This document shows, piece after piece, positions 1-60,940 of a DNA stretch of 60,940 nt. Position 1 is the first letter of the stretch; every line of letters starts with the position of its first letter. Source of the stretch: Oscillospiraceae bacterium (GTDB lineage: Bacteria; Bacillota; Clostridia; Oscillospirales; CAG-382); contig SVRD01000011.1 in NCBI GenBank assembly GCA_015064955.1, forward strand, positions 1 to 60,940. The letters are read 5' to 3'. The translations under genes were made by a program, and so were the position numbers. The notes beneath the pieces are model-generated. The model did no database searches. It was given only the letters and a program-made list of their open reading frames with translations, and was not told where the DNA came from.

Positions 1-240
1 ATTGTCGGGGTTATCGGGATTGTCGGGGTTATCGGGGTTATCAGGGTTATCGGGATTGTCAGGGTTATCGGGATTGTCGGGGTTATCGGGATTGTCGGGG
101 TTATCGGGATTGTCGGGGTTATCGGGGTTATCAGGGTTATCGGGATTGTCAGGGTTATCGGGATTGTCGGGGTTATCGGGATTGTCAGGGTTATCGGGAT
201 TGTCGGGGTTATCGGGCACGTCGGGGTTATCCGGCACGTC
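1..240 (-). repeat. 9-bp tandem repeat encoding (Pro-Asp-Asn)n
   Basis: About 26 copies of a 9-base unit (plus strand ATTGTCGGG or GTTATCGGG) lie in phase with the transglutaminase-like gene and encode Pro-Asp-Asn. Units alternate between synonymous forms, giving a higher-order pattern. The tract reaches the left edge, so its true length is unknown. Such tracts change length easily by slippage. Confidence 0.9.
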
Positions 241-1395
241 GGGAGTTGTGTCTATTTCGTCAAGATTCAAGGTATGAACAACGCCATCCTGAAGCGAAAC
301 GGTTGCGCTGACAAGGTAATATGCGGTGTTGCCGTTGACGTAAAGACCCATAATACTGTCATCGTCGAGAGTAAGTATCTCTTTTCCCTCGTCAGTCGAC
401 GGATCGTAAGCGACGATCGAGTGCTGGGTGTTGTAATAAAGAATATCGTTATAGCTGCCTAAGCCCCCGTAACAGCCTTTCGTTCCCGACGCCGTCTTCC
501 AGCCGCTGTCGTATACGTATTTAACATTCGTCATAGTGTCGCTCGTGAGCTCGAGAGAAACGATCTTGTCGGTATCGAGTCCGTAAAGCTTGCCGTTTGC
601 AAATCCGATCGGCATCGAAAGCGCACGCCAATCCGCATTTTCAAAGCTTTTATCGGTGCAGAGATGGTCGGAAACAAAATCGGAGTTTTCGTGCTTTGAC
701 TTGGCGCAATCGTCGCAAAGCAGGAAATAACTATGCATTGATCTGCCGAATCGGTCGGCGATCGGGTCGTCCCAGGTCACGTCGACGTGGTACCATTCGC
801 CGTCTATCTCGATCTCGTTCCAGGTGTGGTTGATCGCGTCGGACGTTACGGGGCGCGATTCGATTCCGACGCGCGACAAAAGCTCGTCGTAAAGTCTTGC
901 ATAAGCCATACAGACGCCCATATCGTCGAGAAGCATATTGTAAAGATCAAATATCTGAAGATCTGTATCGTATTCGAAATTCACGCAGATATAATCGTGG
1001 AGATAAAGCGCCTTCTCATAATCGTCGAGTCCGTCGGGGATCGTCGAGATGATATAATCAAGCTCCGAATTGATATAGCTCTTTGCGGTGTTATATTCCG
1101 ATTCGCTCATAACGAACCTGAATCCGACCGATATTATATCGCTGCCCATGCTCGAGAGAGAAAAGCCCAAACCGACGTGGAACAGCATCGGCTCGTTATA
1201 TACTATTTCATTGATCATTTTCTGCATCTCTTCGGAGTTGAATCGGTAGCGCGATACGTCGATGCTGTCCTCGTAATTCAAAAGTCCTTCGACGATATCC
1301 TCATAGCAATCGGAATAGCTGTCCGCGCTTGCGGTTATCGGAAACACGCAAAGCAGAGTCGCAAGTGCAAGTAAAATACAAAATATCCGTTTCAT
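1..1395 (-). CDS. Secreted transglutaminase-like protein, 3' end outside window
   Basis: The reading frame starts at ATG 1395 behind AAGGAG and stays open to the window edge, so the C-terminus is missing. The N-terminus (MKRIFCILLALATLLC...) is a signal peptide ending near ASA. The middle resembles the transglutaminase/protease-like superfamily: a Cys in GVCMAYARL, a His in NHTWNEI and an Asp in VDVTWDD form the expected Cys-His-Asp triad in order. After about residue 310 the protein becomes a Pro-Asp-Asn tripeptide repeat that fills the last 240 bases. It follows DUF58 and MoxR genes on the same strand, a trio often seen together and thought to act at the envelope. The substrate is unknown; the repeat may be a wall-spanning stalk (inference). 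Confidence 0.8.
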   Translation of the reverse strand, partial: MKRIFCILLALATLLCVFPITASADSYSDCYEDIVEGLLNYEDSIDVSRYRFNSEEMQKMINEIVYNEPMLFHVGLGFSLSSMGSDIISVGFRFVMSESEYNTAKSYINSELDYIISTIPDGLDDYEKALYLHDYICVNFEYDTDLQIFDLYNMLLDDMGVCMAYARLYDELLSRVGIESRPVTSDAINHTWNEIEIDGEWYHVDVTWDDPIADRFGRSMHSYFLLCDDCAKSKHENSDFVSDHLCTDKSFENADWRALSMPIGFANGKLYGLDTDKIVSLELTSDTMTNVKYVYDSGWKTASGTKGCYGGLGSYNDILYYNTQHSIVAYDPSTDEGKEILTLDDDSIMGLYVNGNTAYYLVSATVSLQDGVVHTLNLDEIDTTPDVPDNPDVPDNPDNPDNPDNPDNPDNPDNPDNPDNPDNPDNPDNPDNPDNPDNPDNPDNPDNPDNPDNPDNPDNPDNPDN

Positions 1396-1425
1396 AGTGC
1401 TGCTCCTTTTTTGATTTACAATTAT

Positions 1426-1454
1426 ATTTTACAAAATTGAACTCATCTTCGCAA
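1426..1454 (-). promoter_or_regulatory. Candidate SigA promoter for the transglutaminase-like gene
   Basis: On the minus strand TTGCGA (1454-1449) is followed by a 17-bp spacer and TAAAAT (1431-1426), about 30 bases before the start codon. It would allow separate expression from the upstream DUF58 gene. Judged by sequence only. Confidence 0.4.
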
Positions 1455-1457
1455 CAC

Positions 1458-2534
1458 TCAATTTTTTACAGTGTTGCCGATATTTATAACCTGTATCTCT
1501 CTGTCCGCGCCTCTCAAAAGATATATCATCTCGTCGGCGTTGGCATCGACATAGGGGGTTATCAGATATATATCGGTGTTGGGCTTTAGCTTTTCGATAT
1601 TCTCGCGCAGCAGTGCCGCCACCGAATAGTCGCGCTTTGAATAAAAATCTATCACCGCGAACTGCTCGAGCACACGTTTTGTATGCATTTCGCCGCTTTC
1701 GCAGGGGAGAAAGACAAATTTTTGGCTTCCGTTTGCGCTGTTTGTGCAAAAACCGAACCGACCGCCGTTGTTTATCGCACTGCAAAACAGAAAGCAGGCG
1801 TATTTCAGCCCGATCTCGAGCTGTGCTTCGCTGTGGATATTACATTCGGCATAGCGGTTCAAATCGAGAAAAACAAAGGTATCGTAGCTCCGCGAGCTGT
1901 CGTAGCTGTTCGACATCATACTCCGCACACCGCCGTTGAAGGCGCGCGCCGATGCCTTGAAGTTAATACTCCTCATCGGGTCGCCCGCGCGGTATTCGCG
2001 GATACCGCTTATGAAAAACGGATCCTCGACGTACTTACGCCTCGACACAACGTCGCCCGTGCTGATAATATCCGCCGATAGCTCGCTTTCCGATGAAAAA
2101 TAATCGGGATAGCCGTAGAAATCGAGAGGGATATCGAAAATATAATTATCCTTGCGGTAGGAAAAGCTGACGTCGGACAGATGGTATTTCCCGCGCTTGT
2201 CGACCGTGACTGTATGCTTTTTCGTCACCGTAGAATAGGGCGGAGCATTGAAAACGCTCGTCAGCTTGATATATTCATTACATTCAAAATCGTCGACAGT
2301 CAGCCCCGCGGGAACGTAAAACTCCATCTTCACCGCGATAAGCGGAAACCAGCTTTTATTGCAGACCGTTTCTGTCAGCTCGAGCGTTTCGCCGACAAAA
2401 AGCCCGTCGCTCGAAATGCTTCTGCCGTATTCCATCACCGAAAGCGCCTTTGACTTCATTCTGCGCCAGAACCACACGGCAAGCACAGCCAACGCCAAAA
2501 CCGCGATTATCAATATAACAATGCGATGATCCAT
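1458..2534 (-). CDS. DUF58 domain protein
   Basis: This 358-aa protein has one N-terminal membrane helix (about residues 4-23) followed by a beta-rich region and then the DUF58 signature YRAGDPMRSINFKASAR near residues 180-197. A von Willebrand A-like fold lies in the C-terminal half (FVFLDLNRYAE). DUF58 proteins occur with MoxR ATPases across bacteria and are thought to be worked on by them. The gene starts 3 bp after the MoxR stop, so the two are surely co-transcribed. Its end carries a hairpin (GCAACACT/AGTGTTGC, about 1451-1477) before the next gene. The molecular role is not established. Confidence 0.88.
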   Translation of the reverse strand: MDHRIVILIIAVLALAVLAVWFWRRMKSKALSVMEYGRSISSDGLFVGETLELTETVCNKSWFPLIAVKMEFYVPAGLTVDDFECNEYIKLTSVFNAPPYSTVTKKHTVTVDKRGKYHLSDVSFSYRKDNYIFDIPLDFYGYPDYFSSESELSADIISTGDVVSRRKYVEDPFFISGIREYRAGDPMRSINFKASARAFNGGVRSMMSNSYDSSRSYDTFVFLDLNRYAECNIHSEAQLEIGLKYACFLFCSAINNGGRFGFCTNSANGSQKFVFLPCESGEMHTKRVLEQFAVIDFYSKRDYSVAALLRENIEKLKPNTDIYLITPYVDANADEMIYLLRGADREIQVINIGNTVKN

Positions 2535-2537
2535 ATT

Positions 2538-3494
2538 CTACCTGCGCGAAAAATCAATGCTTTCGCTCGGGACGGGGGTCGTTTCGATTATCCTTGCGAT
2601 AAGCTCGCTTCCCAGATCGCCCCTGCGGTAAAAGCTGTTCTGGAACACCAATCTATGTGCAAGCACCGGGATCGAAGCGTATTTTATATCGTCGGGCAAA
2701 ACGTAGTCCCTGCCCTCGACCGCCGCCTTTGCTCTTGCGACACGCAACAGCGCGATCATCGCACGCGGGCTCGCACCGAGAACGACGTTCTTTTCCCTTC
2801 TCGTCGCCTCGCAGATGCTCGCGGCATAGCTCATAAGATCCTTGTGAACGTAAACCGATTCGAGCTCCTCTCTTGCACTCTTTACAAGCTCGGGCTCGGC
2901 TCTCGTCGCGCCCGCACCCGAGATACCCTCCAGCTTGCGCCTTAATATCTCGATACTTTCCTCGTGGCTCGGATATCCCATATCGGTCTTTATCAAAAAT
3001 CGGTCGAGCTGTGCCTCCGGCAGATCAAAGGTTCCCTTTGTTTCAACGGGGTTCTGTGTGGCGATAACCATAAACGGCTCCGGAAGCTCAAAGGTCATAC
3101 CGTCGACACTGACCTGATGCTCCTCCATACATTCCAAAAGACCCGACTGTGTCTTCGGCATAGCGCGGTTTATCTCATCGACAAGCAAAATATTGGTAAA
3201 AACGGGGCCCTTGATAAATCGGAATTCGTTTTGCTTCATATCGAAAAGGTTCACACCGGTTATATCGCTCGGGAGCATATCGGGCACACACTGCACGCGC
3301 TTGAATCCAAGCGAAAGCGAGCTTGCAAAGGTCTTTGCCAAAACCGTCTTTCCCGTGCCGGGCACGTCGTCGATAAGCATATGACCGCCGCACAGCAAAC
3401 AGATAACGGCAAGCTCGGCAACACGCTCCTTGCCGACGATAACTCTCGCAATATTTCCGCAAACCGTTTCCTTTAATCTTTTAACCTTTTCCAT
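2538..3494 (-). CDS. MoxR-family AAA+ ATPase
   Basis: 318 aa, the normal size for the family. Walker A is VPGTGKT (about residues 44-50), Walker B is LLVDEIN (about 103-109), and sensor 1 lies in VIATQNPVE. The MoxR hallmarks ECMEEHQVSVDG and FDLPEAQLDRFL are present, and the C-terminal lid includes GASPRAMIALLR. MoxR ATPases act as chaperone-like remodelling factors, typically for a neighbouring DUF58 or VWA protein. It is the first gene of the cluster with DUF58 and the transglutaminase-like protein. Start ATG 3494 is preceded by a weak purine-rich site. Confidence 0.93.
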   Translation of the reverse strand: MEKVKRLKETVCGNIARVIVGKERVAELAVICLLCGGHMLIDDVPGTGKTVLAKTFASSLSLGFKRVQCVPDMLPSDITGVNLFDMKQNEFRFIKGPVFTNILLVDEINRAMPKTQSGLLECMEEHQVSVDGMTFELPEPFMVIATQNPVETKGTFDLPEAQLDRFLIKTDMGYPSHEESIEILRRKLEGISGAGATRAEPELVKSAREELESVYVHKDLMSYAASICEATRREKNVVLGASPRAMIALLRVARAKAAVEGRDYVLPDDIKYASIPVLAHRLVFQNSFYRRGDLGSELIARIIETTPVPSESIDFSRR

Positions 3495-3504
3495 ATTTTT
3501 TCTC

Positions 3505-3580
3505 CCTCAAGCTTTTAAAAAAGCTTGGCAAAAATTTTCAGTTCCCGCGCAAGCTTTTGAAAAAGCTTGGCAAAATCTTT
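3505..3580. repeat. Two tandem HindIII-type hairpins upstream of moxR
   Basis: Two near-identical hairpins, CAAGCTTTT...AAAAGCTTG, each followed by GGCAAAA, sit about 38 bases apart. They resemble the variable-stem hairpins found at other gene borders in this window and may act as bidirectional terminators. Confidence 0.55.
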
Positions 3581-3677
3581 TTCCTCCCGCGTTGGAAGGC
3601 GATTTTTATTCCTTTCCCTCTCTCCGCGTGGGTGTTATGTCAATTCAAATCAATACAATCTATACAATAAAACTTAT

Positions 3678-3893
3678 ATAAAAATCGGCGACATGCGCGT
3701 CGATTTTTATACCTCAGAGCGCCGAGGATTCGGACAACGAACGAAGTGAGGCGCACGAATCCTATGCGAATGTACGGCGCTCACAAAAAACGGGGAAAAT
3801 TCGCAGAATTTTTCACGAGAGCAAGCGAAGCGAAGCGATATAACCGACCAAAATGCAAAGCATTTTGTGTCGAGAGCGCAAGCGACTCGAGAA
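3678..3893 (+). repeat. Structured intergenic element, copy 1
   Basis: It begins with a 10-bp stem ATAAAAATCG/CGATTTTTAT closing the loop core GACATGCGC, then ATACCTCAGAGCG, then a hairpin AGGATTCG...CGAATCCT. It ends with two short hairpins (GAAAATTC/GAATTTTTC and AAAATGC/GCATTTT), each followed by GAGAGC(G)CAAGCGA. The same order recurs at 26702-26851 and 51049-51240. The end abuts the stop codon of the SGNH hydrolase gene. Confidence 0.75.
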
Positions 3894-3895
3894 CG

Positions 3896-4822
3896 TCAGT
3901 TCTTCAAAACAACAAAGCATACCGCCAATGCGGCAACGGCGACAAGCGCCGAAATAATTATAACGACCGTATCGGTCGAAACACCTTGTTCGTGGGTATG
4001 CACCGCTTCCAAAGACTCGGTGCTTGCCTCGACACTCACCTCAACGCTTTCTTCGATACTTTCCTCGCGCTTGATATCGGTGAACTCAATCGTTTTCATC
4101 CATTCCTCGATATACGGCGTAATAATATCATATCCCGCGGTGTTGGGGTGTATCGTGTCGGGCAGATACTGTGCCGTATGTGTCTTCAGAACGTTTTTAT
4201 TGAAATCCTCATCGAAATAGAAATCAATATAAGGGATTCCCCACTTTTCGCATATCTCCTTGGCTATCTCGAAATATTCCGCCATATCCGACATCTTGCC
4301 GTGGGGGAGCGCGTTTGGCATAGTGTAGCTGATAATATAGCCGAATTTCGCATTTGTAAAGGTTTTTCTCGCGTAGTCAAACAGATTTTCAAGTCCGCCC
4401 GCAAAGGTTGTGAGGTCGTAAGGGCCGCCGAAGCCATCTGTGACAATGCCGACGGGCACGATCTCGTAAGCGTCGTTCACGCCGCCGTGCATTATTACGT
4501 AATCGTATCTTTCGCGGTTGTTATACTGCGATTTAAGCTGTGCGATAACTGTATTTTCGCCGCGCACGTTTGAAAGCGTGGCGCCCGACTTGCCCTTGTT
4601 GTGTCCGCGCATACTGTTGTTTTTCATAATTCTGCCTGCCCAGCCGACAAGCTCGGTTCCCCATTCGTTCGACGCCTCGGTTATCGAGTCACCGACAAAG
4701 AGAACGCATTTCTTCAAAAGCGGGTTTTCCGGCTTTTCCTCTTTTTCCTCCGCAAGTGCAAAAGCGGATAAGCCGGACAACGCTGTCAGCACAGCGAGAG
4801 CAAACGCAAAAATTCTTTTCAT
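3896..4822 (-). CDS. Secreted, membrane-anchored SGNH/GDSL hydrolase
   Basis: 308 aa. A signal peptide (about residues 1-24, ending FALAEE) precedes an SGNH hydrolase domain: block I GDSITEAS with the catalytic Ser, a Gly in block II (GKSGATLS), Asn in block III HGGVND, and Asp-His in block V DTIHPN. A Ser/Glu-rich linker (SIEESVEVSVEAS) leads to a C-terminal helix (VVIIISALVAVAALAVCFVV) that should anchor it outside the cell. Likely an esterase or acetylesterase on surface glycans; substrate unknown. It lies 9 bp behind a close paralogue lacking both signal and anchor, so the pair looks like a tandem duplication with split location. Confidence 0.85.
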   Translation of the reverse strand: MKRIFAFALAVLTALSGLSAFALAEEKEEKPENPLLKKCVLFVGDSITEASNEWGTELVGWAGRIMKNNSMRGHNKGKSGATLSNVRGENTVIAQLKSQYNNRERYDYVIMHGGVNDAYEIVPVGIVTDGFGGPYDLTTFAGGLENLFDYARKTFTNAKFGYIISYTMPNALPHGKMSDMAEYFEIAKEICEKWGIPYIDFYFDEDFNKNVLKTHTAQYLPDTIHPNTAGYDIITPYIEEWMKTIEFTDIKREESIEESVEVSVEASTESLEAVHTHEQGVSTDTVVIIISALVAVAALAVCFVVLKN

Positions 4823-4831
4823 ACCGACTCC

Positions 4832-5500
4832 TTATTTAAGAGTTTTCATCCATTTTTCGATTCTCGGGGTGAGCACGTTGTAGCCCGAGGAATTGGGGTG
4901 AACGGTGTCGGCGAGGTTGATATCGGTCTCACCCTTCATTTCGTTGCGGTTAAAATCCGAATCGAAATAAAGATCGAGATATTCGATACCCCATTTATCG
5001 CAGATAAGCTTTGAAAGCGCGAAATATTCGCTCATATCGGACATTCTGCCGAAAGGAGAAGCGGGCATTTGGAATGTGACGATAAAGCCGAAAACCGAAT
5101 CGGCAAAGTTTTCCTTTGCGTACTTGAACGTCGCCTCCAAGCCTCCTGCGAAGCTGTTTTCGTCAAACGGTCCGTCGAAGCTATCGGTCATCGCGCCGAC
5201 AGGTGCCGAATCCCAGGCGTCGTTACAACCGCCCTCGATGATAAGATAATCGTATTTATTGCCGTTTTGCGCGATAAGCTGATTGATAACGCGGTTTTCA
5301 CCTCTGCAAAGCGACATCGAAGCGCCGCCCTTGCTCGCGTTGACACAGTCCATCTCGTTGTTTGCGCCTATTCTGCCTGCCCAGCCGGGTGTTTTCGAGT
5401 AAAGCTCGCTTTCCCATTCGCAGACCGCCTCGCAAAGCGAATCGCCGACAAAAAGCACACTTTTGTTCTTCAAAGGATTATTTTTTCTGCAGCAAGCCAT
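4832..5500 (-). CDS. Cytoplasmic SGNH/GDSL hydrolase, paralogue of the next gene
   Basis: About 222 aa. The start is placed at ATG 5500 (MACCRKNNPL) because TTGGAG lies at proper spacing before it; an in-frame start at 5521 has none. Motifs match its neighbour: GDSLCEA, GGASMS, EGGCNDAW and DTVHPN, giving the Ser-Gly-Asn-His set. It lacks signal peptide and anchor. Sequence parallels with the downstream gene run along the whole domain (GWAGRI, RGEN, GFIVTFQMP against GYIISYTMP). The two genes form an operon with a candidate promoter at 5533-5561. Confidence 0.82.
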   Translation of the reverse strand: MACCRKNNPLKNKSVLFVGDSLCEAVCEWESELYSKTPGWAGRIGANNEMDCVNASKGGASMSLCRGENRVINQLIAQNGNKYDYLIIEGGCNDAWDSAPVGAMTDSFDGPFDENSFAGGLEATFKYAKENFADSVFGFIVTFQMPASPFGRMSDMSEYFALSKLICDKWGIEYLDLYFDSDFNRNEMKGETDINLADTVHPNSSGYNVLTPRIEKWMKTLK

Positions 5501-5532
5501 AATAAATATCTCCAAATTCAAGTATTAATATC

Positions 5533-5561
5533 ATTTTATCACAAAGATAATAAAAGAGCAA
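5533..5561 (-). promoter_or_regulatory. Candidate SigA promoter for the SGNH hydrolase pair
   Basis: Minus strand TTGCTC (5561-5556), 17-bp spacer, TAAAAT (5538-5533), about 33 bases before the chosen start codon. Confidence 0.4.
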
Positions 5562-5594
5562 TAGAAAAACAATCAAAAAGAAATCAAAAAGCGG

Positions 5595-5623
5595 TTGACA
5601 AAAAGCGCTTTTCGGGTTATAAT
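5595..5623 (+). promoter_or_regulatory. SigA promoter of tRNA-Gln
   Basis: TTGACA (5595-5600), a 17-bp spacer and TATAAT (5618-5623) form a full consensus promoter 33 bases before the tRNA gene, as expected for a stable RNA. Confidence 0.85.
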
Positions 5624-5655
5624 TTGCTTTGCGCAGTTGCGCACAATATTTATGT

Positions 5656-5732
5656 AGGGATGTAGCCAAGCGGTTAAGGCACCAGACTTTGACTCTGGCA
5701 CTTCGCTGGTTCGATTCCAGCCATCCCTGCCA
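5656..5732 (+). tRNA. tRNA-Gln (anticodon UUG)
   Basis: The acceptor stem AGGGATG pairs with CATCCCT, followed by discriminator G and an encoded CCA. The anticodon arm is CCAGA-CTTTGAC-TCTGG with TTG at positions 34-36, and the T arm is CTGG-TTCGATT-CCAG. The cloverleaf is complete. Mobile-element debris begins directly downstream, in keeping with use of the tRNA 3' region as an insertion area. Confidence 0.95.
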
Positions 5733-5734
5733 GA

Positions 5735-5768
5735 AAACGACAGATTCCGACAGGAATCTGTCGTTTTC
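5735..5768 (+). terminator. Terminator after tRNA-Gln
   Basis: An 11-bp stem, AACGACAGATTCC with GGAATCTGTCGTT around GACA, is followed by a short T run. It sits 3 bases after the tRNA CCA end and leads straight into hairpin array 1. Confidence 0.85.
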
Positions 5769-5771
5769 AAC

Positions 5772-5953
5772 TAAATCCACCCTTGCGGGTGGGTGAAATA
5801 TTGCTTTGCAATGTGAAATACGCCTGCGGCGTGTGAAATTCGCTGTGAGCAGCGAGTGGGTGGATTTAATTTTACTTGATGCGATAGCATCAAATTTCAC
5901 AGTTTACGGAGTAAATTATTTCACCGTGAGCGCAAGCGAACGATTTCACTAAA
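5772..5953 (+). repeat. Multi-hairpin array, copy 1
   Basis: An outer stem (AAATCCACCC near 5773 with GGGTGGATTT near 5858) encloses small hairpins CCACCCttgcGGGTGG, TTGCtttGCAA, CGCCtgcGGCG and CGCTgtgagcAGCG, separated by GTGAAAT. After the outer stem come TGATGCgataGCATCA and TTTACggaGTAAA, separated by ATTTCAC, the complement of the first spacer. Copies 2 and 3 keep the layout but change the stem sequences. No coding frame fits it. Confidence 0.8.
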
Positions 5954-6017
5954 AGCCGTAAGAGTTCGAATTCATACGTAAAAACAGCAGTAATATCCTT
6001 TTTGTAGCCCATAGACA

Positions 6018-6048
6018 GAAAAAAGACTTGCTTATGCAAGTCTTTTTT
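6018..6048 (+). terminator. Perfect hairpin between arrays 1 and 2 (intact insertion site)
   Basis: AAAAAAGACTTGC and GCAAGTCTTTTTT pair perfectly around the loop TTAT, with a T run on either strand. The same hairpin is split into halves at 6307-6321 and 21596-21612, with 15.3 kb between them. Confidence 0.85.
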
Positions 6049-6051
6049 CAA

Positions 6052-6234
6052 CGAAATTTGCCCTTGGGGCAAGTGAAATAGCTTCGCTGTGAAATATTTG
6101 CTTCGCAAATGTGAAATATTCGCAGACGCGAATGTGGGCAAATTTTATTTCACTTGATGCGTCAGCATCAAATTTCACAGTTTACGGAGTAAATTATTTC
6201 ACCGTGAGCGCAAGCGAACGATTTCACTAAAAAC
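6052..6234 (+). repeat. Multi-hairpin array, copy 2
   Basis: The layout matches copy 1, but the outer stem is now AAATTTGCCC (near 6054) with GGGCAAATTT (near 6134), and the inner hairpins are TTTGCttcGCAAA, TTCGCagacGCGAA, TGATGCgtcaGCATCA and TTTACggaGTAAA. Spacers are again GTGAAATA on the left and ATTTCAC on the right. The tail (TAAGAGTTCGAATTCATACG...) repeats the tail of copy 1. Confidence 0.8.
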
Positions 6235-6323
6235 GAACGGTTATGTAAGAGTTCGAATTCATACGCAAAAACAGCAGTAATATCCTTTTTGTAGCCCATA
6301 GACAGAAAAAAGACTTGCTTAAG

Positions 6324-6345
6324 GCTACTTCTCATAAGGATGTTT
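6324..6345 (+). repeat. Left 22-bp inverted end of the 15.3-kb insertion
   Basis: The 22 bases starting GCTACTTCTCATAAGG match exactly, in reverse complement, positions 21572-21593. The 6321 junction sits in the loop of a split terminator hairpin. At the right end the same bases are part of a relaxase reading frame. Confidence 0.7.
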
Positions 6346-6383
6346 CCAATATCCTATGAAAAAACCGATTGGCGAGTGCAATA

Positions 6384-6431
6384 AAGTCACGGTATAGAAC
6401 GCAGAAAAGTTCTACACCGTGACTTTTTATT
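6384..6431 (+). terminator. Hairpin inside the left end of the insertion
   Basis: A long stem (GTCACGGTATAGAAC with GTTCTACACCGTGAC, one mismatch) is followed by TTTTTATT. A second stem, CCCCCGGCACT with AGTGCCGGGGG, lies at about 6572-6603. The stretch 6346-6786 holds these hairpins but no gene I can support. Confidence 0.6.
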
Positions 6432-6786
6432 AGATGAAGAGCGATATTAAAAGTGTGTGAATTAGTCAGAATACTATTCACGCACGGCGAGCATATTTAC
6501 CGATGCGAGAAAAGGTTTTATTCTTTGGAACAAGTTTGGGAAGTGATATAAAACATATGAATAAAGGGAACCCCCCGGCACTACATAAGCAGTGCCGGGG
6601 GTTGTTAATTATTACATTGTTGTTTGTTTCAAACTTATCCTTCTCGTGTGACACCCCAATTAATTGTTTTCGCGCCCAGTTTATCAGCCCTTTCGGTTTG
6701 GCACCATTGTTCGTCCCATCCGGAAGGCTTTTCGGAGGCTTCGCAATTGATTATTAAATCCGGAGTCCCAAAAAAAGCAGAGCTTT

Positions 6787-6943
6787 CTATGCGTACGTTG
6801 CAAGCGTGTTATTACCCGCTTTAATCGTTAGAATATTGCCGAATGCATCGTAGGTAAGCGAATAATCGGTCGTTTTGGTATCGATGCCCGAAAGGCGTCC
6901 GCTTGCGTACAGATAGGAAACCTGCGCTTCTGCCGTGTCGGCA
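6787..6943 (-). pseudogene. RHS core relic
   Basis: The minus strand encodes about 51 residues (YLYASGRLSGIDTKTTDYSL then TYDAFGNILTIKAGNNTLAT) before a TAG stop at 6787-6789. They match the large RHS protein (YLYANNRLSGIDTATTDYTL) but not identically, so this is an older or different RHS copy. It has no start and no toxin tip. It looks like the last remains of a displaced cassette. Confidence 0.7.
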
Positions 6944-6956
6944 AATTTTCAAGGCT

Positions 6957-6992
6957 TGTCCCACGGCGGACGGTTTAGATCCGCCGTGGGGT
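6957..6992. repeat. Perfect inverted repeat at the edge of the RHS relic
   Basis: CCCACGGCGGA and TCCGCCGTGGG pair over 11 bp. It sits just where RHS homology of the relic begins, as does the 12283-12313 hairpin at another cassette edge. Confidence 0.6.
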
Positions 6993-7054
6993 TGTTTTGT
7001 TTAATCGGTTTTAACTTTCTCTTTCTTCACCTTCGTATAATACCTTATTGCGTA

Positions 7055-7531
7055 TTAAAATATCAAAAACCAAAGGTTTATTAAAACCGCCGCGCCCAAA
7101 TATATCATATAAAAGACTCGCTTATCTTCTGTTCGCTCGTCATATACACACGAATCGATGCCACCATACGTTAAAAGCGCTTTGCTTTTAGTTTTAAATC
7201 TTGCACACATTATCAAAAGCATAGCTTTGAACAAAATGTAACTTACGATTAATGTGATGGCTGATAGCAGCAACAAACCCGCAATAGGAAGAATTGGCGA
7301 ACCATTTAAAATGAAACGAAAAATGCAGACAGAAACAAACATAGAGAAAGCGCCACACGCAAACGAAAGTCCATATAGTTTTCTCTTGTCAATAGAATAC
7401 ACAAGTGTTTTGTCTACCTTTGTAAATAGTCTGCATACAGAATCTTGTGTACAAACTTTTATACCGTTTAACACTATATTTATATATATATTTTTGGGTG
7501 GTCTACGTAACAATACCAGTTTTTTTCTCAC
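7055..7531 (-). CDS. Membrane protein, candidate immunity to orphan RHS tip 2
   Basis: The start is taken as GTG 7531: GGAGGAGA lies at ideal spacing, and those same bases encode the Trp-Arg-Arg end of the preceding RHS tip, whose TAA ends one base before. The protein (about 158 aa) has hydrophobic helices near FACGAFSMFVSVCIFRFIL, LPIAGLLLLSAITLIVSYIL and a C-terminal FYMIYLGAAVLINLWFLIF. It has no recognised family. Tight coupling to a toxin-tip gene is the usual place for an immunity gene; a membrane immunity protein fits the hydrophobic segment in the tip (inference). Confidence 0.65.
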   Translation of the reverse strand: MRKKLVLLRRPPKNIYINIVLNGIKVCTQDSVCRLFTKVDKTLVYSIDKRKLYGLSFACGAFSMFVSVCIFRFILNGSPILPIAGLLLLSAITLIVSYILFKAMLLIMCARFKTKSKALLTYGGIDSCVYDERTEDKRVFYMIYLGAAVLINLWFLIF

Positions 7532-7532
7532 G

Positions 7533-9737
7533 TTATCTCCTCCAATCATCTAGAACGAAATCTTCTGCAGTGTATGACCAATTATATGAGATTAAAACCC
7601 ATGTATTTTCACCTAACGGCGTATGGTTCAACACATATTTACTTGTCGAATAATATGTTGTTTTACGATATACGCCTCCGCCATAATCGTCAATCTTACT
7701 CCATTGTTCAGTTACAGAGAAACTATAATATAATTCTCCATCTTTTAACGCAGGTTCCTCTCCCGAAAGTGTTTCTATGTTTGAAATCACTGAATTCACT
7801 GTAAGAAAACCCGCTATGACTATAGGAGTAGATATACCCGTTAATGCCCCCGCTGTAAGGAATGCTAAATCGAGAACTGCAACAGCTTCGTCATAGTAAC
7901 CGTCTGAGTGTTCGTAAATGCCACTATAACTTATATTAACATAAACCGCGCTATCTGATTTTGGAAGATTATTTGCGCAATGTTCACCTAAATCTTCGCT
8001 TCCTATTCCGAGTGGCGTAACATATCCATCGGTGCGCACTAAAACATCTCCACGTGCGCCATCATTAATAATTTCTGTGCTGGAGCGCAAAGCAAAACCT
8101 GTTTCATCGCTAAACACAATCGGATTATTATTACAATATGCAAACATATTGTAACCCTCAATACCGCCGTTTGCACCGACGATACCGTCAGCATTAAGGA
8201 AGCGAGCTACGGTAGGATCATAATACCTGCTCTGTAAGTAATACCAACCTGTTTCGTAGTCGTAGTAATATCCACGGTATAGGAATGGGTTATATTGACC
8301 GAGCGTTGACGCCAGAGAGCCGGTTACAGAAACAACTCTGCCCCATGCGTCGTAAACGTATTGGACTACATACTGCCCCGATGCGTTCACAAGACCTATT
8401 ACATCGCCTTGGAGATTTTTGACGTAATAATACCTTGCGCCGTTGTAATTCACCGATGCAACGCCGGATTCGTCGTAGTAGTACAACAAAAAGAACGTTG
8501 TTCCGGCAGCGGGCGCACTTGTAGGGAACGCTTTTACGGTTTCCTTTATTATTCTCGAGCCGTCAAGGATATAGGAATGCTGAAAAGTGTTTCCGTTTGT
8601 TTCGACGTACGTCTTTTTCGTACGTATTCCGCTTGAATCATATTCAAATTCAAGCGATTTGGTATCGGAAAGCGTTACACTTTGAAGCTCTCTTGCGTTC
8701 CAATTCAAACTCAACGCATTGCGCCAATTTGTCGGGTTGCCTATTTCGTCGTAGGATATCAGCGCACCGTTATAACCGTAACGCGAGAGCAGATCGCCCC
8801 AACCCGAATACGTATACTGATATGCCACAATTTCATCAGCTGCCGCGAGAGGCATATTTGAGGTCGCCTCGGTTGTATACGCAAATCTGAATTTATACAG
8901 TATATTTCCGGATTTATCGTACTGATAAAACGTCGATGAATTATCCGCAAGTGAATTCGCGCGAGTCATTTGTCCGAGCGAATCATACTCGTAGGATTCT
9001 ATCACCGTACCGTTTTGACATACACTTACAATATTTCCGAGGTTATCGTAAGTATAGGTAAAGTACGTGTCTATCGCATTTGAATCTATATCCATTCGGG
9101 ATATAAGCGACGAGGTATTACCGTTAGCATCGGTCACATAGCTATATTGAGTTGTGAATACATTCGACGAATGTGTTTTTTGAGTCAGTCGTTCAAACTC
9201 ATCATAGCTATAGGTATTTACCTTATTGCTCGGCATCGTATAGTTGTCTATAAGGTTGCTGTTTGCCTTATAGCTTATTCCGTACTGCTGAGTCGTAGCC
9301 GAAACGTCGCCGTAAGCAGAGCCGGTCGGACGTCCGAGAGAATCATAGAAATTCTCTACAGAGATTGTCGTTTCACCGTTTGCGTCCTCCTGCCAAGCGC
9401 GGACAAGTCTATCCAGTGAATCGTATTCGTAAATATGCGTTACACCGTTTTCGGTGAGCGAATACAAGCGCCCGTTTGCATCGTACTTAACGGTATATTC
9501 GGTTACGCCGTTGAGCTTGGTCTGAACAAGGCGTTCGAGCTCGTCATACACGTATTCCTCGTAATCGCCGTTGCCGTAGGTGAGCTTTTTGAGCTTGCCG
9601 TTATTAGCCGCGTATTCGTAGGTTGCAAGAGTATAGTTACCCGCCTTGATCGTCAACACGTTGCCCCAGATATCGTAAGTCAACGTATAATCTGTCGTTG
9701 CCGTGTCGATACCCGAAAGACGATTGTTCGCATACAA
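7533..9737 (-). CDS. Orphan RHS tip 2: RHS core fragment with variable C-terminal domain
   Basis: The frame is open back to about 9790 with no convincing start; TTG 9737 is the first possible. From about 9774 it is nearly identical to the large RHS protein (YANNRLSGIDTATTDYTLTY and onward), so it is a displaced 3' part with YD repeats and the core end YLQSRYYDPTVARFLNADG. After CNNNPIVFSDETG the last about 190 residues are unrelated to the other tips and hold a long hydrophobic stretch (LDLAFLTAGALTGISTPIVI). No toxin family is recognised. It lacks a signal peptide and is probably silent unless recombined into the main gene. Confidence 0.75.
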   Translation of the reverse strand: MYANNRLSGIDTATTDYTLTYDIWGNVLTIKAGNYTLATYEYAANNGKLKKLTYGNGDYEEYVYDELERLVQTKLNGVTEYTVKYDANGRLYSLTENGVTHIYEYDSLDRLVRAWQEDANGETTISVENFYDSLGRPTGSAYGDVSATTQQYGISYKANSNLIDNYTMPSNKVNTYSYDEFERLTQKTHSSNVFTTQYSYVTDANGNTSSLISRMDIDSNAIDTYFTYTYDNLGNIVSVCQNGTVIESYEYDSLGQMTRANSLADNSSTFYQYDKSGNILYKFRFAYTTEATSNMPLAAADEIVAYQYTYSGWGDLLSRYGYNGALISYDEIGNPTNWRNALSLNWNARELQSVTLSDTKSLEFEYDSSGIRTKKTYVETNGNTFQHSYILDGSRIIKETVKAFPTSAPAAGTTFFLLYYYDESGVASVNYNGARYYYVKNLQGDVIGLVNASGQYVVQYVYDAWGRVVSVTGSLASTLGQYNPFLYRGYYYDYETGWYYLQSRYYDPTVARFLNADGIVGANGGIEGYNMFAYCNNNPIVFSDETGFALRSSTEIINDGARGDVLVRTDGYVTPLGIGSEDLGEHCANNLPKSDSAVYVNISYSGIYEHSDGYYDEAVAVLDLAFLTAGALTGISTPIVIAGFLTVNSVISNIETLSGEEPALKDGELYYSFSVTEQWSKIDDYGGGVYRKTTYYSTSKYVLNHTPLGENTWVLISYNWSYTAEDFVLDDWRR

Positions 9738-9813
9738 GTAAGCAACCTGCGGTTCGGCGGTGTCGGGGATGCCGAGTTTAGATATTAAATCACGTTCAAA
9801 AACGTTTATTGTG

Positions 9814-11370
9814 TTATAACTCCAGGTCGTTCAATGCTTTTAAATTGTATCGTTTGCATTCTTCAAGGAAATAAATCATTTTTTCTCCGTCTTGTGTTTG
9901 CGAAATGTTATATCTTTGCTGTTGCCAATATGCCGCCCCCTTAGATAATGCAAATTTCCCGTATTTTTTTCGCATTTCTTGAAAATCCATATTGTCAGCA
10001 AACTGTTTGTATTTAAGATACAACGCTGTGCCGCCTATTTCTACACCATTGTATTTTACAACGTCAGAAAGTGTAGTGACCAATTCACAACGCGGAAACA
10101 CGATATAACGAAGTTGACATTCAATTCGGCTGATTAGCCATGTAATCACCTCTTCGTTGCCAACCAATGCGTTCGGAAAAAATTCATACAACACCGGCAG
10201 GCCTACCAACTTGCCAAGCTGATGCATTGCAGAACTCAGCGAGGACGGAAGCTTCGGTTCTCCAAAAATAACATCATAAATTTCGTCATAAAGTGATAAT
10301 ATTTCCAAGTATAACGACAACGATCCGCCCTTTACAGAAAACACAAGGTAATACCTAATATCGTTCACGCTCTTGTACCATTTATATACATCATTGTTAA
10401 TGATCGAAAAGCCATGCTCGCAAAGTAATTCTGAAAAATTTTTTGTTATTATCTCTTTTGCCTTTTCGTGCAACAATTCCGCATCAGCTTCGTATATCGG
10501 ACTTGACATCGGAAAAGGTTTGTAATCTACACCTTCGATATAAATGTCTTCAGGTATTGAGAATGAATAATCATAAGTGGTATTCACAACTTGCAGTGCT
10601 TTGTGTTTAATAAACTCTTCGGTAAGAACCGGCTCGACCGCAGATGAAGATTTAAATAGCCTAGGAATATTATTTTTCAAAAAAGAAATATTCTCTTGTT
10701 CGCGTTTCCGCAAGCATTCCCCTAAAATCGACAGATCGCCGCGCTCCGCAGATAAGCGAACATTTTTTTCGAATTCTGTATGTTCTTCATATTCATAGTT
10801 CGCGTAATTTAGATTTGTAAGCGCACGATAGACGGCGGCACTATTATAAAACTCACTTTGGTCCGCAGTGAGATATGCGCAGACAGCACGGATATACCAA
10901 TCTCGCTCACATACAATATCGGAAAAACCATTTAAGCTTTTTAAATACGGAAAGACAACGCTATCAAACAATTCAACAAAGAACTCAACTTTTCCTTGCA
11001 TAAATTCGTTGTTTGAAGCAGGCGGTATAGCTTCAAGCATTTTTTCATACTCGGAAGAATGCGATTTGCGCCATATCGCAACTGCACTTTCGCAAAAGCC
11101 GATTATTTCAGAATGCCTAACGTGGAACGCCTTTTGGGAATTTAATATTCGACAACAAATCGGCTGGATGCGAAACAAAATATCGTGATGCATTATTTCA
11201 TTGAAAAACAGCGAGCAAAAAATCTTTCCATTTATTATTGCATACCATTCCGTCGCGTTTTTCATCGGAACAAAACCGAGCGAACGCAATTTTTCTCCAA
11301 AAGCTTCCTCGATTACCGCTCGAGGGAGCTTATTATGTTTTTCTATAATTAAAGGGCCCTTTGCAATCAT
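9814..11370 (-). CDS. Candidate immunity protein for orphan RHS tip 1
   Basis: The start is ATG 11370 (MIAKGPLIIEKHNKL) because AAGGA precedes it at 7 bases; the frame opens earlier only at a TTG. The 518-aa soluble protein appears to hold two related halves: LPRAVIEEAFGEKLRSLGF near the start and ITKNFSELLCEHGFSIINN near residue 310, each followed by a Trp-Tyr and a hydrophobic strand. This resembles a doubled DUF4304-like fold, though that is a guess. It directly follows the nuclease-like tip and overlaps its restored reading frame, as an immunity gene would. No signal peptide or membrane segment is seen, which fits a cytoplasmic nuclease target. Confidence 0.6.
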   Translation of the reverse strand: MIAKGPLIIEKHNKLPRAVIEEAFGEKLRSLGFVPMKNATEWYAIINGKIFCSLFFNEIMHHDILFRIQPICCRILNSQKAFHVRHSEIIGFCESAVAIWRKSHSSEYEKMLEAIPPASNNEFMQGKVEFFVELFDSVVFPYLKSLNGFSDIVCERDWYIRAVCAYLTADQSEFYNSAAVYRALTNLNYANYEYEEHTEFEKNVRLSAERGDLSILGECLRKREQENISFLKNNIPRLFKSSSAVEPVLTEEFIKHKALQVVNTTYDYSFSIPEDIYIEGVDYKPFPMSSPIYEADAELLHEKAKEIITKNFSELLCEHGFSIINNDVYKWYKSVNDIRYYLVFSVKGGSLSLYLEILSLYDEIYDVIFGEPKLPSSLSSAMHQLGKLVGLPVLYEFFPNALVGNEEVITWLISRIECQLRYIVFPRCELVTTLSDVVKYNGVEIGGTALYLKYKQFADNMDFQEMRKKYGKFALSKGAAYWQQQRYNISQTQDGEKMIYFLEECKRYNLKALNDLEL

Positions 11371-11476
11371 ACTAATTTCCTTATTTATTCCAGACAATTT
11401 TTTGTTAATGCATTTAATGATGAAATGAATAATATTGAGCCTGCCGCGGCCACACCGATTAATCCTCCGGTATTCA

Positions 11477-12250
11477 CTATTGCAGAACTTGGATAAACCA
11501 CTTCCGAGGCCATGCGTTCACGCTTGGTCTTTCGAGCATATGCGTACACTTTTTCTTTTTCATAGGCATAGCTCTCTTGCTTTTTATACCGACAGTAAAA
11601 CTATACAGAACCACGCCACTTTCGGGGGTTACGTACGTAATATTGTATAAATACTGAAATTTATCACCTAAATTACAACCACTGATGATTCCTGAAAAAG
11701 CTCCGGCAGCACCTTTATGTGGATTTCCCTCACCGTATGCGTCAAGATACTTTGATAAGCTCTTACGTGCGCTTACTAAGCCATTGCCATTATCCGAACA
11801 GTGTTTTATCTCCCAAACCTCGTGATCAAACGGACTATATAGATCCATACGTCCATTGTTCGCAGCTACTTCTGGATAAACTCCATAGTTGTTGGACACA
11901 ATATCCATCTGTACTGCTCGATGAACGGCACCCCAAAAATGAGTAATGATCATCTCGTACCATTTATTCAAAAGGTTCGCTGCTAACAAGAAGTTTTGTG
12001 TCGCATAATAGCCTGTTTCATCCGCATACATAACAGGATTATTATTACAATACGCGAACATATTGTAGCCTTCAATGCCGCCATTTGCGCCGATGATGCC
12101 GTCGGAATTTAAAAATCTGCCAACAGTCGGGTCATAATATCTGCTTTGCAGATAGTAAAATCCTGTTTCGGTATCGTAGTAGTACGACCTATAACGGAAT
12201 GGGTTGTATGCACCAACGGTAGATGCAAGTGTTCCTGTTGTGGTAAGCAC
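11477..12250 (-). CDS. Orphan RHS tip 1 with PD-(D/E)xK-like nuclease domain, apparently frameshifted
   Basis: RHS homology starts abruptly near 12272 (YTYDAWGKV) and runs through YLQSRYYDPTVGRFLNSDG and CNNNPVMYADETG. The variable domain follows. Its GVYPEVAANNGRMDLYSPF and then VWEIKH present Glu, Asp and Glu-x-Lys in the spacing of a PD-(D/E)xK nuclease, so a DNA- or RNA-cutting toxin is likely. The end is odd: after about 11600 the annotated frame becomes basic nonsense and stops at 11477, while the neighbouring frame reads YKKQESYAYEKEKVYAYARK, ends in a hydrophobic helix and stops at 11385. A one-base shift is likely. The gene has no own start or signal. Confidence 0.7.
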   Translation of the reverse strand: MLTTTGTLASTVGAYNPFRYRSYYYDTETGFYYLQSRYYDPTVGRFLNSDGIIGANGGIEGYNMFAYCNNNPVMYADETGYYATQNFLLAANLLNKWYEMIITHFWGAVHRAVQMDIVSNNYGVYPEVAANNGRMDLYSPFDHEVWEIKHCSDNGNGLVSARKSLSKYLDAYGEGNPHKGAAGAFSGIISGCNLGDKFQYLYNITYVTPESGVVLYSFTVGIKSKRAMPMKKKKCTHMLERPSVNAWPRKWFIQVLQ

Positions 12251-12282
12251 CTTGCCCCAAGCGTCGTAGGTGTATTACCCGT

Positions 12283-12313
12283 CCCTACGGTCTGCAATAA
12301 GCAGACCGTAGGG
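12283..12313. repeat. Perfect inverted repeat at the cassette boundary
   Basis: CCCTACGGTCTGC and GCAGACCGTAGGG pair over 13 bp around AATAA. It lies between the stop of the lipoprotein gene and the first base of RHS homology of orphan tip 1. There is no T run on the minus strand, so it is not a standard terminator. Confidence 0.75.
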
Positions 12314-12333
12314 TGAAAGGGCTTGTTTGAAAA

Positions 12334-13089
12334 TTATGATAACAATTCCTGAATATCCTGATATGTCAACGTCAGTGTAACTTCCTCGGAAACAACTTCG
12401 TCGCCGTCATACAGCTTTTCGGTAAGTGTTAAAACGTAATCTTCGGGTATGCTGTTGTATTCCTTAACAATATAGTGCCATACAGGATAACCATAAGTCG
12501 CAGTGAATTTTGAATCGCCTTTTTCATCCACTTCATAAGATTCTTGCACTGCTTGACCGTAATTAACTCCATCGTTTGCTTTTTCGGGGTCAGTATGAGT
12601 ATAATATCTGTCATCCGTCATATGTGAACTTGTGTTAGTCGAATCTTCTACAACATAAGCAACATTTTCATCCATATCGTAAACTGCGATTGCAATAAGT
12701 AAACAGTCGCCCAGCATAACCACATGGCTTTCTCTGGCAGCATCTTTTCCTATTTTTCCTTGCTGTTCTATACTTCGCAAATCGAGCTTATCTATGCTGA
12801 TAAAGCTTCTTGTTTGTTTTGTTGGTTTATATCCGTATAATATCGAGAAAAACACAGTATCTGAATCGGGTCCGTTTGTTAATTTAACTTCGGTATTACG
12901 AACAACAAAATCGTTAGGAGACATATTATCGGGAAAAAATCCAGAAGGGTCTATACTTTCTTCGGTTGAAATTTCACTACTGTCGGAGTTTTCATTAACT
13001 TGTGAAGACTCAGATTGCTCGCTTCCCTCAAAACAGCCGACTAAGCCGAACATAAGAAACAAAGCCAATATAAAAGCTATTATTTTCAT
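12334..13089 (-). CDS. Lipoprotein, candidate immunity to the main RHS toxin
   Basis: 251 aa, start ATG 13089 with AAAGGAG, 15 bp after the RHS stop. The N-terminus MKIIAFILALFLMFGLVGC is a lipoprotein signal with Cys at about residue 19, then a Ser/Glu-rich linker and a globular domain with no family I recognise (FFSILYGYKPTKQTRSF, YVVEDSTNTSSHM). Its position straight after the variable tip of the large RHS protein is where immunity genes sit. If that is its role, the toxin would be met outside the membrane. It could instead be an unrelated passenger. Confidence 0.6.
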   Translation of the reverse strand: MKIIAFILALFLMFGLVGCFEGSEQSESSQVNENSDSSEISTEESIDPSGFFPDNMSPNDFVVRNTEVKLTNGPDSDTVFFSILYGYKPTKQTRSFISIDKLDLRSIEQQGKIGKDAARESHVVMLGDCLLIAIAVYDMDENVAYVVEDSTNTSSHMTDDRYYTHTDPEKANDGVNYGQAVQESYEVDEKGDSKFTATYGYPVWHYIVKEYNSIPEDYVLTLTEKLYDGDEVVSEEVTLTLTYQDIQELLS

Positions 13090-13104
13090 CGTTTTTCTCC
13101 TTTG

Positions 13105-16100
13105 CTATTTAAAGACGAACTCAATTACAGGAAACATATCTTTGTTGATCCCTCCGCCACACATGCGTTGCATATCCATATCTGCTAGGGCTGGCGATAT
13201 GCTGCCGGGATTTGAATTTCCCTCATAGTGCCCACTATAAGCATTCGGGATATTGTCACTATAATTTCGATCTTCATCGTTGTTGCTATCTCCATCTTCA
13301 TGAGCATCGTTATCTACAACATTAGGTTTATAAGTACCTTTAAACGTAACTCTTGAAGCACCTGTATCGTAAGACATTATTCCACACTGTATTTCACCGT
13401 TTACAATGCCACAATACACATTATACCCTTGTTGTTGCAATATGCCATAAACATAAGGAGAAACTGATATATTGTTTTTATTAATCACAAAAGTCACAGT
13501 AACACCGTTGGGAAGCGTTATCGTTATCGTTTGATTTTCCACCTTGATGGCATTTGCCATAGGTTTTGCAGAATTACCGTACGCTTCTAAATCAATGGTA
13601 ACTGTGCCGTACTCAAAGTCATATTCACCCTTCATATCGGTTTTTTCGTTTCCATTAATATCGGTACTGTTTATTGGATTATTATTACAATACGCGAACA
13701 TATTGTAACCTTCAATACCGCCGTTTGCGCCGATGATTCCGTCGGCATTCAAGAATCTACCAACAGTCGGGTCGTAGTAACGAGATTGTAGGTAATAGAA
13801 TCCTGTTTCGGTATCGTAGTAGTATGAACGATAACGGAACGGATTGTATTGTCCAAGCGTGCTTGCCATCGAGCCGGTCGTGGAAATGACCTTGCCCCAA
13901 GCGTCATAGGAATATTCTACAACTACAGTTCCATAGTTGTTAAGAATACGTATTACGTCGCCCTGCAGATTCTTCTGGAAGTAATAATGCTGGTTATTGT
14001 AGATAAGACCTGCTACACTGCCCGATTCGTCATAGAGGTAATACAAATCATACGTCGGAACAGAACCTGCTGTAGCAACAACACGTTCACGAATAATATT
14101 TGCTCCGTCAAGCGTATAGAAGTGTACTGCCGTTGACTGATTTGCGGCGTTATTGTATACCTTTTGGGTACGAATTCCGTTGGAATTGTGGCTATAGGAA
14201 ACAGAGCTTCCGCCGGAAAGCGAAATGCTTTGCAGTTCTCTTGCTTCCCACGTTAAGCCTGTCGCGTTGTGCCAATTTATCGGATTCCCTATTGCATCAT
14301 AAAGGATAATTTTTCCGTTATAGACACCAAGCAAATCGCCCCAAGTGGAATTGTTGTAAATGTAGGTGCCTACCGTTTCCTTTTGGCTTGCGATATAGCT
14401 AATATAATCGCCCATCGTCGCGCCTTCGGCAAACGGGTAGGAATCCTTTTGGGTTATATTGCCGGATTTATCGTAATAATAAATATACGTCTTGCCCGCA
14501 ACAGCGTCCTCTTCACAGGTGAGCTGACCGAGAGAATCATAGGTATATTCGTTTATTATTACGCCGTCTTTTCTAATTTGGGTTATATTGCCCAAATTAT
14601 CATACGTATAGGAATATACTACAGACGGTGCGTTTGTTGTATTACCTCCGAACGTTACGGTGGATACGAGTGAGGTTGTGTGTTGAACGTTATCCGCATC
14701 GGTATAATTATAATATCCGTATTGTTCGTAGAAATTAAGTGCGCTTGAGAAAGAGTTTTGCTTTTTCGTTACTCTTTCAAATTCATCGTAGGTATAGCTT
14801 ATGCTCGATTGCAGTCCCGCAGTCGGCATAAGAACGTAGTTTACAAGGTTACTGTTTGCCTTATAATTAACCTCATAAGACATCGTCCTATCGTCTACTA
14901 CATAGGTCGAGCCTTTGGCTCTGCCGAGGTCGTCGTAGGAATTTTCGACCGCTACGGTTATATTACCGTTTGCGTCCTTCTGCCAAGCGCGGACAAGTCT
15001 ATCCAGCGAATCGTATTCGTAAATATGCGTTGAATCGTTTTCGGTGAGCGAATAAAGCCGACCATTTGCATCGTACTTAACGGTATATTCGGTTACACCG
15101 TTGAGCTTGGTCTGAACAAGGCGTTCGAGCTCGTCATACACGTATTCCTCGTAATCGCCGTTGCCGTAGGTGAGTTTTTTGAGCTTGCCGTTATTAGCCG
15201 CATATTCGTAGGTTGCAAGAGTATAGTTGCCTGCCTTGATCGAAAGCACGTTGCCCCAAATATCGTAAGTCAACGTATAATCTGTCGTTGCCGTGTCGAT
15301 ACCCGAAAGACGATTGTTCGCATACAAGTAAGCAACCTGCGGTTCGGCGGTGTCGGGGATGCCGTCCTTATCCGAATCGAGATATATCTTGCTCGTTCTG
15401 TCGCGGTTGTCGTAAATATACGCGGTTTGAACCGAATTCGCGTTCTCGATATAAGCGAGCAGCTTGGTAACAGGATCGTAATTATACTTCGTTACCTTGC
15501 CCAATTCGTTTACGGTTTGCGAGATATAGTTGCCGTATTCGGTATAGCTTGCAGACGAGGTTATCTTTAAATTTCCGCCTGCGGAAAGCTCGACACCCGT
15601 TGTATTGCCATAATTATCGTAGGTGTAATTTGCCGTCTGCGTTGTATTGCCGACGGTTTTCGACGCCGTTATCACCTGATGCTTTGAATCGTAGGTATAA
15701 TCGAAGCTTTCGCCGGTGATCGCGGTATAATCGGTAAGATCTATACCGTTTTCGTGGTAGTGCATTACCGAATCGTTGCCGTTTGCGTCGGTCGCCGTGC
15801 TTAAATTACCCTCTTCGTCGTAAGCATAGGTTTGCGCGGGCTCGATGGTTAGGGTTATATCATCGAATTGTGCGGTATTGACGTTATAATCGTATGCCGC
15901 GGTTATTTCGATACTTGTTACGGTTAGAGACGAATCGGTCTTCTTCGGCACGATTGCAGTCGATGCGAATTGTTTTTGAGTATTATCGGGGTTAAAGGAA
16001 AGCTCGAATTCATCGGTTGAGTTATCCGAATAGGTAAGCTTCGCAATAACGCCGAATTTGCGGTTGGATTTCGGGTCGATACCGTTTGCGCTGTCCCAAC

Positions 16101-19100
16101 CCGCAGTTGCAAGGCTTGCCGAATCGGCTTTTGCCCAACCGGAGAGCATAAAGGTTGTATTTATCGGAGTACTGAGCGCGATAGTTTGGGTTATACGCTT
16201 TTGTGCAGTGGGCAAGCCGGAAAGAACCGCGCTTCCGTTTGCGACGGTGTAGCTGCCCGACCATTTGCGCGCGCTGTCGAAGCCGCCGTTTTCAACAAGG
16301 TTGAAATCCGAAAGCGTTTCGCCCTTTTCGAGCTGTACGCAGTCAACGTACGCGGTGCCCGGCGCGTTGTCGAGCGAGAACACAACGTCATACTCGCCCG
16401 CGGACGCAATATTGAAGGTATGGCTTACTCTTTGCCAGCCGTTATCTATCGCGGTGTTGGTAGTGCCGGTCTTATAATCGCCCGAATTCACGCAACGCAG
16501 ATAAAATCCGCCGTTCGTGCTTTGAACGTTTACAAGCTTAACGTAAGCCGAAAGAGTATAGGTGCCCGCTGTCAGATATATCGAATCGGTATACGATGCG
16601 TAGCCTGTTCCGCCGTCGGTTGACGAAAGCTTTAACGAGCCCGTGCCGAAATAGCTTTCCGCGGTTGTATAGCTTGCAGAATATCCGTCGCCCTCTGCCA
16701 TTTTGATCCATTCGGACGAGGGTTCGCAGTTCGGGTTATAAAGCAAGTTATTTTTGGTGATTCCCTTAACAGACGCGGTTTTCAGCTTATAATTCGTTTC
16801 CGATGCCGATTCATAGGGCATATAATCGGCATAAGACGTGCCGAGAACTTCGGGGTCGCCGTTAAATTTGCTGTAAGAGCATATCGGTTGAGCAAAATCA
16901 TCGAAAAGAGTATAGGTGAAAATATCGTCGGTACTTCCGTAGGAATCGTCGTTACCGCTTGTGCGAACGCAGAACAGCTTATCGTCATATTCAAAGCCGA
17001 CTCTTTGACCGAGTGTTCCGCCGACACTTTCCTCGGCGAGACGCACGCGGAATCTGCCCTCGTACTTGTCGTATTTATACTCGACCTTGTAGCCCGTATC
17101 GCCGTCTCTTGCCGATTTGAGCGAGCCGTTTTTGCCCTCGTTCGCATAATCTTCGGTATATTCGTGGTATTCGTAATATACCGTATTGAGAAGAGAAGAG
17201 CCGTTATAGTAGCGTATCTCGCGGAGATAGCCGCTGTCGTTAACAGAAGGGGTGCCCGAAATAGATTCGGAATAGAGGAACTGAACGTAGTCGTTTTGGT
17301 TATACGCGTTGGTGATACGGTAAAGCGCGCCCTCGGCGTTATACGCAAACACGAGCTGATGTATCAGCGCGCTTTCGACCGGCTCGTAATATATCGCGTA
17401 AAGCGCACCGTTCTCGTTATAGGTAAAGCGCTTTTTGTTGCCGTGAACGTCAACAATATGCCTTATTTTGCCTTCGGAATTGAAAATATAGCTGTTTCCG
17501 TATTCATTTTCGATACGGTATTCCTTGTTCTCGCCGCTTCCGCTTACGGCAAGCGTGAGCCCGAAGCCGTCCTCATCGACATATTCGCCGTTAAATTCAA
17601 CAAAATAATGTTCTGTTCCGTCACTATCATTATACACTATGTACGGTATATTGTCAATATTTACCTCTTTGACGGTCTGCTGGACCGAAAGCTTCCAGCC
17701 CTTGCCGACCTTCATATTGCTGTAATCGGCGGTAAGAGGCGAATTTACGTCGTTGCCCGAAGTGAATTCCATATCCGATTGAAAGCTATTGTAAACATGG
17801 CTTACCGTTATCGGAATCACCGAGCCCTCGGTGGTCATATCCGCGTGCGCGAAAACCAGATTACCGTTGAAGCCGTTGATATAACCTACACCCGCACTGC
17901 CTGCGCTTTGGGTAGAAAAGCTCCATTGGCTTTCGATACCCTTTGTATCGCGGTAGGAAATGGTTATCACGGGCTTATTCGAAGAATCGGAGGATTTAAA
18001 ATTAACATACCCGTTTCCGCCCGAAGAAAGAGGAGCAAGAAGCACACCTGTGTTTTTGCCGTTATCGTACCAATACTGTGCCGCCTTGGTTATATCAAAA
18101 CGGTATTCCGACATAGCAGATGTGGCGTTTATTGTGTGATAGTCTATAACAGTAGTTGAATTTTCGGGAATCGTCGAGCTTGTCAATGTCGCAGACGACC
18201 AATCCTCACTCACGGTATACACCGCAACCGTCGTAGCGAGCGTAACACTCGATTTCATAAGTTTTAATTGCGCATCGACTATAACAGCCGAATCGGGCAG
18301 TTCGGGAAGCTCGGAAGCCTTTATGAGCATCTTATCAAGAACACTTCCGGTATATCCCACTCTAATGGACCTTGCCTTGTAATCGCTTACAACACCCGAT
18401 GAATTTATACCTATATCCTCGGTGTTCGCGCCGTTATCTGCGGGCGTGAACGTCGGGTCGACGGTTACGGGAAACGCTCTTTCGTTTGCGTTTATCCATT
18501 CTTCGCTTGCGGTTACGGTAAGGGTGTATTTATTGCCGTTTTTGTGGGCTATTGCATATTCAACCGCATTGGAGCTTGCTCCGTTTGCATCGTACATAAT
18601 ACCCTTGGGTATTACCATAACGGTTTCCGTGCCCGTTGCGCTGTTCAGCGCAATTGAGCCGTCGGGCTGCAAAACGGGGTTGATTCCTTCGAGCTTAAGC
18701 TCGAACGTGAAGTTATACGAATCGAGCTGTTCTTTTACGATGATGTTTTCCTTGACCGTACCGCCGTAGATTAAATATTCGAGGTCAACGGAAGGAAGAA
18801 TATCCCGATATATCGCACCCGAGGAGAACTTATGCAGCGTCGTTGCCGAATCGATATCGTTACCAACCGGCTCTGCTTCGGGGGTATGTATTTCCAACGC
18901 CTTTGACTTGTCTGCACCGACAAGGTGAAGGCTGATTTTATAATCGTCCTTTTGAATCTTCAAAAGATTGTTAGAATTCGAATTGTTTGCAAGCTTTACG
19001 TAAACATCCGATTCGGCATTGTCGGCACCGGCAAAATCATCGGCGTCGAGCGTCATAATTTCTGATACCGCCAAGCTGTTATCGTAATCCTGCAAATTTC

Positions 19101-19377
19101 CGTTTTCGTCTTCAAAGTGTATTCTTTTGCCGTAATCCGCAACGATATAGCTGCCGTCGCTCATACGGAAGGTCTTGGTGTTTTCGGTGCGTCTGTCCTC
19201 TACCTCGCCGAGAACGTAGGGAGCAGATTCACCGTCCGAAACAGACAAATCGGATAAAGCTTCGTTTTCTTCGCTGTTTAATGCTTCTCCAATCTGTGCC
19301 AAAACCGAGGAGGGCAAGAAACAAAGAAGCATCACTAAGCTTAGCATTGCTGCTAAAAATCTTGTGGTGTTTTTCAT
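13105..19377 (-). CDS. Secreted RHS/YD-repeat polymorphic toxin (WapA-like)
   Basis: The start is ATG 19377 (MKNTTRFLAAML): AAAGGAAG stands 6 bases before it, inside a longer open frame. The 2,090-aa protein has a signal peptide ending in VLAQ, a DNRLRE-type domain with ordered beta strands (about 310-480; KARSIRVGYTGSVLDKMLI), the entry segment GYINGFNGNLVF, two carbohydrate-binding-like beta domains (about 880-1180), then YD repeats (about 1190-1830) and the RHS core end YLQSRYYDPTVGRFLNADG. After CNNNP the last about 190 residues form a variable tip, ending MCGGGINKDMFPVIEFVFK, without a known toxin family. Such proteins deliver the tip into neighbouring cells in Gram-positive contact killing. 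Two displaced tips downstream share its core nearly exactly and could replace its tip by recombination. Confidence 0.9.
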   Translation of the reverse strand: MKNTTRFLAAMLSLVMLLCFLPSSVLAQIGEALNSEENEALSDLSVSDGESAPYVLGEVEDRRTENTKTFRMSDGSYIVADYGKRIHFEDENGNLQDYDNSLAVSEIMTLDADDFAGADNAESDVYVKLANNSNSNNLLKIQKDDYKISLHLVGADKSKALEIHTPEAEPVGNDIDSATTLHKFSSGAIYRDILPSVDLEYLIYGGTVKENIIVKEQLDSYNFTFELKLEGINPVLQPDGSIALNSATGTETVMVIPKGIMYDANGASSNAVEYAIAHKNGNKYTLTVTASEEWINANERAFPVTVDPTFTPADNGANTEDIGINSSGVVSDYKARSIRVGYTGSVLDKMLIKASELPELPDSAVIVDAQLKLMKSSVTLATTVAVYTVSEDWSSATLTSSTIPENSTTVIDYHTINATSAMSEYRFDITKAAQYWYDNGKNTGVLLAPLSSGGNGYVNFKSSDSSNKPVITISYRDTKGIESQWSFSTQSAGSAGVGYINGFNGNLVFAHADMTTEGSVIPITVSHVYNSFQSDMEFTSGNDVNSPLTADYSNMKVGKGWKLSVQQTVKEVNIDNIPYIVYNDSDGTEHYFVEFNGEYVDEDGFGLTLAVSGSGENKEYRIENEYGNSYIFNSEGKIRHIVDVHGNKKRFTYNENGALYAIYYEPVESALIHQLVFAYNAEGALYRITNAYNQNDYVQFLYSESISGTPSVNDSGYLREIRYYNGSSLLNTVYYEYHEYTEDYANEGKNGSLKSARDGDTGYKVEYKYDKYEGRFRVRLAEESVGGTLGQRVGFEYDDKLFCVRTSGNDDSYGSTDDIFTYTLFDDFAQPICSYSKFNGDPEVLGTSYADYMPYESASETNYKLKTASVKGITKNNLLYNPNCEPSSEWIKMAEGDGYSASYTTAESYFGTGSLKLSSTDGGTGYASYTDSIYLTAGTYTLSAYVKLVNVQSTNGGFYLRCVNSGDYKTGTTNTAIDNGWQRVSHTFNIASAGEYDVVFSLDNAPGTAYVDCVQLEKGETLSDFNLVENGGFDSARKWSGSYTVANGSAVLSGLPTAQKRITQTIALSTPINTTFMLSGWAKADSASLATAGWDSANGIDPKSNRKFGVIAKLTYSDNSTDEFELSFNPDNTQKQFASTAIVPKKTDSSLTVTSIEITAAYDYNVNTAQFDDITLTIEPAQTYAYDEEGNLSTATDANGNDSVMHYHENGIDLTDYTAITGESFDYTYDSKHQVITASKTVGNTTQTANYTYDNYGNTTGVELSAGGNLKITSSASYTEYGNYISQTVNELGKVTKYNYDPVTKLLAYIENANSVQTAYIYDNRDRTSKIYLDSDKDGIPDTAEPQVAYLYANNRLSGIDTATTDYTLTYDIWGNVLSIKAGNYTLATYEYAANNGKLKKLTYGNGDYEEYVYDELERLVQTKLNGVTEYTVKYDANGRLYSLTENDSTHIYEYDSLDRLVRAWQKDANGNITVAVENSYDDLGRAKGSTYVVDDRTMSYEVNYKANSNLVNYVLMPTAGLQSSISYTYDEFERVTKKQNSFSSALNFYEQYGYYNYTDADNVQHTTSLVSTVTFGGNTTNAPSVVYSYTYDNLGNITQIRKDGVIINEYTYDSLGQLTCEEDAVAGKTYIYYYDKSGNITQKDSYPFAEGATMGDYISYIASQKETVGTYIYNNSTWGDLLGVYNGKIILYDAIGNPINWHNATGLTWEARELQSISLSGGSSVSYSHNSNGIRTQKVYNNAANQSTAVHFYTLDGANIIRERVVATAGSVPTYDLYYLYDESGSVAGLIYNNQHYYFQKNLQGDVIRILNNYGTVVVEYSYDAWGKVISTTGSMASTLGQYNPFRYRSYYYDTETGFYYLQSRYYDPTVGRFLNADGIIGANGGIEGYNMFAYCNNNPINSTDINGNEKTDMKGEYDFEYGTVTIDLEAYGNSAKPMANAIKVENQTITITLPNGVTVTFVINKNNISVSPYVYGILQQQGYNVYCGIVNGEIQCGIMSYDTGASRVTFKGTYKPNVVDNDAHEDGDSNNDEDRNYSDNIPNAYSGHYEGNSNPGSISPALADMDMQRMCGGGINKDMFPVIEFVFK

Positions 19378-19473
19378 TGGTTGTCTTCCTTTCAAAAAGA
19401 AATATTGTGTGTTTTCTATGTAAAACGGCTATTCGCCGTATTATAGTCCGAATCGCGCTCTTTTTTGACAACG

Positions 19474-19513
19474 TAAAAAAGCCCGAACTAACCCCTTGGG
19501 GAAGTTCGAGCTT
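19474..19513 (-). terminator. Terminator hairpin in the RHS leader
   Basis: On the minus strand GCTCGAACTTCCCC pairs with GGGGTTAGTTCGGGC (one bulge) and is followed by six T. It lies between the RHS promoter and its start codon, so it should limit read-through unless relieved. Confidence 0.7.
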
Positions 19514-19629
19514 CGAAAAACGTTTGTATTGGCTTGTACGGCGCGGAGCGATTCTTCTTCATAACTTCGTACCTGTAACGTAAAATCTGTTGATGTCTTG
19601 CAATCAGCATGGTTCTGCGTTGCATTCAT

Positions 19630-19658
19630 ATTATATAGGAATTATTGCCATTTGTCAA
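19630..19658 (-). promoter_or_regulatory. Consensus SigA promoter of the RHS locus
   Basis: Minus strand TTGACA (19658-19653), exactly 17 bp, then TATAAT (19635-19630). The leader to the RHS start is about 250 bases and carries the terminator hairpin at 19474-19513. Confidence 0.85.
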
Positions 19659-19813
19659 GATGTTAAACGAACACTTATAATACACAATACTGTCACACAT
19701 TTCGTAACATCACATCTAAAAGCTATCCTCATTCGATATCCTAATTTATCTGTTTTTTATAAGCGAGAAACAATACTTTTTTATCAAGCATACGATCCAT
19801 CAATCATCTTCCA

Positions 19814-20794
19814 TCAATCATCACGCTCAATAATCTTCAAAGCTTCCGCTTCGGACAATTCACCGCGAAGATATTTGTCTCTCGCTTCGGTAGCGGCATC
19901 GTTCCATACATAGAATTCGTCATAGGTTATGCCTTTTGGCGACATATAAATCTTACCGTCATTGCGCTCATAGCGACGGTACATTTTTCGTTTTGCTCTG
20001 TCGAATGCTTCTACAACCTTATCGGTTCTGACCATCATTTTGTGTTTTAGGCTTGGCGCAAGATCCTTGCAGGTCTTGTCGCCTTGAAGAACTCGGTCGC
20101 AGTATTTGGTTCCTTTGCTTGTTTTGGGTACGAAATATCTGCCGCAACACTCACAGCGTGTTATTTTCGGTTTGGTGGATAGGAACTGCATCAAAAGGAA
20201 TACGTAATATTCTGTTAAATTGCGGAAGAAATATCTGGCAGTAAGTTCTCCGTCAAAGGTCAATTCCTGCTTGAACATTACTTGGGAGAGAAAATAATGT
20301 TCACCTTCTCCGTCAATGGTATTCTCGGTGTAAATATTATAAAAGGTATCGTTAATAAACAAATTGAAATCTATGATTTCACGAAGGCGTTCTATAATTG
20401 CGAATTTCGCAATCTCAATATATTCAATCGAGTAATCGCAAATAGGCATTGAATCTTCGATTGAAGCTTCAGTTAATACAGCAGTAATCGGTGATGTTTC
20501 CATTAATTCGCCAAGCAATGCAAAAGTGGTTGAAATAAATCTATCGAAATATTTATAATCCGCTTCGGTCGGTTTTTCTTTTCCTTCGGTCTTAATCTCG
20601 TCAGCGATTTCTTGAATATAATCTACAACCTGTGAATACGGTCCGAAATTCAATTCAGAAAACTCTATAATCTCATCCTTAATCGTGGTACGAGGTAATT
20701 CTTTCTCGCCCGAATTTGTGATGAGATTTCTTTTTATATAACCGTCTTTTTCTAAGGTTACGTATAATCCCGCTTGAGGTTTCATTATTTGCAT
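19814..20794 (-). CDS. DUF6076-like zinc-knuckle protein of mobile elements
   Basis: 326 aa. The C-terminal third holds a metal-site pattern CECCGRYFVPKTSKGTKYC, with a further Cys in KTCKDL, the mark of DUF6076-like proteins that accompany mobilisable elements in clostridia. The N-terminal two thirds are helical, with no catalytic motif I recognise. GGTGG precedes ATG 20794. It lies 58 bp behind the relaxase remnant on the same strand, inside the 15.3-kb insertion. A DNA- or RNA-binding role is inferred from the Cys cluster. Confidence 0.6.
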   Translation of the reverse strand: MQIMKPQAGLYVTLEKDGYIKRNLITNSGEKELPRTTIKDEIIEFSELNFGPYSQVVDYIQEIADEIKTEGKEKPTEADYKYFDRFISTTFALLGELMETSPITAVLTEASIEDSMPICDYSIEYIEIAKFAIIERLREIIDFNLFINDTFYNIYTENTIDGEGEHYFLSQVMFKQELTFDGELTARYFFRNLTEYYVFLLMQFLSTKPKITRCECCGRYFVPKTSKGTKYCDRVLQGDKTCKDLAPSLKHKMMVRTDKVVEAFDRAKRKMYRRYERNDGKIYMSPKGITYDEFYVWNDAATEARDKYLRGELSEAEALKIIERDD

Positions 20795-20852
20795 ACATCC
20801 ACCACCTTCTGTGTAAAAGTGAACTTTGTCTGTTTTTTCTCAAAACACCTTC

Positions 20853-21593
20853 TCATTCACACAAGCCGCTCTGCTGCTCGTACTCTTCTTTGGTACAGTA
20901 GCAGACGAATGCTTGAGGTGATATCTTGCGTCCGAGTATCTGCTCGAGACGCTCTTTTTCTTCCCAGTCCATTTCGGTGAGCTGTCTTGGCGTGTAGGCT
21001 TCTCTCGGCGGTACGGCAGATAGAACGTTGCCAATCATACGGAACAGCCCCGAGGTCACCGTCATATTCATATCCTCATCGTGTTCGGGAGTTTTGTAGC
21101 TTCGGTACGTTTCCGCAAGCACTCCGTTGCTGCCGCCCATGGCAAAGTAAAGCTCGATATTGGATTTGAGAAACCGCTCATCGAAGAGCTTGTTGTCACG
21201 GCAGGTATATCCTTCGGGTGTGGTGAAGGTCATATACTTGTAATCCGAATACCACTTGACGCTGTAACCGTGTCGTTCCATACATTCGATGAAAGCCTCG
21301 GGGGTGGGGCTGCATTCAAGTGCCCAATCAAGAAATACACACAGACGCTTTTTCCATTTGGGATATCTTCCATAGGTGCATTTCTCTTCGGTTACCGACA
21401 GTCCGCGCTCACGGCACAGCTTGTTGGAGTACTCCTTCACCTTCAGCATATCGTCCCTTGACTGGTGAAACTTCTTTCCGTTTTCGAAGTTCACCGAATT
21501 GAAAACGATGTGATTGTGAATATGCGCCTCGTTAAACTGTCCGTCCTGTATCCAAGACACGCCTTGCGCTAAAACATCCTTATGAGAAGTAGC
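20853..21593 (-). pseudogene. MobA/VirD2-type relaxase, N-terminus lost
   Basis: The frame encodes the relaxase metal-site motif HIHNHIVFNSVNF followed by GKKFHQSRDD, and SNKLCRERGLSVTE, typical of mobilisation relaxases of clostridial elements. The first about 100 residues, including the catalytic Tyr, are missing. Upstream of 21593 the frame runs into hairpin array 3, so the first 13 codons of the open frame (to 21635) are not relaxase sequence. The extreme 22 bp are the right inverted end of the insertion. The C-terminal part (about 245 aa) appears intact. It cannot be a working relaxase as it stands. Confidence 0.75.
21572..21593 (-). repeat. Right 22-bp inverted end of the 15.3-kb insertion
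   Basis: Reverse complement of 6324-6345, without mismatch. The two bases following it on each side differ, then TA marks the junction to the split hairpin (21596-21597). Confidence 0.7.
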
Positions 21594-21608
21594 GCTATGC
21601 AAGTCTTT

Positions 21609-21810
21609 TTTCAACGAAATTTGCCCTTGGGGCAAGTGAAATAGCTTCGCTGTGAAATATTTGCTTCGCTGTGAAATATTTGCTTCGCAAATGTGAAATA
21701 TTCGCAGACGCGAATGTAGGCAAATTTCATTTCACATCGAACGAAGTGAGATATTTCACAATTTCCACAAGGAAATTATTTCACATTCGGCATAAGCCGA
21801 ATATTTCACT
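21609..21810 (+). repeat. Multi-hairpin array, copy 3
   Basis: It starts like copy 2 (AAATTTGCCC with outer partner GGCAAATTT near 21719) and has one extra GCTTCGCTGTGAAATATTT unit. The right half is different: TCGaacgaaGTGA-type, AATTTCCacaaGGAAATT and TTCGGCataaGCCGAA, still separated by ATTTCAC. So array length and hairpins vary while the spacer grammar is kept. Confidence 0.8.
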
Positions 21811-21819
21811 AAAAACCTA

Positions 21820-21924
21820 CCGCAACAAGTTGCGGACGATATACACGCCTTCGGCGTGATTGAGATGCGAGAATGCGGAAAGCGCTTGAATCACCTTGCA
21901 AATCTCGTCACAGTTCTCCGTTAA
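21820..21924 (+). pseudogene. Possible MobC-like fragment
   Basis: About 34 codons read PQQVADDIHAFGVIEMREC then GKRLNHLANLVTVLR before TAA. The pattern of a conserved Arg-Glu, Gly and Leu-Asn-x-Leu-Ala resembles the C-terminal part of MobC-type relaxosome proteins. No start is present, and array 3 cuts it off. It faces away from the relaxase remnant. The rest of 21925-22045 shows no gene I can support. Confidence 0.3.
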
Positions 21925-22048
21925 TACTCCGCAAGCCCGCGGAAACTTTCAACTCCCATCATCGCCAAAGGGTTACTGTACCCTCTGCAAAATCGGCACG
22001 CATCTGAATCAGCCACTCACGGTTTTGCATCTGAATCGGCGTTACATC

Positions 22049-22085
22049 AAAAAAAATCTCCCCGAATGAACGGGGAGATTTTATA
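22049..22085. terminator. Bidirectional terminator
   Basis: AAAAAAATCTCCCCG with CGGGGAGATTTTATA, an 8-bp GC-rich stem around AATGAA with A and T tracts on both sides. It closes the minus-strand gene that ends at 22099. Confidence 0.85.
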
Positions 22086-22098
22086 TTTTCTATACTGT

Positions 22099-22932
22099 TT
22101 ACGGCTCGATATCTACGCCGAGAAGCTCGCAAAGCTCCTCGATCTCGTTGTATCGTTTATTCTTCAAATATGTTCTGCCGTCTTCGCCTCTGACACTGAA
22201 CACAGCCTCGTCGGACGCGATCAGCTCGGTCACCTTGATCTCAAACGCAAAGGAGTCGGGATAATCGCCCTCGACGTCAGAGCCGATACATTCAAGCTCG
22301 ATAATATCGCCGTGTATCTCATAAGTACCGTATTCATAGGGGAATCCCATCGGGACAACCTCCCAGCCGTCCGCTTCATAGCCGAAAAGCTCGGGCGCAT
22401 TGGGAGCATACATAAATTCGGCACCGCCGAAATTGAAGACTCCGTCCTCGGAAAAGATATAAACACTCGTATCAATATAATCGCCGCTGCGGTATGCGGT
22501 TTCCCAAGTGCCGACGATGATATCCTTTATCTGCTCCTCGGTAACGGTGATCCCGTTGCCCGAATCGCTTTCGTTTTTATCGTTTTCGCTTTCTTCCTGC
22601 TCGGGAATGCTTTCCGCCGTGCTCTTTTCATCAACAAACTGCGACTTGTCGCCCGGCGTAATAATGGTTATATTACCGCCCGAGGTAGCGCCGTAGATAA
22701 ACGAAACGTCGCCGACAAACGAAACGTCGTCTCCGCCGACCGCTTCGTTCGGTCCGTCTTTTGAATCGTTTTTCGTCATAAACATCATCACGCCAACGCC
22801 GATAGCGACACCGATAACAAGAACAATACCCAATTTTATAAGGTTGAACGCGCGCTTTGTAATCAAAATAAACAGCACAAACGCGATAACGACGACCGCG
22901 CCCGCACCCAAGCCAAGAGCAGCAAATGTCAT
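22099..22932 (-). CDS. Membrane-anchored protein of unknown function
   Basis: 277 aa. Two hydrophobic helices stand at the N-terminus (about 5-25 and 32-52), then a Ser/Glu/Asp-rich linker (residues 60-130), then a beta-rich domain. The latter opens with IKDIIVGTWETAYRSGDYID and continues VYIFSEDGVFNFGG and YEYGTYEIHGDIIELECIGS, the strand pattern of small lipocalin-like stress domains. The topology suggests the domain is outside the cell. Preceded by AAAGGAG. It stands next to the divergent ECF sigma operon, but a link is not shown. Confidence 0.7.
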   Translation of the reverse strand: MTFAALGLGAGAVVVIAFVLFILITKRAFNLIKLGIVLVIGVAIGVGVMMFMTKNDSKDGPNEAVGGDDVSFVGDVSFIYGATSGGNITIITPGDKSQFVDEKSTAESIPEQEESENDKNESDSGNGITVTEEQIKDIIVGTWETAYRSGDYIDTSVYIFSEDGVFNFGGAEFMYAPNAPELFGYEADGWEVVPMGFPYEYGTYEIHGDIIELECIGSDVEGDYPDSFAFEIKVTELIASDEAVFSVRGEDGRTYLKNKRYNEIEELCELLGVDIEP

Positions 22933-23026
22933 AATATTTCTCCTTTAACACTCATATTTTAATATTCTGTTCACATTATAACACACCTAAACCCAAAAAT
23001 CAACCGCGTAAATATACTATCGCCGC

Positions 23027-23055
23027 TTGACAAAATCATTTTGTAACGCTATGCT
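23027..23055 (+). promoter_or_regulatory. SigA-type promoter of the ECF operon
   Basis: TTGACA (23027-23032), 17 bp, TATGCT (23050-23055). It overlaps the candidate ECF promoter at 23042-23069. Confidence 0.5.
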
Positions 23056-23069
23056 GTTTTCGGTATCTA
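23042..23069 (+). promoter_or_regulatory. Candidate autoregulatory ECF promoter
   Basis: TGTAAC, 16 bp, TATCTA. The AAC core in the -35 and the short -10 resemble ECF sigma promoters (family consensus TGAAAC-N16-CGTATA). It lies 33 bases before the sigma gene. Confidence 0.4.
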
Positions 23070-23101
23070 ATATATGAAGCACAAAGGAAAGGGGTGATAA
23101 A

Positions 23102-23581
23102 ATGGCTGATATCGAATTTTTATATTCGCAGTATTTCGGGTTTATTTGCAAATTCTTGCTTTCGCACTGTAGGGATATCGACCTTGCGGAAGAGCTCACG
23201 CAGGAAACCTTTTTCAGAGCGTTTATGAACATACGTCAGCTCCGCGATGATTCAAAGGCGGTCTGCTGGCTGTGCTCGATAGCGAGAAATCTGCTCAATT
23301 CCCACTACAACCGAATAAGCCGTTTGTCACCGCTCGACGAGGCAGGCGAGATCGCATCGAAGCAGGATGTCGAGTACGAGGTCGAAACAAAAATGCTTTC
23401 CGACCGCGCGATGACCGCCTTGAAAGCGCTCGAGGAGCCCTACCGCGAGGTATTTATGCTCTCCTTTTTCGCCTCGCTCCCGCTCAGCAAGATCAGCCGT
23501 CTTTTCGGCAAAAGCGAAAGCTGGGCGAGAGTCACCCTCTACCGTGCAAAACAAAAAATCATAGAGGAGATACAACAATGA
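23102..23581 (+). CDS. ECF-type RNA polymerase sigma factor
   Basis: 159 aa. Region 2 covers about residues 5-70 (LYSQYFGFICKFLLSHC, DLAEELTQETFFRAF), followed by a short linker and region 4 (YREVFMLSFFASLPLSKISR, then GKSESWARVTLYRAKQKI), a complete helix-turn-helix. GGAAAGGGGTG precedes ATG 23102. Its stop codon overlaps the ATG of a zf-HC2 membrane protein (ATGA), the classical sigma/anti-sigma pair. The signal it answers is unknown; envelope stress is the usual theme. Confidence 0.92.
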   Translation: MADIEFLYSQYFGFICKFLLSHCRDIDLAEELTQETFFRAFMNIRQLRDDSKAVCWLCSIARNLLNSHYNRISRLSPLDEAGEIASKQDVEYEVETKMLSDRAMTALKALEEPYREVFMLSFFASLPLSKISRLFGKSESWARVTLYRAKQKIIEEIQQ

Positions 23582-24168
23582 ACTGTGATATCATCAAGGA
23601 TCTTATACCGCTTTATATCGACGGCGCCTGCTCCGACGAAAGCAAATATGCTGTCGAAACGCATCTGACAAAATGCGAGTCCTGCAAAATTCACTATGAA
23701 ACAATGTCTGCCCCCCTCGAATACGAGCAGAAAACGCAAAAGGTCAAAAAAGCCCATAAAATACAGCTTTTCAAGGCAAGTATTCTTCAATCCGCGCTGT
23801 TTTTCGTTTCCTTCCTCGTCATCACTGTCGGCGTCGCGCTCGAGGCGGCAACCGGTATCAACGACGACAACGGCTATTGGGCAAAAACGCTTGTTATCCC
23901 CGCAACAGGATTTCTGCTCTCGCTTGCGAACTGGTTCTTTGTCCGTCTTTATAAATCGCGTGATTCATTCGCGTTTGCAAGCGCGGTGACAACCTTTGCC
24001 TGTATATGTATCTGCGGCTCGTGGGGCATCTGGCACTATTCGGGATTCTTTCAGATCGCGCTGCTCAGCTGTGGATTGGTTTATATAAACGTCTTTATCA
24101 CCATAGGGCTCACCGCCGCCTCCGCTTTCCTCTCCTCGCTCTATGCAAAGCTTCTCGGCAAGGAATAA
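23578..24168 (+). CDS. zf-HC2 anti-sigma factor, membrane protein
   Basis: 196 aa. The N-terminal cytoplasmic domain has the zinc anti-sigma motif HLTKCESC after LIPLYIDGACSDESKYAVET, as in proteins that hold ECF sigma factors at the membrane. Four to five hydrophobic helices follow from about residue 65 (SALFFVSFLVITVGVALEA to FITIGLTAASAFLSSLYAKL). Start ATG 23578 overlaps the sigma stop by 4 bases, giving translational coupling. The many helices make it more of an integral sensor than the single-span type. Confidence 0.85.
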   Translation: MNCDIIKDLIPLYIDGACSDESKYAVETHLTKCESCKIHYETMSAPLEYEQKTQKVKKAHKIQLFKASILQSALFFVSFLVITVGVALEAATGINDDNGYWAKTLVIPATGFLLSLANWFFVRLYKSRDSFAFASAVTTFACICICGSWGIWHYSGFFQIALLSCGLVYINVFITIGLTAASAFLSSLYAKLLGKE

Positions 24169-24197
24169 TAGGCAGACTGCGATTTTACGGTTACGGT

Positions 24198-24245
24198 TAC
24201 GGATTATTTAAGGGGACTTTTCCGAAAGTCCCCTTAACAACCCTC
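24198..24245 (+). repeat. Terminator repeat, left copy flanking the next gene
   Basis: GGATTATTTAA, then stem GGGGACTTT/AAAGTCCCC, then TTAACAACCCTCAAAAGC. An inverted copy with an altered but still paired stem lies at 24846-24900, so the gene between is bracketed. Confidence 0.7.
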
Positions 24246-24261
24246 AAAAGCTTTTAAAATT

Positions 24262-24783
24262 ATGAATTACAAAAGACTTTTCAAGCTGCTTGCACTTATC
24301 ACTCTCGCAACGGCGCTGTCCTTCCTTTTGACCTTTTGTCCGCTCCACTTTTTAGACGGCAACAGAGCATCGCAGGTGACGGCGCAAAGCTTTCTTTTGC
24401 TCGAAAGGAGCGAGCTTCAAACACTCGATTCCTATATCTGCTCGTTCGACTCCGGCGGCACCGTCTATCTCGACGACGCAAGCTTTATATTGCTCAAAAG
24501 CGTCGAAAACCGCACCCCCGATATCGAGGAAAGAGAGATTCTTGCGGCGATAGCGTCGCTTAAATCAATGGGCGCGGAAAGCTTCCACTCCGACGAAAAC
24601 GGATATCATATCGTCATCTGGACAAATCTTTCCGACTTCGGCGCAGGTATAGTTTATTCCCGCGACGGCAGCGAGGAAACGGCAAAGCGGCAGATACAGT
24701 TTCTCACAAAGCTGACAAGGCTTAACGAAAACGGATTTTTCTACTACGAATCCGACTACAACAAATACCGCAAGGAACACTGA
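24262..24783 (+). CDS. Exported or membrane-tethered protein of unknown function
   Basis: 173 aa. One N-terminal hydrophobic helix (about residues 8-28, LLALITLATALSFLLTF) serves as signal or anchor; no lipobox is placed correctly. The rest is a small mixed domain (SICSFDSGGTVYL-like strand near 60, then IEEREILAAIASLKSMGAES) ending FYYESDYNKYRKEH. I recognise no family. It lies behind the ECF operon but is separated by a terminator-type repeat, and closed by a second terminator (24784-24823), so it is probably monocistronic. Confidence 0.65.
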   Translation: MNYKRLFKLLALITLATALSFLLTFCPLHFLDGNRASQVTAQSFLLLERSELQTLDSYICSFDSGGTVYLDDASFILLKSVENRTPDIEEREILAAIASLKSMGAESFHSDENGYHIVIWTNLSDFGAGIVYSRDGSEETAKRQIQFLTKLTRLNENGFFYYESDYNKYRKEH

Positions 24784-24823
24784 AAAACCGCGTTATCCCA
24801 ACCATTCGGGACAACGCGGCTTT
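24784..24823 (+). terminator. Terminator
   Basis: CCGCGTTATCC pairs with GGGACAACGCGG (one wobble/mismatch) and is followed by CTTTTATCTTTTTTT, directly after the stop codon of the preceding gene. Confidence 0.8.
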
Positions 24824-24845
24824 TATCTTTTTTTAAAAGGTTTTT

Positions 24846-24900
24846 GAGGGTTGTTAATGGGACTTTTTTCAAAAAGTCCCATTAAATAATCCGTAATCCA
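24846..24900 (-). repeat. Terminator repeat, right inverted copy
   Basis: Read on the minus strand it has CGGATTATTTAA, stem TGGGACTTTTT/AAAAAGTCCCA, then TTAACAACCCTCAAAAACC, the same order as 24198-24245 with changed, still complementary, stem bases. Confidence 0.7.
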
Positions 24901-24906
24901 CCCAAA

Positions 24907-25593
24907 TCAATTCTCATTCTGCACTATATCGCGCAGTGCGTCCATTCGCGCATCGAGCTCGGCTGAAAGCTCGGCACAGCGCAGAAGCTCGTTTGCCATT
25001 CGCTCGTCGAAATTATAATCCTTTTTATATCGCAGCTGATGCTCCAAGCTCGCCCAGGAGTCCATCGCGATGGTGCGGAGCTGGATCTCGACCTTCATCG
25101 GCTTCTTTTCGTGGGCGAGGAAGATCGGCACCTCGACAATAAGGTGCAGACTGCGGTAGCCGTTCGGCTTGGGGTTCTTTATATAATCCTTTGCCTCGAC
25201 AAGCGTTATATCGTCCTGCTTCAAAAGCGCGTTTGCAAGCATATAAACGTCGTCCGGAAAGGAGCAGACGACTCTGACACCCGCAACGTCGTAAAGATTC
25301 TCCTCGACCGAGCTGACTGTCAGGTCAAGCTTCTTCCGCTTGAGCTTTTCGCGCATACTGTTTACCGATTTCAGCCGTGTTTTTATACTGTTTATCGGGT
25401 TACGGTCCAAAGCGAGCGAGAATTCCTCGTCAAGCACGTTGAACTTGGTCTCGATCTCCATCATCGCACAGCGGTAATAAGCCATCAGCTTTTGAAAATT
25501 CTGCAAAAGCGGCTTTGTGCATTCGACAAGCTCGTCGCTGAAAACACTGTCGAGCTGTTTTTTAATCTCTGCCGATGTAAGCTGTTCACTCAT
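24907..25593 (-). CDS. Small alarmone (p)ppGpp synthetase (RelA/SpoT domain, RelQ-like)
   Basis: 228 aa, the size of single-domain synthetases. The ppGpp synthetase signatures are SIKTRLKS, DVAGVRVVCSF, the G-loop-like KNPKPNGYRSLH and EIQLRTIAMDSWASLEH. There is no HD hydrolase or TGS/ACT domain. It transfers pyrophosphate from ATP to GDP or GTP, making alarmone in the cytoplasm during stress. GGAGG precedes the start (AAGGAGGAAAAATGCTATG). It is followed by no partner gene; the NUDIX gene upstream on the same strand is 62 bp away and might be co-transcribed. Confidence 0.9.
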   Translation of the reverse strand: MSEQLTSAEIKKQLDSVFSDELVECTKPLLQNFQKLMAYYRCAMMEIETKFNVLDEEFSLALDRNPINSIKTRLKSVNSMREKLKRKKLDLTVSSVEENLYDVAGVRVVCSFPDDVYMLANALLKQDDITLVEAKDYIKNPKPNGYRSLHLIVEVPIFLAHEKKPMKVEIQLRTIAMDSWASLEHQLRYKKDYNFDERMANELLRCAELSAELDARMDALRDIVQNEN

Positions 25594-25655
25594 AGCATTT
25601 TTCCTCCTTCAAAACCGATTATAGCGCATTATTATAAACCGCCTGTTAACCCATT

Positions 25656-26261
25656 TTAAATATTCATCTCGTCGATGGCGCGGACAAATATCTCGGCGTG
25701 GTCGCCGCAAAGCACACTTTCGCCCGCCTGCTTATATATCGGGTCGGCGCAAACACCGCTTTTATCAAAGCTTTTTATCACCTTGAAGCTCTTTCTGCTC
25801 TCGCCGTCGGCGATAAACACCTCATATATCACGCTTCCGCCGAGCGCTGTCTTTTTATAGGAAAACGGGTACCACTTCGCCCCCGCCGCGTCGTCATCGG
25901 CGCAAAGCTCGCCCATATCGACACAGTCGGCAAGAAACGGCACTGTAATTATCCTCGTTCTCGGGTCGCGCTTCGGCTCGGAAGCGACGTTCATCTGCTT
26001 CAGTCCGACCGCGCGGAGATGTGTTTCCTCAAAAAGCTCGCGCACCGCCGCCTGATAAACGTTTTCCCCCGGGTCGACAAACCCGCCCGGGAACGCAAGC
26101 TTATTTAGCCCCGGGTGTCTGCCCCGTTTTATAAGCAAAACCTTGCCGTCTTTGATTATAATTATGTCAACCGTCACCGACGGGCGCTCGAATTTCGATG
26201 CGTCGTAGCGCGCCAAAAATTCCGCTTCCGTCAGCCCGTTTTCATCACGCAATTCTTCCAT
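25656..26261 (-). CDS. NUDIX hydrolase (ADP-ribose pyrophosphatase-like)
   Basis: 201 aa from ATG 26261, chosen because AAGGA precedes it; upstream codons of the longer frame are translated repeat hairpin. The Nudix box is GGFVDPGENVYQAAVRELFE followed by ETHL, matching GX5EX7REUXEEXGU with Thr in place of Gly-like positions. The N-terminal TVDIIIIKDGKVLLIKRGRH and the KLAFPG motif fit the family. It hydrolyses a nucleoside diphosphate linked to another moiety; the loop SEPKRDPRTRIITVPFLA suggests the ADP-ribose or NrtR-like group. Substrate is uncertain. Confidence 0.85.
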   Translation of the reverse strand: MEELRDENGLTEAEFLARYDASKFERPSVTVDIIIIKDGKVLLIKRGRHPGLNKLAFPGGFVDPGENVYQAAVRELFEETHLRAVGLKQMNVASEPKRDPRTRIITVPFLADCVDMGELCADDDAAGAKWYPFSYKKTALGGSVIYEVFIADGESRKSFKVIKSFDKSGVCADPIYKQAGESVLCGDHAEIFVRAIDEMNI

Positions 26262-26291
26262 AGCTTTTTCCTTTTCTTTTTTGTGGGTTTT

Positions 26292-26347
26292 GCGAGAGAG
26301 GGTATTTTGCAAAATACCCTCTCTCGCGCTCTCTCCCAAAATCTTTC
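26292..26347 (+). repeat. Variable-stem hairpin repeat, copy 1
   Basis: CGAGAGAGGGTATTTT and AAAATACCCTCTCTCG form a perfect 16-bp stem, then the constant tail CGCTCTCTCCCAAAATCTTT. Other copies keep the tail and pairing but change the inner stem. Confidence 0.8.
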
Positions 26348-26701
26348 AAATTAATTATTTCTTGATTATTCTTGTACGCCCTCGCTATACAATATTATTA
26401 TTTGTACGGCGCTCACAAAAACCGATTGAAAATGCACACATTTTCATCGAGAGCGCAAGCGATTACGTTTTATCAAAACGATTCATAATGAATTCTAATG
26501 AAAATGAAGATTTTCGCGATGCGGAAATCCTCCGCACCTCTTCACTTTTCACTCTTCACTTTTCACTCTTCACTTTTCAATGACAATCCCTCCGTCACGG
26601 CTTGCGCCGTGCCACCTCCCTTTACACAAGGGAGGCTCATCGCGAGTTTTCACATCTCGTGTGGTACCCACATCGCGCAAGCGATTTAGATGAAAAATCC
26701 C
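26348..26701. other. Gene-free spacer with assorted repeats
   Basis: It holds a half copy of the structured element (26404-26466; GAAAATG/CATTTTC then GAGAGCGCAAGCG), a tandem 14-base repeat CTTTTCACTCTTCA (about 26538-26580), and a hairpin pair ACGGCttgcGCCGT and CCTCCCTTtacacAAGGGAGG (26592-26636). I see no gene. Confidence 0.6.
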
Positions 26702-26851
26702 ATAAAAATCGGCGACATGCGCGTCGATTTTTATACCTTAGGGCGTTGCGAGTGTCGAGCAAAGCGAGGCGCGAGGCGCGAGCGCACAACGCTCACAAAG
26801 AACGGGGAAAATTCGCAGAATTTTTCCCGAGAGCGTCAGCGATATATTATA
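26702..26851 (+). repeat. Structured intergenic element, copy 2
   Basis: Stem ATAAAAATCG/CGATTTTTAT around GACATGCGC, ATACCTTAGGGCG, then GCGTTG...CAACGC, and an end hairpin GGGGAAAATTC/GAATTTTTCCC followed by GAGAGCGTCAGCGA. It runs into the glgD stop codon. Confidence 0.75.
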
Positions 26852-27977
26852 CGTACGACCCCTTGTCGATAAAGAAGGGTCTTGTTTCGTGGCCCGAAAG
26901 CACACGGCCGTCGCGGATAACGACGTTTTTATCGGTTATAACGCAATTCAGGTATACGTTTTCGCCCGTGAGGGTATCCTGCATTACGATACTGTTCTTG
27001 ATATGAGTATTCTTGCCGACCTTTACTCCGCGGAAAAGGATCGAATTTTCGACGGTACCCTGAATGATACAGCCGTCGGCAACGAGAGAGTTACGCACGA
27101 TCGCGCCGTTTACATAAGAAGCGGGAGCGGAATTGCGAACCTTGGTGAATACAGGTCTGTTGCGGACACCGAAAAGCGATTTTCTTATTTCGGGGTCCAA
27201 AAGATCCATACTGCAGCGATAATAATCGCCGATCGAGCGAATTGTCGCAAAATAGCCGTCGAAATTATAAACGCGGATATCCTGATGCTTGCAGTTTCTC
27301 ACAAGAATATCCTTGGTGAAGCTTGTGTATCCGCGAGCAACGGCTTCGCCGATAAGCTCCTCCAAATACTTTCTGCCGATCACCATTATACGCACGTAGA
27401 TATCCTCGAATCCGCTCTTGAGTCCCGAATAGTCGCCTACCTCGGTGACTCTGCCGTTTTCGTCGGATTTAACAATGGTTATTGATTTTGCGCTGTCCTG
27501 CGAAACGTAGTTACTCTTTACGCCGAGAGTGATATCCGCGCCGGTCTCGATATGCTTTTCGATCATAGCCGAAAGATCGAGGTTGCAGACTGTATCGCAG
27601 TCGGAGAGAACAACGTAGTCCTCCTTGCAGTCGGAGATAAACTCTCTGATGCTGATGAGTGCTTCGAGTCTTGTGCTGTAAAGGAAATTACTCGAGTTTG
27701 CAAACGCGGTCACATAGGGCGGAAGTATTTTAATACCGCCGTGACGGCGCGCAAGGTCCCAGTCCTTACCCGAACCGATATGGTCCATAAGAGACTGATA
27801 GTTATAGTGGGTAACGATACCGACGTGGTTGATACCCGAGTTCACCATATTTGAAAGAACGAAGTCGATAAGACGGTAACGGCAGCCAAAGGGCACAGAC
27901 GCCATTGTACGCTGCTTTGTAAGCTCATATACGCTTTTTTCGTTTATACTCGAAAATACGATTCCTACTGCGTTCAT
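26847..27977 (-). CDS. glgD: GlgD, regulatory subunit of glucose-1-phosphate adenylyltransferase
   Basis: 376 aa from ATG 27977, with AAGGAGG 7 bases before; the GTG three bases earlier is less well placed. It is homologous to GlgC along its length (VPFGCRYRLIDFVLSNMVNSG, HGGIKILPPY) and has the left-handed beta-helix C-terminus (VRNSLVADGCIIQGTVENSI). It lacks the GGxGxRL nucleotide loop at the N-terminus (INEKSVYELTKQRTMAS instead), the mark of the GlgD type in Firmicutes, which modulates GlgC in glycogen synthesis. Its ATG overlaps the glgC stop by one base. Confidence 0.93.
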   Translation of the reverse strand: MNAVGIVFSSINEKSVYELTKQRTMASVPFGCRYRLIDFVLSNMVNSGINHVGIVTHYNYQSLMDHIGSGKDWDLARRHGGIKILPPYVTAFANSSNFLYSTRLEALISIREFISDCKEDYVVLSDCDTVCNLDLSAMIEKHIETGADITLGVKSNYVSQDSAKSITIVKSDENGRVTEVGDYSGLKSGFEDIYVRIMVIGRKYLEELIGEAVARGYTSFTKDILVRNCKHQDIRVYNFDGYFATIRSIGDYYRCSMDLLDPEIRKSLFGVRNRPVFTKVRNSAPASYVNGAIVRNSLVADGCIIQGTVENSILFRGVKVGKNTHIKNSIVMQDTLTGENVYLNCVITDKNVVIRDGRVLSGHETRPFFIDKGSYV

Positions 27978-29197
27978 CACATTACCTCCTTATTTGCCGA
28001 AAGCTCCTTGAGCATTTCTTTACCGCAAATAACGCCATCGGGCACAGAAACGTTATCCGGCACCTTGAGTCCGCCGCCTAAAAGTGTGATGCCCTTGCTG
28101 AACACCATTTCCTTGCCGACGCTTGCGCCCTTGCCGATAACGGTATCGGCATCGACGACCGAATAGTCGACGGTCGAATCCGCTTTGAGAGTTACGTTAC
28201 CGAGAATTACGCTGTCGCGCACGGTTGCGCCTCTTTCCACAACAACGCCCGCCGAAAGCACCGAATTGATTACGGTGCCGTAGATCTCACAGCCCTCTGT
28301 GATGATCGAATTATTGATAACCGCGCCCGAGCCGACAAAGTGGGGCGGGAGCGCATCGTTACGCGAAAGTATACGCCAGGATTTGTCCTTGAGAGGAAGC
28401 ACGGGACGGTCGCCGAGGAGGTCCATATTCGCTTCCCAGAGGCTGTCTATCGTTCCGACGTCCTTCCAATAGCCCGAGAATTCAAACGCATAAAGCTTTT
28501 CGCCTGCGTTCAGCATCGCGGGGATAATATTCTTACCGAAGTCCTTTTCGCTGTTTTCGTCAGCCTCGTCCGCTTCAAGATATGCAAAAAGCTTATCCTT
28601 GCTGAACACGTAAACGCCCATCGACGCCTTTGTGCTCTTGGGTTGCTTCGGCTTTTCCATAAACTCGGTGATACGCATATTTTCATCGGTGGTCATAATA
28701 CCGAATCTCGACGCCTCGGAAAGCGGAACGTCAAACACCGCGATAGTGCAGTCGGCACCGTTTTTCTTGTGAGCCTCGATCATTTCGGCATAGTCCATTT
28801 TATAAATATGGTCACCCGAAAGGATAACGACGTAGTCGGGATCGAATTTATTGATAAAGTGGATATTCTGGTAAATGGCGTTCGCCGTGCCCTTGTACCA
28901 GTCGGCACGCTTCTGAGCCTGATAGGGCGGAAGCGTTCTTACGCCGCCGTAGGTTCTGTCGAGATCCCAAGGCTGTCCGTTTCCGATATATTCATTGAGC
29001 GCAAGCGGTTGATACTGTGTGAGAACACCCACAGTGTCGATGCCCGAATTGATACAGTTTGACAGCGGAAAGTCTATAATACGGTATTTGCCGCCGAAGG
29101 GCACTGCCGGTTTTGCGATCCTTTCCGTGAGAAGATACAGTCTGCTGCCCTGACCGCCCGCAAGCAGCATCGCAACAGTTTCTTTCTTGGTAATCAT
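27977..29197 (-). CDS. glgC: Glucose-1-phosphate adenylyltransferase, catalytic subunit
   Basis: 406 aa, usual length. The nucleotide loop [20 protein letters not shown], the motifs [15 protein letters not shown], the metal and sugar site [14 protein letters not shown] and EFMEKP, and SGYWKDVGT are all intact. A beta-helix domain follows ([20 protein letters not shown]). It makes ADP-glucose from ATP and glucose-1-phosphate, the first step of glycogen synthesis. No glycogen synthase or branching enzyme lies beside it, so the rest of the pathway is elsewhere. The upstream region is occupied by a 108-bp tandem repeat. Confidence 0.95.
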
Positions 29198-29227
29198 AAC
29201 TTATCGCTCCTTTTCTTTTTTAGAATC

Positions 29228-29560
29228 CCGCGTTGCAGGTTATTATAAATTGCGACCCACCAATCGCGTGGGTTTTTGGTTTATTTCAAGTCGTAACGTC
29301 AAAGAGTCGTCCCTCGGGGACTCGTTTCTCGAGATTCGGCGTTGCAGGTTATTTTAAATCGCAACCCGCCAATCGCGTGGTTTTTTGGTTTATTCAAGTC
29401 GTAATGTCAAACAGTCGTCCCTCGGGAACTCGTTTCTCGAGATTCGGCGTTGCAGGTTATTTTAAATCGCAACCCGCCAATCGCGTGGGTTTTTGGTTTA
29501 TTCAAGTCGTAATGTCAAACAGTCGTCCCTCGGGGACTCGTTTTTGGAGATTTGGCGTTG
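29228..29560. repeat. 108-bp tandem repeat, three copies
   Basis: Three units of 107-109 bp begin GTTGCAGGTTATT at 29232, 29341 and 29449, with a fragment at about 29556. Each unit contains CCAATCGCGTGG and the inverted repeat GTCCCTCGGGGAC. Because the unit is a multiple of three, a plus-strand frame stays open through all copies, but no ribosome site or composition supports translation. Confidence 0.85.
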
Positions 29561-29608
29561 CAACCCCTCACAGCCCGAAAGCACGCAGGTTGATTTTCAA
29601 ACGGTATA

Positions 29609-29791
29609 TCACTCTGCCGTGTTTTCCTCATAAGCATAAACGGTATCGAACGCGTTGCCGTCCTCGGCATAGGGCAAAAGGTTTGCGCGGAAGGCAAGAA
29701 TAAACGCCGCCATCAACGCCGAAAGCGCAACCGCAGCGAGAGCACGTATGATAATATTAAAATGCTTTTTCTGAAGCTTTTCATTTGCCAT
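29609..29791 (-). CDS. Small single-span membrane protein
   Basis: 60 aa from ATG 29791 (MANEKLQKKHFN), preceded by GGGGGAAG. A basic N-terminus, one hydrophobic helix (IIIRALAAVALSALMAAFIL) and an acidic tail (YAEDGNAFDTVYAYEENTAE) give an N-in, C-out topology. I recognise no family. The start fits the ribosome site better than the earlier in-frame ATG at 29815. Confidence 0.5.
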   Translation of the reverse strand: MANEKLQKKHFNIIIRALAAVALSALMAAFILAFRANLLPYAEDGNAFDTVYAYEENTAE

Positions 29792-29993
29792 GGCACACTT
29801 CCCCCTTTTAAACATCAGTTTATTAAAAGTATATTAACACATTCCGCATACAAAATCAAGTACCGCGACATAAAAAATCATTTTTCTACAATAAATAATA
29901 TTATATATATCGCCCATAATAACATCAAAGCAGCATACAGCCGAGTGATAAATATATGCGGGCACAAAAATCCGAAAAAATTCAAAAAAACTC

Positions 29994-30022
29994 TTTACAA
30001 ATCGAAATTCTTGTGTTATATT
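29994..30022 (+). promoter_or_regulatory. SigA promoter of rpsO
   Basis: TTTACA (29994-29999), 17 bp, TATATT (30017-30022). It leaves a leader of about 125 bases, long enough for S15-dependent control. The rest of 29816-29990 is AT-rich with no gene visible. Confidence 0.7.
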
Positions 30023-30154
30023 AATGTGGAATGCGGAATTTTAACGCATTTGTAGGGTTTGCACGGTTTACGGACACACGGAGCTCACGCCCGATTTCAC
30101 CCGCCGTTTGCCGAGTTCACCCCGAAAATATTTTTTATTGAAAGGTGAAGCATC

Positions 30155-30421
30155 ATGATCACAAAGGAAAACAAGCAGAACATCATTAAGGAATTTGCTA
30201 CCCACGAAGGCGACACCGGTTCGCCCGAGGTACAGATCGCTATCCTCTCCAAGAGAATCAGCGAGCTCACCGAGCACCTTAAGAAGAACCCCAAGGACAA
30301 CCACTCCCGCAGAGGTATGCAGCAGATGATCGGTAAGAGAAGAAAGTTCCTCAACTACCTTCTCAAGAACGACATCGAGCGTTACCGTTCGATCATCGAG
30401 CGTTGCGGCATCCGTAAGTAA
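30155..30421 (+). CDS. rpsO: 30S ribosomal protein S15
   Basis: 88 aa, full length. [40 protein letters not shown] and KRRKFLNYL are S15 hallmarks. It binds 16S rRNA early in small-subunit assembly. AAAGGTGAA precedes ATG. It precedes pnp as in many bacteria, but a terminator hairpin stands between them. Confidence 0.98.
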
Positions 30422-30498
30422 TTTGGTTGGTATCTGCCGCGCGGGCAAAACAGCTCCGCAAAGCAGTAAGCAACGGTTCGGTTCAAAGCATTTTGTGA

Positions 30499-30538
30499 TT
30501 AACACCTCGGGTTTCTTTACGATCTCCGAGGTGTTTTC
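30499..30538 (+). terminator. Terminator between rpsO and pnp
   Basis: AACACCTCGG and CCGAGGTGTT form a 10-bp stem with a 15-base loop, followed by TTCCCG. The weak T run suggests partial read-through. Confidence 0.6.
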
Positions 30539-30683
30539 CCGCAAACAGTTAATTTTAATCCGCAAGGGCGCAAACGGCGGTTTAGCAGTTAACTATCTGC
30601 CGAAAGCTTTTTTCGACGTATAGTTAAATGTTAAACTACCAAAACGCCTTTCGGAAATACAATAACAGAAAGGTATTTTTGAA

Positions 30684-32786
30684 ATGTTCGAGAATTTTAA
30701 GACATTCAGCTATGAGCTCGCAGGCAGACCTCTCGTTATCGAGACCGGCAAGCTTGCACAGTTGGCAGGCGGCTCCTGCTTGGTTCGTTACGGCGAAACC
30801 GCAGTGCTCGCAAACGCTACCATGTCCGCCGCTCCCAGAGACGGCATCGACTTCCTTCCCCTCTCGGTCGACTACGAGGAAAGACTTTATGCAGCAGGTA
30901 AGATCCCCGGCAGCTGGAACAGACGCGAAGGCAGACCTACCGAGCACGCAATACTCGCGTCGCGCGTTATCGACAGACCTATCCGTCCCCTCTTCCCGAA
31001 GGATCTCCGCAACGACGTAGTTCTTTCTCTCACCGTTATGTCGGTTGATCCCGACTGCTCGCCCGAAATTTCGGCTATGATCGGCGCTTCTATCGCTATC
31101 TCGATCTCCAACATTCCTTGGAACGGCCCGATCGCAGGCGTTTTCGTAGGTCTTGTTGACGGCAAGATCGTTATCAACCCCACCGCTGAGCAGAGAGCAA
31201 AGAGCGATCTCGAGCTCACCGTTGCGGGCAGCAAGAACAAGGTCGTTATGATCGAAGCGGGCGCAAACGAAGTCGACGACGACACCATGTACGAAGCTAT
31301 CATGAAGGCGCACGAGGCTATCAAGCCCCTTTGCGATTTCATCAGCGATATTCAGGCAGAAATCGGCAAGCCCAAGTTCGAATATCCCTCTTGCGATATC
31401 GACCACGATATGTTCGACAAGATCGAAGCATTGGTAGGCGAGGACGTCAAGGCGGCTCTCAACACCGATGACAAGCGTATCCGCGACGCAGCACTTCAGC
31501 CCATTTACGAGCGTGTATACACCGAGCTCGAGGAAGAATATCCCGAAAGCAAGGCTATGATGGACGAATGCCTCTACAAGCTTCAGAAGCAGATCGTCCG
31601 CCGCTGGCTGCTCGACGAAAAGAAGCGTGTTGACGGCAGAAGAATGGACGAGATCCGTCCTCTCAACGCTGAAGTTTCGCTTCTCCCCCGTACTCACGGC
31701 TCGGGCCTCTTCACCAGAGGTCAGACTCAGGTACTCACTATTGCAACCCTCGCTCCCGTTTCCGAAGCACAGCTTCTCGACGGTATCGACGAGGAAGAAA
31801 CCAAGAGATATATGCACCACTACAATATGCCCGGCTACTCGGTAGGCGAAGCAAAGGCTGCAAGAAGCCCCGGAAGAAGAGAGATCGGCCACGGCGCATT
31901 GGCAGAGCGTTCGCTCGTTCCCGTGCTTCCCTCTGTTGAGGAATTCCCCTATGCTATCCGTCTCGTTTCCGAGGTAGTTTCCTCCAACGGCTCGACCTCG
32001 CAGGCATCGGTCTGCGGCTCGACCTTGGCGCTTATGGACGCAGGCGTTCCCATCAAGGCACCTGTTGCAGGTATCTCCTGCGGTCTTATCACCGAGGGCG
32101 ACAGCTGGGACACCATGATCGACATTCAGGGTCTCGAAGACTTCTTCGGCGACATGGACTTCAAGGTAGCAGGCACCAAGAAGGGTATCACAAGTATCCA
32201 GATGGACCTTAAGATCGACGGTCTTACCCCCGAGATCATCAAGCAGGCGCTCACCACCACCCACGCGGGCAGAAACTACATTCTCGACGAGGTTATCTGC
32301 AAGTGCATCGCAGAACCCAGAGAAGACGTTTCGAAGTACGCTCCCAAGATGATCTCCACCAAGATCGACCCCGAAAAGATCCGCGAGGTTATCGGCTCGG
32401 GCGGTAAGGTTATCCAGAAGATCTGTGCAGATACCGATTGCAAGATCGACATCGAGGACGACGGCAGCGTATTTATCGCGGCTGTAAACAGAGAAAACGC
32501 ATACAAGGCGTTGAAGATCGTCGAAGCTATCGCAAAGGACCCCGAGCCCGGCGAAATCTTCTACGGCACCGTTACCAGAATCATGAACTTCGGTGCGTTT
32601 GTTGAGATCGCTCCCGGCAAGGAAGGTCTGGTTCACATTTCCCAGCTCGACAAGAAGCGCGTTGCAAAGGTCGAAGACGTTGTTTCGATCGGCGACACCA
32701 TCAAGGTCATCGTTTCCGAAATCGACGAAAAGGGCAGACTCAACCTTTCCCGCAAGGACGCTCTCGACGTTGTTGAGGACGTATAA
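30684..32786 (+). CDS. pnp: Polyribonucleotide nucleotidyltransferase
   Basis: 700 aa. Two RNase PH domains (about 10-230 and 310-545; the second carries LPRTHGSGLFTRGQTQ and SFIXGDMDFKVAGTKKGITS-type residues, here DMDFKVAGTKKGITSIQMD), a KH domain (DPEKIREVIGSGGKVIQKI, about 560) and an S1 domain (FYGTVTRIMNFGAFVEI, about 625-690). It degrades RNA 3' to 5' with phosphate and is part of the degradosome. Codon choice is strongly biased, as for a highly expressed gene. A minus-strand frame as long as 666 codons lies opposite and is an artefact of that bias. Confidence 0.97.
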   Translation: MFENFKTFSYELAGRPLVIETGKLAQLAGGSCLVRYGETAVLANATMSAAPRDGIDFLPLSVDYEERLYAAGKIPGSWNRREGRPTEHAILASRVIDRPIRPLFPKDLRNDVVLSLTVMSVDPDCSPEISAMIGASIAISISNIPWNGPIAGVFVGLVDGKIVINPTAEQRAKSDLELTVAGSKNKVVMIEAGANEVDDDTMYEAIMKAHEAIKPLCDFISDIQAEIGKPKFEYPSCDIDHDMFDKIEALVGEDVKAALNTDDKRIRDAALQPIYERVYTELEEEYPESKAMMDECLYKLQKQIVRRWLLDEKKRVDGRRMDEIRPLNAEVSLLPRTHGSGLFTRGQTQVLTIATLAPVSEAQLLDGIDEEETKRYMHHYNMPGYSVGEAKAARSPGRREIGHGALAERSLVPVLPSVEEFPYAIRLVSEVVSSNGSTSQASVCGSTLALMDAGVPIKAPVAGISCGLITEGDSWDTMIDIQGLEDFFGDMDFKVAGTKKGITSIQMDLKIDGLTPEIIKQALTTTHAGRNYILDEVICKCIAEPREDVSKYAPKMISTKIDPEKIREVIGSGGKVIQKICADTDCKIDIEDDGSVFIAAVNRENAYKALKIVEAIAKDPEPGEIFYGTVTRIMNFGAFVEIAPGKEGLVHISQLDKKRVAKVEDVVSIGDTIKVIVSEIDEKGRLNLSRKDALDVVEDV

Positions 32787-32810
32787 AACGCCATTATTTC
32801 ATAACGATAT

Positions 32811-32866
32811 TACGAGGGAGGACTTTTTAAAAAGTCCTCCCTCGCGCTCTCTCCCAAAAACTTTGG
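32811..32866 (+). repeat. Variable-stem hairpin repeat, copy 2 (pnp terminator)
   Basis: CGAGGGAGGACTTTTT and AAAAAGTCCTCCCTCG pair perfectly, then CGCTCTCTCCCAAAAACTTT. It is placed 25 bases after pnp and probably ends its transcript. Confidence 0.8.
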
Positions 32867-32916
32867 TTTGGGGATGATTTATAACGTACAACTTCCCTCT
32901 TGTGCATTTTTATTAC

Positions 32917-32948
32917 ACAAAAAAGCCTGCGTTTGCAGGCTTTTTTCA
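32917..32948. terminator. Bidirectional terminator between pnp and the lipoprotein gene
   Basis: AAAAAAGCCTGC and GCAGGCTTTTTT around GTTT, with A and T tracts on both sides, between convergent genes. Confidence 0.9.
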
Positions 32949-32952
32949 ATAT

Positions 32953-34233
32953 TCAGTTATAGAAAATTTTACCGGCGACACAATGGTTGTTGGAACAGAT
33001 AACAACCTTTTCGCCCAAGCAGACCGTACACTTATAATCCTTTAAGTGCGAATATCCGTCCACACCGCTGCCTTTACAGCTGGGGCAAGTAACGAAGCCG
33101 TCGCCGCCGCACTCGTCGCACGGGTGACCGATACAGCTGCTATATCCGGCCTGGTTACATTCAAGGCATTTTGCATTCGAGCCGGTGCTGTTTTCATCGC
33201 TCGGTTCGGAATACAATCCCTTTTCACGATATTCGGCAAGCGTCATATACACATCGGTATAGTTCGGATCGATAATATTACCGTACTTATCGCATTTCGT
33301 CATATAGGTAGTCAAGGTGTTTTTATCGCAGTTGCAGTTTTTAAAGTCATCTTTGTGTTTCGGCTCATTGTGTTGAATAACCTCGACGTCGGTTCCGTTT
33401 TCGGAGTAAACGTACTGAACCAGATAGCCGCCGTCGCCGCTTATTTCATAGGTCGTTCTGCCGTCTTCGACTATTGCGTTGAGATACATTTCATCGTTAT
33501 CATCGAAGTAACCGCTTTGTATTTCCTTAACCTCGCCCGATTCGTAAATATATCTCGACCAAGTGTATTTATAAGGCTCTCCCGTATAGAAGTTCGTGTT
33601 GTAATACACCGACAACTCGAGCAGACCTTCTTCGTTGTAGGTATATTCGGTGTAGCTTTGATTATAACTGCTTTGCGATTTTATAAGCCTTCCGTTTTCG
33701 TCGTAGGTGTTGGTATAGGTAACGGTCGAAAATTCATTGTAATCAAAATTACGATAAACCTGTTTGATCACATTATCGTGCTCATCGTAATAGTATTCAT
33801 AAACAGAGTTTTTTTCGCCCTTGCCGTTAAAGCCATCCGATTTTATTCTGTTGCCGTTGTAATCATAGTAAAAATCGGTATACCAGCCGCTCGAGTTGTT
33901 GCTTCTCTTTATCAAAAGTACCTTTTCGCCCGCGGGGTCGTATTGCTGTTCGCCTTCCGAATTTTCGTCTGCAGAGCCGCTACTATGCACAGGCACGCTT
34001 TCGAGCGGTTTGCCGCAGGAGGCGCAATATTTACTGCCTTCGGCATTTTCCTTGTTACACTTCGGGCAGACAAGCTCGATCTTCGTTTGTTCCGTACCGC
34101 ACGACGGGCAGAACGCATCATCCTCGCCGACTTCCTTGCCGCATTTTATGCAAGGCACACTTGATGAGCAGGATACCGCAAGAAGAGCAAACGAAACAAG
34201 CAACAGCACAGAAACGATTCGTCTCAAATTCAT
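32953..34233 (-). CDS. Lipoprotein with zinc ribbons, YD-like repeats and a DnaJ-type Cys-rich end
   Basis: 426 aa from ATG 34233 (AAGGAG before it). A lipoprotein signal ends LLAVSC. Three CxxC pairs follow at once: CIKCGKEVGEDDAFCPSCG and CPKCNKENAEGSKYCASCG are double zinc ribbons. The middle (about 130-330) has repeats such as YDYNGNRIKSDG and YDENGRLIKS, like RHS/YD strands. The last 70 residues carry CDECGGDGFVTCPSCKGSG, the DnaJ zinc-finger pattern. Zinc ribbons are typical of cytoplasmic proteins, so finding them behind a lipobox is unexpected. No enzymatic motif is seen; protein binding at the surface is a guess. Confidence 0.8.
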   Translation of the reverse strand: MNLRRIVSVLLLVSFALLAVSCSSSVPCIKCGKEVGEDDAFCPSCGTEQTKIELVCPKCNKENAEGSKYCASCGKPLESVPVHSSGSADENSEGEQQYDPAGEKVLLIKRSNNSSGWYTDFYYDYNGNRIKSDGFNGKGEKNSVYEYYYDEHDNVIKQVYRNFDYNEFSTVTYTNTYDENGRLIKSQSSYNQSYTEYTYNEEGLLELSVYYNTNFYTGEPYKYTWSRYIYESGEVKEIQSGYFDDNDEMYLNAIVEDGRTTYEISGDGGYLVQYVYSENGTDVEVIQHNEPKHKDDFKNCNCDKNTLTTYMTKCDKYGNIIDPNYTDVYMTLAEYREKGLYSEPSDENSTGSNAKCLECNQAGYSSCIGHPCDECGGDGFVTCPSCKGSGVDGYSHLKDYKCTVCLGEKVVICSNNHCVAGKIFYN

Positions 34234-34376
34234 AATTATTCTCCTTGTAAATTCGATCAAATTCGATAATCTGTATTTATTATATATCAATTACAGTATA
34301 TTGTCAACCTGCAAACACGTCGGCAGAGGTTTGAAGTTATTACAAACCATATAGTCGTTTCTCACGTTTTTCATTA

Positions 34377-34405
34377 TTGACTAACCGAGTTTGATTTGCT
34401 ATAAT
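34377..34405 (+). promoter_or_regulatory. SigA promoter of deoB-pdp
   Basis: TTGACT (34377-34382), 17 bp, TATAAT (34400-34405), 32 bases before the deoB start codon. Confidence 0.8.
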
Positions 34406-34436
34406 GAATATGAATAATTATAGGGAGGGGTAAATT

Positions 34437-35618
34437 ATGTTCAAAAGAGTGTTTCTGATCGTGCTCGACAGTGTCGGAATCGGTCACGCGGAGGACGCGG
34501 AAAAATTCGGTGATCTCGGCGCGCACACCTTGAAAAGCGTTATGACGCAAAAGCCGAATTTGCCCAACCTTAAAAGCTTGGGGCTTTTCAATATCGAAAG
34601 AGCAGAGCTGACCGAATTTGCAAGCGACTGCCCTATCGGGCTTTTCGGCTATGCAAAGGAGGCGAGCAACGGCAAGGACACGACCGTCGGGCACTGGGAG
34701 ATCGCGGGGTTGATTTCCGATTCGCCTCTGCCCACCTACCCGAACGGATTCCCCGAGGAAATAATCTCGGCGTTTGAGCGCGAAAACAACGTCAAAGCGC
34801 TTTGCAATCTTCCCTACTCGGGCACAGAGGTAATAAAGGATTACGGCGACGAGCATATGCGCACCGGCAACCCGATAATCTATACCTCCGCCGACAGCGT
34901 TTTCCAGATAGCAGCCCACGAGGAAGTGATACCGCTTCAAAAGCTTTATGCGATGTGCGAAAGCGCGAGAAGGATACTTGTCGGAAAGCACGCGGTGGGA
35001 AGAGTTATCGCAAGGCCGTTTCTCGACAAAAACGGCGAATACTACCGCACCGGCAACCGCCACGATTATTCATTAGAGCCCAAGGGCATCACCCTGCTCG
35101 ACACATTAAAGGAAAATAATTACGACGTGATATCGGTCGGCAAGATAAACGACATCTTCGCTTCACGCGGGGTTACCGAAAGTCACCCCACAAAGAACAA
35201 CAAAATGGGCGAGGAAACACTTCTTTCATTGCAGGACAAGGATTTTTGCGGGCTTTGCTTTGTCAATCTGGTCGATTTCGATTCGGTATACGGTCACCGC
35301 AACGACACTGTCGGATATGCAAACGCACTGCGCGAATTCGACGACACGCTCGGAAGATTTCTCCCGAATATGCGTGACGACGATTTATTGATAATAACCG
35401 CAGACCACGGCTGTGACCCGCAGTACAAGGGCACCGACCACACCCGCGAAAATATCCCGATACTTGCCTATGCAAAGGGGATAAAAAGCAATAACATCGG
35501 CGGATATAACAGCTTTTGCTGTATCGCCGAAACAATACGCAGAAATTTCGGTATCGAAAGAGAATTTTCGACCGAAAGCTTTATAGACTTTACGGAAGGG
35601 GGACACGGTAATGCTTAA
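34437..35618 (+). CDS. deoB: Phosphopentomutase
   Basis: 393 aa. The alkaline-phosphatase superfamily metal and phosphorylation sites are present: VLDSVGIGHAEDAEKFGD, DTTVGHWEIAG with the Thr that carries phosphate, and TADHGCDPQYKGTDHTRE. It interconverts ribose- or deoxyribose-1- and -5-phosphate in nucleoside salvage. GGGAGGGG precedes ATG. Its end overlaps the start of pyrimidine-nucleoside phosphorylase by 8 bases, matching consecutive steps. Confidence 0.96.
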   Translation: MFKRVFLIVLDSVGIGHAEDAEKFGDLGAHTLKSVMTQKPNLPNLKSLGLFNIERAELTEFASDCPIGLFGYAKEASNGKDTTVGHWEIAGLISDSPLPTYPNGFPEEIISAFERENNVKALCNLPYSGTEVIKDYGDEHMRTGNPIIYTSADSVFQIAAHEEVIPLQKLYAMCESARRILVGKHAVGRVIARPFLDKNGEYYRTGNRHDYSLEPKGITLLDTLKENNYDVISVGKINDIFASRGVTESHPTKNNKMGEETLLSLQDKDFCGLCFVNLVDFDSVYGHRNDTVGYANALREFDDTLGRFLPNMRDDDLLIITADHGCDPQYKGTDHTRENIPILAYAKGIKSNNIGGYNSFCCIAETIRRNFGIEREFSTESFIDFTEGGHGNA

Positions 35619-36918
35619 AATGCAGGATATCATCACCAAAAAGCAGCTCGGACGCGAGCTTAACGAGGACGAGATCGAATACTTTGTAAAGGGAGTTACC
35701 GACGGAAGCATTCCCGATTACCAGATAAGCGCGCTTCTGATGGCGATCTGGTTTCGCGGTATGACCGAGGAGGAAACCATCACCCTGACCGAGTGTATGA
35801 CCGACAGCGGCGAGATCAACGTGTTGTCCTCTGTTATCGGCAAAAAGGTCGACAAGCATTCAACCGGCGGTGTCGGCGACAAGGTATCGCTTATCATCGG
35901 TCCTATGGTCGCGGCGGCAAACAAGGGAGTTTACGTTCCCAAAATGGCGGGCCGCGGGCTCGGATTTACCGGCGGCACGCTCGACAAGCTCGAATCCTGC
36001 ACGGGTGTGAACACCGAAATATCCGCCGAGGAATTTGAAAGCATCGTGCGCGAGCTCGGATTCTGTATTGCAGGGCAGAGCAAGCGATTGGCACCCGCCG
36101 ATTCCAAGCTTTCGGCAATACGCGACGTTACCGGAACCGCGAACTGTATTCCGCTTATCGCGGCGAGTGTTATGAGCAAGAAGCTCGCATCGGGCAGTGA
36201 CTATATCGTGCTCGACGTAAAATGCGGCAGCGGCTCGTTTTGCAAAACGATGCGCGACGCCGAGGAGCTCGCAAGGCTTATGGTACGCATCGGCGCGAGA
36301 GAAAAGCGCAAAACGATTGCAATAATCACCGATATGTCCGCCCCTCTCGGCTGTGCGGTAGGCAACAGTGTCGAGCTTATCGAGGCTATCCGCGTGCTCG
36401 AGGGCCGCGGCGACGAGGAATTGACCGAGCTTTGCATCACTTTGGCGGCAAATATGCTTTATGCGGCAAACGTTGCCGATTACGAGACCTGCACCGCAAT
36501 AGTCGAGGAAACGCTCTATGACGGAAGCGCACTGAAAAAGCTTGCCGAGCTCGTGAAGCGCTTGGGCGGCGACGAAAGATATATTTACGACACAAGTCTT
36601 TTCGAGGAAAGCAACGTCACCGCGATGCTCGTTGCCGAAAAGAGCGGTTATATCAGCGGAATCGACGCATATGAGGTCGGAAAAGCCGCGGCGATACTCG
36701 GCGCGGGCAGAGAGAAGATCGGCGCAGAGATAGACCACACCGCAGGTATTATTCTGAACAAGCGCATCGGCGACAGAATCGAGGAGGGCGAAGCACTCGC
36801 AACGCTCCAGGCGAAAACACTCGAGCGCGCGCAAAGCGGTATGGAGCATCTTTTCAAGGCTGTCACGATAAGCGACAGAAAACCCGAGGAAAAGAAAATA
36901 ATACTGCGTATTATTTAA
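35611..36918 (+). CDS. pdp: Pyrimidine-nucleoside (thymidine) phosphorylase
   Basis: 435 aa. The family signature SGRGLGFTGGTLDKLES appears as AGRGLGFTGGTLDKLES, with KVDKHSTGGVGDKVSLIIGP (phosphate site) and LDVKCGSGSFCKTM. It splits pyrimidine nucleosides with phosphate to free base and pentose-1-phosphate, which DeoB then converts. GGAAGGGGG lies within the deoB end before ATG. Length and domain order (alpha, alpha/beta, C-terminal) are normal. DeoA is the same family; the choice of symbol does not imply specificity. Confidence 0.94.
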   Translation: MLKMQDIITKKQLGRELNEDEIEYFVKGVTDGSIPDYQISALLMAIWFRGMTEEETITLTECMTDSGEINVLSSVIGKKVDKHSTGGVGDKVSLIIGPMVAAANKGVYVPKMAGRGLGFTGGTLDKLESCTGVNTEISAEEFESIVRELGFCIAGQSKRLAPADSKLSAIRDVTGTANCIPLIAASVMSKKLASGSDYIVLDVKCGSGSFCKTMRDAEELARLMVRIGAREKRKTIAIITDMSAPLGCAVGNSVELIEAIRVLEGRGDEELTELCITLAANMLYAANVADYETCTAIVEETLYDGSALKKLAELVKRLGGDERYIYDTSLFEESNVTAMLVAEKSGYISGIDAYEVGKAAAILGAGREKIGAEIDHTAGIILNKRIGDRIEEGEALATLQAKTLERAQSGMEHLFKAVTISDRKPEEKKIILRII

Positions 36919-36955
36919 GATAAGAGATAAGAGATAAAAGATAAAAGATAAGAAT
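36918..36955. repeat. GATAAAA/GATAAGA short tandem repeat
   Basis: Five copies of GATAAGA or GATAAAA lie between pdp and tsaE. It leaves tsaE without a clear ribosome site, so translation may be weak or coupled. Confidence 0.7.
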
Positions 36956-36956
36956 T

Positions 36957-37376
36957 ATGGAAATTTTTGAATCGCATTCTGTTGCCGAGACCGAGCAGGT
37001 CGCGGCGGAAATAGCAAAAAGAATCGAAAACGGCGGATTTCTGGCGCTGTACGGCGGAATGGGCGCAGGCAAGACCACCTTTGTGCGCGGGCTCGTCAAG
37101 GAGCTTTGCCCCGAATGTATTAACCTTGTCCACTCCCCCACCTTTGCGATCGTCAACGAATACGTCGGCGAGAAAATGAGCCTTTACCATTTCGACCTTT
37201 ACCGTCTGACCGACGAGGACGACCTTTACTCGACGGGGTTTTACGACTACATCGAGCAGGGCGGGATCGTTATCACCGAATGGAGCGAGCTTTTCGAGGA
37301 TTCTATCCCGAAGGACGCGCTGAAGCTGAGGATCGAAAGCATTGACGAAAGCACAAGGAGGTTTACAATATGCTGA
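36957..37376 (+). CDS. tsaE: tRNA threonylcarbamoyladenosine biosynthesis ATPase TsaE
   Basis: 139 aa. Walker A GGMGAGKTTFVRGL (about residues 34-42), the VHSPTFAIVNEY motif and YHFDLYRL with ITEWSE identify TsaE. It works with TsaB and TsaD to make t6A at position 37 of ANN-decoding tRNAs in the cytoplasm. It overlaps tsaB by 7 bases. TsaD and RimI, often next in line, are not here. Confidence 0.94.
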   Translation: MEIFESHSVAETEQVAAEIAKRIENGGFLALYGGMGAGKTTFVRGLVKELCPECINLVHSPTFAIVNEYVGEKMSLYHFDLYRLTDEDDLYSTGFYDYIEQGGIVITEWSELFEDSIPKDALKLRIESIDESTRRFTIC

Positions 37377-38068
37377 TTGCCGCACTCGACAGCACCGCTG
37401 TCACAGCATCTGCCTGTATCGCCGAGATAAACGACGGCGTTTTGGGCACATTTTCGCTTTTCAGCGTTAAAAACAAGCTCACTCACAGCGAGCTTTTGCT
37501 CCCCTTGCTCGAAAATGCGCTTTCGGCTTACGGCGCAACCGTTTCGGATATAGATCTCTTTGCGGTGAGCGCAGGCCCCGGATCTTTTACCGGTGTCCGT
37601 ATCGGCGCAAGCACGGTAAAGGGATTGGCTTTTGCCGATAACAAGCCCTGCGCGGCGGTCTCGACGCTCGAGGCTATCGCAAGAAACGTCGGCAGAGGAT
37701 TTGTTTTGCCGGTGATGGACGCGAGACGCGATCAATTCTACACCGCGCTTTTCAACGGCGGAGAACGTTTGAGCAAGGACAGCGCACTCGGAATCGACGA
37801 AATACTCGCGCTCGTTGCAGACTGCGGCGAAATAACCGTCTGCGGTGACGGGGCGGACAAGTTTTTAAGCCTCGTGAGCGGCGACGAGCGGTTTATCCGC
37901 GCATCTTACGCATCGACCGACCAGAACGCACTGTCGGTCGCGCTTGTCGGATATGATATGTCTGTTGCGGGCAACACAGTTTCGGCAAAGGAATTACAGC
38001 CGGTATATCTGCGTATGCCTCAGGCAGAGCGTGAAAAGCTCGAGCGCGAAAAGAAAGCGAAGGAATAA
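37370..38068 (+). CDS. tsaB: tRNA threonylcarbamoyladenosine biosynthesis protein TsaB
   Basis: 232 aa. ASKHA-type N-terminus LIAALDSTAVTASACIAE, then AVSAGPGSFTGVRIGASTVK, the TsaB hallmark, and VLPVMDARRDQFYTA. It is the non-catalytic partner and scaffold of TsaD. AAGGAGG inside the tsaE end precedes ATG 37370, so the two are coupled. The C-terminus ends in a charged Lys/Glu helix. Confidence 0.93.
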   Translation: MLIAALDSTAVTASACIAEINDGVLGTFSLFSVKNKLTHSELLLPLLENALSAYGATVSDIDLFAVSAGPGSFTGVRIGASTVKGLAFADNKPCAAVSTLEAIARNVGRGFVLPVMDARRDQFYTALFNGGERLSKDSALGIDEILALVADCGEITVCGDGADKFLSLVSGDERFIRASYASTDQNALSVALVGYDMSVAGNTVSAKELQPVYLRMPQAEREKLEREKKAKE

Positions 38069-38115
38069 CACGCGAAAACGATTACAAAAATAAAAATATA
38101 AAGAGGAACTGAAAA

Positions 38116-38541
38116 ATGATTGCATTGGCATGTGACCACGGCGGACTTGAAATAAAGAACGCTATCATCGAGGACTTGAAGAGCAAGGGGATCGAATATA
38201 TCGACCTCGGCACAAATACCACCGACTCGGTTGACTATCCTATTTACGCAAAGGCGCTTTGCAAGGAGATAACCGAGGGCAGATGCGAAAAGGGTATTCT
38301 TTGCTGCGGAACCGGTATCGGTATGTCGATCGCGGCGAACAAGGTAAGAGGTATCCGCGCGGCTGTTCTTTCCGACGAATTTTCGGCTGAAATGACAAGA
38401 CGCCACAACAATTCCAACGTTCTTTGTCTCGGCGGCAGAGTTATCGACTGCGAAAAGGCTGTTAAGCTCGCAAGCATCTTCCTCACCACCGACTACGAGG
38501 GCGGCAGACACGACAAGCGCGTTTCGATGTTAGAGGACTAA
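38116..38541 (+). CDS. rpiB: Ribose-5-phosphate isomerase B
   Basis: 141 aa. [13 protein letters not shown], the catalytic-Cys loop [17 protein letters not shown] and the [13 protein letters not shown]-like motif ([17 protein letters not shown]) identify RpiB/LacAB. It interconverts ribose-5-phosphate and ribulose-5-phosphate, which fits with the nucleoside-salvage genes just upstream. GAGGAAC precedes ATG. Confidence 0.95.
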
Positions 38542-38627
38542 AAGTATTATTTGTGCGGGAAAGGCTTTGTATCTTTTCCGCACGTTTTTCAAAGCTTTCA
38601 ATATATATAAAAAATTGCAGATTCCCC

Positions 38628-38656
38628 TTGACACAGGGGGATTTTTCTGTTATAAT
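38628..38656 (+). promoter_or_regulatory. SigA promoter of the rpmG-secE-nusG-rplKA operon
   Basis: TTGACA (38628-38633), 17 bp, TATAAT (38651-38656): full consensus, about 125 bases before rpmG, as expected for translation genes. Confidence 0.9.
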
Positions 38657-38782
38657 GGTCGCACCTCTGTTGTTTGGAGGTCTTTTTGTTGTGCGCAAAG
38701 GTTTCGATTTCCTCCTTTCCGCAACAAAGACGGACAAGCAGAAACAGAGGGAGGTAACATTAATATGGAGGTGCCGAAAAAT

Positions 38783-38947
38783 ATGGCGGGTAAAGAAAAA
38801 AGAGTCAAAGTAACTCTCGTTTGCACCGAATGCAAGCAAAGAAACTATGACACGGCAAAGAATAAGAGCAATACCCCCGATCGTCTCGAGATGAACAAGT
38901 ATTGCCGTTTCTGCCGCAAGCACACTCTTCACAAGGAAAGCAAATAA
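38783..38947 (+). CDS. rpmG: 50S ribosomal protein L33
   Basis: 54 aa from ATG 38783 ([14 protein letters not shown]), with GGAGG ten bases before; an earlier ATG at 38765 would add six residues not seen in the family. [11 protein letters not shown] and [15 protein letters not shown] contain the two CxxC pairs of the zinc-binding form of L33. First gene of the operon. Confidence 0.96.
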
Positions 38948-38962
38948 GGGAGGATTATGTTG

Positions 38963-39547
38963 ATGACTAAATTTATGAAATCTCTCTCCCTCGTGCTCGC
39001 GTTGCTTATCGCGATGACGCTTTCTCTCACTGTTCTCGCAGAAGAAGAATCTGTCGAAGCATCCGAAACTTCCACCGAGGAATCGGTAGAGGCTTCCGCC
39101 GATGCATCTGCAGAGGAATCGGTCGAAGAATCGAAGGAAGAATCGAAAGAGGAATCCAAGGAAGCTTCCAAGGAAGAATCCAAGACCGAAACATCTGCTA
39201 ACCAGTCGAGCGCAGCTGATGATCACGATCACGATCACGATCACGATCACGACGCAGCAGCTGAAAGCAGCTTCCCCTGGGCAAGAGTAATTACTCTTAT
39301 CGTTATCGTAGTACTCATTCTCATTGTATGGATACTTACGAAGACAGAAACCAAGCTTGGCTTGAAGATCAAGAAGTTCTTTAAAGAATACTGGAGCGAA
39401 ATCAAGAAGGTATCCTGGAGTTCCCCCAAGGAAACCATCAAGGCTACCGCTGTCGTATTGGCGTTCATCGTCCTCGCGGCTTTGGCTATCGGTCTTCTTG
39501 ACTGGGCGTTCACTTCGATCGTCAAGGGCCTCGCAGACATCTTTTAA
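38963..39547 (+). CDS. secE: SecE translocase subunit with a long signal-like, acidic and Asp-His-rich N-terminal extension
   Basis: 194 aa against about 60-75 for usual Gram-positive SecE. The last 65 residues are canonical SecE: amphipathic KKFFKEYWSEIKKVSWSSPK and a membrane helix AVVLAFIVLAALAIGLLDW. In front stand a signal-peptide-like segment (SLSLVLALLIAMTLSLTVLA), a Ser/Glu/Lys stretch (residues 30-80), DHDHDHDHDHD, and an extra helix VITLIVIVVLILIVWIL. There is no ATG between the extra helix and the core, so a short SecE from this gene is unlikely. GGGAGG favours ATG 38963 over 38957. The position before nusG is the standard secE locus. The extension would lie outside the membrane. 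Confidence 0.88.
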   Translation: MTKFMKSLSLVLALLIAMTLSLTVLAEEESVEASETSTEESVEASADASAEESVEESKEESKEESKEASKEESKTETSANQSSAADDHDHDHDHDHDAAAESSFPWARVITLIVIVVLILIVWILTKTETKLGLKIKKFFKEYWSEIKKVSWSSPKETIKATAVVLAFIVLAALAIGLLDWAFTSIVKGLADIF

Positions 39548-39566
39548 TTAAAGGAACGGTTGAATT

Positions 39567-40103
39567 ATGGGTTTACCACAGGAAAGCACTCCGCTTTGGT
39601 ATGTAGTCCATACTTATTCGGGGTATGAAAACAAGGTTGCGACCAATATCGAAAAGATCGTTGAAAACCGCAATCTCCAAGACCTGATTCTCGCGGTAAA
39701 CGTGCCTGTCGAGAAGGTTATCGAAACCACCGAAAAGGGCGAAAAGGAAATCGAAAGAAAACTGTTCCCCAGCTACGTTCTGGTAAAAATGGTGATGAAT
39801 GACGAAACCTGGCATATCATCCGCAACACCACCGGCGTTACCGGCTTTGTCGGTCCCGGATCGCGCCCCGTTCCTCTTTCCGAGGAGGAGGTCGAAAGAA
39901 TGGGTGTTGAAGTCAGAACTATCGAAATCAAGTTCGCAGTCGGCGACAGCGTTCGCATTACCGACGGTCCTCTTTCGGGCTTTATCGGTGTTGTCGAAGA
40001 CATTTCCGAGGATCTGAAGACGGTCAACGTATCTGCTTCCCTCTTCGGACGCGAAACCAAGGTCGAGCTTAATTCCAACCAGGTTGCAGCATTAGACGAA
40101 TAA
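39567..40103 (+). CDS. nusG: Transcription termination/antitermination factor NusG
   Basis: 178 aa. NGN domain with WYVVHTYSGYENKVATNIEK, LFPSYVLVKMVM and RNTTGVTGFVG, then a KOW domain (VGDSVRITDGPLSGFIGVVE). It binds RNA polymerase and ties transcription to Rho or ribosomes. Start ATG 39567 follows AAGGAAC. 19 bp behind secE, in the usual order. Confidence 0.97.
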   Translation: MGLPQESTPLWYVVHTYSGYENKVATNIEKIVENRNLQDLILAVNVPVEKVIETTEKGEKEIERKLFPSYVLVKMVMNDETWHIIRNTTGVTGFVGPGSRPVPLSEEEVERMGVEVRTIEIKFAVGDSVRITDGPLSGFIGVVEDISEDLKTVNVSASLFGRETKVELNSNQVAALDE

Positions 40104-40224
40104 CACTAACTGCGCGTAGCTTCGGTAATTGCCAATCGAAGCACGCACCCCGCGAATATCGCGGAGCAAGTGGGAGGGACATCGATCCCGAAATCAAAAT
40201 TACCACAATGGAGGTATTGTCAGT
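40104..40224 (+). ncRNA. Candidate ribosomal-protein leader before rplK
   Basis: The 121-base gap contains a stem CCCGCGaatatCGCGG and the run GTGGGAGGGACATCGATCCC then TTACCACAATGGAGG, a pattern seen before rplK in Firmicutes, where L1 or L11 feedback is thought to act. Named from resemblance only. Confidence 0.45.
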
Positions 40225-40650
40225 ATGGCAAAGAAAGTAGTAGGCTATATTAAGCTTCAGATCCCCGCAGGTAAAGCTACTCCCCAGCCCCCTATCGGTC
40301 CGGCTCTCGGTCAGTACGGTGTAGCTATCCCTATGTTTACGAAGGAATTCAACGAGCGTACCAAGAATGACATCGGTCTTATCATTCCCGTTGTTATCAC
40401 CGTTTACGCTGACCGTTCCTTCACCTTTATCACCAAAACTCCCCCCGCAGCTGTTCTTATCAAGAAGGCTTGCGGTATCGAAAAGGGCTCCGGCGTTCCC
40501 CAGTCCAACAAGGTTGCTACAATCACCAAGGAACAGGTTCGCAAGATCGCCGAAACCAAAATGCCCGACCTTAACGCAGCAAGCATCGAAGCAGCTATGA
40601 GCATGGTTGCAGGTACTGCTCGCAGCATGGGCGTTACCGTTGTTGACTAA
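40225..40650 (+). CDS. rplK: 50S ribosomal protein L11
   Basis: 141 aa from ATG 40225, with GGAGG before; the open frame begins earlier but that part is the leader. [20 protein letters not shown] and the C-terminal [23 protein letters not shown]-binding region are complete. L11 forms the GTPase-associated centre with L10 and L7/L12. Confidence 0.97.
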
Positions 40651-40664
40651 GGAGGGTTTTGACG

Positions 40665-41360
40665 ATGAAAAGAGGAAAGAATTATAACGCAGCTGTTGCT
40701 GCTATCGACAAGGCAAAGCTTTACGATACCAACGAAGCTCTCGGCTTGGTATGCGAGCTTTCCAAGGCAAAATTCGACGAAACCGTTGAAGTTCACGTTC
40801 GTTTGGGCGTTGACTCCCGTCACGCAGACCAGCAGGTTCGCGGTGCGGTAGTTCTCCCCAACGGTACCGGTAAGACCGTTCGTACCCTCGTTATCGCGAA
40901 GGGCGACAAGGCTGATGCCGCTACCGCTGCAGGCGCAGACTTCGTAGGCGCAGAAGAATATATCCAGAAGATCCAGCAGGAAAACTGGTTCGACTTCGAC
41001 GTTCTCATCACTTCCCCCGACATGATGGGTCTTGTAGGCCGTCTCGGTAAGATCCTCGGTCCTAAAGGCTTGATGCCTAACCCCAAGGCAGGTACCGTTA
41101 CTCCCGACGTTGCTAAGGCTGTTACCGAAGCAAAAGCAGGTAAGATCGAATACCGTCTTGATAAGACCAACATCATCCACTGCCCTATCGGCAAGGTTTC
41201 CTTCGGCACCGAAAAGCTCGCTGAAAACTTCAACACTCTTCTCGGCGCTATCATCAAGGCTAAGCCCGCTGCTGCAAAGGGTCAGTATATCAAGTCCTGC
41301 GTTATCGCATCGACTATGGGCCCCGGTCTCAAGATCAACTCTGCAAAGATCGACGGCTAA
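40665..41360 (+). CDS. rplA: 50S ribosomal protein L1
   Basis: 231 aa from ATG 40665 ([14 protein letters not shown]), with GGAGGG in the 14-bp gap after rplK. The signature [18 protein letters not shown] is intact. It forms the L1 stalk and in many bacteria represses its own operon. Unlike the usual rplKAJL order, rplJ does not follow; 2.2 kb with three unrelated genes intervene. Confidence 0.97.
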
Positions 41361-41381
41361 TTACCCTCACGAGCTATCGCT

Positions 41382-41416
41382 CCGACCGAAGTGCATTTGC
41401 GCTTCGGTCGTTTTTA
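41382..41416 (+). terminator. Terminator after rplA
   Basis: CGACCGAAGTGC with GCGCTTCGGTCG around ATTT, followed by TTTTTATT. It shows that the operon ends here rather than running to rplJ. The rest of 41417-41580 holds a degraded hairpin repeat (about 41455-41540) and no gene. Confidence 0.85.
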
Positions 41417-41588
41417 TTGCTTTGATTCCGCAAAATACAGGTGGTTTGTTTCGGGAGCTTTTGTAAAGGTTCCCATACCCTCAAAACCCTTCGGATCTCC
41501 TGCAAATATTTATAGTTTCAAAGGTTTTGCGGGGTAAAAGCGGTGCTTTTTGCAAAATCACCACTTAAAAAGCAGGTTAATAACGCCC

Positions 41589-41617
41589 TTGCGCAAATGC
41601 ACAAAATATGCTATAAT
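41589..41617 (+). promoter_or_regulatory. SigA promoter of the MgtC-family gene
   Basis: TTGCGC (41589-41594), 17 bp, TATAAT (41612-41617), 31 bases before the start codon. Confidence 0.6.
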
Positions 41618-41647
41618 ATTAATATACTCTTTATAAGAGGTGATCTT

Positions 41648-42337
41648 ATGGCTGAATTTATCAAAAACCTGATAGAGTTTGAAAAGGACTTAAGCATCGG
41701 AAGCGTCGCGCTGAGAGTGCTGCTCGCCGTCATATTCGGCGGTATAATCGGGCTCGAGCGCGGACGTCACGGCAGTCAGGCGGGTATGCGTACCCACATT
41801 CTCGTATGCCTCGGCGGTATGCTGACCGCGCTTATCGGAGTGTTCGCGTCGAACGTGCTCGGCTACGACAACGACCCGTTGCGTATCTCGGCGCAGGTCG
41901 TTTCGGGCATCGGCTTTCTCGGTGCGGGTATGATAATCGTTAAAAGCGACAAGATGATAACCGGATTGACGACAGCCGCGATAATGTGGACGACTGCGGT
42001 GATCGGCATCGCTGTCGGCATCGGGTTCTATTCCGGCGCGCTATTTGCAGTGCTCGCCTGTGTATTTACCGCGGCATTCCTCACACGTATCGAGCGCAAG
42101 CGCAAAAAGGCGGCTTGCATCTACATAGAGATCGACGATATGAGATCGCTCGGTACAATAACCGAATCTATAAAATCACTCCTGCCCGACGACGCGCACA
42201 TCGACATTCTCCCCGCAAAAAGCGCAACGGAAGGCAATCTCGGTATGCTTATCATCTCGGCAAGCTTAAAGGACGTCGAATCGTTCAAAAAGCAGGCGCA
42301 GGAGATAAGCGGAGTCGTTTTCGTGATCAACGAATAG
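41648..42337 (+). CDS. MgtC/SapB-family membrane protein
   Basis: 229 aa from ATG 41648 (AGAGGTGAT before it). Hydrophobic helices cover residues 15-150 with the family motifs GGIIGLERGRHGSQAGMRTH and QVVSGIGFLGAGMI, then TTAAIMWTTAVIGIAVGIG. A C-terminal ACT-like cytosolic domain follows (about 155-229). MgtC relatives modulate growth in low magnesium and the F-type ATPase in pathogens; in commensal clostridia the role is open. It has its own promoter. Confidence 0.9.
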   Translation: MAEFIKNLIEFEKDLSIGSVALRVLLAVIFGGIIGLERGRHGSQAGMRTHILVCLGGMLTALIGVFASNVLGYDNDPLRISAQVVSGIGFLGAGMIIVKSDKMITGLTTAAIMWTTAVIGIAVGIGFYSGALFAVLACVFTAAFLTRIERKRKKAACIYIEIDDMRSLGTITESIKSLLPDDAHIDILPAKSATEGNLGMLIISASLKDVESFKKQAQEISGVVFVINE

Positions 42338-42348
42338 CTGTTGTTTTT

Positions 42349-42404
42349 ACGAGAGGAGCTTTTAAAAAGCCCCTCTCGCGATATCTGCGAAAACTTTTGA
42401 TACA
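42349..42404 (+). repeat. Variable-stem hairpin repeat, copy 3
   Basis: ACGAGAGGAGCTTTT and AAAAGCCCCTCTCG pair (one mismatch), then CGATATCTGCGAAAACTTTTGA, a diverged tail. It sits 12 bases after the MgtC gene. A second small hairpin GCGAGC/GCTTGC with a T7 run follows at 42423-42447. Confidence 0.7.
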
Positions 42405-42487
42405 TTAAATATTTATATTAGAAAGCGAGCGGTAGCTTGCTTTTTTTGCATTTCATACCATTATTATTGCAAGACGCACCAAATCGG

Positions 42488-42516
42488 TTGAATTCGAAGC
42501 GTACGGGTGGTATGAT
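42488..42516 (+). promoter_or_regulatory. SigA promoter of the LytTR-DUF3021 pair
   Basis: TTGAAT (42488-42493), 17 bp, TATGAT (42511-42516), 22 bases before the start codon. Confidence 0.6.
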
Positions 42517-42537
42517 GTACGCAAAGGAGGGCAGGCT

Positions 42538-42975
42538 ATGAAGCTAATAATCAAGCACGACCAAAACGTAACCGAACCCGAAATAACCGTCAGCTACGGT
42601 TATCTCGACGACGAGCTCAAGGATATTCTCGCATTTTTAAGCCTTGCAGACAACCAAATGGCAGGCAGTTTCAACGGTGAAACGCATTTTATACGTCTTT
42701 CGGATATTCTATATTTCGAGACCGTAGACCGCAAATGCTTTTTCTACACCGCGGACAAAGCCTTTGAAACAAAAATAAAAATCAGCGAAATCGAAGAACG
42801 GCTGATCAACACCCCATTCTCACGCATATCGAAATCCATATTGGTGAATTTACGGAAGGTAAGATCGATCAACACCGAAAAATACAGCAAGCTTTGCGCT
42901 ACCCTATCAAACGGCGAAAAGGTTATTGTTTCAAGACAGTATCTTAATTCTATCAAGGAAAAACTGGGGGTTTAG
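42538..42975 (+). CDS. LytTR-domain DNA-binding regulator
   Basis: 145 aa. A short N-terminal region is followed by a LytTR domain (about 45-145): LSDILYFETVDRKCFFYTAD, then SRISKSILVNLRKVRSIN and EKVIVSRQYLNSIKEKLGV. It has no receiver domain, so it is the minimal type found with DUF3021 membrane partners. AAGGAGGG precedes ATG. The next gene starts 2 bp after its stop. In such pairs the membrane protein tends to inhibit the regulator, and the pair controls its own promoter (established for a few LytTR systems; inferred here). Confidence 0.88.
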   Translation: MKLIIKHDQNVTEPEITVSYGYLDDELKDILAFLSLADNQMAGSFNGETHFIRLSDILYFETVDRKCFFYTADKAFETKIKISEIEERLINTPFSRISKSILVNLRKVRSINTEKYSKLCATLSNGEKVIVSRQYLNSIKEKLGV

Positions 42976-42977
42976 AA

Positions 42978-43430
42978 ATGAAGATAGAAAACAGAGTTTT
43001 ACGTTTTATCATTTGCTATTTGGGCGGTATCGGCAGTGCTACCGTAATGTTCACTCTGCTTAATGCGATTATCGGTGTTCCGAAATACGAGCAGAGCATC
43101 ACGGCAATCACGTTATCGTTTCTTCCCGTTGCCGCCTTTACGGTTTTAATACTACGCGAAGGTTTGGACAGTTTCGAGCTATGGGCAAGGCGAATAATCA
43201 ACGCGGTTTTTGACATAACCTGTATTACCTTGGGATTTGCAGTTTTTGGTGTTTTAAACACTCCGGAAAAAATGGTGCTCGGTTTTTCGTTGGGGCTTGT
43301 GGGTAATTTACTATTGAGTATTCCGCTGTTCATTATCATGGACCGCAGAAGCAAGCGAAAAATCGAAGAAATCAACAAAAAGCTTAAAGAAAACAGCGAA
43401 AGCAAAGAAAAGCAAGAAGATTTTCATTAA
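42978..43430 (+). CDS. DUF3021 membrane protein, partner of the LytTR regulator
   Basis: 150 aa with four hydrophobic helices (FIICYLGGIGSATVMFTLL, ITLSFLPVAAFTVLIL, VFDITCITLGFAVFGVL, LGLVGNLLLSIPLFIIM) and a long charged C-terminal tail (RSKRKIEEINKKLKENSESK). Size and layout match DUF3021. It lies 2 bp after the LytTR gene, forming a likely membrane-regulator pair. Confidence 0.8.
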   Translation: MKIENRVLRFIICYLGGIGSATVMFTLLNAIIGVPKYEQSITAITLSFLPVAAFTVLILREGLDSFELWARRIINAVFDITCITLGFAVFGVLNTPEKMVLGFSLGLVGNLLLSIPLFIIMDRRSKRKIEEINKKLKENSESKEKQEDFH

Positions 43431-43436
43431 AAAGTA

Positions 43437-43465
43437 TTGACAAACGCAAAAAGTTATGATAATAT
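43437..43465 (+). promoter_or_regulatory. SigA promoter of rplJ-rplL
   Basis: TTGACA (43437-43442), 17 bp, TAATAT (43460-43465). It begins 7 bases after the DUF3021 stop and gives rplJL an independent start. Confidence 0.75.
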
Positions 43466-43474
43466 AACAAGGTC

Positions 43475-43606
43475 GAATTTCCAAAGACAGCAGGCGCGAA
43501 GCATAAAGGTTTATTAACCACCTGCCGAGGAGATGAAAAGTGTTTTTAATACGCTCTTTCTATGCTCCTTTGGCGGTATGCGCTTAAGGAGCTTTTATTT
43601 TTCGTG
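43475..43606 (+). ncRNA. L10 leader with attenuator
   Basis: CCAAAGACAGCAGGCGC and later CCACCTGCCGAGGAG match the conserved pairing region of the L10 leader, where the L10-L7/L12 complex binds. It is followed by a terminator-type stem GCTCCTT/AAGGAGC with TTTTATTTTT (about 43564-43602), so control may be by attenuation. The 193-base distance from promoter to rplJ agrees. Confidence 0.8.
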
Positions 43607-43631
43607 CAAAATAAATCAGGAGGTAAACAAT

Positions 43632-44150
43632 TTGGCTAACGCAAACATTCTCGAGCAAAAGAAAGCCTTTGTCGCTGAGCTCGCTGAAAGAATGAAGAAC
43701 GCTAAGGGCGGCGTTATCGTTAACTACCAGGGTATTCCCGTTGCTGACGATACCAAGCTCAGAAGCGAACTTCGTGCCGCAGGTGTTGAATACACGGTAG
43801 TTAAGAACACTCTTACTTCCAAGGCTTGCGATATTATCGGTTTTGAAGGTCTCAAAGATCAGCTCACCGGTATGACCGCTCTTGCTACCTGTGCTGAAGA
43901 TCCCATCGCTCCCGCGAAGATCCTCAACAACTACGCTAAGGATCACGAAAACTTCGTTCTCAAAGCAGGCTTCGTTGATGGCGAACTGCTCGACGCAAAC
44001 GGTGTGAAGGAACTCGCCGATACTCCTTCCAAGGAAGTCCTCATCGGCAGACTTATGGGCTCGCTCCAATCCGGTCTTTACGGTTTCGCTTATGCTATTC
44101 AGGCGATCATCGACAAGGCAGAGGGCGGCAACGAAGCTGCTGCTGAATAA
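43632..44150 (+). CDS. rplJ: 50S ribosomal protein L10
   Basis: 172 aa. The start is TTG 43632: CAGGAGGT lies 7 bases before it, and translation then begins with ANANILEQKKAFVAELAER as in the family. No ATG fits. GGVIVNYQGIPVADDTKLRS and YTVVKNTLTSKA are L10 motifs; the C-terminus ends in the Ala/Glu helix that binds L7/L12. It opens a separate operon with rplL. Confidence 0.96.
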   Translation: MANANILEQKKAFVAELAERMKNAKGGVIVNYQGIPVADDTKLRSELRAAGVEYTVVKNTLTSKACDIIGFEGLKDQLTGMTALATCAEDPIAPAKILNNYAKDHENFVLKAGFVDGELLDANGVKELADTPSKEVLIGRLMGSLQSGLYGFAYAIQAIIDKAEGGNEAAAE

Positions 44151-44209
44151 TTTCGGCAAACAAATCTCTTAATTTTTAAAAAACTTACTAAACGGAGGAT
44201 TATATCACA

Positions 44210-44581
44210 ATGGAAAAAATCAATCAGATTCTTGAACTTGTAGACTCTCTTTCTATTCTTGAACTCAAAGATCTCGTAAAGGCACTCGAAGAAAAGTACG
44301 GCGTTTCTGCTGCTCCCGTAGCTGTTGCAGGCGCTGCAGTTGCTGCTGCTCCCGCTGAAGAAGAAAAGACCGAATTCGACGTAGAGCTCACCTCCTTCGA
44401 CGAAGCTGCTAAGCTCAAGGTTATCAAGGCTGTTAAGGAAATCACCGGCCTCGGTCTCGGCGAAGCTAAGGATATCGTTGTTAACGCTCCCAAGATGGTT
44501 AAGACCGGCGTTTCCAAGGAAGAAGCAGAATCTCTCAAGGCTCAGCTCGAAGAAGCAGGCGCAAAGATCACCCTCAAATAA
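44210..44581 (+). CDS. rplL: 50S ribosomal protein L7/L12
   Basis: 123 aa. N-terminal dimer domain ([20 protein letters not shown]-type), an Ala-rich hinge ([19 protein letters not shown]) and the C-terminal factor-binding domain ([20 protein letters not shown]). GGAGG precedes ATG. Very strong codon bias. Confidence 0.97.
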
Positions 44582-44598
44582 GATTGTTTTACTTCCGA

Positions 44599-44630
44599 AA
44601 GAACGGCTCACACGAGCCGTTCTTTTTCTT
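44599..44630 (+). terminator. Terminator after rplL
   Basis: AGAACGGCTC and GAGCCGTTCT around ACAC, then TTTT. Placed 20 bases after the stop. Confidence 0.9.
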
Positions 44631-44662
44631 TGCCCGCGGTGCTTTTCCCTTTCCCCCGCTTA

Positions 44663-45187
44663 TTAATTCAGCAAATCGTCAAACCCGCGGAATCCCGCGC
44701 TCTCTATCTCGCTGTCGCTGCCGAGCGAGCTGTCATAATAATTGCGGATTTGAGCGTTTTGCGAGGAATTGTATTCGTTAAGCTTCGGCGTGCTTTGCTT
44801 ATAGTTATCGTCATATTTGCCGTTTAGTATATTTGCCACGTTGTGCGGCTTGATTATCCAGCCGAACGACGCCTCCCAATCGAAGCGCGACACCTTGCGC
44901 CCCGTCAGAAAGTCGGAGTTCTGTGCTCTTATAAAGCACTCCTTCAGCTTTTCCTCGCCATACAGTCTTAACGACTCGGCAAGGATCTGTTTATCAATTC
45001 CCGAAAGAGAGATAACCTTTTTGAAGGTTGTGTTGTTGTTGAAAAACTCGCACAGCGCATTTAACGTAGCCTCTTTATCATTTAACACAACAACACTATT
45101 ATCAATTTTCTCTTTCTTTTCTTTCATTCTTTCGCTTCTCTCTTTTGCTTTGTTTTTTTCTTTTGGTTCTTTTCTTTTTGCTTTCAT
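44663..45187 (-). CDS. Phage replication-protein-like remnant, N-terminus probably lost
   Basis: 174 aa. A Lys/Glu-rich low-complexity stretch (residues 1-28) leads to a helical region and then SDFLTGRKVSRFDWEASFGW and IIKPHNVANILNGKYDDN, which resemble the C-terminal end of replisome-organiser proteins of Firmicutes phages. In intact relatives the charged stretch lies in the middle, after a DNA-binding domain. Here the frame is open 16 codons upstream of ATG 45187 and then stops, and no clear ribosome site exists. I read it as a 5'-truncated gene left by a phage, isolated between rplL and ThuA genes. Confidence 0.5.
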   Translation of the reverse strand: MKAKRKEPKEKNKAKERSERMKEKKEKIDNSVVVLNDKEATLNALCEFFNNNTTFKKVISLSGIDKQILAESLRLYGEEKLKECFIRAQNSDFLTGRKVSRFDWEASFGWIIKPHNVANILNGKYDDNYKQSTPKLNEYNSSQNAQIRNYYDSSLGSDSEIESAGFRGFDDLLN

Positions 45188-45299
45188 TTTCTCTCTTCGC
45201 TTTCTTGCTTTCTTTTCGTTCTCTTTGCCGCTTTCGGCAGGCGAGAATTAATATTCATCTATCGGGCACGGTTAAATTATACTATATAGCGCTATTACT

Positions 45300-45350
45300 T
45301 TTCATCCCAACTTTGTCCCGTCTTTTTCCCAACTTTTTCCAACGAGCTTT
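45300..45350 (-). repeat. Iteron-like GTTGGAAAA repeats
   Basis: On the minus strand CGTTGGAAAAAGTTGGGAAA and then AAGACGGGACAAAGTTGGGA give three units of (G)TTGG(G/A)A at 11-20-base spacing. A similar block with the shared core AAAAAGACGGGA lies at 58772-58820 next to phage genes. Confidence 0.5.
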
Positions 45351-45362
45351 TACGGTTTTAAG

Positions 45363-45422
45363 TTTACGAGAAAGAACCTTTTACAAAAGGTTCTCTCGCC
45401 TGCCCTCTCCGAAAATTTTTGA
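45363..45422 (+). repeat. Variable-stem hairpin repeat, copy 4
   Basis: ACGAGAAAGAACCTTTT and AAAAGGTTCTCTCG pair, then CCTGCCCTCTCCGAAAATTTTTGA. Followed by AAAAAAGACTTGTA/ACAAGCC, a hairpin like the one between arrays 1 and 2. Confidence 0.7.
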
Positions 45423-45483
45423 TGCCGAATTTGAAAAACAAAAAAGACTTGTATTTACAAGCCTTTTGAAGAAATCTTATATC

Positions 45484-45542
45484 GAAGCTTTTTGAAAAAG
45501 AGCGCGAGAGAAAAGCTTTTTTGAAAAAGTTTTCTCTCGCAT
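45484..45542 (-). repeat. Variable-stem hairpin repeat, copy 5 (inverted)
   Basis: On the minus strand GCGAGAGAAAACTTTTTC and AAAAAGCTTTTCTCTCGC pair, then GCTCTTTTTCAAAAAGCTT. It forms the 3' flank of the ThuA gene, facing copy 4. Confidence 0.7.
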
Positions 45543-45566
45543 AAACTCACTCGATCAAACACTCAA

Positions 45567-46283
45567 TCAAACGTTGTGAACTCTTGTTACCTGAGGGCAG
45601 ACAAGCTCGCTGTCGCGCTTGATCGGTTTTGCCCAATAGACCGCGTTGCGAATGATGGTCTGAACGTTTTCGTTATGGAATATCGGGAAGGTTTCGTGGC
45701 CCGGCTGGAAATAGAATATTCTGCCGTTGCCGCGGTGGAAGGTACAGCCGGTGCGGAACACCTCGCCGCCCTCGTACCAGCCCATAAACACAACCTCGTC
45801 GGGCTCGGGAATACCGAACGGCTCGGCATAGGTTTCGACACCGTTGAGCTCGAAATATCTGCCGATTCCCTGCGCGATCGGGTGGGCGGGGTTAACCGTC
45901 CAGACACGTTCAAGGTCGCCGTCCTCGCGCCAGGAGAGATTGCAGGTAGTGCCCATAAGCGATTTGAATATCTTGCTGTGGTGCGCGGAGTGCAGGCAGA
46001 TGATACCCATACCCTTGAGCACAGATTCCTTGACTCTGTTCACTACCTCGTCGGGAACGTCGTTATGGCGCATATGTCCCCACCAGATAAGCACGTCGGT
46101 ATCGTCGAGCACCTCTTGGGTAAGTCCGCATTCCTCGTCCTCGAGTGTTGCGGTGCGAACAGTGATATCATCGCTCTTCAAAAAGTCGGCGATCGTTTGG
46201 TGGATTCCCTTGGGGTAAATAGAAGCCACGGTTTCGTTATTTCTTTCGTGGAAAAACTCGTTCCAGACGGTTACTTTTATCAT
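45567..46283 (-). CDS. ThuA-like domain protein
   Basis: 238 aa. It begins [18 protein letters not shown] and contains [38 protein letters not shown], and [20 protein letters not shown], the ordered motifs of the ThuA/trehalose-utilisation family with a class I glutamine-amidotransferase-like fold. The family is linked to sugar (trehalose and related) use, but the reaction is not settled. AAAGAGGT precedes ATG. No sugar genes lie beside it. Confidence 0.88.
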
Positions 46284-46315
46284 ATCGTTTACCTCTTTTT
46301 TATTTTGTTTTTATC

Positions 46316-46344
46316 ATTATACACCGTAAAAAATTAATTTTCAA
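46316..46344 (-). promoter_or_regulatory. SigA promoter of the ThuA gene
   Basis: Minus strand TTGAAA (46344-46339), 17 bp, TATAAT (46321-46316), 33 bases before the start codon. Confidence 0.75.
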
Positions 46345-46515
46345 CTTTTTTGAAAATTTTCGGATTTTTTTATAGACATTTTGCACTTTTAAGACATATA
46401 TACGGTAAGGGGTTAAAATACATAACAAATATACAAAAAGAAGGTGCGGAAAACCGACAGCCGCGATTTTTATTCACATAGCGTTAACATATTGAGCCAA
46501 GAAAGGAAGTATAAT

Positions 46516-46611
46516 ATGTACGGACAAGATGTTGCACAAAATAACATTTTGTCCGACAAAGACAAGATTATTATGATAGGAGAGGATAAATATGCTGCAT
46601 TACTTGACTGA
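46516..46611 (+). CDS. 31-aa small protein overlapping the next gene start
   Basis: ATG 46516 follows AAGAAAGGAAG. The peptide MYGQDVAQNNILSDKDKIIM and IGEDKYAALLD ends 20 bases inside the next gene, in another frame, and its codons overlap that gene's AGGAGAGG ribosome site. This arrangement suits translational coupling or a leader peptide. It is not in any family I know, and translation is not shown. Confidence 0.4.
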   Translation: MYGQDVAQNNILSDKDKIIMIGEDKYAALLD

Positions 46612-47599
46612 AAAACGAAAACATTTTATAAAAATCCTTGCGCTCGTACTGACGTTCGCTGCTGTTTTTCCCTTGTTTTCGGCTTGCGGAGAGACCGATT
46701 ATAATATTGATCCCGACGAAGTAATCGTATGTATAAATAATGAGTTTTTGCAGTTTAGTTATAAAGACATAGATTCTTATATCAAAGCGTCCAACGAGAC
46801 AAACGAGAGAATGATACCTCACGATTTGCATATGATAGTAGGGTTCGGCAGTTATAATCCGGAGCCGCCGCAGGATATGCCCGAAAAAGGTAACGAGATC
46901 ACGTTACTTTCAAACACATACGTGTTCAAGGATGTTCGGCTTTTTACAGTTCCTAACAGAACTCCGCTGTATTTAGGCTCAAATGATACAAAGAATAACG
47001 AATATCGTAGCGTTGTGTTCTCCGAAGACGGAAAAATATACGTAGGCAGAACGGGTGCCCACGCCGATACAACTGAAGATATCGGGCAGGACAAGGCAAA
47101 AGAAATAGCTATCGACTTTATAAACGGAAAACTCAAGAATGCGTTTGAAATCGACGTTGATCTGTCGGAATACAATTTTATAGGAACATACTTCGATAAC
47201 CAAGTTTACTCATTTACTTGGGGCTTGATGGTCAACAAGTATTGCATACACAAGATTGTTGTGAATGTGTATAAAGACGGAGCCATCAATAGCTTTGCTG
47301 CGTTGCCGATGTGTGTTGAGAAAAACAATCCGATACTTACGATGAGCGACAAGGAATTTGAAAAGCAGATCTTCCCGATGCTTGCCGAAAAGCTTCCCGA
47401 TCTGACAAACAACGGTTATGAATTCATTTTCGAAGAAATAGCTGAAAGCTACCCCATACGTTGCACAAACACAAGCGTTCATTATATTCCCGCCCTCGAT
47501 AAATATGCGCTTTCCGTATACGTGAATTTCCGTTTGGTCAACGAAGAAAAAGACATTGACTTAGAAAAAAGAGCGCTATTTTTGATTCCTTTGTCCTGA
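46592..47599 (+). CDS. Lipoprotein of unknown function
   Basis: 335 aa. The signal (basic KRKHFIKI, hydrophobic LALVLTFAAVFPLF) ends SAC at about residue 30, a lipobox. The mature part includes DPDEVIVCINNEFLQFSYKD near its start, then FSEDGKIYVGRTGAHADTTE and a strand-rich C-terminal half with two Cys (IRCTNTS). I recognise no family. AGGAGAGG precedes ATG 46592. A strong bidirectional hairpin cluster lies after it. Confidence 0.75.
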   Translation: MLHYLTEKRKHFIKILALVLTFAAVFPLFSACGETDYNIDPDEVIVCINNEFLQFSYKDIDSYIKASNETNERMIPHDLHMIVGFGSYNPEPPQDMPEKGNEITLLSNTYVFKDVRLFTVPNRTPLYLGSNDTKNNEYRSVVFSEDGKIYVGRTGAHADTTEDIGQDKAKEIAIDFINGKLKNAFEIDVDLSEYNFIGTYFDNQVYSFTWGLMVNKYCIHKIVVNVYKDGAINSFAALPMCVEKNNPILTMSDKEFEKQIFPMLAEKLPDLTNNGYEFIFEEIAESYPIRCTNTSVHYIPALDKYALSVYVNFRLVNEEKDIDLEKRALFLIPLS

Positions 47600-47614
47600 A
47601 TTGTATTTTCAAGG

Positions 47615-47762
47615 GTTTTCACAAAAAACTCGACTACCTTACTACTGTAAGTCAACGCTCGTTTTTTGTGAAAAATAACTTCGTTTCTCTCAGTCTGTTT
47701 CAGTTTGCAGACTTTGTCTGCAAACTGAAAGGAGAAGCTTCGCGCTTCTCCTTTTTTACTGT
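47615..47762. terminator. Cluster of three hairpins between convergent genes
   Basis: First TTTTCACAAAAAAC/GTTTTTTGTGAAAA (14 bp, about 47617-47683), then CAGTTTGCAGAC/GTCTGCAAACTG (about 47700-47726), then AAAGGAGAAG/CTTCTCCTTT with a T run (about 47727-47757). A short repeat of TTTTACTG follows, reaching the stop of the minus-strand gene. They probably terminate both sides. Confidence 0.8.
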
Positions 47763-47779
47763 TTTGCTGTTTTACTGTT

Positions 47780-48910
47780 TTACTGTTGTTCTGACTTTTC
47801 GATAGCCTTTTTAACTGCGGGGAAAATTGTTTCCGCCATCGAGAACTGACCGAGGTCGTTCGGGTGGAGATTATCGACCGCGTAAAGATCGCGCATTTCC
47901 TCGGTGAAGAAATCGCTCGAATCGACAAAGTAAACGTTCTTGTCGCCCGCCTTCTTTGCGTTTTCATAGGTATTCTTTACGATAGCGATACGTTTTTTAT
48001 CTCCCTTTGTTTTCTCTGCATAGAACGGGTGTGTCACAAAAACAACGGGGAGATTGGGCTGTACGGCGCGGATCGCCTTGAAAAAAGGCTCGTGTGTTTG
48101 CTCGAGGTGGTCCTCGGAGGGAGAATTATAGTCGTAATCCATTACGAAGCACGCGAGATCACGCGAGGCGATGTGTTCGGCAACCGAAAGCTCACCCATC
48201 GCAGAGCCCGAAAAGCCATAATTCATACAATCGGCATCGAGTGCGCGGCAGATGATATTTGCATAGGAGTTCGCGGGGCGAGAAACACAGCCGCCCTGTG
48301 TTATGCTCGAGCCGTAAAACGCGATGCCCTTATTGGTGCGCTGTGTCGGTGCGCCGACCTTTGCGCCCTTCGGGAAGCCGATCTCCATTTTATTGATACC
48401 GCCGTAAAGGGGCAGATTGATAAGAACCTCGTTTAAACCGCCGGGAAGCTCGATAATGCCTTCGTTGTAATCGGGCTTATCGGCAAAGGTCTGCATCATT
48501 TTGCCGACGTACTGTCTGTCGGTGCCGGTACCGACATAGCAGTCGATACCGTAAACGCCTCTGTCGCAGAAATGGTGCATTCCGGTGATAGACGCGCGGT
48601 TATATACCTTTATCGAAAGTGTTTCGGCATCGGTGGAGAAGCGAACCGTACCGCCCGCGGTGCAAGCCGCGAGGCTTGAATTTGCTTCCGAATAAATATT
48701 CTTTTTTGCGGCGTTGAGTCGGTAATATTCGCCGCTGTTCTGGTCGATATTCAAAATTCCGCCGAGCACGAACGGGTCGTAATAAATATCAATATAAGTA
48801 TATCCGTCTGTGCCGGTTATCGCGCGGTCGTGGTCGCTTGCCTTAACCAAGCTGCTCTTATCTATTTTTTCTTTTGACGCTTTGGGTTTTCCGAAAACAA
48901 ATCTTGCCAT
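47780..48910 (-). CDS. Two-domain SGNH/GDSL hydrolase
   Basis: 376 aa. An N-terminal beta domain (about 40-170; YYRLNAAKKNIYSEANSSL, GGTVRFSTDAETLSIKVYNR) precedes an SGNH hydrolase domain: GIAFYGSSITQGGCVSRPAN with the catalytic Ser, GFSGSAMGE, and VDNLHPNDLGQ with Asp-His. No signal peptide is seen, so it works inside the cell, perhaps as a deacetylase on sugars taken up (inference). AAAGGGAACG precedes ATG 48910. The promoter shares its -35 box with mtnA. Confidence 0.85.
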   Translation of the reverse strand: MARFVFGKPKASKEKIDKSSLVKASDHDRAITGTDGYTYIDIYYDPFVLGGILNIDQNSGEYYRLNAAKKNIYSEANSSLAACTAGGTVRFSTDAETLSIKVYNRASITGMHHFCDRGVYGIDCYVGTGTDRQYVGKMMQTFADKPDYNEGIIELPGGLNEVLINLPLYGGINKMEIGFPKGAKVGAPTQRTNKGIAFYGSSITQGGCVSRPANSYANIICRALDADCMNYGFSGSAMGELSVAEHIASRDLACFVMDYDYNSPSEDHLEQTHEPFFKAIRAVQPNLPVVFVTHPFYAEKTKGDKKRIAIVKNTYENAKKAGDKNVYFVDSSDFFTEEMRDLYAVDNLHPNDLGQFSMAETIFPAVKKAIEKSEQQ

Positions 48911-48938
48911 GATCGTTCCCTTTCCTTTGTTTTTTTAC

Positions 48939-48967
48939 ATTATAACACAAGCAGTTTGTTATTGCAA
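48939..48967 (-). promoter_or_regulatory. SigA promoter of the SGNH hydrolase, sharing its -35 box
   Basis: Minus strand TTGCAA (48967-48962), 17 bp, TATAAT (48944-48939). TTGCAA is palindromic and serves as -35 for the divergent mtnA promoter at the same bases. Confidence 0.75.
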
Positions 48968-48990
48968 TAAATTTAACCTTATGTTATAAT
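48962..48990 (+). promoter_or_regulatory. SigA promoter of mtnA, sharing its -35 box
   Basis: TTGCAA (48962-48967), 17 bp, TATAAT (48985-48990), 25 bases before the mtnA start. The hexamer is the same as that of the divergent hydrolase promoter. Confidence 0.75.
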
Positions 48991-49015
48991 AAAAAAAACG
49001 AAAGGCGGTTCGGCG

Positions 49016-50047
49016 ATGATAGACACAGTTTGGCTTGACGAAGAAAAGGATCTTTTGATGTATATTGATCAGACTCTGCTCCCCAATGAGCTCAGAGTTT
49101 GCTCCTGCAGTGATATTTTCGACCTTTCCGCAATAATAAAGCGGCTTGCCATCCGCGGTGCTCCTGCGATCGGTGTCGGCGCGGCGATCGGGCTTTATGC
49201 CGCGGCGAGCAGATTTGAAGAGGAAAGCGAGCAAGGTTTTCTCTATTCATTCACCAAATGCGCCGAATACGTAACCAATGCCCGCCCGACCGCCGTCAAT
49301 CTTTCCTGGGCGGCAAACCGTATGGTTAAATGTGCAAATGAGTCGCTCGGACACGGTGTCGAGCATTTGAAAAGCGCGCTCAAGGCGGAAGCACTGAAAA
49401 TCTACAACGAGGATATCGAAACCTGCAAAAAAATCGGTATTTACGGCGACACGCTGATAAAAGACGGTGCGGGCATACTCACCCACTGCAACGCGGGCTC
49501 GCTCGCGGCGGTGAGATACGGTACTGCGCTCGCTCCGATATATATCGCCGCCGAAAAGGGCAAAAGAATCCACGTCTATGCCGACGAAACACGTCCGCTT
49601 CTTCAGGGCGCAAGGCTGACGGTTTACGAGCTTTGCGAGAGCGGGATCGACGTTACGTTACAGTGCGACAATATGGCAGCGTCGCTTATGGCATCGGGCA
49701 GGATAGACTGTATCTTTGTCGGTGCGGACAGAGTTGCCAAAAACGGCGACGCCGCCAACAAGATCGGTACTTCGGGTGTTGCGATTATCGCAAAGCACTA
49801 CGGTATTCCCTTTTACGTTTGTGCCCCCTTCTCTACTATTGATTTTTCCTGCGAAAGCGGCAAGGATATAATTATCGAGCAACGCGACGGAAGCGAAGTA
49901 AGCACGCTCCACTACCAAAAGCGAATGACACACGAATCCGCCAAAATATACAACCCCGCGTTTGACGTTACTCCGAGTGAGCTTATAACCGGTATTATCA
50001 CCGAGCGCGGTATTTTTAAGGGTGATGAGATTGCAAACCAACAATAA
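49016..50047 (+). CDS. mtnA: S-methyl-5-thioribose-1-phosphate isomerase
   Basis: 343 aa. eIF2B-alpha-like fold with RGAPAIGVGAAIGLYAAA, LTHCNAGSLA with the catalytic Cys, YADETRPLLQGARLTVYEL, and GADRVAKNGDAANKIGT with the catalytic Asp. It turns methylthioribose-1-phosphate into methylthioribulose-1-phosphate in methionine salvage. The other salvage genes are absent here, and relatives can act on 5-deoxyribose-1-phosphate or ribose-1,5-bisphosphate, so the substrate could differ. It overlaps the lipid-kinase gene by 26 bases. Confidence 0.9.
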   Translation: MIDTVWLDEEKDLLMYIDQTLLPNELRVCSCSDIFDLSAIIKRLAIRGAPAIGVGAAIGLYAAASRFEEESEQGFLYSFTKCAEYVTNARPTAVNLSWAANRMVKCANESLGHGVEHLKSALKAEALKIYNEDIETCKKIGIYGDTLIKDGAGILTHCNAGSLAAVRYGTALAPIYIAAEKGKRIHVYADETRPLLQGARLTVYELCESGIDVTLQCDNMAASLMASGRIDCIFVGADRVAKNGDAANKIGTSGVAIIAKHYGIPFYVCAPFSTIDFSCESGKDIIIEQRDGSEVSTLHYQKRMTHESAKIYNPAFDVTPSELITGIITERGIFKGDEIANQQ

Positions 50048-50921
50048 GCAAATATTGCTTTTGCTTAACCCCGTAGCCGGCAAGGGCAAGGGCAAGGAAC
50101 GGCTTTTTGAGATTATCGACCGTCTGTATTCGCACGGATACCAAGTAACCGCGATCCCGACCGACATAGACGGCAAAGCCAACCTTATATTGCAGAACGA
50201 ATGGCACAACTACTCGAAATTAGTGTGTGTCGGCGGTGACGGCACGTTAAGCGGCGCGGTGAACGCATATATCGCAGGCAACTGCGAGATCCCGATGGGC
50301 TATATCCCTCTTGGGTCGACAAACGATTTTGCCGCAACACTCGGGATATCGAAAAAACTGCTCGATGCCTGCGACAGAATCGCCGAAAGCGAGCCGAAAT
50401 TTATCGACGTCGGTAAATTCAACGACAGGTATTTTTCTTATATCGCCTGCACCGGTCTTTTGACCGAGGTGTCGTATATGACGTCGCAGCAGTTAAAAAA
50501 TATGCTCGGGCACAATGCCTATCTTTTAAAAGGTGTTTTTGCGCTTAAAAACGCGAAAAAGATCCGCTACACCGTAAAAACCGATTCCGAAACGATCGAG
50601 GGCGATTACCTCTTTGCGTCGGTGTCGAACACCGAAAAGGCGGGCGGAGTATTTAAGTTCCCGAAAGGCGAAATTCAGCTTGACGACGGCTATTTCGAGC
50701 TGACGCTTCTGAAAGCGCCAAACGGAATTTATGAAATGACAACGCTTATCAACGACCTTATCAACGGCAAGGTAAAGGGCAGCAGCTTTGTAAAGCGCAA
50801 GGTGCGTCATGCGACGATCGAGATCAACCAACCGCGCGGTTGGTCGCTCGACGGCGAAAACGGCGGTATGACACAGTCCGCCAATATCTCCGTTGTCGAA
50901 AACAAATTGCTCTTTTTGTGA
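50022..50921 (+). CDS. Diacylglycerol kinase-family lipid kinase
   Basis: About 297-299 aa. LLLNPVAGKGKGKERLFEII is the N-terminal motif, VCVGGDGTLSGAVNAY the ATP-binding GGDGT loop, and GYIPLGSTNDFAATLGI the substrate loop of the DAGK/YegS superfamily. It phosphorylates a lipid such as diacylglycerol or undecaprenol-like alcohol at the inner membrane face. The start is uncertain: GTG 50022, ATG 50025 and TTG 50031 are possible; AAGGG stands best for TTG 50031. All lie inside mtnA, implying coupled translation. Confidence 0.9.
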   Translation: MMRLQTNNKQILLLLNPVAGKGKGKERLFEIIDRLYSHGYQVTAIPTDIDGKANLILQNEWHNYSKLVCVGGDGTLSGAVNAYIAGNCEIPMGYIPLGSTNDFAATLGISKKLLDACDRIAESEPKFIDVGKFNDRYFSYIACTGLLTEVSYMTSQQLKNMLGHNAYLLKGVFALKNAKKIRYTVKTDSETIEGDYLFASVSNTEKAGGVFKFPKGEIQLDDGYFELTLLKAPNGIYEMTTLINDLINGKVKGSSFVKRKVRHATIEINQPRGWSLDGENGGMTQSANISVVENKLLFL

Positions 50922-50936
50922 TTTTTACAGAGTTTA

Positions 50937-51013
50937 CGAGGGTTTATCAGGGTTTACGAGGGAGAGGATTTTTGCAAAAATCCCCTCCCTCGCGCTCCCT
51001 CCCAAAAACTCTC
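50937..51013 (+). repeat. Variable-stem hairpin repeat, copy 6
   Basis: CGAGGGAGAGGATTTTTG and CAAAAATCCCCTCCCTCG pair, then CGCTCCCTCCCAAAAACT. A triplet of GGTTTACGAG-like units precedes it. It closes the kinase gene. Confidence 0.75.
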
Positions 51014-51048
51014 AGAAACAAACATTTTTTATATACAATAAAAATCTC

Positions 51049-51240
51049 ATATTTTTCAAGGACATGCGCCTTGAAAAATATACCGCAGAGCGTTGCGAGT
51101 GTCGAACAGGAAGTGTGAGGCGCGCGGAATCGGGGTCCCCGAAAATCGTATGATTTTTGGGGTGTATCGGCGCGAGTGTACGGGCATCTCAAAAAAACGA
51201 CCGAAACGCTTGCGTTTCGTGTCGAGAGCGTTAGCGATAC
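51049..51240 (+). repeat. Structured intergenic element, copy 3
   Basis: Stem ATATTTTTCAAG/CTTGAAAAATAT (12 bp) around the loop GACATGCGC, then ACCGCAGAGCGTTGCGAGTG, a GGGGTCCCC hairpin, and an end hairpin CGAAACGC/GCGTTTCG followed by GAGAGCGTTAGCGA. The first stem differs at most positions from copies 1 and 2 yet still pairs, while the loop is identical. Confidence 0.75.
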
Positions 51241-51251
51241 AAAAAAAACTC

Positions 51252-51280
51252 TTGACTTATTGCCGCTATATATGTATAAT
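51252..51280 (+). promoter_or_regulatory. SigA promoter of secDF
   Basis: TTGACT (51252-51257), 17 bp, TATAAT (51275-51280), 47 bases before secD. Confidence 0.8.
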
Positions 51281-51326
51281 TGAAATGTTAGAAAATAAAC
51301 GAAATTTTTCCGGAGGTACTACAAAA

Positions 51327-52601
51327 ATGAATTACTCACGTGTTTCGAGTATTTCTCGTTTTGTATTGCTGCTCGCGGCTATCGTTGCTATCTGTGCGAT
51401 CTCCGTTTGCGGTATTTACATTAACGACGAAACGCGACTGAAAGGCATATTCGAGGAAGATACGATCCGTCTCGGTCTTGACCTTGCAGGCGGTTCGGTC
51501 GTTACTTTCCAGGCTCAGACCGAAGACACCGGTGATGATCTCGATTACGGTATGGAATCTGTTCTCACCGTTATGAGAGACCGTCTCGACGGACAAGGTC
51601 TTACCGAAGCTCTTTGCTACAAGACCGGCAACGATATGGTCACTATCGAAATTCCCGACATCGACGACCCTAACGAAGCTATCGCAAACTTTATGCAGAC
51701 CGCTAAGCTTCAGTTCAAGGATTCCAAGGGCAAGGTCGTTCTCGAAGGCGAGCACGTTGATCAGGCATCGGTTTGGTATGACGACAAGGGCGAGATCATT
51801 GTTCAGCTCAATCTTACCGCTGAGGGCGCCACAAGATTCTCCAATGCCACAAAGGTTGCTGCCGCTACCAAGGATTACATCGCTATCGTTATCGACGGCG
51901 TGACTATCAGCCAGCCCACCGTTCAGGAGCATATCACCGACGGTGTGGCAAGCATTTCGGGCAACTTCACCGCTGAATCGGCTTCCGCACTCGCAAACAA
52001 CATCAATGCAGGTGCGTTCCGTTATGAGCTCGTTCCCGTTGAACAGAGAACTGTCGGCGCGACACTCGGTGAAAACTCGCTGTCCTCCTCGCTTATCGCA
52101 GGTGCTATCGGCGTGCTTCTCGTAATCATCTTTATGTGCATCTACTACAAGCTCCCCGGCGTTATGGCTTCGATCACACTCGTTGCATACATCGGTATTT
52201 TCGGACTTGTTCTCAATCTCACCCAGGCTAACCTCACCCTTGCAGGTATCGCAGGTATCTTCCTTTCTATCGGTATGGCAGTCGACGCAAACGTTGTCAT
52301 CTTTGAAAGAATGAAGGAAGAGATCGACGCAGGCAAGAGCGCAAAGGCAGCTATCAAGGGCGGCTTCAAGAGAGCGTTCTCCGCGATCCTTGACTCGAAC
52401 GTTACAACAGTCATCGCTTGCGCGGTTCTCTACTTCCTCGGCTCCGGTACTATCAAGGGCTTTGCAACCACTCTCTTCATCGGTATCGTTATTTCGCTCT
52501 TCACTGCACTTGTTATCACGAGAGCGCTTCTTTACCTCTGTGTTGGTATGGGCGCAAACGAACCCAAAACGTACAGATCTTTGGGAAGGAGGGCTAAATA
52601 A
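51327..52601 (+). CDS. secD: Protein translocase subunit SecD
   Basis: 424 aa from ATG 51327 (CGGAGG before it; the open frame starts earlier in repeat DNA). One N-terminal helix, then the outer P1 domain with IRLGLDLAGGSVVTFQAQ and the P1 head, then five helices with AVDANVVIFERMKEE. Works with SecF to pull proteins across the membrane using the ion gradient. It is separate from secF, as in many clostridia, not fused as in Bacillus. The secF ATG overlaps its TAA by one base. Confidence 0.96.
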   Translation: MNYSRVSSISRFVLLLAAIVAICAISVCGIYINDETRLKGIFEEDTIRLGLDLAGGSVVTFQAQTEDTGDDLDYGMESVLTVMRDRLDGQGLTEALCYKTGNDMVTIEIPDIDDPNEAIANFMQTAKLQFKDSKGKVVLEGEHVDQASVWYDDKGEIIVQLNLTAEGATRFSNATKVAAATKDYIAIVIDGVTISQPTVQEHITDGVASISGNFTAESASALANNINAGAFRYELVPVEQRTVGATLGENSLSSSLIAGAIGVLLVIIFMCIYYKLPGVMASITLVAYIGIFGLVLNLTQANLTLAGIAGIFLSIGMAVDANVVIFERMKEEIDAGKSAKAAIKGGFKRAFSAILDSNVTTVIACAVLYFLGSGTIKGFATTLFIGIVISLFTALVITRALLYLCVGMGANEPKTYRSLGRRAK

Positions 52602-53500
52602 TGAGCAAGTTCCACTTTATTAAAAATCAAAAGGTTACTCTTGCTATTATAGCAATCATCCTTCTTGCAGGTATTGTATCCTTCTTCGTAAGAGGTTTCA
52701 ATATCGACATCGACTTCTCGGGCGGTACCGAAATCAAGCTCAATATCGGCACCGAGGTTACCAACGAGGTTTGCGATAATATCAACGACATTATCCGCAA
52801 CCACGAGCTTCTCGGCAACGATTACGTTTCTTCGACTACCAAGTCGGAATCGACTGCCAATATGGCAATCATCCGTACCGGCACAAAGGCGCTCGACAAT
52901 GCACAGATCGATGCACTTTTGGACGCTGTTGCAGCAGCTTACCCCGACACCGACCTTAACGACAAGGAAATCAACAAGATCGACCCCACCATCGGCGACA
53001 GCCTCACCAAGAGCGCAATTATCGCTGTTATCGTTGCAGTTGCTTTGATGCTTGTTTACATCTGGATCAGATTCGAGCTCAAATCGGGCATCGCGGCTGT
53101 TCTCTGTCTTACTCATGACCTTTTCGTGATGTTCGCCGTATATTCCCTCTTCCAGATTCCGATCAACGCAAACATCATCGCCGCTTTGCTTACCATTCTC
53201 GGTTACTCGATCAACGCAACCATCGTTGTATTTGACCGTGTACGTGAAAACAAGGCTAAGCTCGTCGGCACTCCGTTTGCAGACGTTGTCAACAAGAGTG
53301 CTCACGAAACTATGGGCAGAAGCGTTAACACCACTCTTACCACACTCTTCACCATCGGTATGATCTATATCCTCGGTGTAGACGCTATCCGTGATTTCGC
53401 ATTCCCGCTTATCATAGGTATCGTTGCAGGTCTCTTCTCCTCGGTATTTATGTCTGGTATGATCTGGAACGCGCTTGACAAGCTCGGAAAGAAAAACTAA
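52601..53500 (+). CDS. secF: Protein translocase subunit SecF
   Basis: 299 aa. FNIDIDFSGGTEIKLNIG after the first helix is the SecF motif; then a short outer domain, and helices with GYSINATIVVFDRVRENKAK. GGAAGGAGG lies in the secD end. Normal length and composition. Partner of SecD in the membrane. Confidence 0.96.
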   Translation: MSKFHFIKNQKVTLAIIAIILLAGIVSFFVRGFNIDIDFSGGTEIKLNIGTEVTNEVCDNINDIIRNHELLGNDYVSSTTKSESTANMAIIRTGTKALDNAQIDALLDAVAAAYPDTDLNDKEINKIDPTIGDSLTKSAIIAVIVAVALMLVYIWIRFELKSGIAAVLCLTHDLFVMFAVYSLFQIPINANIIAALLTILGYSINATIVVFDRVRENKAKLVGTPFADVVNKSAHETMGRSVNTTLTTLFTIGMIYILGVDAIRDFAFPLIIGIVAGLFSSVFMSGMIWNALDKLGKKN

Positions 53501-53512
53501 TCAATAACAAAA

Positions 53513-53546
53513 AACGCGTTGTCCTTTCGGATAACGCGTTTTTTAT
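53513..53546 (+). terminator. Terminator after secF
   Basis: AAAACGCGTTGTCC and GGATAACGCGTTTT around TTTC with one wobble, then TTATTTTG. Placed 13 bases after secF. Confidence 0.9.
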
Positions 53547-53625
53547 TTTGTTTTGCTCTTGCCGTAAGCTCGAAATCAAAATCGAATTTTTGCCGATTGC
53601 GTGTTTCTATTCAAGAAAAATCCCA

Positions 53626-53694
53626 AGCCGAAAGTTTTTTGGGAAAGAGCGCGAGAGAACCCTTTTTTTTGCAAAAAGGGTTCTCTCGTAAACA
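53626..53694 (-). repeat. Variable-stem hairpin repeat, copy 7 (inverted)
   Basis: On the minus strand ACGAGAGAACCCTTTTT and AAAAAGGGTTCTCTCG pair, then CGCTCTTTCCCAAAAAACTT. It borders the metallophosphoesterase stop. Confidence 0.75.
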
Positions 53695-53710
53695 AACAAT
53701 CAAACAGCAA

Positions 53711-55789
53711 TCAGCCGTTGTATTCAGTAAACACGGTGTAATCTTCGACAAGTGCGATTTCGTCGAGAACGAATCGTGTTCCGCTTGCGGTATCGGAGGA
53801 ATAGTTCCAGAACATATAGAGTCCTGCGATCTCGTTATATGGGTACGCCTCGCCCGCCATACCGACCGCAGCGCCTGTTCCGTAGCGATAGGTGAAATCC
53901 TTTACGGGAAACGCCATAAATCCCTTGAAGCCCTTTACAGCCGTTTTCTGCTCGACTCCGAAGCAACCGTCGGCGCCGTGAACGTAGGTTTTCCATTCGG
54001 TCTCGCCCTCGGGGAGATAGTAGAAATAAAGCTCGGGAACGTAGTCGCTTTCATCGGTGGTATAGAGATCGCCGTTCGGTGCGATAAGTCCGAAGTTTGC
54101 CTTGCGGAACTCAATATCGCTGAAATCGACCCAGACTCTCAAATACTTCGTGCTCGGGAATTTGCTTGTGTTTTTGTTTTCGTCGGTGGCGAAGAGGTAG
54201 AGTCCTTGGTTATCTCTGCCGTTGCTGTAAACAGAGAGCGCTTTACTGTTGTTGTAGCCGTTATTTACAAGCTCAAAGCCGCTGTTGGCATCGCCCGAGG
54301 CGGAATTCCAGGTGCCGACGAAGATATCGCCATCGATACTGCCGCCATAGGTGAAATTGGAGGACGAGGCTTTTAGCGAATCGAGCGAATCGAAGTTTGT
54401 AAAGGTGCCGACAAAGTTAACGTCGTTTTGCGAGGTGTAGTCTACCTTTTCGGCTTTCGGAGTGGTGAATTGCGAGCTTATCGGCTCGCCGCGCTTGCCG
54501 AAAACGTCGATCGGGCAAACTTCAATGCTGTAATCCTTGCCGTCATCGAGGTTCGAGAGGCTGAAGGTGAGAGTTTCGGGGAGCGGCTCAAAATAGTATT
54601 CCGAGAAATAATTGAATTCCTTTTTGTTGCCCTCGCTGTCGGTGCAGACGATATTGTAGCTGTAAACGCAATCGTCATCGCTCGCTTGGGGGAAGGTGAT
54701 TTCGGCGGTAGTCGCGCTGACCGCGCCGACGGTTATCTGTGCATCGGACGAAAATTCGGGGTTTGCGCTGTTTTCGATGCGCTTGTCGGTATAAAGCCAG
54801 GTCGATTTATCGAAAAGGTTGTCGATTCGGTAAACGAGCTGCTCGCTTCCGTCATAGGTTTTGAAGAAATTATCGGTGAGGAGGTTATAGGGCATCACGC
54901 GGACACGGTTGTCCTCGCTGATCTCGACGATGTAGAACTGTGCGGCGTTGTTCGCATTGGGAGGAATAGTGCCGTAGGTCATTCCCGAGGTCATCTCGAA
55001 ATATGCGAGAGTGCCGGTTCCGAAAAGTGTGTAGTCCTTTTGGTAACAGCTTGTCGGGTTGTTTATCGGTCCGTGGGAGTGGCCCGAGAAGTTGATTATC
55101 TGGCTGTATTTTGAATAGATATCATTGAGCTGCTTGGACTGAACGGCATACCATTCCGAGCTGACGTAGACGGTATCCTTGATGTGATGATGCTGGAAGG
55201 TGATTATCGGCTTGTCGGGGGCTTCCTTCGATGCCTTTTCGAGCTCTTCCGCAAGCCAGTCGAGATCGTCGGAATAATCGCCCTCTCCCTTTGTCGAAAT
55301 GCCGATAAAGTGGTAGCCGTTGACATTGATATGCTTGTTAAGGCGTTCGTCGACAGTTTCGGTATATTCCTTTTCACTCGCACCGTAGAATTCGTGGTTG
55401 CCCATTACGGTGATTATCTCGGTCTCTTCCCTTTTAGCGCTGTCGACGATGCTCTTCCACGCTTGGTATTCATAAACCTTGCCGTAGTTGGTTATGTCGC
55501 CGACGGCAACAAAGGCGTCGATGCGTTTGTAATCCTGAGTGTCGGCATAGGCATAGGCGGATTCAAAGAGCTTTTTCAATCTTTTTGCCGATTCGTCGTT
55601 CACAGTCGAAACGTGGTTGTCGGAGGTGACGAGGAAGCGGAAAGCTGTTTTGAATTCGCCGTAAACAGTTTCGTTCGATTCCTCTTGCGATTGGTTTTGA
55701 GCAGATTCACCGCCCTGAGAATTGCCCGAGCAGGCAGAAAGAATGAGTGACAGCATTAACATAATTGCAATTACCGCTTTCCTTTTCAT
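53711..55789 (-). CDS. Lipoprotein metallophosphoesterase with FN3-like and C-terminal beta domains
   Basis: 692 aa. Lipoprotein signal MKRKAVIAIMLMLSLILSAC, then a Ser/Gln/Glu linker. The calcineurin-like phosphoesterase motifs run in order: TSDNHVST, VAVGDITNYG, VMGNHEFYG, FQHHHIKD and GHSHGPI, covering about residues 48-280. A fibronectin-III-like domain follows (about 345-450) and a C-terminal jelly-roll-like domain of about 230 residues (FVGTWNSASGDANSGFELVN). It should be a cell-surface phosphohydrolase; the extra domains suggest binding to a glycan. Metal-binding residues are all present. AAAGGAG precedes ATG. Confidence 0.88.
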   Translation of the reverse strand: MKRKAVIAIMLMLSLILSACSGNSQGGESAQNQSQEESNETVYGEFKTAFRFLVTSDNHVSTVNDESAKRLKKLFESAYAYADTQDYKRIDAFVAVGDITNYGKVYEYQAWKSIVDSAKREETEIITVMGNHEFYGASEKEYTETVDERLNKHINVNGYHFIGISTKGEGDYSDDLDWLAEELEKASKEAPDKPIITFQHHHIKDTVYVSSEWYAVQSKQLNDIYSKYSQIINFSGHSHGPINNPTSCYQKDYTLFGTGTLAYFEMTSGMTYGTIPPNANNAAQFYIVEISEDNRVRVMPYNLLTDNFFKTYDGSEQLVYRIDNLFDKSTWLYTDKRIENSANPEFSSDAQITVGAVSATTAEITFPQASDDDCVYSYNIVCTDSEGNKKEFNYFSEYYFEPLPETLTFSLSNLDDGKDYSIEVCPIDVFGKRGEPISSQFTTPKAEKVDYTSQNDVNFVGTFTNFDSLDSLKASSSNFTYGGSIDGDIFVGTWNSASGDANSGFELVNNGYNNSKALSVYSNGRDNQGLYLFATDENKNTSKFPSTKYLRVWVDFSDIEFRKANFGLIAPNGDLYTTDESDYVPELYFYYLPEGETEWKTYVHGADGCFGVEQKTAVKGFKGFMAFPVKDFTYRYGTGAAVGMAGEAYPYNEIAGLYMFWNYSSDTASGTRFVLDEIALVEDYTVFTEYNG

Positions 55790-55801
55790 AATAATTCTCC
55801 T

Positions 55802-56902
55802 TTAAATAATTTGACCGATAATATAATTCGATACACGGAATCCTCTGCTGTTCAGAGTCAGGACACCGTTTTCGAGACTGCCGTAGCCGAGCTCGGCTAT
55901 TTTTTTTGCCGTTTCGAGCTTTGGCACGGGTATTTTTGCGCCCAAGGCTGTGCGGAGAGAAAGCATTATACGCTCCTCCTCGGCTTCTTCGGGCGGGATC
56001 GGTTCGATTTCGTGATAATTTGTCGGTGCGAAAGCGCCGATTTTGCTTTTTTCGATGAATGAATTGATATCGTTGGGTGCTGAAAAGCGCTTGTTGTTAT
56101 AAAAGGAATGTGCCGCCGCGCCGAATCCCATATATTCGCCTCTTGCCCAATAGTTCATATTGTGGCGCGATTCATAGCCGTCGAGGGCGAACGAGGATAT
56201 TTCGTAGTGCTTCATACCGTGATTTTTTATCAGGTTACAGAGCGTTTCGTATTGCGCTTCCTCGCTTTCCTCATCGGGAAACGAATAGTCGGCAAAGTTT
56301 TTGTAAAACGGTGTGCCCTCCTCGAGCTGAAGCGAATATGCCGAGATATGCTTCACTCCGAGCGAAAGTATTTTTTCAAGCCCGCTTGCAAATTCGCCGT
56401 TTGTTTGATTCGGCAAGGCGAAGATAACGTCGGCGGAGACGTTTTCAAATCCTGCCAGAGCCGCATCGCTTATGCATTGTTCGGCATCCTTGAAGCTGTG
56501 CGCTCTGCCGAGAAGCGAAAGAATATTGTCGTTTGCCGACTGAATACCGACAGACAGACGGTTGAATCCCGCTTCTTTGAGCAGTTTAAGCGATGAAAGA
56601 TCGACTGTCGCGGGGTTGACCTCTACCGTTATTTCGCAACAGTTTGCAATATCGAAGCGCTCGTAAAGCTCTGAAAGAAGTCTGCAAAGCCGCTCGGCGC
56701 CGAAATAAGTCGGTGTACCGCCGCCGAAATAGATGCTCGATATCTCGCGCTCGGTGCGGAAAAAAGCTATCTGCCGCAAAAGTGCTTCGAGATAGCTTTC
56801 CTTTACCTCCTCGCTTTGATTCGGAAGCGAGTAAAAGGCGCAATAATTGCATTTTCTGATACAAAACGGGATATGAAGATAAAGCGACAGCTTATTCGTC
56901 AT
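55802..56902 (-). CDS. hemW: HemW-like radical SAM protein (heme chaperone family)
   Basis: 366 aa from ATG 56902; the longer frame runs back into lepA and is not used. [20 protein letters not shown] carries the CxxxCxxC radical-SAM cluster motif, followed by [20 protein letters not shown] and [14 protein letters not shown]. It is the HemN-like family now called HemW, which binds heme. It lacks the N-terminal parts of true coproporphyrinogen oxidase HemN. Its start lies 11 bases inside the lepA end, so the two are co-translated, a common pairing. Confidence 0.93.
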
Positions 56903-58700
56903 CGTACTTGAGCACAGCCATAAACGCCTCCTGCGGTACTTCGACTGTACCGAGTGTACGCATACGCTTTTTGCCCTCCTTCTGCTTTTCGAGCAGCTTC
57001 TTTTTTCGGGTGATATCGCCGCCGTAGCATTTCGCAAGAACGTCCTTACGCATCGCTTTGACGGTTTCGCGCGCGATTATTTTACCGCCGATGGCTGCCT
57101 GAACCGGTATTTCAAACAGCTGACGCGGGATATTGTCCTTCAGCTTTTCGCAAATACGTCTTGCTCTGGGATAGGCTCTGTCGGAATGCACGATAAACGA
57201 AAGAGCATCGACAACGTCGCCGTTCAGGAGAATATCGAGCTTGCTGAGCTTGCTTGCGCGGTAGTCCTTGAATTCATAGTCGAGCGAGGCATAGCCCTTG
57301 CTTTTCGATTTGAGCGAATCGAAGAAGTCGTAAACGATCTCGTTGAGCGGGAGCAGATAATGAAGCTCGGCACGGTTGGTGTCGATATACTTCATATCTA
57401 TATATTCGCCTCTGCGGTCGTTGCAAAGCTGCATTATCGTACCGACGTATTCGGTCGGGGTGATTATGGTTGCCTTTACAAACGGCTCGCAGGCGGTTTC
57501 TATCGTTGCGGGGTCGGGATAGTTTGTCGGGTTGTCGATATAAACGACCTCGCCGTTGGTTTTGTGTATCTCGTAAATAACGCTCGGTGCGGTTGTGATG
57601 AGGTCGAGCATAAATTCGCGCTCAAGGCGCTCCTCGATGATCTCCATATGCAAAAGCCCCAAAAATCCGCAACGGAATCCGAATCCGAGCGCAACCGAGG
57701 TTTCGAGCTCATAGGTGAACGACGAGTCGTTCAATCTCAATTTGTCGAGCGCGTCCTTTAAATCGCCGTATTTACTGCCGTCGGCGGGATAGATGCCGGC
57801 ATAAACCATCGGTTGAGATTTTTTAAAGCCGGGCAACGGCTTTTCGCAGGGGTTGTCGCAAAGAGTAACAGTGTCGCCGACGTCGGTATCGGCGATATTT
57901 TTTATGCTCGCGGTGAAATATCCGACCTCGCCCGCCACAAGACATTCCTTCTTTTCGAGCGCAAAGGTCGAAAGTGTGCCGAGCTCGACGATTTCGAATT
58001 CGGCGCCGGTATGCATCATTCTTACCCTGTCGCCGACGTGCATACTGCCGTTTTTGATACGGATATAAACGACAACGCCCTTGTAGGAATCGTAGTAGCT
58101 GTCGAAAACGAGTGCCTCGAGAGGCTTTTCGGAATCACCCTTGGGAGCGGGGATATTCTTTACTATCTGCTCGAGCACGTCCTTGATGCCGATACCCATT
58201 TTCGCGCTGATGCAGGGTGCTTCGTCGGCGGGTATGCCGATAATATCCTCGATCTCACGCTTTGCCATTTCGGGATCTGCGCTGGGCAGGTCGATCTTAT
58301 TGATAACCGGGAGTATTTCGAGATCGTGATCGACGGCAAGGTATGCATTGGCAAGCGTTTGCGCTTGGATACCCTGAGTCGAGTCGACGATAAGCACCGC
58401 GCCCTCGCAAGCGGCAAGCGAGCGCGATACCTCGTATCCGAAGTCGACGTGGCCGGGAGTGTCGATAAGGTTGAGCGCATAGGTTTCGCCGTCGTCCGCC
58501 TTGTAGTCGAATCTTACGGCGCGCGCCTTGATAGTGATACCGCGTTCACGCTCGAGCTCCATATTGTCGAGCATCTGCTCGTCGATATCGCGCTTTTCGA
58601 CTGCGCCGGTAAATTCAAGCAGTCGGTCGGCAAGCGTGCTCTTGCCGTGGTCGATATGCGCGATTATTGAAAAGTTTCTTATCTTGTTGATGTCGGTCAT
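56892..58700 (-). CDS. lepA: Elongation factor 4 (LepA)
   Basis: 602 aa from ATG 58700 ([20 protein letters not shown]), the better-spaced start after AAGG; ATG 58706 would add two residues. G motifs [27 protein letters not shown] and NKIDLPSA are complete, as are the LepA-specific C-terminal domain and [19 protein letters not shown] ribosome-associated GTPase. It is first in the lepA-hemW operon. Confidence 0.97.
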
Positions 58701-58771
58701 TGGCATTTACCTTACATATATATTTATTCAAGCTATTATACTATATCTTTTATTATTTTTCAAGTGGGAAA

Positions 58772-58820
58772 ACGATTGGAAAACGATTGGAATCGGGTTG
58801 GAAAAAGACGGGATGAAATA
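58772..58820 (+). repeat. Iteron-like GATTGGAAAA repeats before the phage module
   Basis: GTGGGAAAACGATTGGAAAA, then CGATTGGAATCGGGTTGGAA and AAAGACGGGATGAAA: four TTGG-type units at 10-15-base steps. The core TTGGAAAAAGACGGGA is shared with the block at 45300-45350. Confidence 0.55.
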
Positions 58821-58845
58821 TTGCTCGGAGAGCTTTAAAATATAG

Positions 58846-59259
58846 TTGTCAGTCAGGCAGAAAAGTCAAAAACGAAAGGAGGTATGCGTTATAAAGCAAA
58901 GGAGTATTTCCAAAGACAGCTCTCGCTTGGCAGAGCTGATAGAGAGCTATTTTGACAGCCACACTGTCGACTCCGGCGAAATCGCCGATACCGAAGGTCT
59001 TGCCGAGCATCTCGGAATCACGCGTGACGAGCTTTTGAATTTTAAGGGAAACAAGAAAAGCGTTTATGCGGTAAAAAGGGCGCTGAACCGTATCGCGATG
59101 ATAAAAAAGCAGCTCGCATTCCGCGGCAAGATACCCGCAACGGTATTTACGTTCGACCTCAAAAACAATCACGGCTATCTCGACAAGCCCGAGCCGTCCG
59201 ACAGCGAGCAGGGTGTCGGAGTGGTGTTTCGAGGAAAGGCGGGTGATTGGGCGAAATGA
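58846..59259 (+). CDS. Phage terminase small subunit-like protein, start codon unclear
   Basis: About 125-137 aa. A helix-turn-helix-like part (TEGLAEHLGITRDELLNFKG, about residues 60-80) precedes IAMIKKQLAFRGKIPATVFT and FDLKNNHGYL, usual for small terminase subunits that bind phage DNA. Its stop overlaps the large-terminase ATG (ATGA). The start is odd: the strong site AAAGGAGGT (58875-58882) leads to an ATG at 58884 that is one base out of frame and stops after 22 codons. In frame only TTG 58846 or a rare ATA/ATT is available. A one-base insertion near 58888 would explain it. Confidence 0.7.
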   Translation: MSVRQKSQKRKEVCVIKQRSISKDSSRLAELIESYFDSHTVDSGEIADTEGLAEHLGITRDELLNFKGNKKSVYAVKRALNRIAMIKKQLAFRGKIPATVFTFDLKNNHGYLDKPEPSDSEQGVGVVFRGKAGDWAK

Positions 59260-60608
59260 GAGAAATCGTTATCGAGCCGAACGAAAAGCAGAAGAGCTTT
59301 TTCGAGTCGACGGCGAGATACACCGCCTACGGAGGAGCACGAGGCGGCGGAAAAAGCTGGGCGATGAGAATGAAGCTGATACTGCTCGCTCTTAACTATT
59401 CGGGGATACAGATTTTGCTTTTGCGGCGAACGCTTGCCGAGCTCCGCGAGAACCATCTGCTTCCGATGACGGCGATACTCAAGGATATCGCAAAATACGT
59501 CGCAAGCGAAAAGGAGTTCCGCTTTCCAAACGGCTCGAGGATAAAGCTCGGCTATTGCGAGAGCGTGAACGACGTGCTTCAGTTTCAGGGGCAGGCTTAC
59601 GAGGTCATCGGGCTCGAGGAGGCGACGCATTTCACCGAATTTCAATTCCAAGCACTGACCGAAAGCAACCGATACGCCGGCTGTATGACCGAGAAATTCT
59701 CGCCGAGAATGTATTTTACCTGCAATCCCGGCGGTGTCGGGCACGATTGGGTAAAGAGGTTATTTATCGACAGATGCTTCCGCGGGAGCGAGAAAGCAGA
59801 CGATTACCTTTTTATCAAAAGTCTTGTGTTTGACAACCGATTTCTTATGGAAAACAACCCCGAATACGTCGAAACGCTCAAAAATCTGCCCGAAGCGCGC
59901 AGAAAGGCGATGCTTTACGGCGATTGGGAGGCGTTTGAGGGTGCTTTCTTCCCCGAATTCTCGCAAAAGCTCCACGTTCAAAGAGGACTTCCCGATATCC
60001 CCGCGGGAGCGATCCGATTCCGTGCGCTCGATTACGGGCTCGATATGACTGCTTGTCTGTGGTGTGCGACCGACGGAAAAAGGCTTTTCGTTTACCGCGA
60101 GCTTTACCAAAGCGGGCTTCTGCTTTCGGAGGCGGCAAAAAGAATCTGTGCGATGACCGACAAGAGCGAGATCATTCGCTACACCGTCGCCTCGCCTGAT
60201 CTTTGGAGCAGACGGCAGGAGAGCGGGCGGAGCGGGTTTGACATTATGTCGCAAAACGGACTGACACGTTTGATAAAGGCGGAAAACAGCCGTATCGCAG
60301 GCTGGCGGGTATTGCGCGAGTATCTCGCAAACGGCATTGACGGCAAGCCGCGGCTGATTATTTCGGACGAATGCAAAAATCTTATAAGATGCCTTCCCCT
60401 GCTTCGATTCGACAGTCATATCCGCGAGGACGCCGCAGGCACACCCCACGAGATAACCCACGCACCCGAGGCGCTGCGCTACGCCGTTATGTCGCGCACG
60501 CCGAAGCTTCCGCCAAAGCAGATAAACGCCTTTGCCCCAAGCGTTTACAGCTTCGATGACGCTCGCGAACAGGAGCGGGGCGAATTCGAGGACATTATCA
60601 ACTATTAG
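59256..60608 (+). CDS. Phage terminase large subunit
   Basis: 450 aa. The ATPase domain has Walker A GGARGGGKS (residues 26-34) and the Walker B-like YEVIGLEEATHF with catalytic Glu, plus the coupling motif FTCNPGG. The nuclease domain shows ALDYGLDMTACLW with its first Asp and later acidic residues. It drives headful or cos packaging of a tailed phage. ATG 59256 overlaps the small subunit stop. Confidence 0.93.
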   Translation: MREIVIEPNEKQKSFFESTARYTAYGGARGGGKSWAMRMKLILLALNYSGIQILLLRRTLAELRENHLLPMTAILKDIAKYVASEKEFRFPNGSRIKLGYCESVNDVLQFQGQAYEVIGLEEATHFTEFQFQALTESNRYAGCMTEKFSPRMYFTCNPGGVGHDWVKRLFIDRCFRGSEKADDYLFIKSLVFDNRFLMENNPEYVETLKNLPEARRKAMLYGDWEAFEGAFFPEFSQKLHVQRGLPDIPAGAIRFRALDYGLDMTACLWCATDGKRLFVYRELYQSGLLLSEAAKRICAMTDKSEIIRYTVASPDLWSRRQESGRSGFDIMSQNGLTRLIKAENSRIAGWRVLREYLANGIDGKPRLIISDECKNLIRCLPLLRFDSHIREDAAGTPHEITHAPEALRYAVMSRTPKLPPKQINAFAPSVYSFDDAREQERGEFEDIINY

Positions 60609-60621
60609 CGAAAGGAACACT

Positions 60622-60940
60622 ATGAAGAGGAACAAATCCAAGGGATTTACGGAGGAGTGGGAGCTTTACGAGCGCGGTAAGGAATACAACGAATCGCTCG
60701 GGCTTTATGAAAAGGTAAATCTGAACGAGCGCTTCTACCGCGGCGATCAGTGGGACGGCGCCTCCTCGGGCGGATTGCCCACTCCCGTATTCAACATTTT
60801 CAGACGCATTATCAACTATTTCACAAGCAGTATTATGCAGACGCCGATAAAGATGCGTTATTCCTTCTCTGCCCCCGTGTTGCGCGGGTTCACAAAGGAG
60901 GAGCTTGCCGACGCGGGCAAGCGTTTGAACGCAATAGCCG
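60622..60940 (+). CDS. Phage portal protein, 5' part
   Basis: ATG 60622 follows AAAGGAAC, 13 bp after the large terminase. The 106 codons present read MKRNKSKGFTEEWELYERGK then NERFYRGDQWDG and LPTPVFNIFRRIINYFTSSI, matching the N-terminus of SPP1-type portal proteins (the WYxGxQW-like motif). The gene continues beyond the window. It confirms a standard small terminase, large terminase, portal order. Confidence 0.85.
   Translation, partial: MKRNKSKGFTEEWELYERGKEYNESLGLYEKVNLNERFYRGDQWDGASSGGLPTPVFNIFRRIINYFTSSIMQTPIKMRYSFSAPVLRGFTKEELADAGKRLNAIA

Follow-up and report, generated by a model that had tools for sequence, protein, structure and literature searches.

A SecE with a signal-like front, an acidic loop and an additional membrane helix in one order of Clostridia

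In the stretch of DNA analyzed here (60,940 nucleotides, referred to below as the window), the gene in the secE position encodes a protein that, judged from profile matches and from comparison with relatives, is a normal SecE core in its last third with a front part of the surface-protein type fused ahead of it. Few components of the export channel are as small or as well conserved as SecE. We assign a probability of about 0.6 to the reading that the window protein is a SecE with a grafted surface-protein front, which resembles the three-helix SecE of Escherichia coli in topology and in which helix 1 has been turned into a probably cleavable signal peptide. Such a form departs from the single-helix, signal-less description of Streptomyces and Bacillus subtilis SecE in the available excerpt of PMC3087755, and the titles and abstract openings of the open PMC literature yielded no description of a signal-bearing or histidine-rich SecE. 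With a conserved SecE that itself needs export, and probably cleavage by signal peptidase, one could test how a machine copes when it has to process its own subunit.

The long secE gene and its product

The secE frame (Table 1) is translated without an internal stop. The PF00584 match covers residues 137 to 189 at 58.3 bits (cutoff, 22.7), and TIGR00964 is matched at 49.6 (cutoff, 27.55), which bears out the initial annotation of a 194-residue product in which a normal SecE core fills only the last third. Another in-frame ATG is present at 38957. The GGAGG that ends at 38953 is 3 nt from this codon and 9 nt from the ATG at 38963, so the latter looks like the better start. The flanking genes, which we take to be rpmG and nusG, give the rpmG-secE-nusG-rplK order expected of a SecE locus, and nusG and rplK matches are also found at the loci of relatives. 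The PF00584 search detected a single SecE match in the window's assembly, which is 82% complete; this SecE, the only one found in the genome, is presumably essential.

From the N-terminus onward, the protein consists of a Lys-containing start, a hydrophobic stretch that runs to VLA, a loop made up largely of acidic and small polar residues, a hydrophobic helix that ends in basic residues, and the core. An AlphaFold2 model (a monomer without its SecY partner, built from 35 aligned rows, with a mean pLDDT of 69.5 and a pTM of 0.29) has helices at residues 2 to 31, 108 to 129, 133 to 151 and 157 to 195 in the numbering of the 196-residue form, with low confidence between the first two. This model and the alignment of relatives support what had been proposed from the window alone, namely, a signal-like N-terminus, an outward-facing acidic segment and an extra helix in a workable topology. 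The linker had been described as about 50 residues long; its acidic, Ser/Glu-rich character stands, but its length is ~78 residues when the Asp-His run and the flanks are counted. The (Asp-His)5 run is present as DHDHDHDHDHD, and CAYGAYCAYGAYCAYGAY has three overlapping matches, all of them at this run and none elsewhere in the 1.76-Mb assembly.

Table 1. Features of the secE locus in the window
Feature	Positions	Strand	Remarks
rpmG (ribosomal protein L33)	38783..38947	+	Upstream neighbor; translation
Shine-Dalgarno-like AAGGGAGG	38946..38953	+	9 nt ahead of ATG 38963
secE	38963..39547	+	194 aa, or 196 aa from the ATG at 38957
Predicted signal peptide	38963..39040	+	Signal peptidase I predicted to cleave VLA|EE behind the conserved Ala of codon 39038-39040; model helix
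Ser/Glu/Ala/Lys-rich acidic loop, putatively extracytoplasmic	39041..39274	+	Net charge -24 over 76 residues counted; low model confidence
DHDHDHDHDHD run	39221..39253	+	Perfect GATCAC x5.3 DNA repeat
Extra membrane helix TM2, putatively out to in	39278..39343	+	Model helix 108-129; hydropathy
SecE cytoplasmic amphipathic helix	39353..39409	+	Model helix 133-151
SecE core, PF00584 match	39371..39529	+	Profile match
SecE membrane helix TM3, in to out	39425..39541	+	Model helix 157-195
nusG	39567..40103	+	Downstream neighbor; present at relatives' loci too

Distribution and conservation of the long form

PF00584 matches are present in 52 of the 63 genomes of the window's family, and the SecE loci fetched from these divide into 27 long forms and 25 short forms of 65 to 87 amino acids. 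Of the long forms, 26 have a full N-terminus and one (L005) meets a contig edge before the signal. In the window's genus, secE was detected in 18 of 24 genomes, and all 18 carry the long form, although the copy that is truncated ahead of the signal is among them. Elsewhere in the family it occurs in 6 of 7 in genus g5, where one genome (G038) has a plain short SecE, and in 3 of 3 in genus g7. Six further long forms belong to another clade. A search of 394 genomes across the order, made with a profile of these six, gives at least 10 long forms in family f19 among the matches listed, and plain short SecE is present in at least two genomes of the same family. Aligning the secE genes of relatives, as the initial annotation had proposed, thus places the extension in three genera of the window's family, in another clade and in family f19, and the possibility that it is absent from all close relatives is contradicted. 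When the long-SecE profile of the window's family was run against 343 genomes of the class, among which the window's own genome was the sole member of its family, the only whole-profile match among the matches listed was in the window genome.

That the long form arises from an assembly or frame error, or that translation begins internally and produces a short SecE in its place, is very improbable. Most named contigs that carry the long form come from metagenome-assembled genomes (MAGs) of herbivore-gut Clostridia, the named loci are nearly all from MAGs, and the copy in L005 is truncated at a contig edge, which would fit an error of this kind; but the identical layout recurs across many separate assemblies and several projects. 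Because 27 of the 52 family loci, from three genera, and a second family carry the long form, we conclude that it is not an assembly artifact. The internal-start version fares no better: in 26 relatives, a Shine-Dalgarno-like motif precedes only 2 of the 48 in-frame ATG, GTG or TTG codons between codon 36 and a point just inside the core, compared with 20 of the 26 native starts in the same test.

The Ala at the predicted -1 position is found in all 42 complete N-termini (26/26 family rows, 6/6 rows from the other clade and 10/10 from family f19, the last read by eye), and Ala or Val occupies -3 in 27 of the 32 aligned long forms. In one member of the other clade (L089), a better-looking cleavage site lies a few residues past the aligned Ala. 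In the 26-row family alignment, no column ahead of position 141 is invariant apart from the signal Ala and Gly135, and the mean pairwise identity is 0.40 in the signal, 0.28 in the loop, 0.42 in TM2, 0.66 in the amphipathic part of the core and 0.49 in the TM3 part. Pooled dN/dS values from 13 overlapping pairs are 0.36 for the signal, 0.31 for TM2 and 0.16 for the core; the value for the loop (0.35) is not above that of the signal and is unreliable, being near saturation (pS of 0.59) and based on an arbitrary alignment. Signal peptidase I probably cleaves off the signal peptide. By hydropathy and by the model, the window protein also differs from a tail-anchored SecE, which has no signal and a single C-terminal helix.

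Trees of nusG plus rplK were built from 115 rows, which remained of 144 loci after removal of 26 duplicate contigs or second copies and 3 loci that were too short; in the second tree, 44 of the 115 rows (near-copies, long branches and whole far short-form clades) were left out. A single origin of the long form was rejected, since these trees need four changes and the starred branches force at least three. The trees fit gains of the long form as well as losses. These repeated changes, together with tandem repeats in the loop DNA and large length differences among relatives, are what would be expected if the front were a neutral decoration, that is, a front of the surface-protein type that became fused to SecE by chance and was kept because it was harmless, with repeats that grow and shrink by slippage. 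We regard this as unlikely, given that dN/dS is well below 1 in the signal and TM2, that the long form is found in 18 of 18 genus members with a detected secE, and that two families of the order have it. All 25 short family SecE proteins have a Pro following the core Trp, as do 3 of the 26 long ones; this Pro was rejected as a marker because several short SecE proteins elsewhere in the order also lack it.

The additional helix and the predicted topology

The window SecE shares with the SecE/Sec61-gamma family (PF00584, TIGR00964) the amphipathic and C-terminal membrane helices of the core, the place between rpmG and nusG, and occurrence as a single copy; it differs by ~136 extra residues that contain the signal, the acidic loop and TM2. 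Profile positions 113 to 190 align with residues 61 to 137 of 5mg3_E, 48 to 124 of 5gae_h, 32 to 108 of 2akh_Z and 37 to 113 of 4v6m_BB, so that four three-helix PDB chains, which we take to be E. coli SecE, are matched through most of TM2, a result that hydrophobic matching could mimic. With another of the longer SecE chains, 6r7l_E, the alignment starts only at position 131 and leaves out TM2. Going by the four chains, though not by 6r7l_E, TM2 may sit as the second helix of E. coli SecE does. The curated NCBIfam models of the PRK05740 series, presumably the E. coli-type SecE models, are not reached (best score, 42.4; cutoff, 109).

E. coli SecE likewise has a helix directly ahead of the core, preceded by an N-terminal hydrophobic segment. 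In contrast with it, the first segment of the window form looks cleavable, and the outside loop, which is short in E. coli SecE, is 10 to 113 residues long in the 32 long forms measured. Excerpts of two papers describe E. coli SecE as having three helices (PMC3087755, PMC5766551) that surround the back of SecY (PMC5766551), and describe the SecE of Streptomyces and B. subtilis, which has the same core as the window protein and is matched in form by the 25 short family loci, as having one helix and no signal sequence, unlike the long form (PMC3087755). The earlier statement that known SecE proteins of Gram-positive bacteria have one helix is therefore right in that the topology is new for these Gram-positives, but the topology is not new for SecE, since the E. 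coli protein has three helices.

According to the reading that we favor, the signal peptide would take the SecE N-terminus into an existing Sec translocon where signal peptidase I would probably cut it off. As a disordered acidic tail, the Ser/Glu-rich loop would pass to the outside, TM2 would stop transfer and return the chain to the cytoplasm, and the amphipathic helix and TM3 would then clamp SecY. The mature SecE would have two helices with both termini outside, the TM1 of the E. coli form being replaced by a removable signal and the first outside loop being enlarged. New translocons would consequently need working translocons, SecA and signal peptidase for their own making.

An alternative is that the N-terminal segment is kept as TM1, as in E. 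coli, which would give an uncleaved three-helix SecE with a long first outside loop. The match of four three-helix chains through TM2, the continuous model helix from residue 2 to 31, and the very short loops of two sister genomes (10 residues in L006 and 22 in L008), which would leave an E. coli-like hairpin, are all consistent with this arrangement. An uncleaved helix has no need of an invariant Ala at -1 or of Ala or Val at -3, and the segment resembles the signals of the genome's secreted proteins; we therefore consider retention of TM1 improbable, at about the same level as neutral decoration. Genus g140 contains the full form (L197) but also two SecE proteins (L215 and L217, from G290 and G703) that have TM2 without the signal and loop; these two indicate that the signal is not needed everywhere. 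The natural series of full signal, loop and TM2, minimal loop, TM2 alone and core alone offers a way to the role of each part of SecE.

The acidic loop and the source of the front part

The sequence of the loop is variable, and its net charge is negative in all 32 loops measured, from -3 to -36. Histidine is absent from 23 of these; in the other 9, from two clades, three to six His residues are clustered with Asp or Glu, and three are retained even in the 22-residue loop of L008. In the eight His-Asp clusters other than that of the window, His or Asp codons are mixed, which argues that these are not the product of fresh slippage. The initial annotation raised the possibility of a metal-binding arm that acts on emerging proteins. 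Because loops shrink to 10 and 22 residues and His is missing from most of them, such a metal-binding, client-handling arm is not the conserved feature, and the His-Asp cluster may be an optional addition, possibly for metal binding. Since conservation is higher in the signal and the extra helix than in the arm, an action of the arm on emerging proteins is no more than possible. Nor does the acidic composition need a special role in translocation, because similar linkers recur on secreted and surface-type proteins of the same genome. The arm would most likely be a nonspecific charged spacer at the exit.

A more specific proposal, which is compatible with the favored reading of a grafted front, is that the acidic, His-Asp-rich arm loads metal and stands at the exit, where it would bind, shield or help to fold emerging proteins or would recruit YidC, SecDF or foldases. 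The negative charge of every loop and the mixed-codon His-Asp clusters in two clades are in keeping with this proposal, as is the fact that eight other relatives bear acidic SecE C-terminal tails that would also lie outside. Set against these are the low identity of the loop (0.28), its wide range of lengths, the majority without His and the similar linkers on unrelated secreted proteins, and we find the proposal doubtful, somewhat more so than either neutral decoration or a retained TM1. The same doubt attaches to the fullest version, in which the essential SecE of two or more families in a single Clostridia order would be a cleaved client of its own translocon, with self-dependent assembly, and would work on emerging proteins by means of an outside arm that is acidic and, in some members, loads metal.

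The long-SecE profile of the family matches 14 further places in the window genome. Nine of these were read: six are the ends of surface-type proteins, with a Ser/Glu-rich stalk, a helix and a Lys-containing basic tail, in which no LPXTG-like sorting motif was seen, and three are signal-plus-linker starts, two of lipoprotein-like proteins, in which this linker follows the signal, and one of a secreted protein. Because the same stalk, helix and linker parts occur in these nine proteins, SecE has the genome's standard front for outside proteins. The resemblance is one of parts: the SecE front has the signal, Ser/Glu stalk, membrane helix and basic tail of a surface-type protein in the same order, but it has no folded outside domain and its cytoplasmic end runs on into SecE. 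In hhalign comparisons of TM2, the window's family scored 89% against the other clade and 77% against the surface anchors, and the other clade scored 50% against the anchors, with TM3 controls at 6.5% and 3.5%. These scores fit shared descent and repeated use of a generic anchor module alike, and cannot separate the two.

We also considered whether the extension replaces a missing partner and rejected this, since the presence of the extension does not follow the absence of SecG or SecDF. SecG is matched in 58 and SecD/SecF-type proteins in 54 of the 63 family genomes, and both are present in the window genome, so nothing obvious is replaced. The nine genomes without a SecD/SecF match are five of genus g3, two of the window's genus (G016 and G017), G031 and G059. 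The SecE is short in all four g3 genomes from which it was fetched and in G031 and G059, and it is long in G017, which is 82% complete; no secE was found in G016. The lack of a SecD/SecF match extends to all five g3 genomes (G026 to G030), four of which are at least 93% complete. In the window itself, the secD- and secF-type genes at 51093 to 53500 look ordinary.

If the fullest version described above, with its self-dependent translocon, is correct, the signal-plus-loop front would be one of several routes to outside SecE parts in this order, together with a claudin-like tetraspan fusion and an acidic C-terminal tail. The SecE of other members of the order is fused to a domain of four helices, for which a claudin-like fold is predicted. 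The acidic C-terminal extensions, seen in the eight relatives mentioned above, are ~25 to 35 residues long. A 230-residue SecE frame in family f16 (L056, from G125) has a long multihelix N-terminal part that does not look like the claudin-like type.
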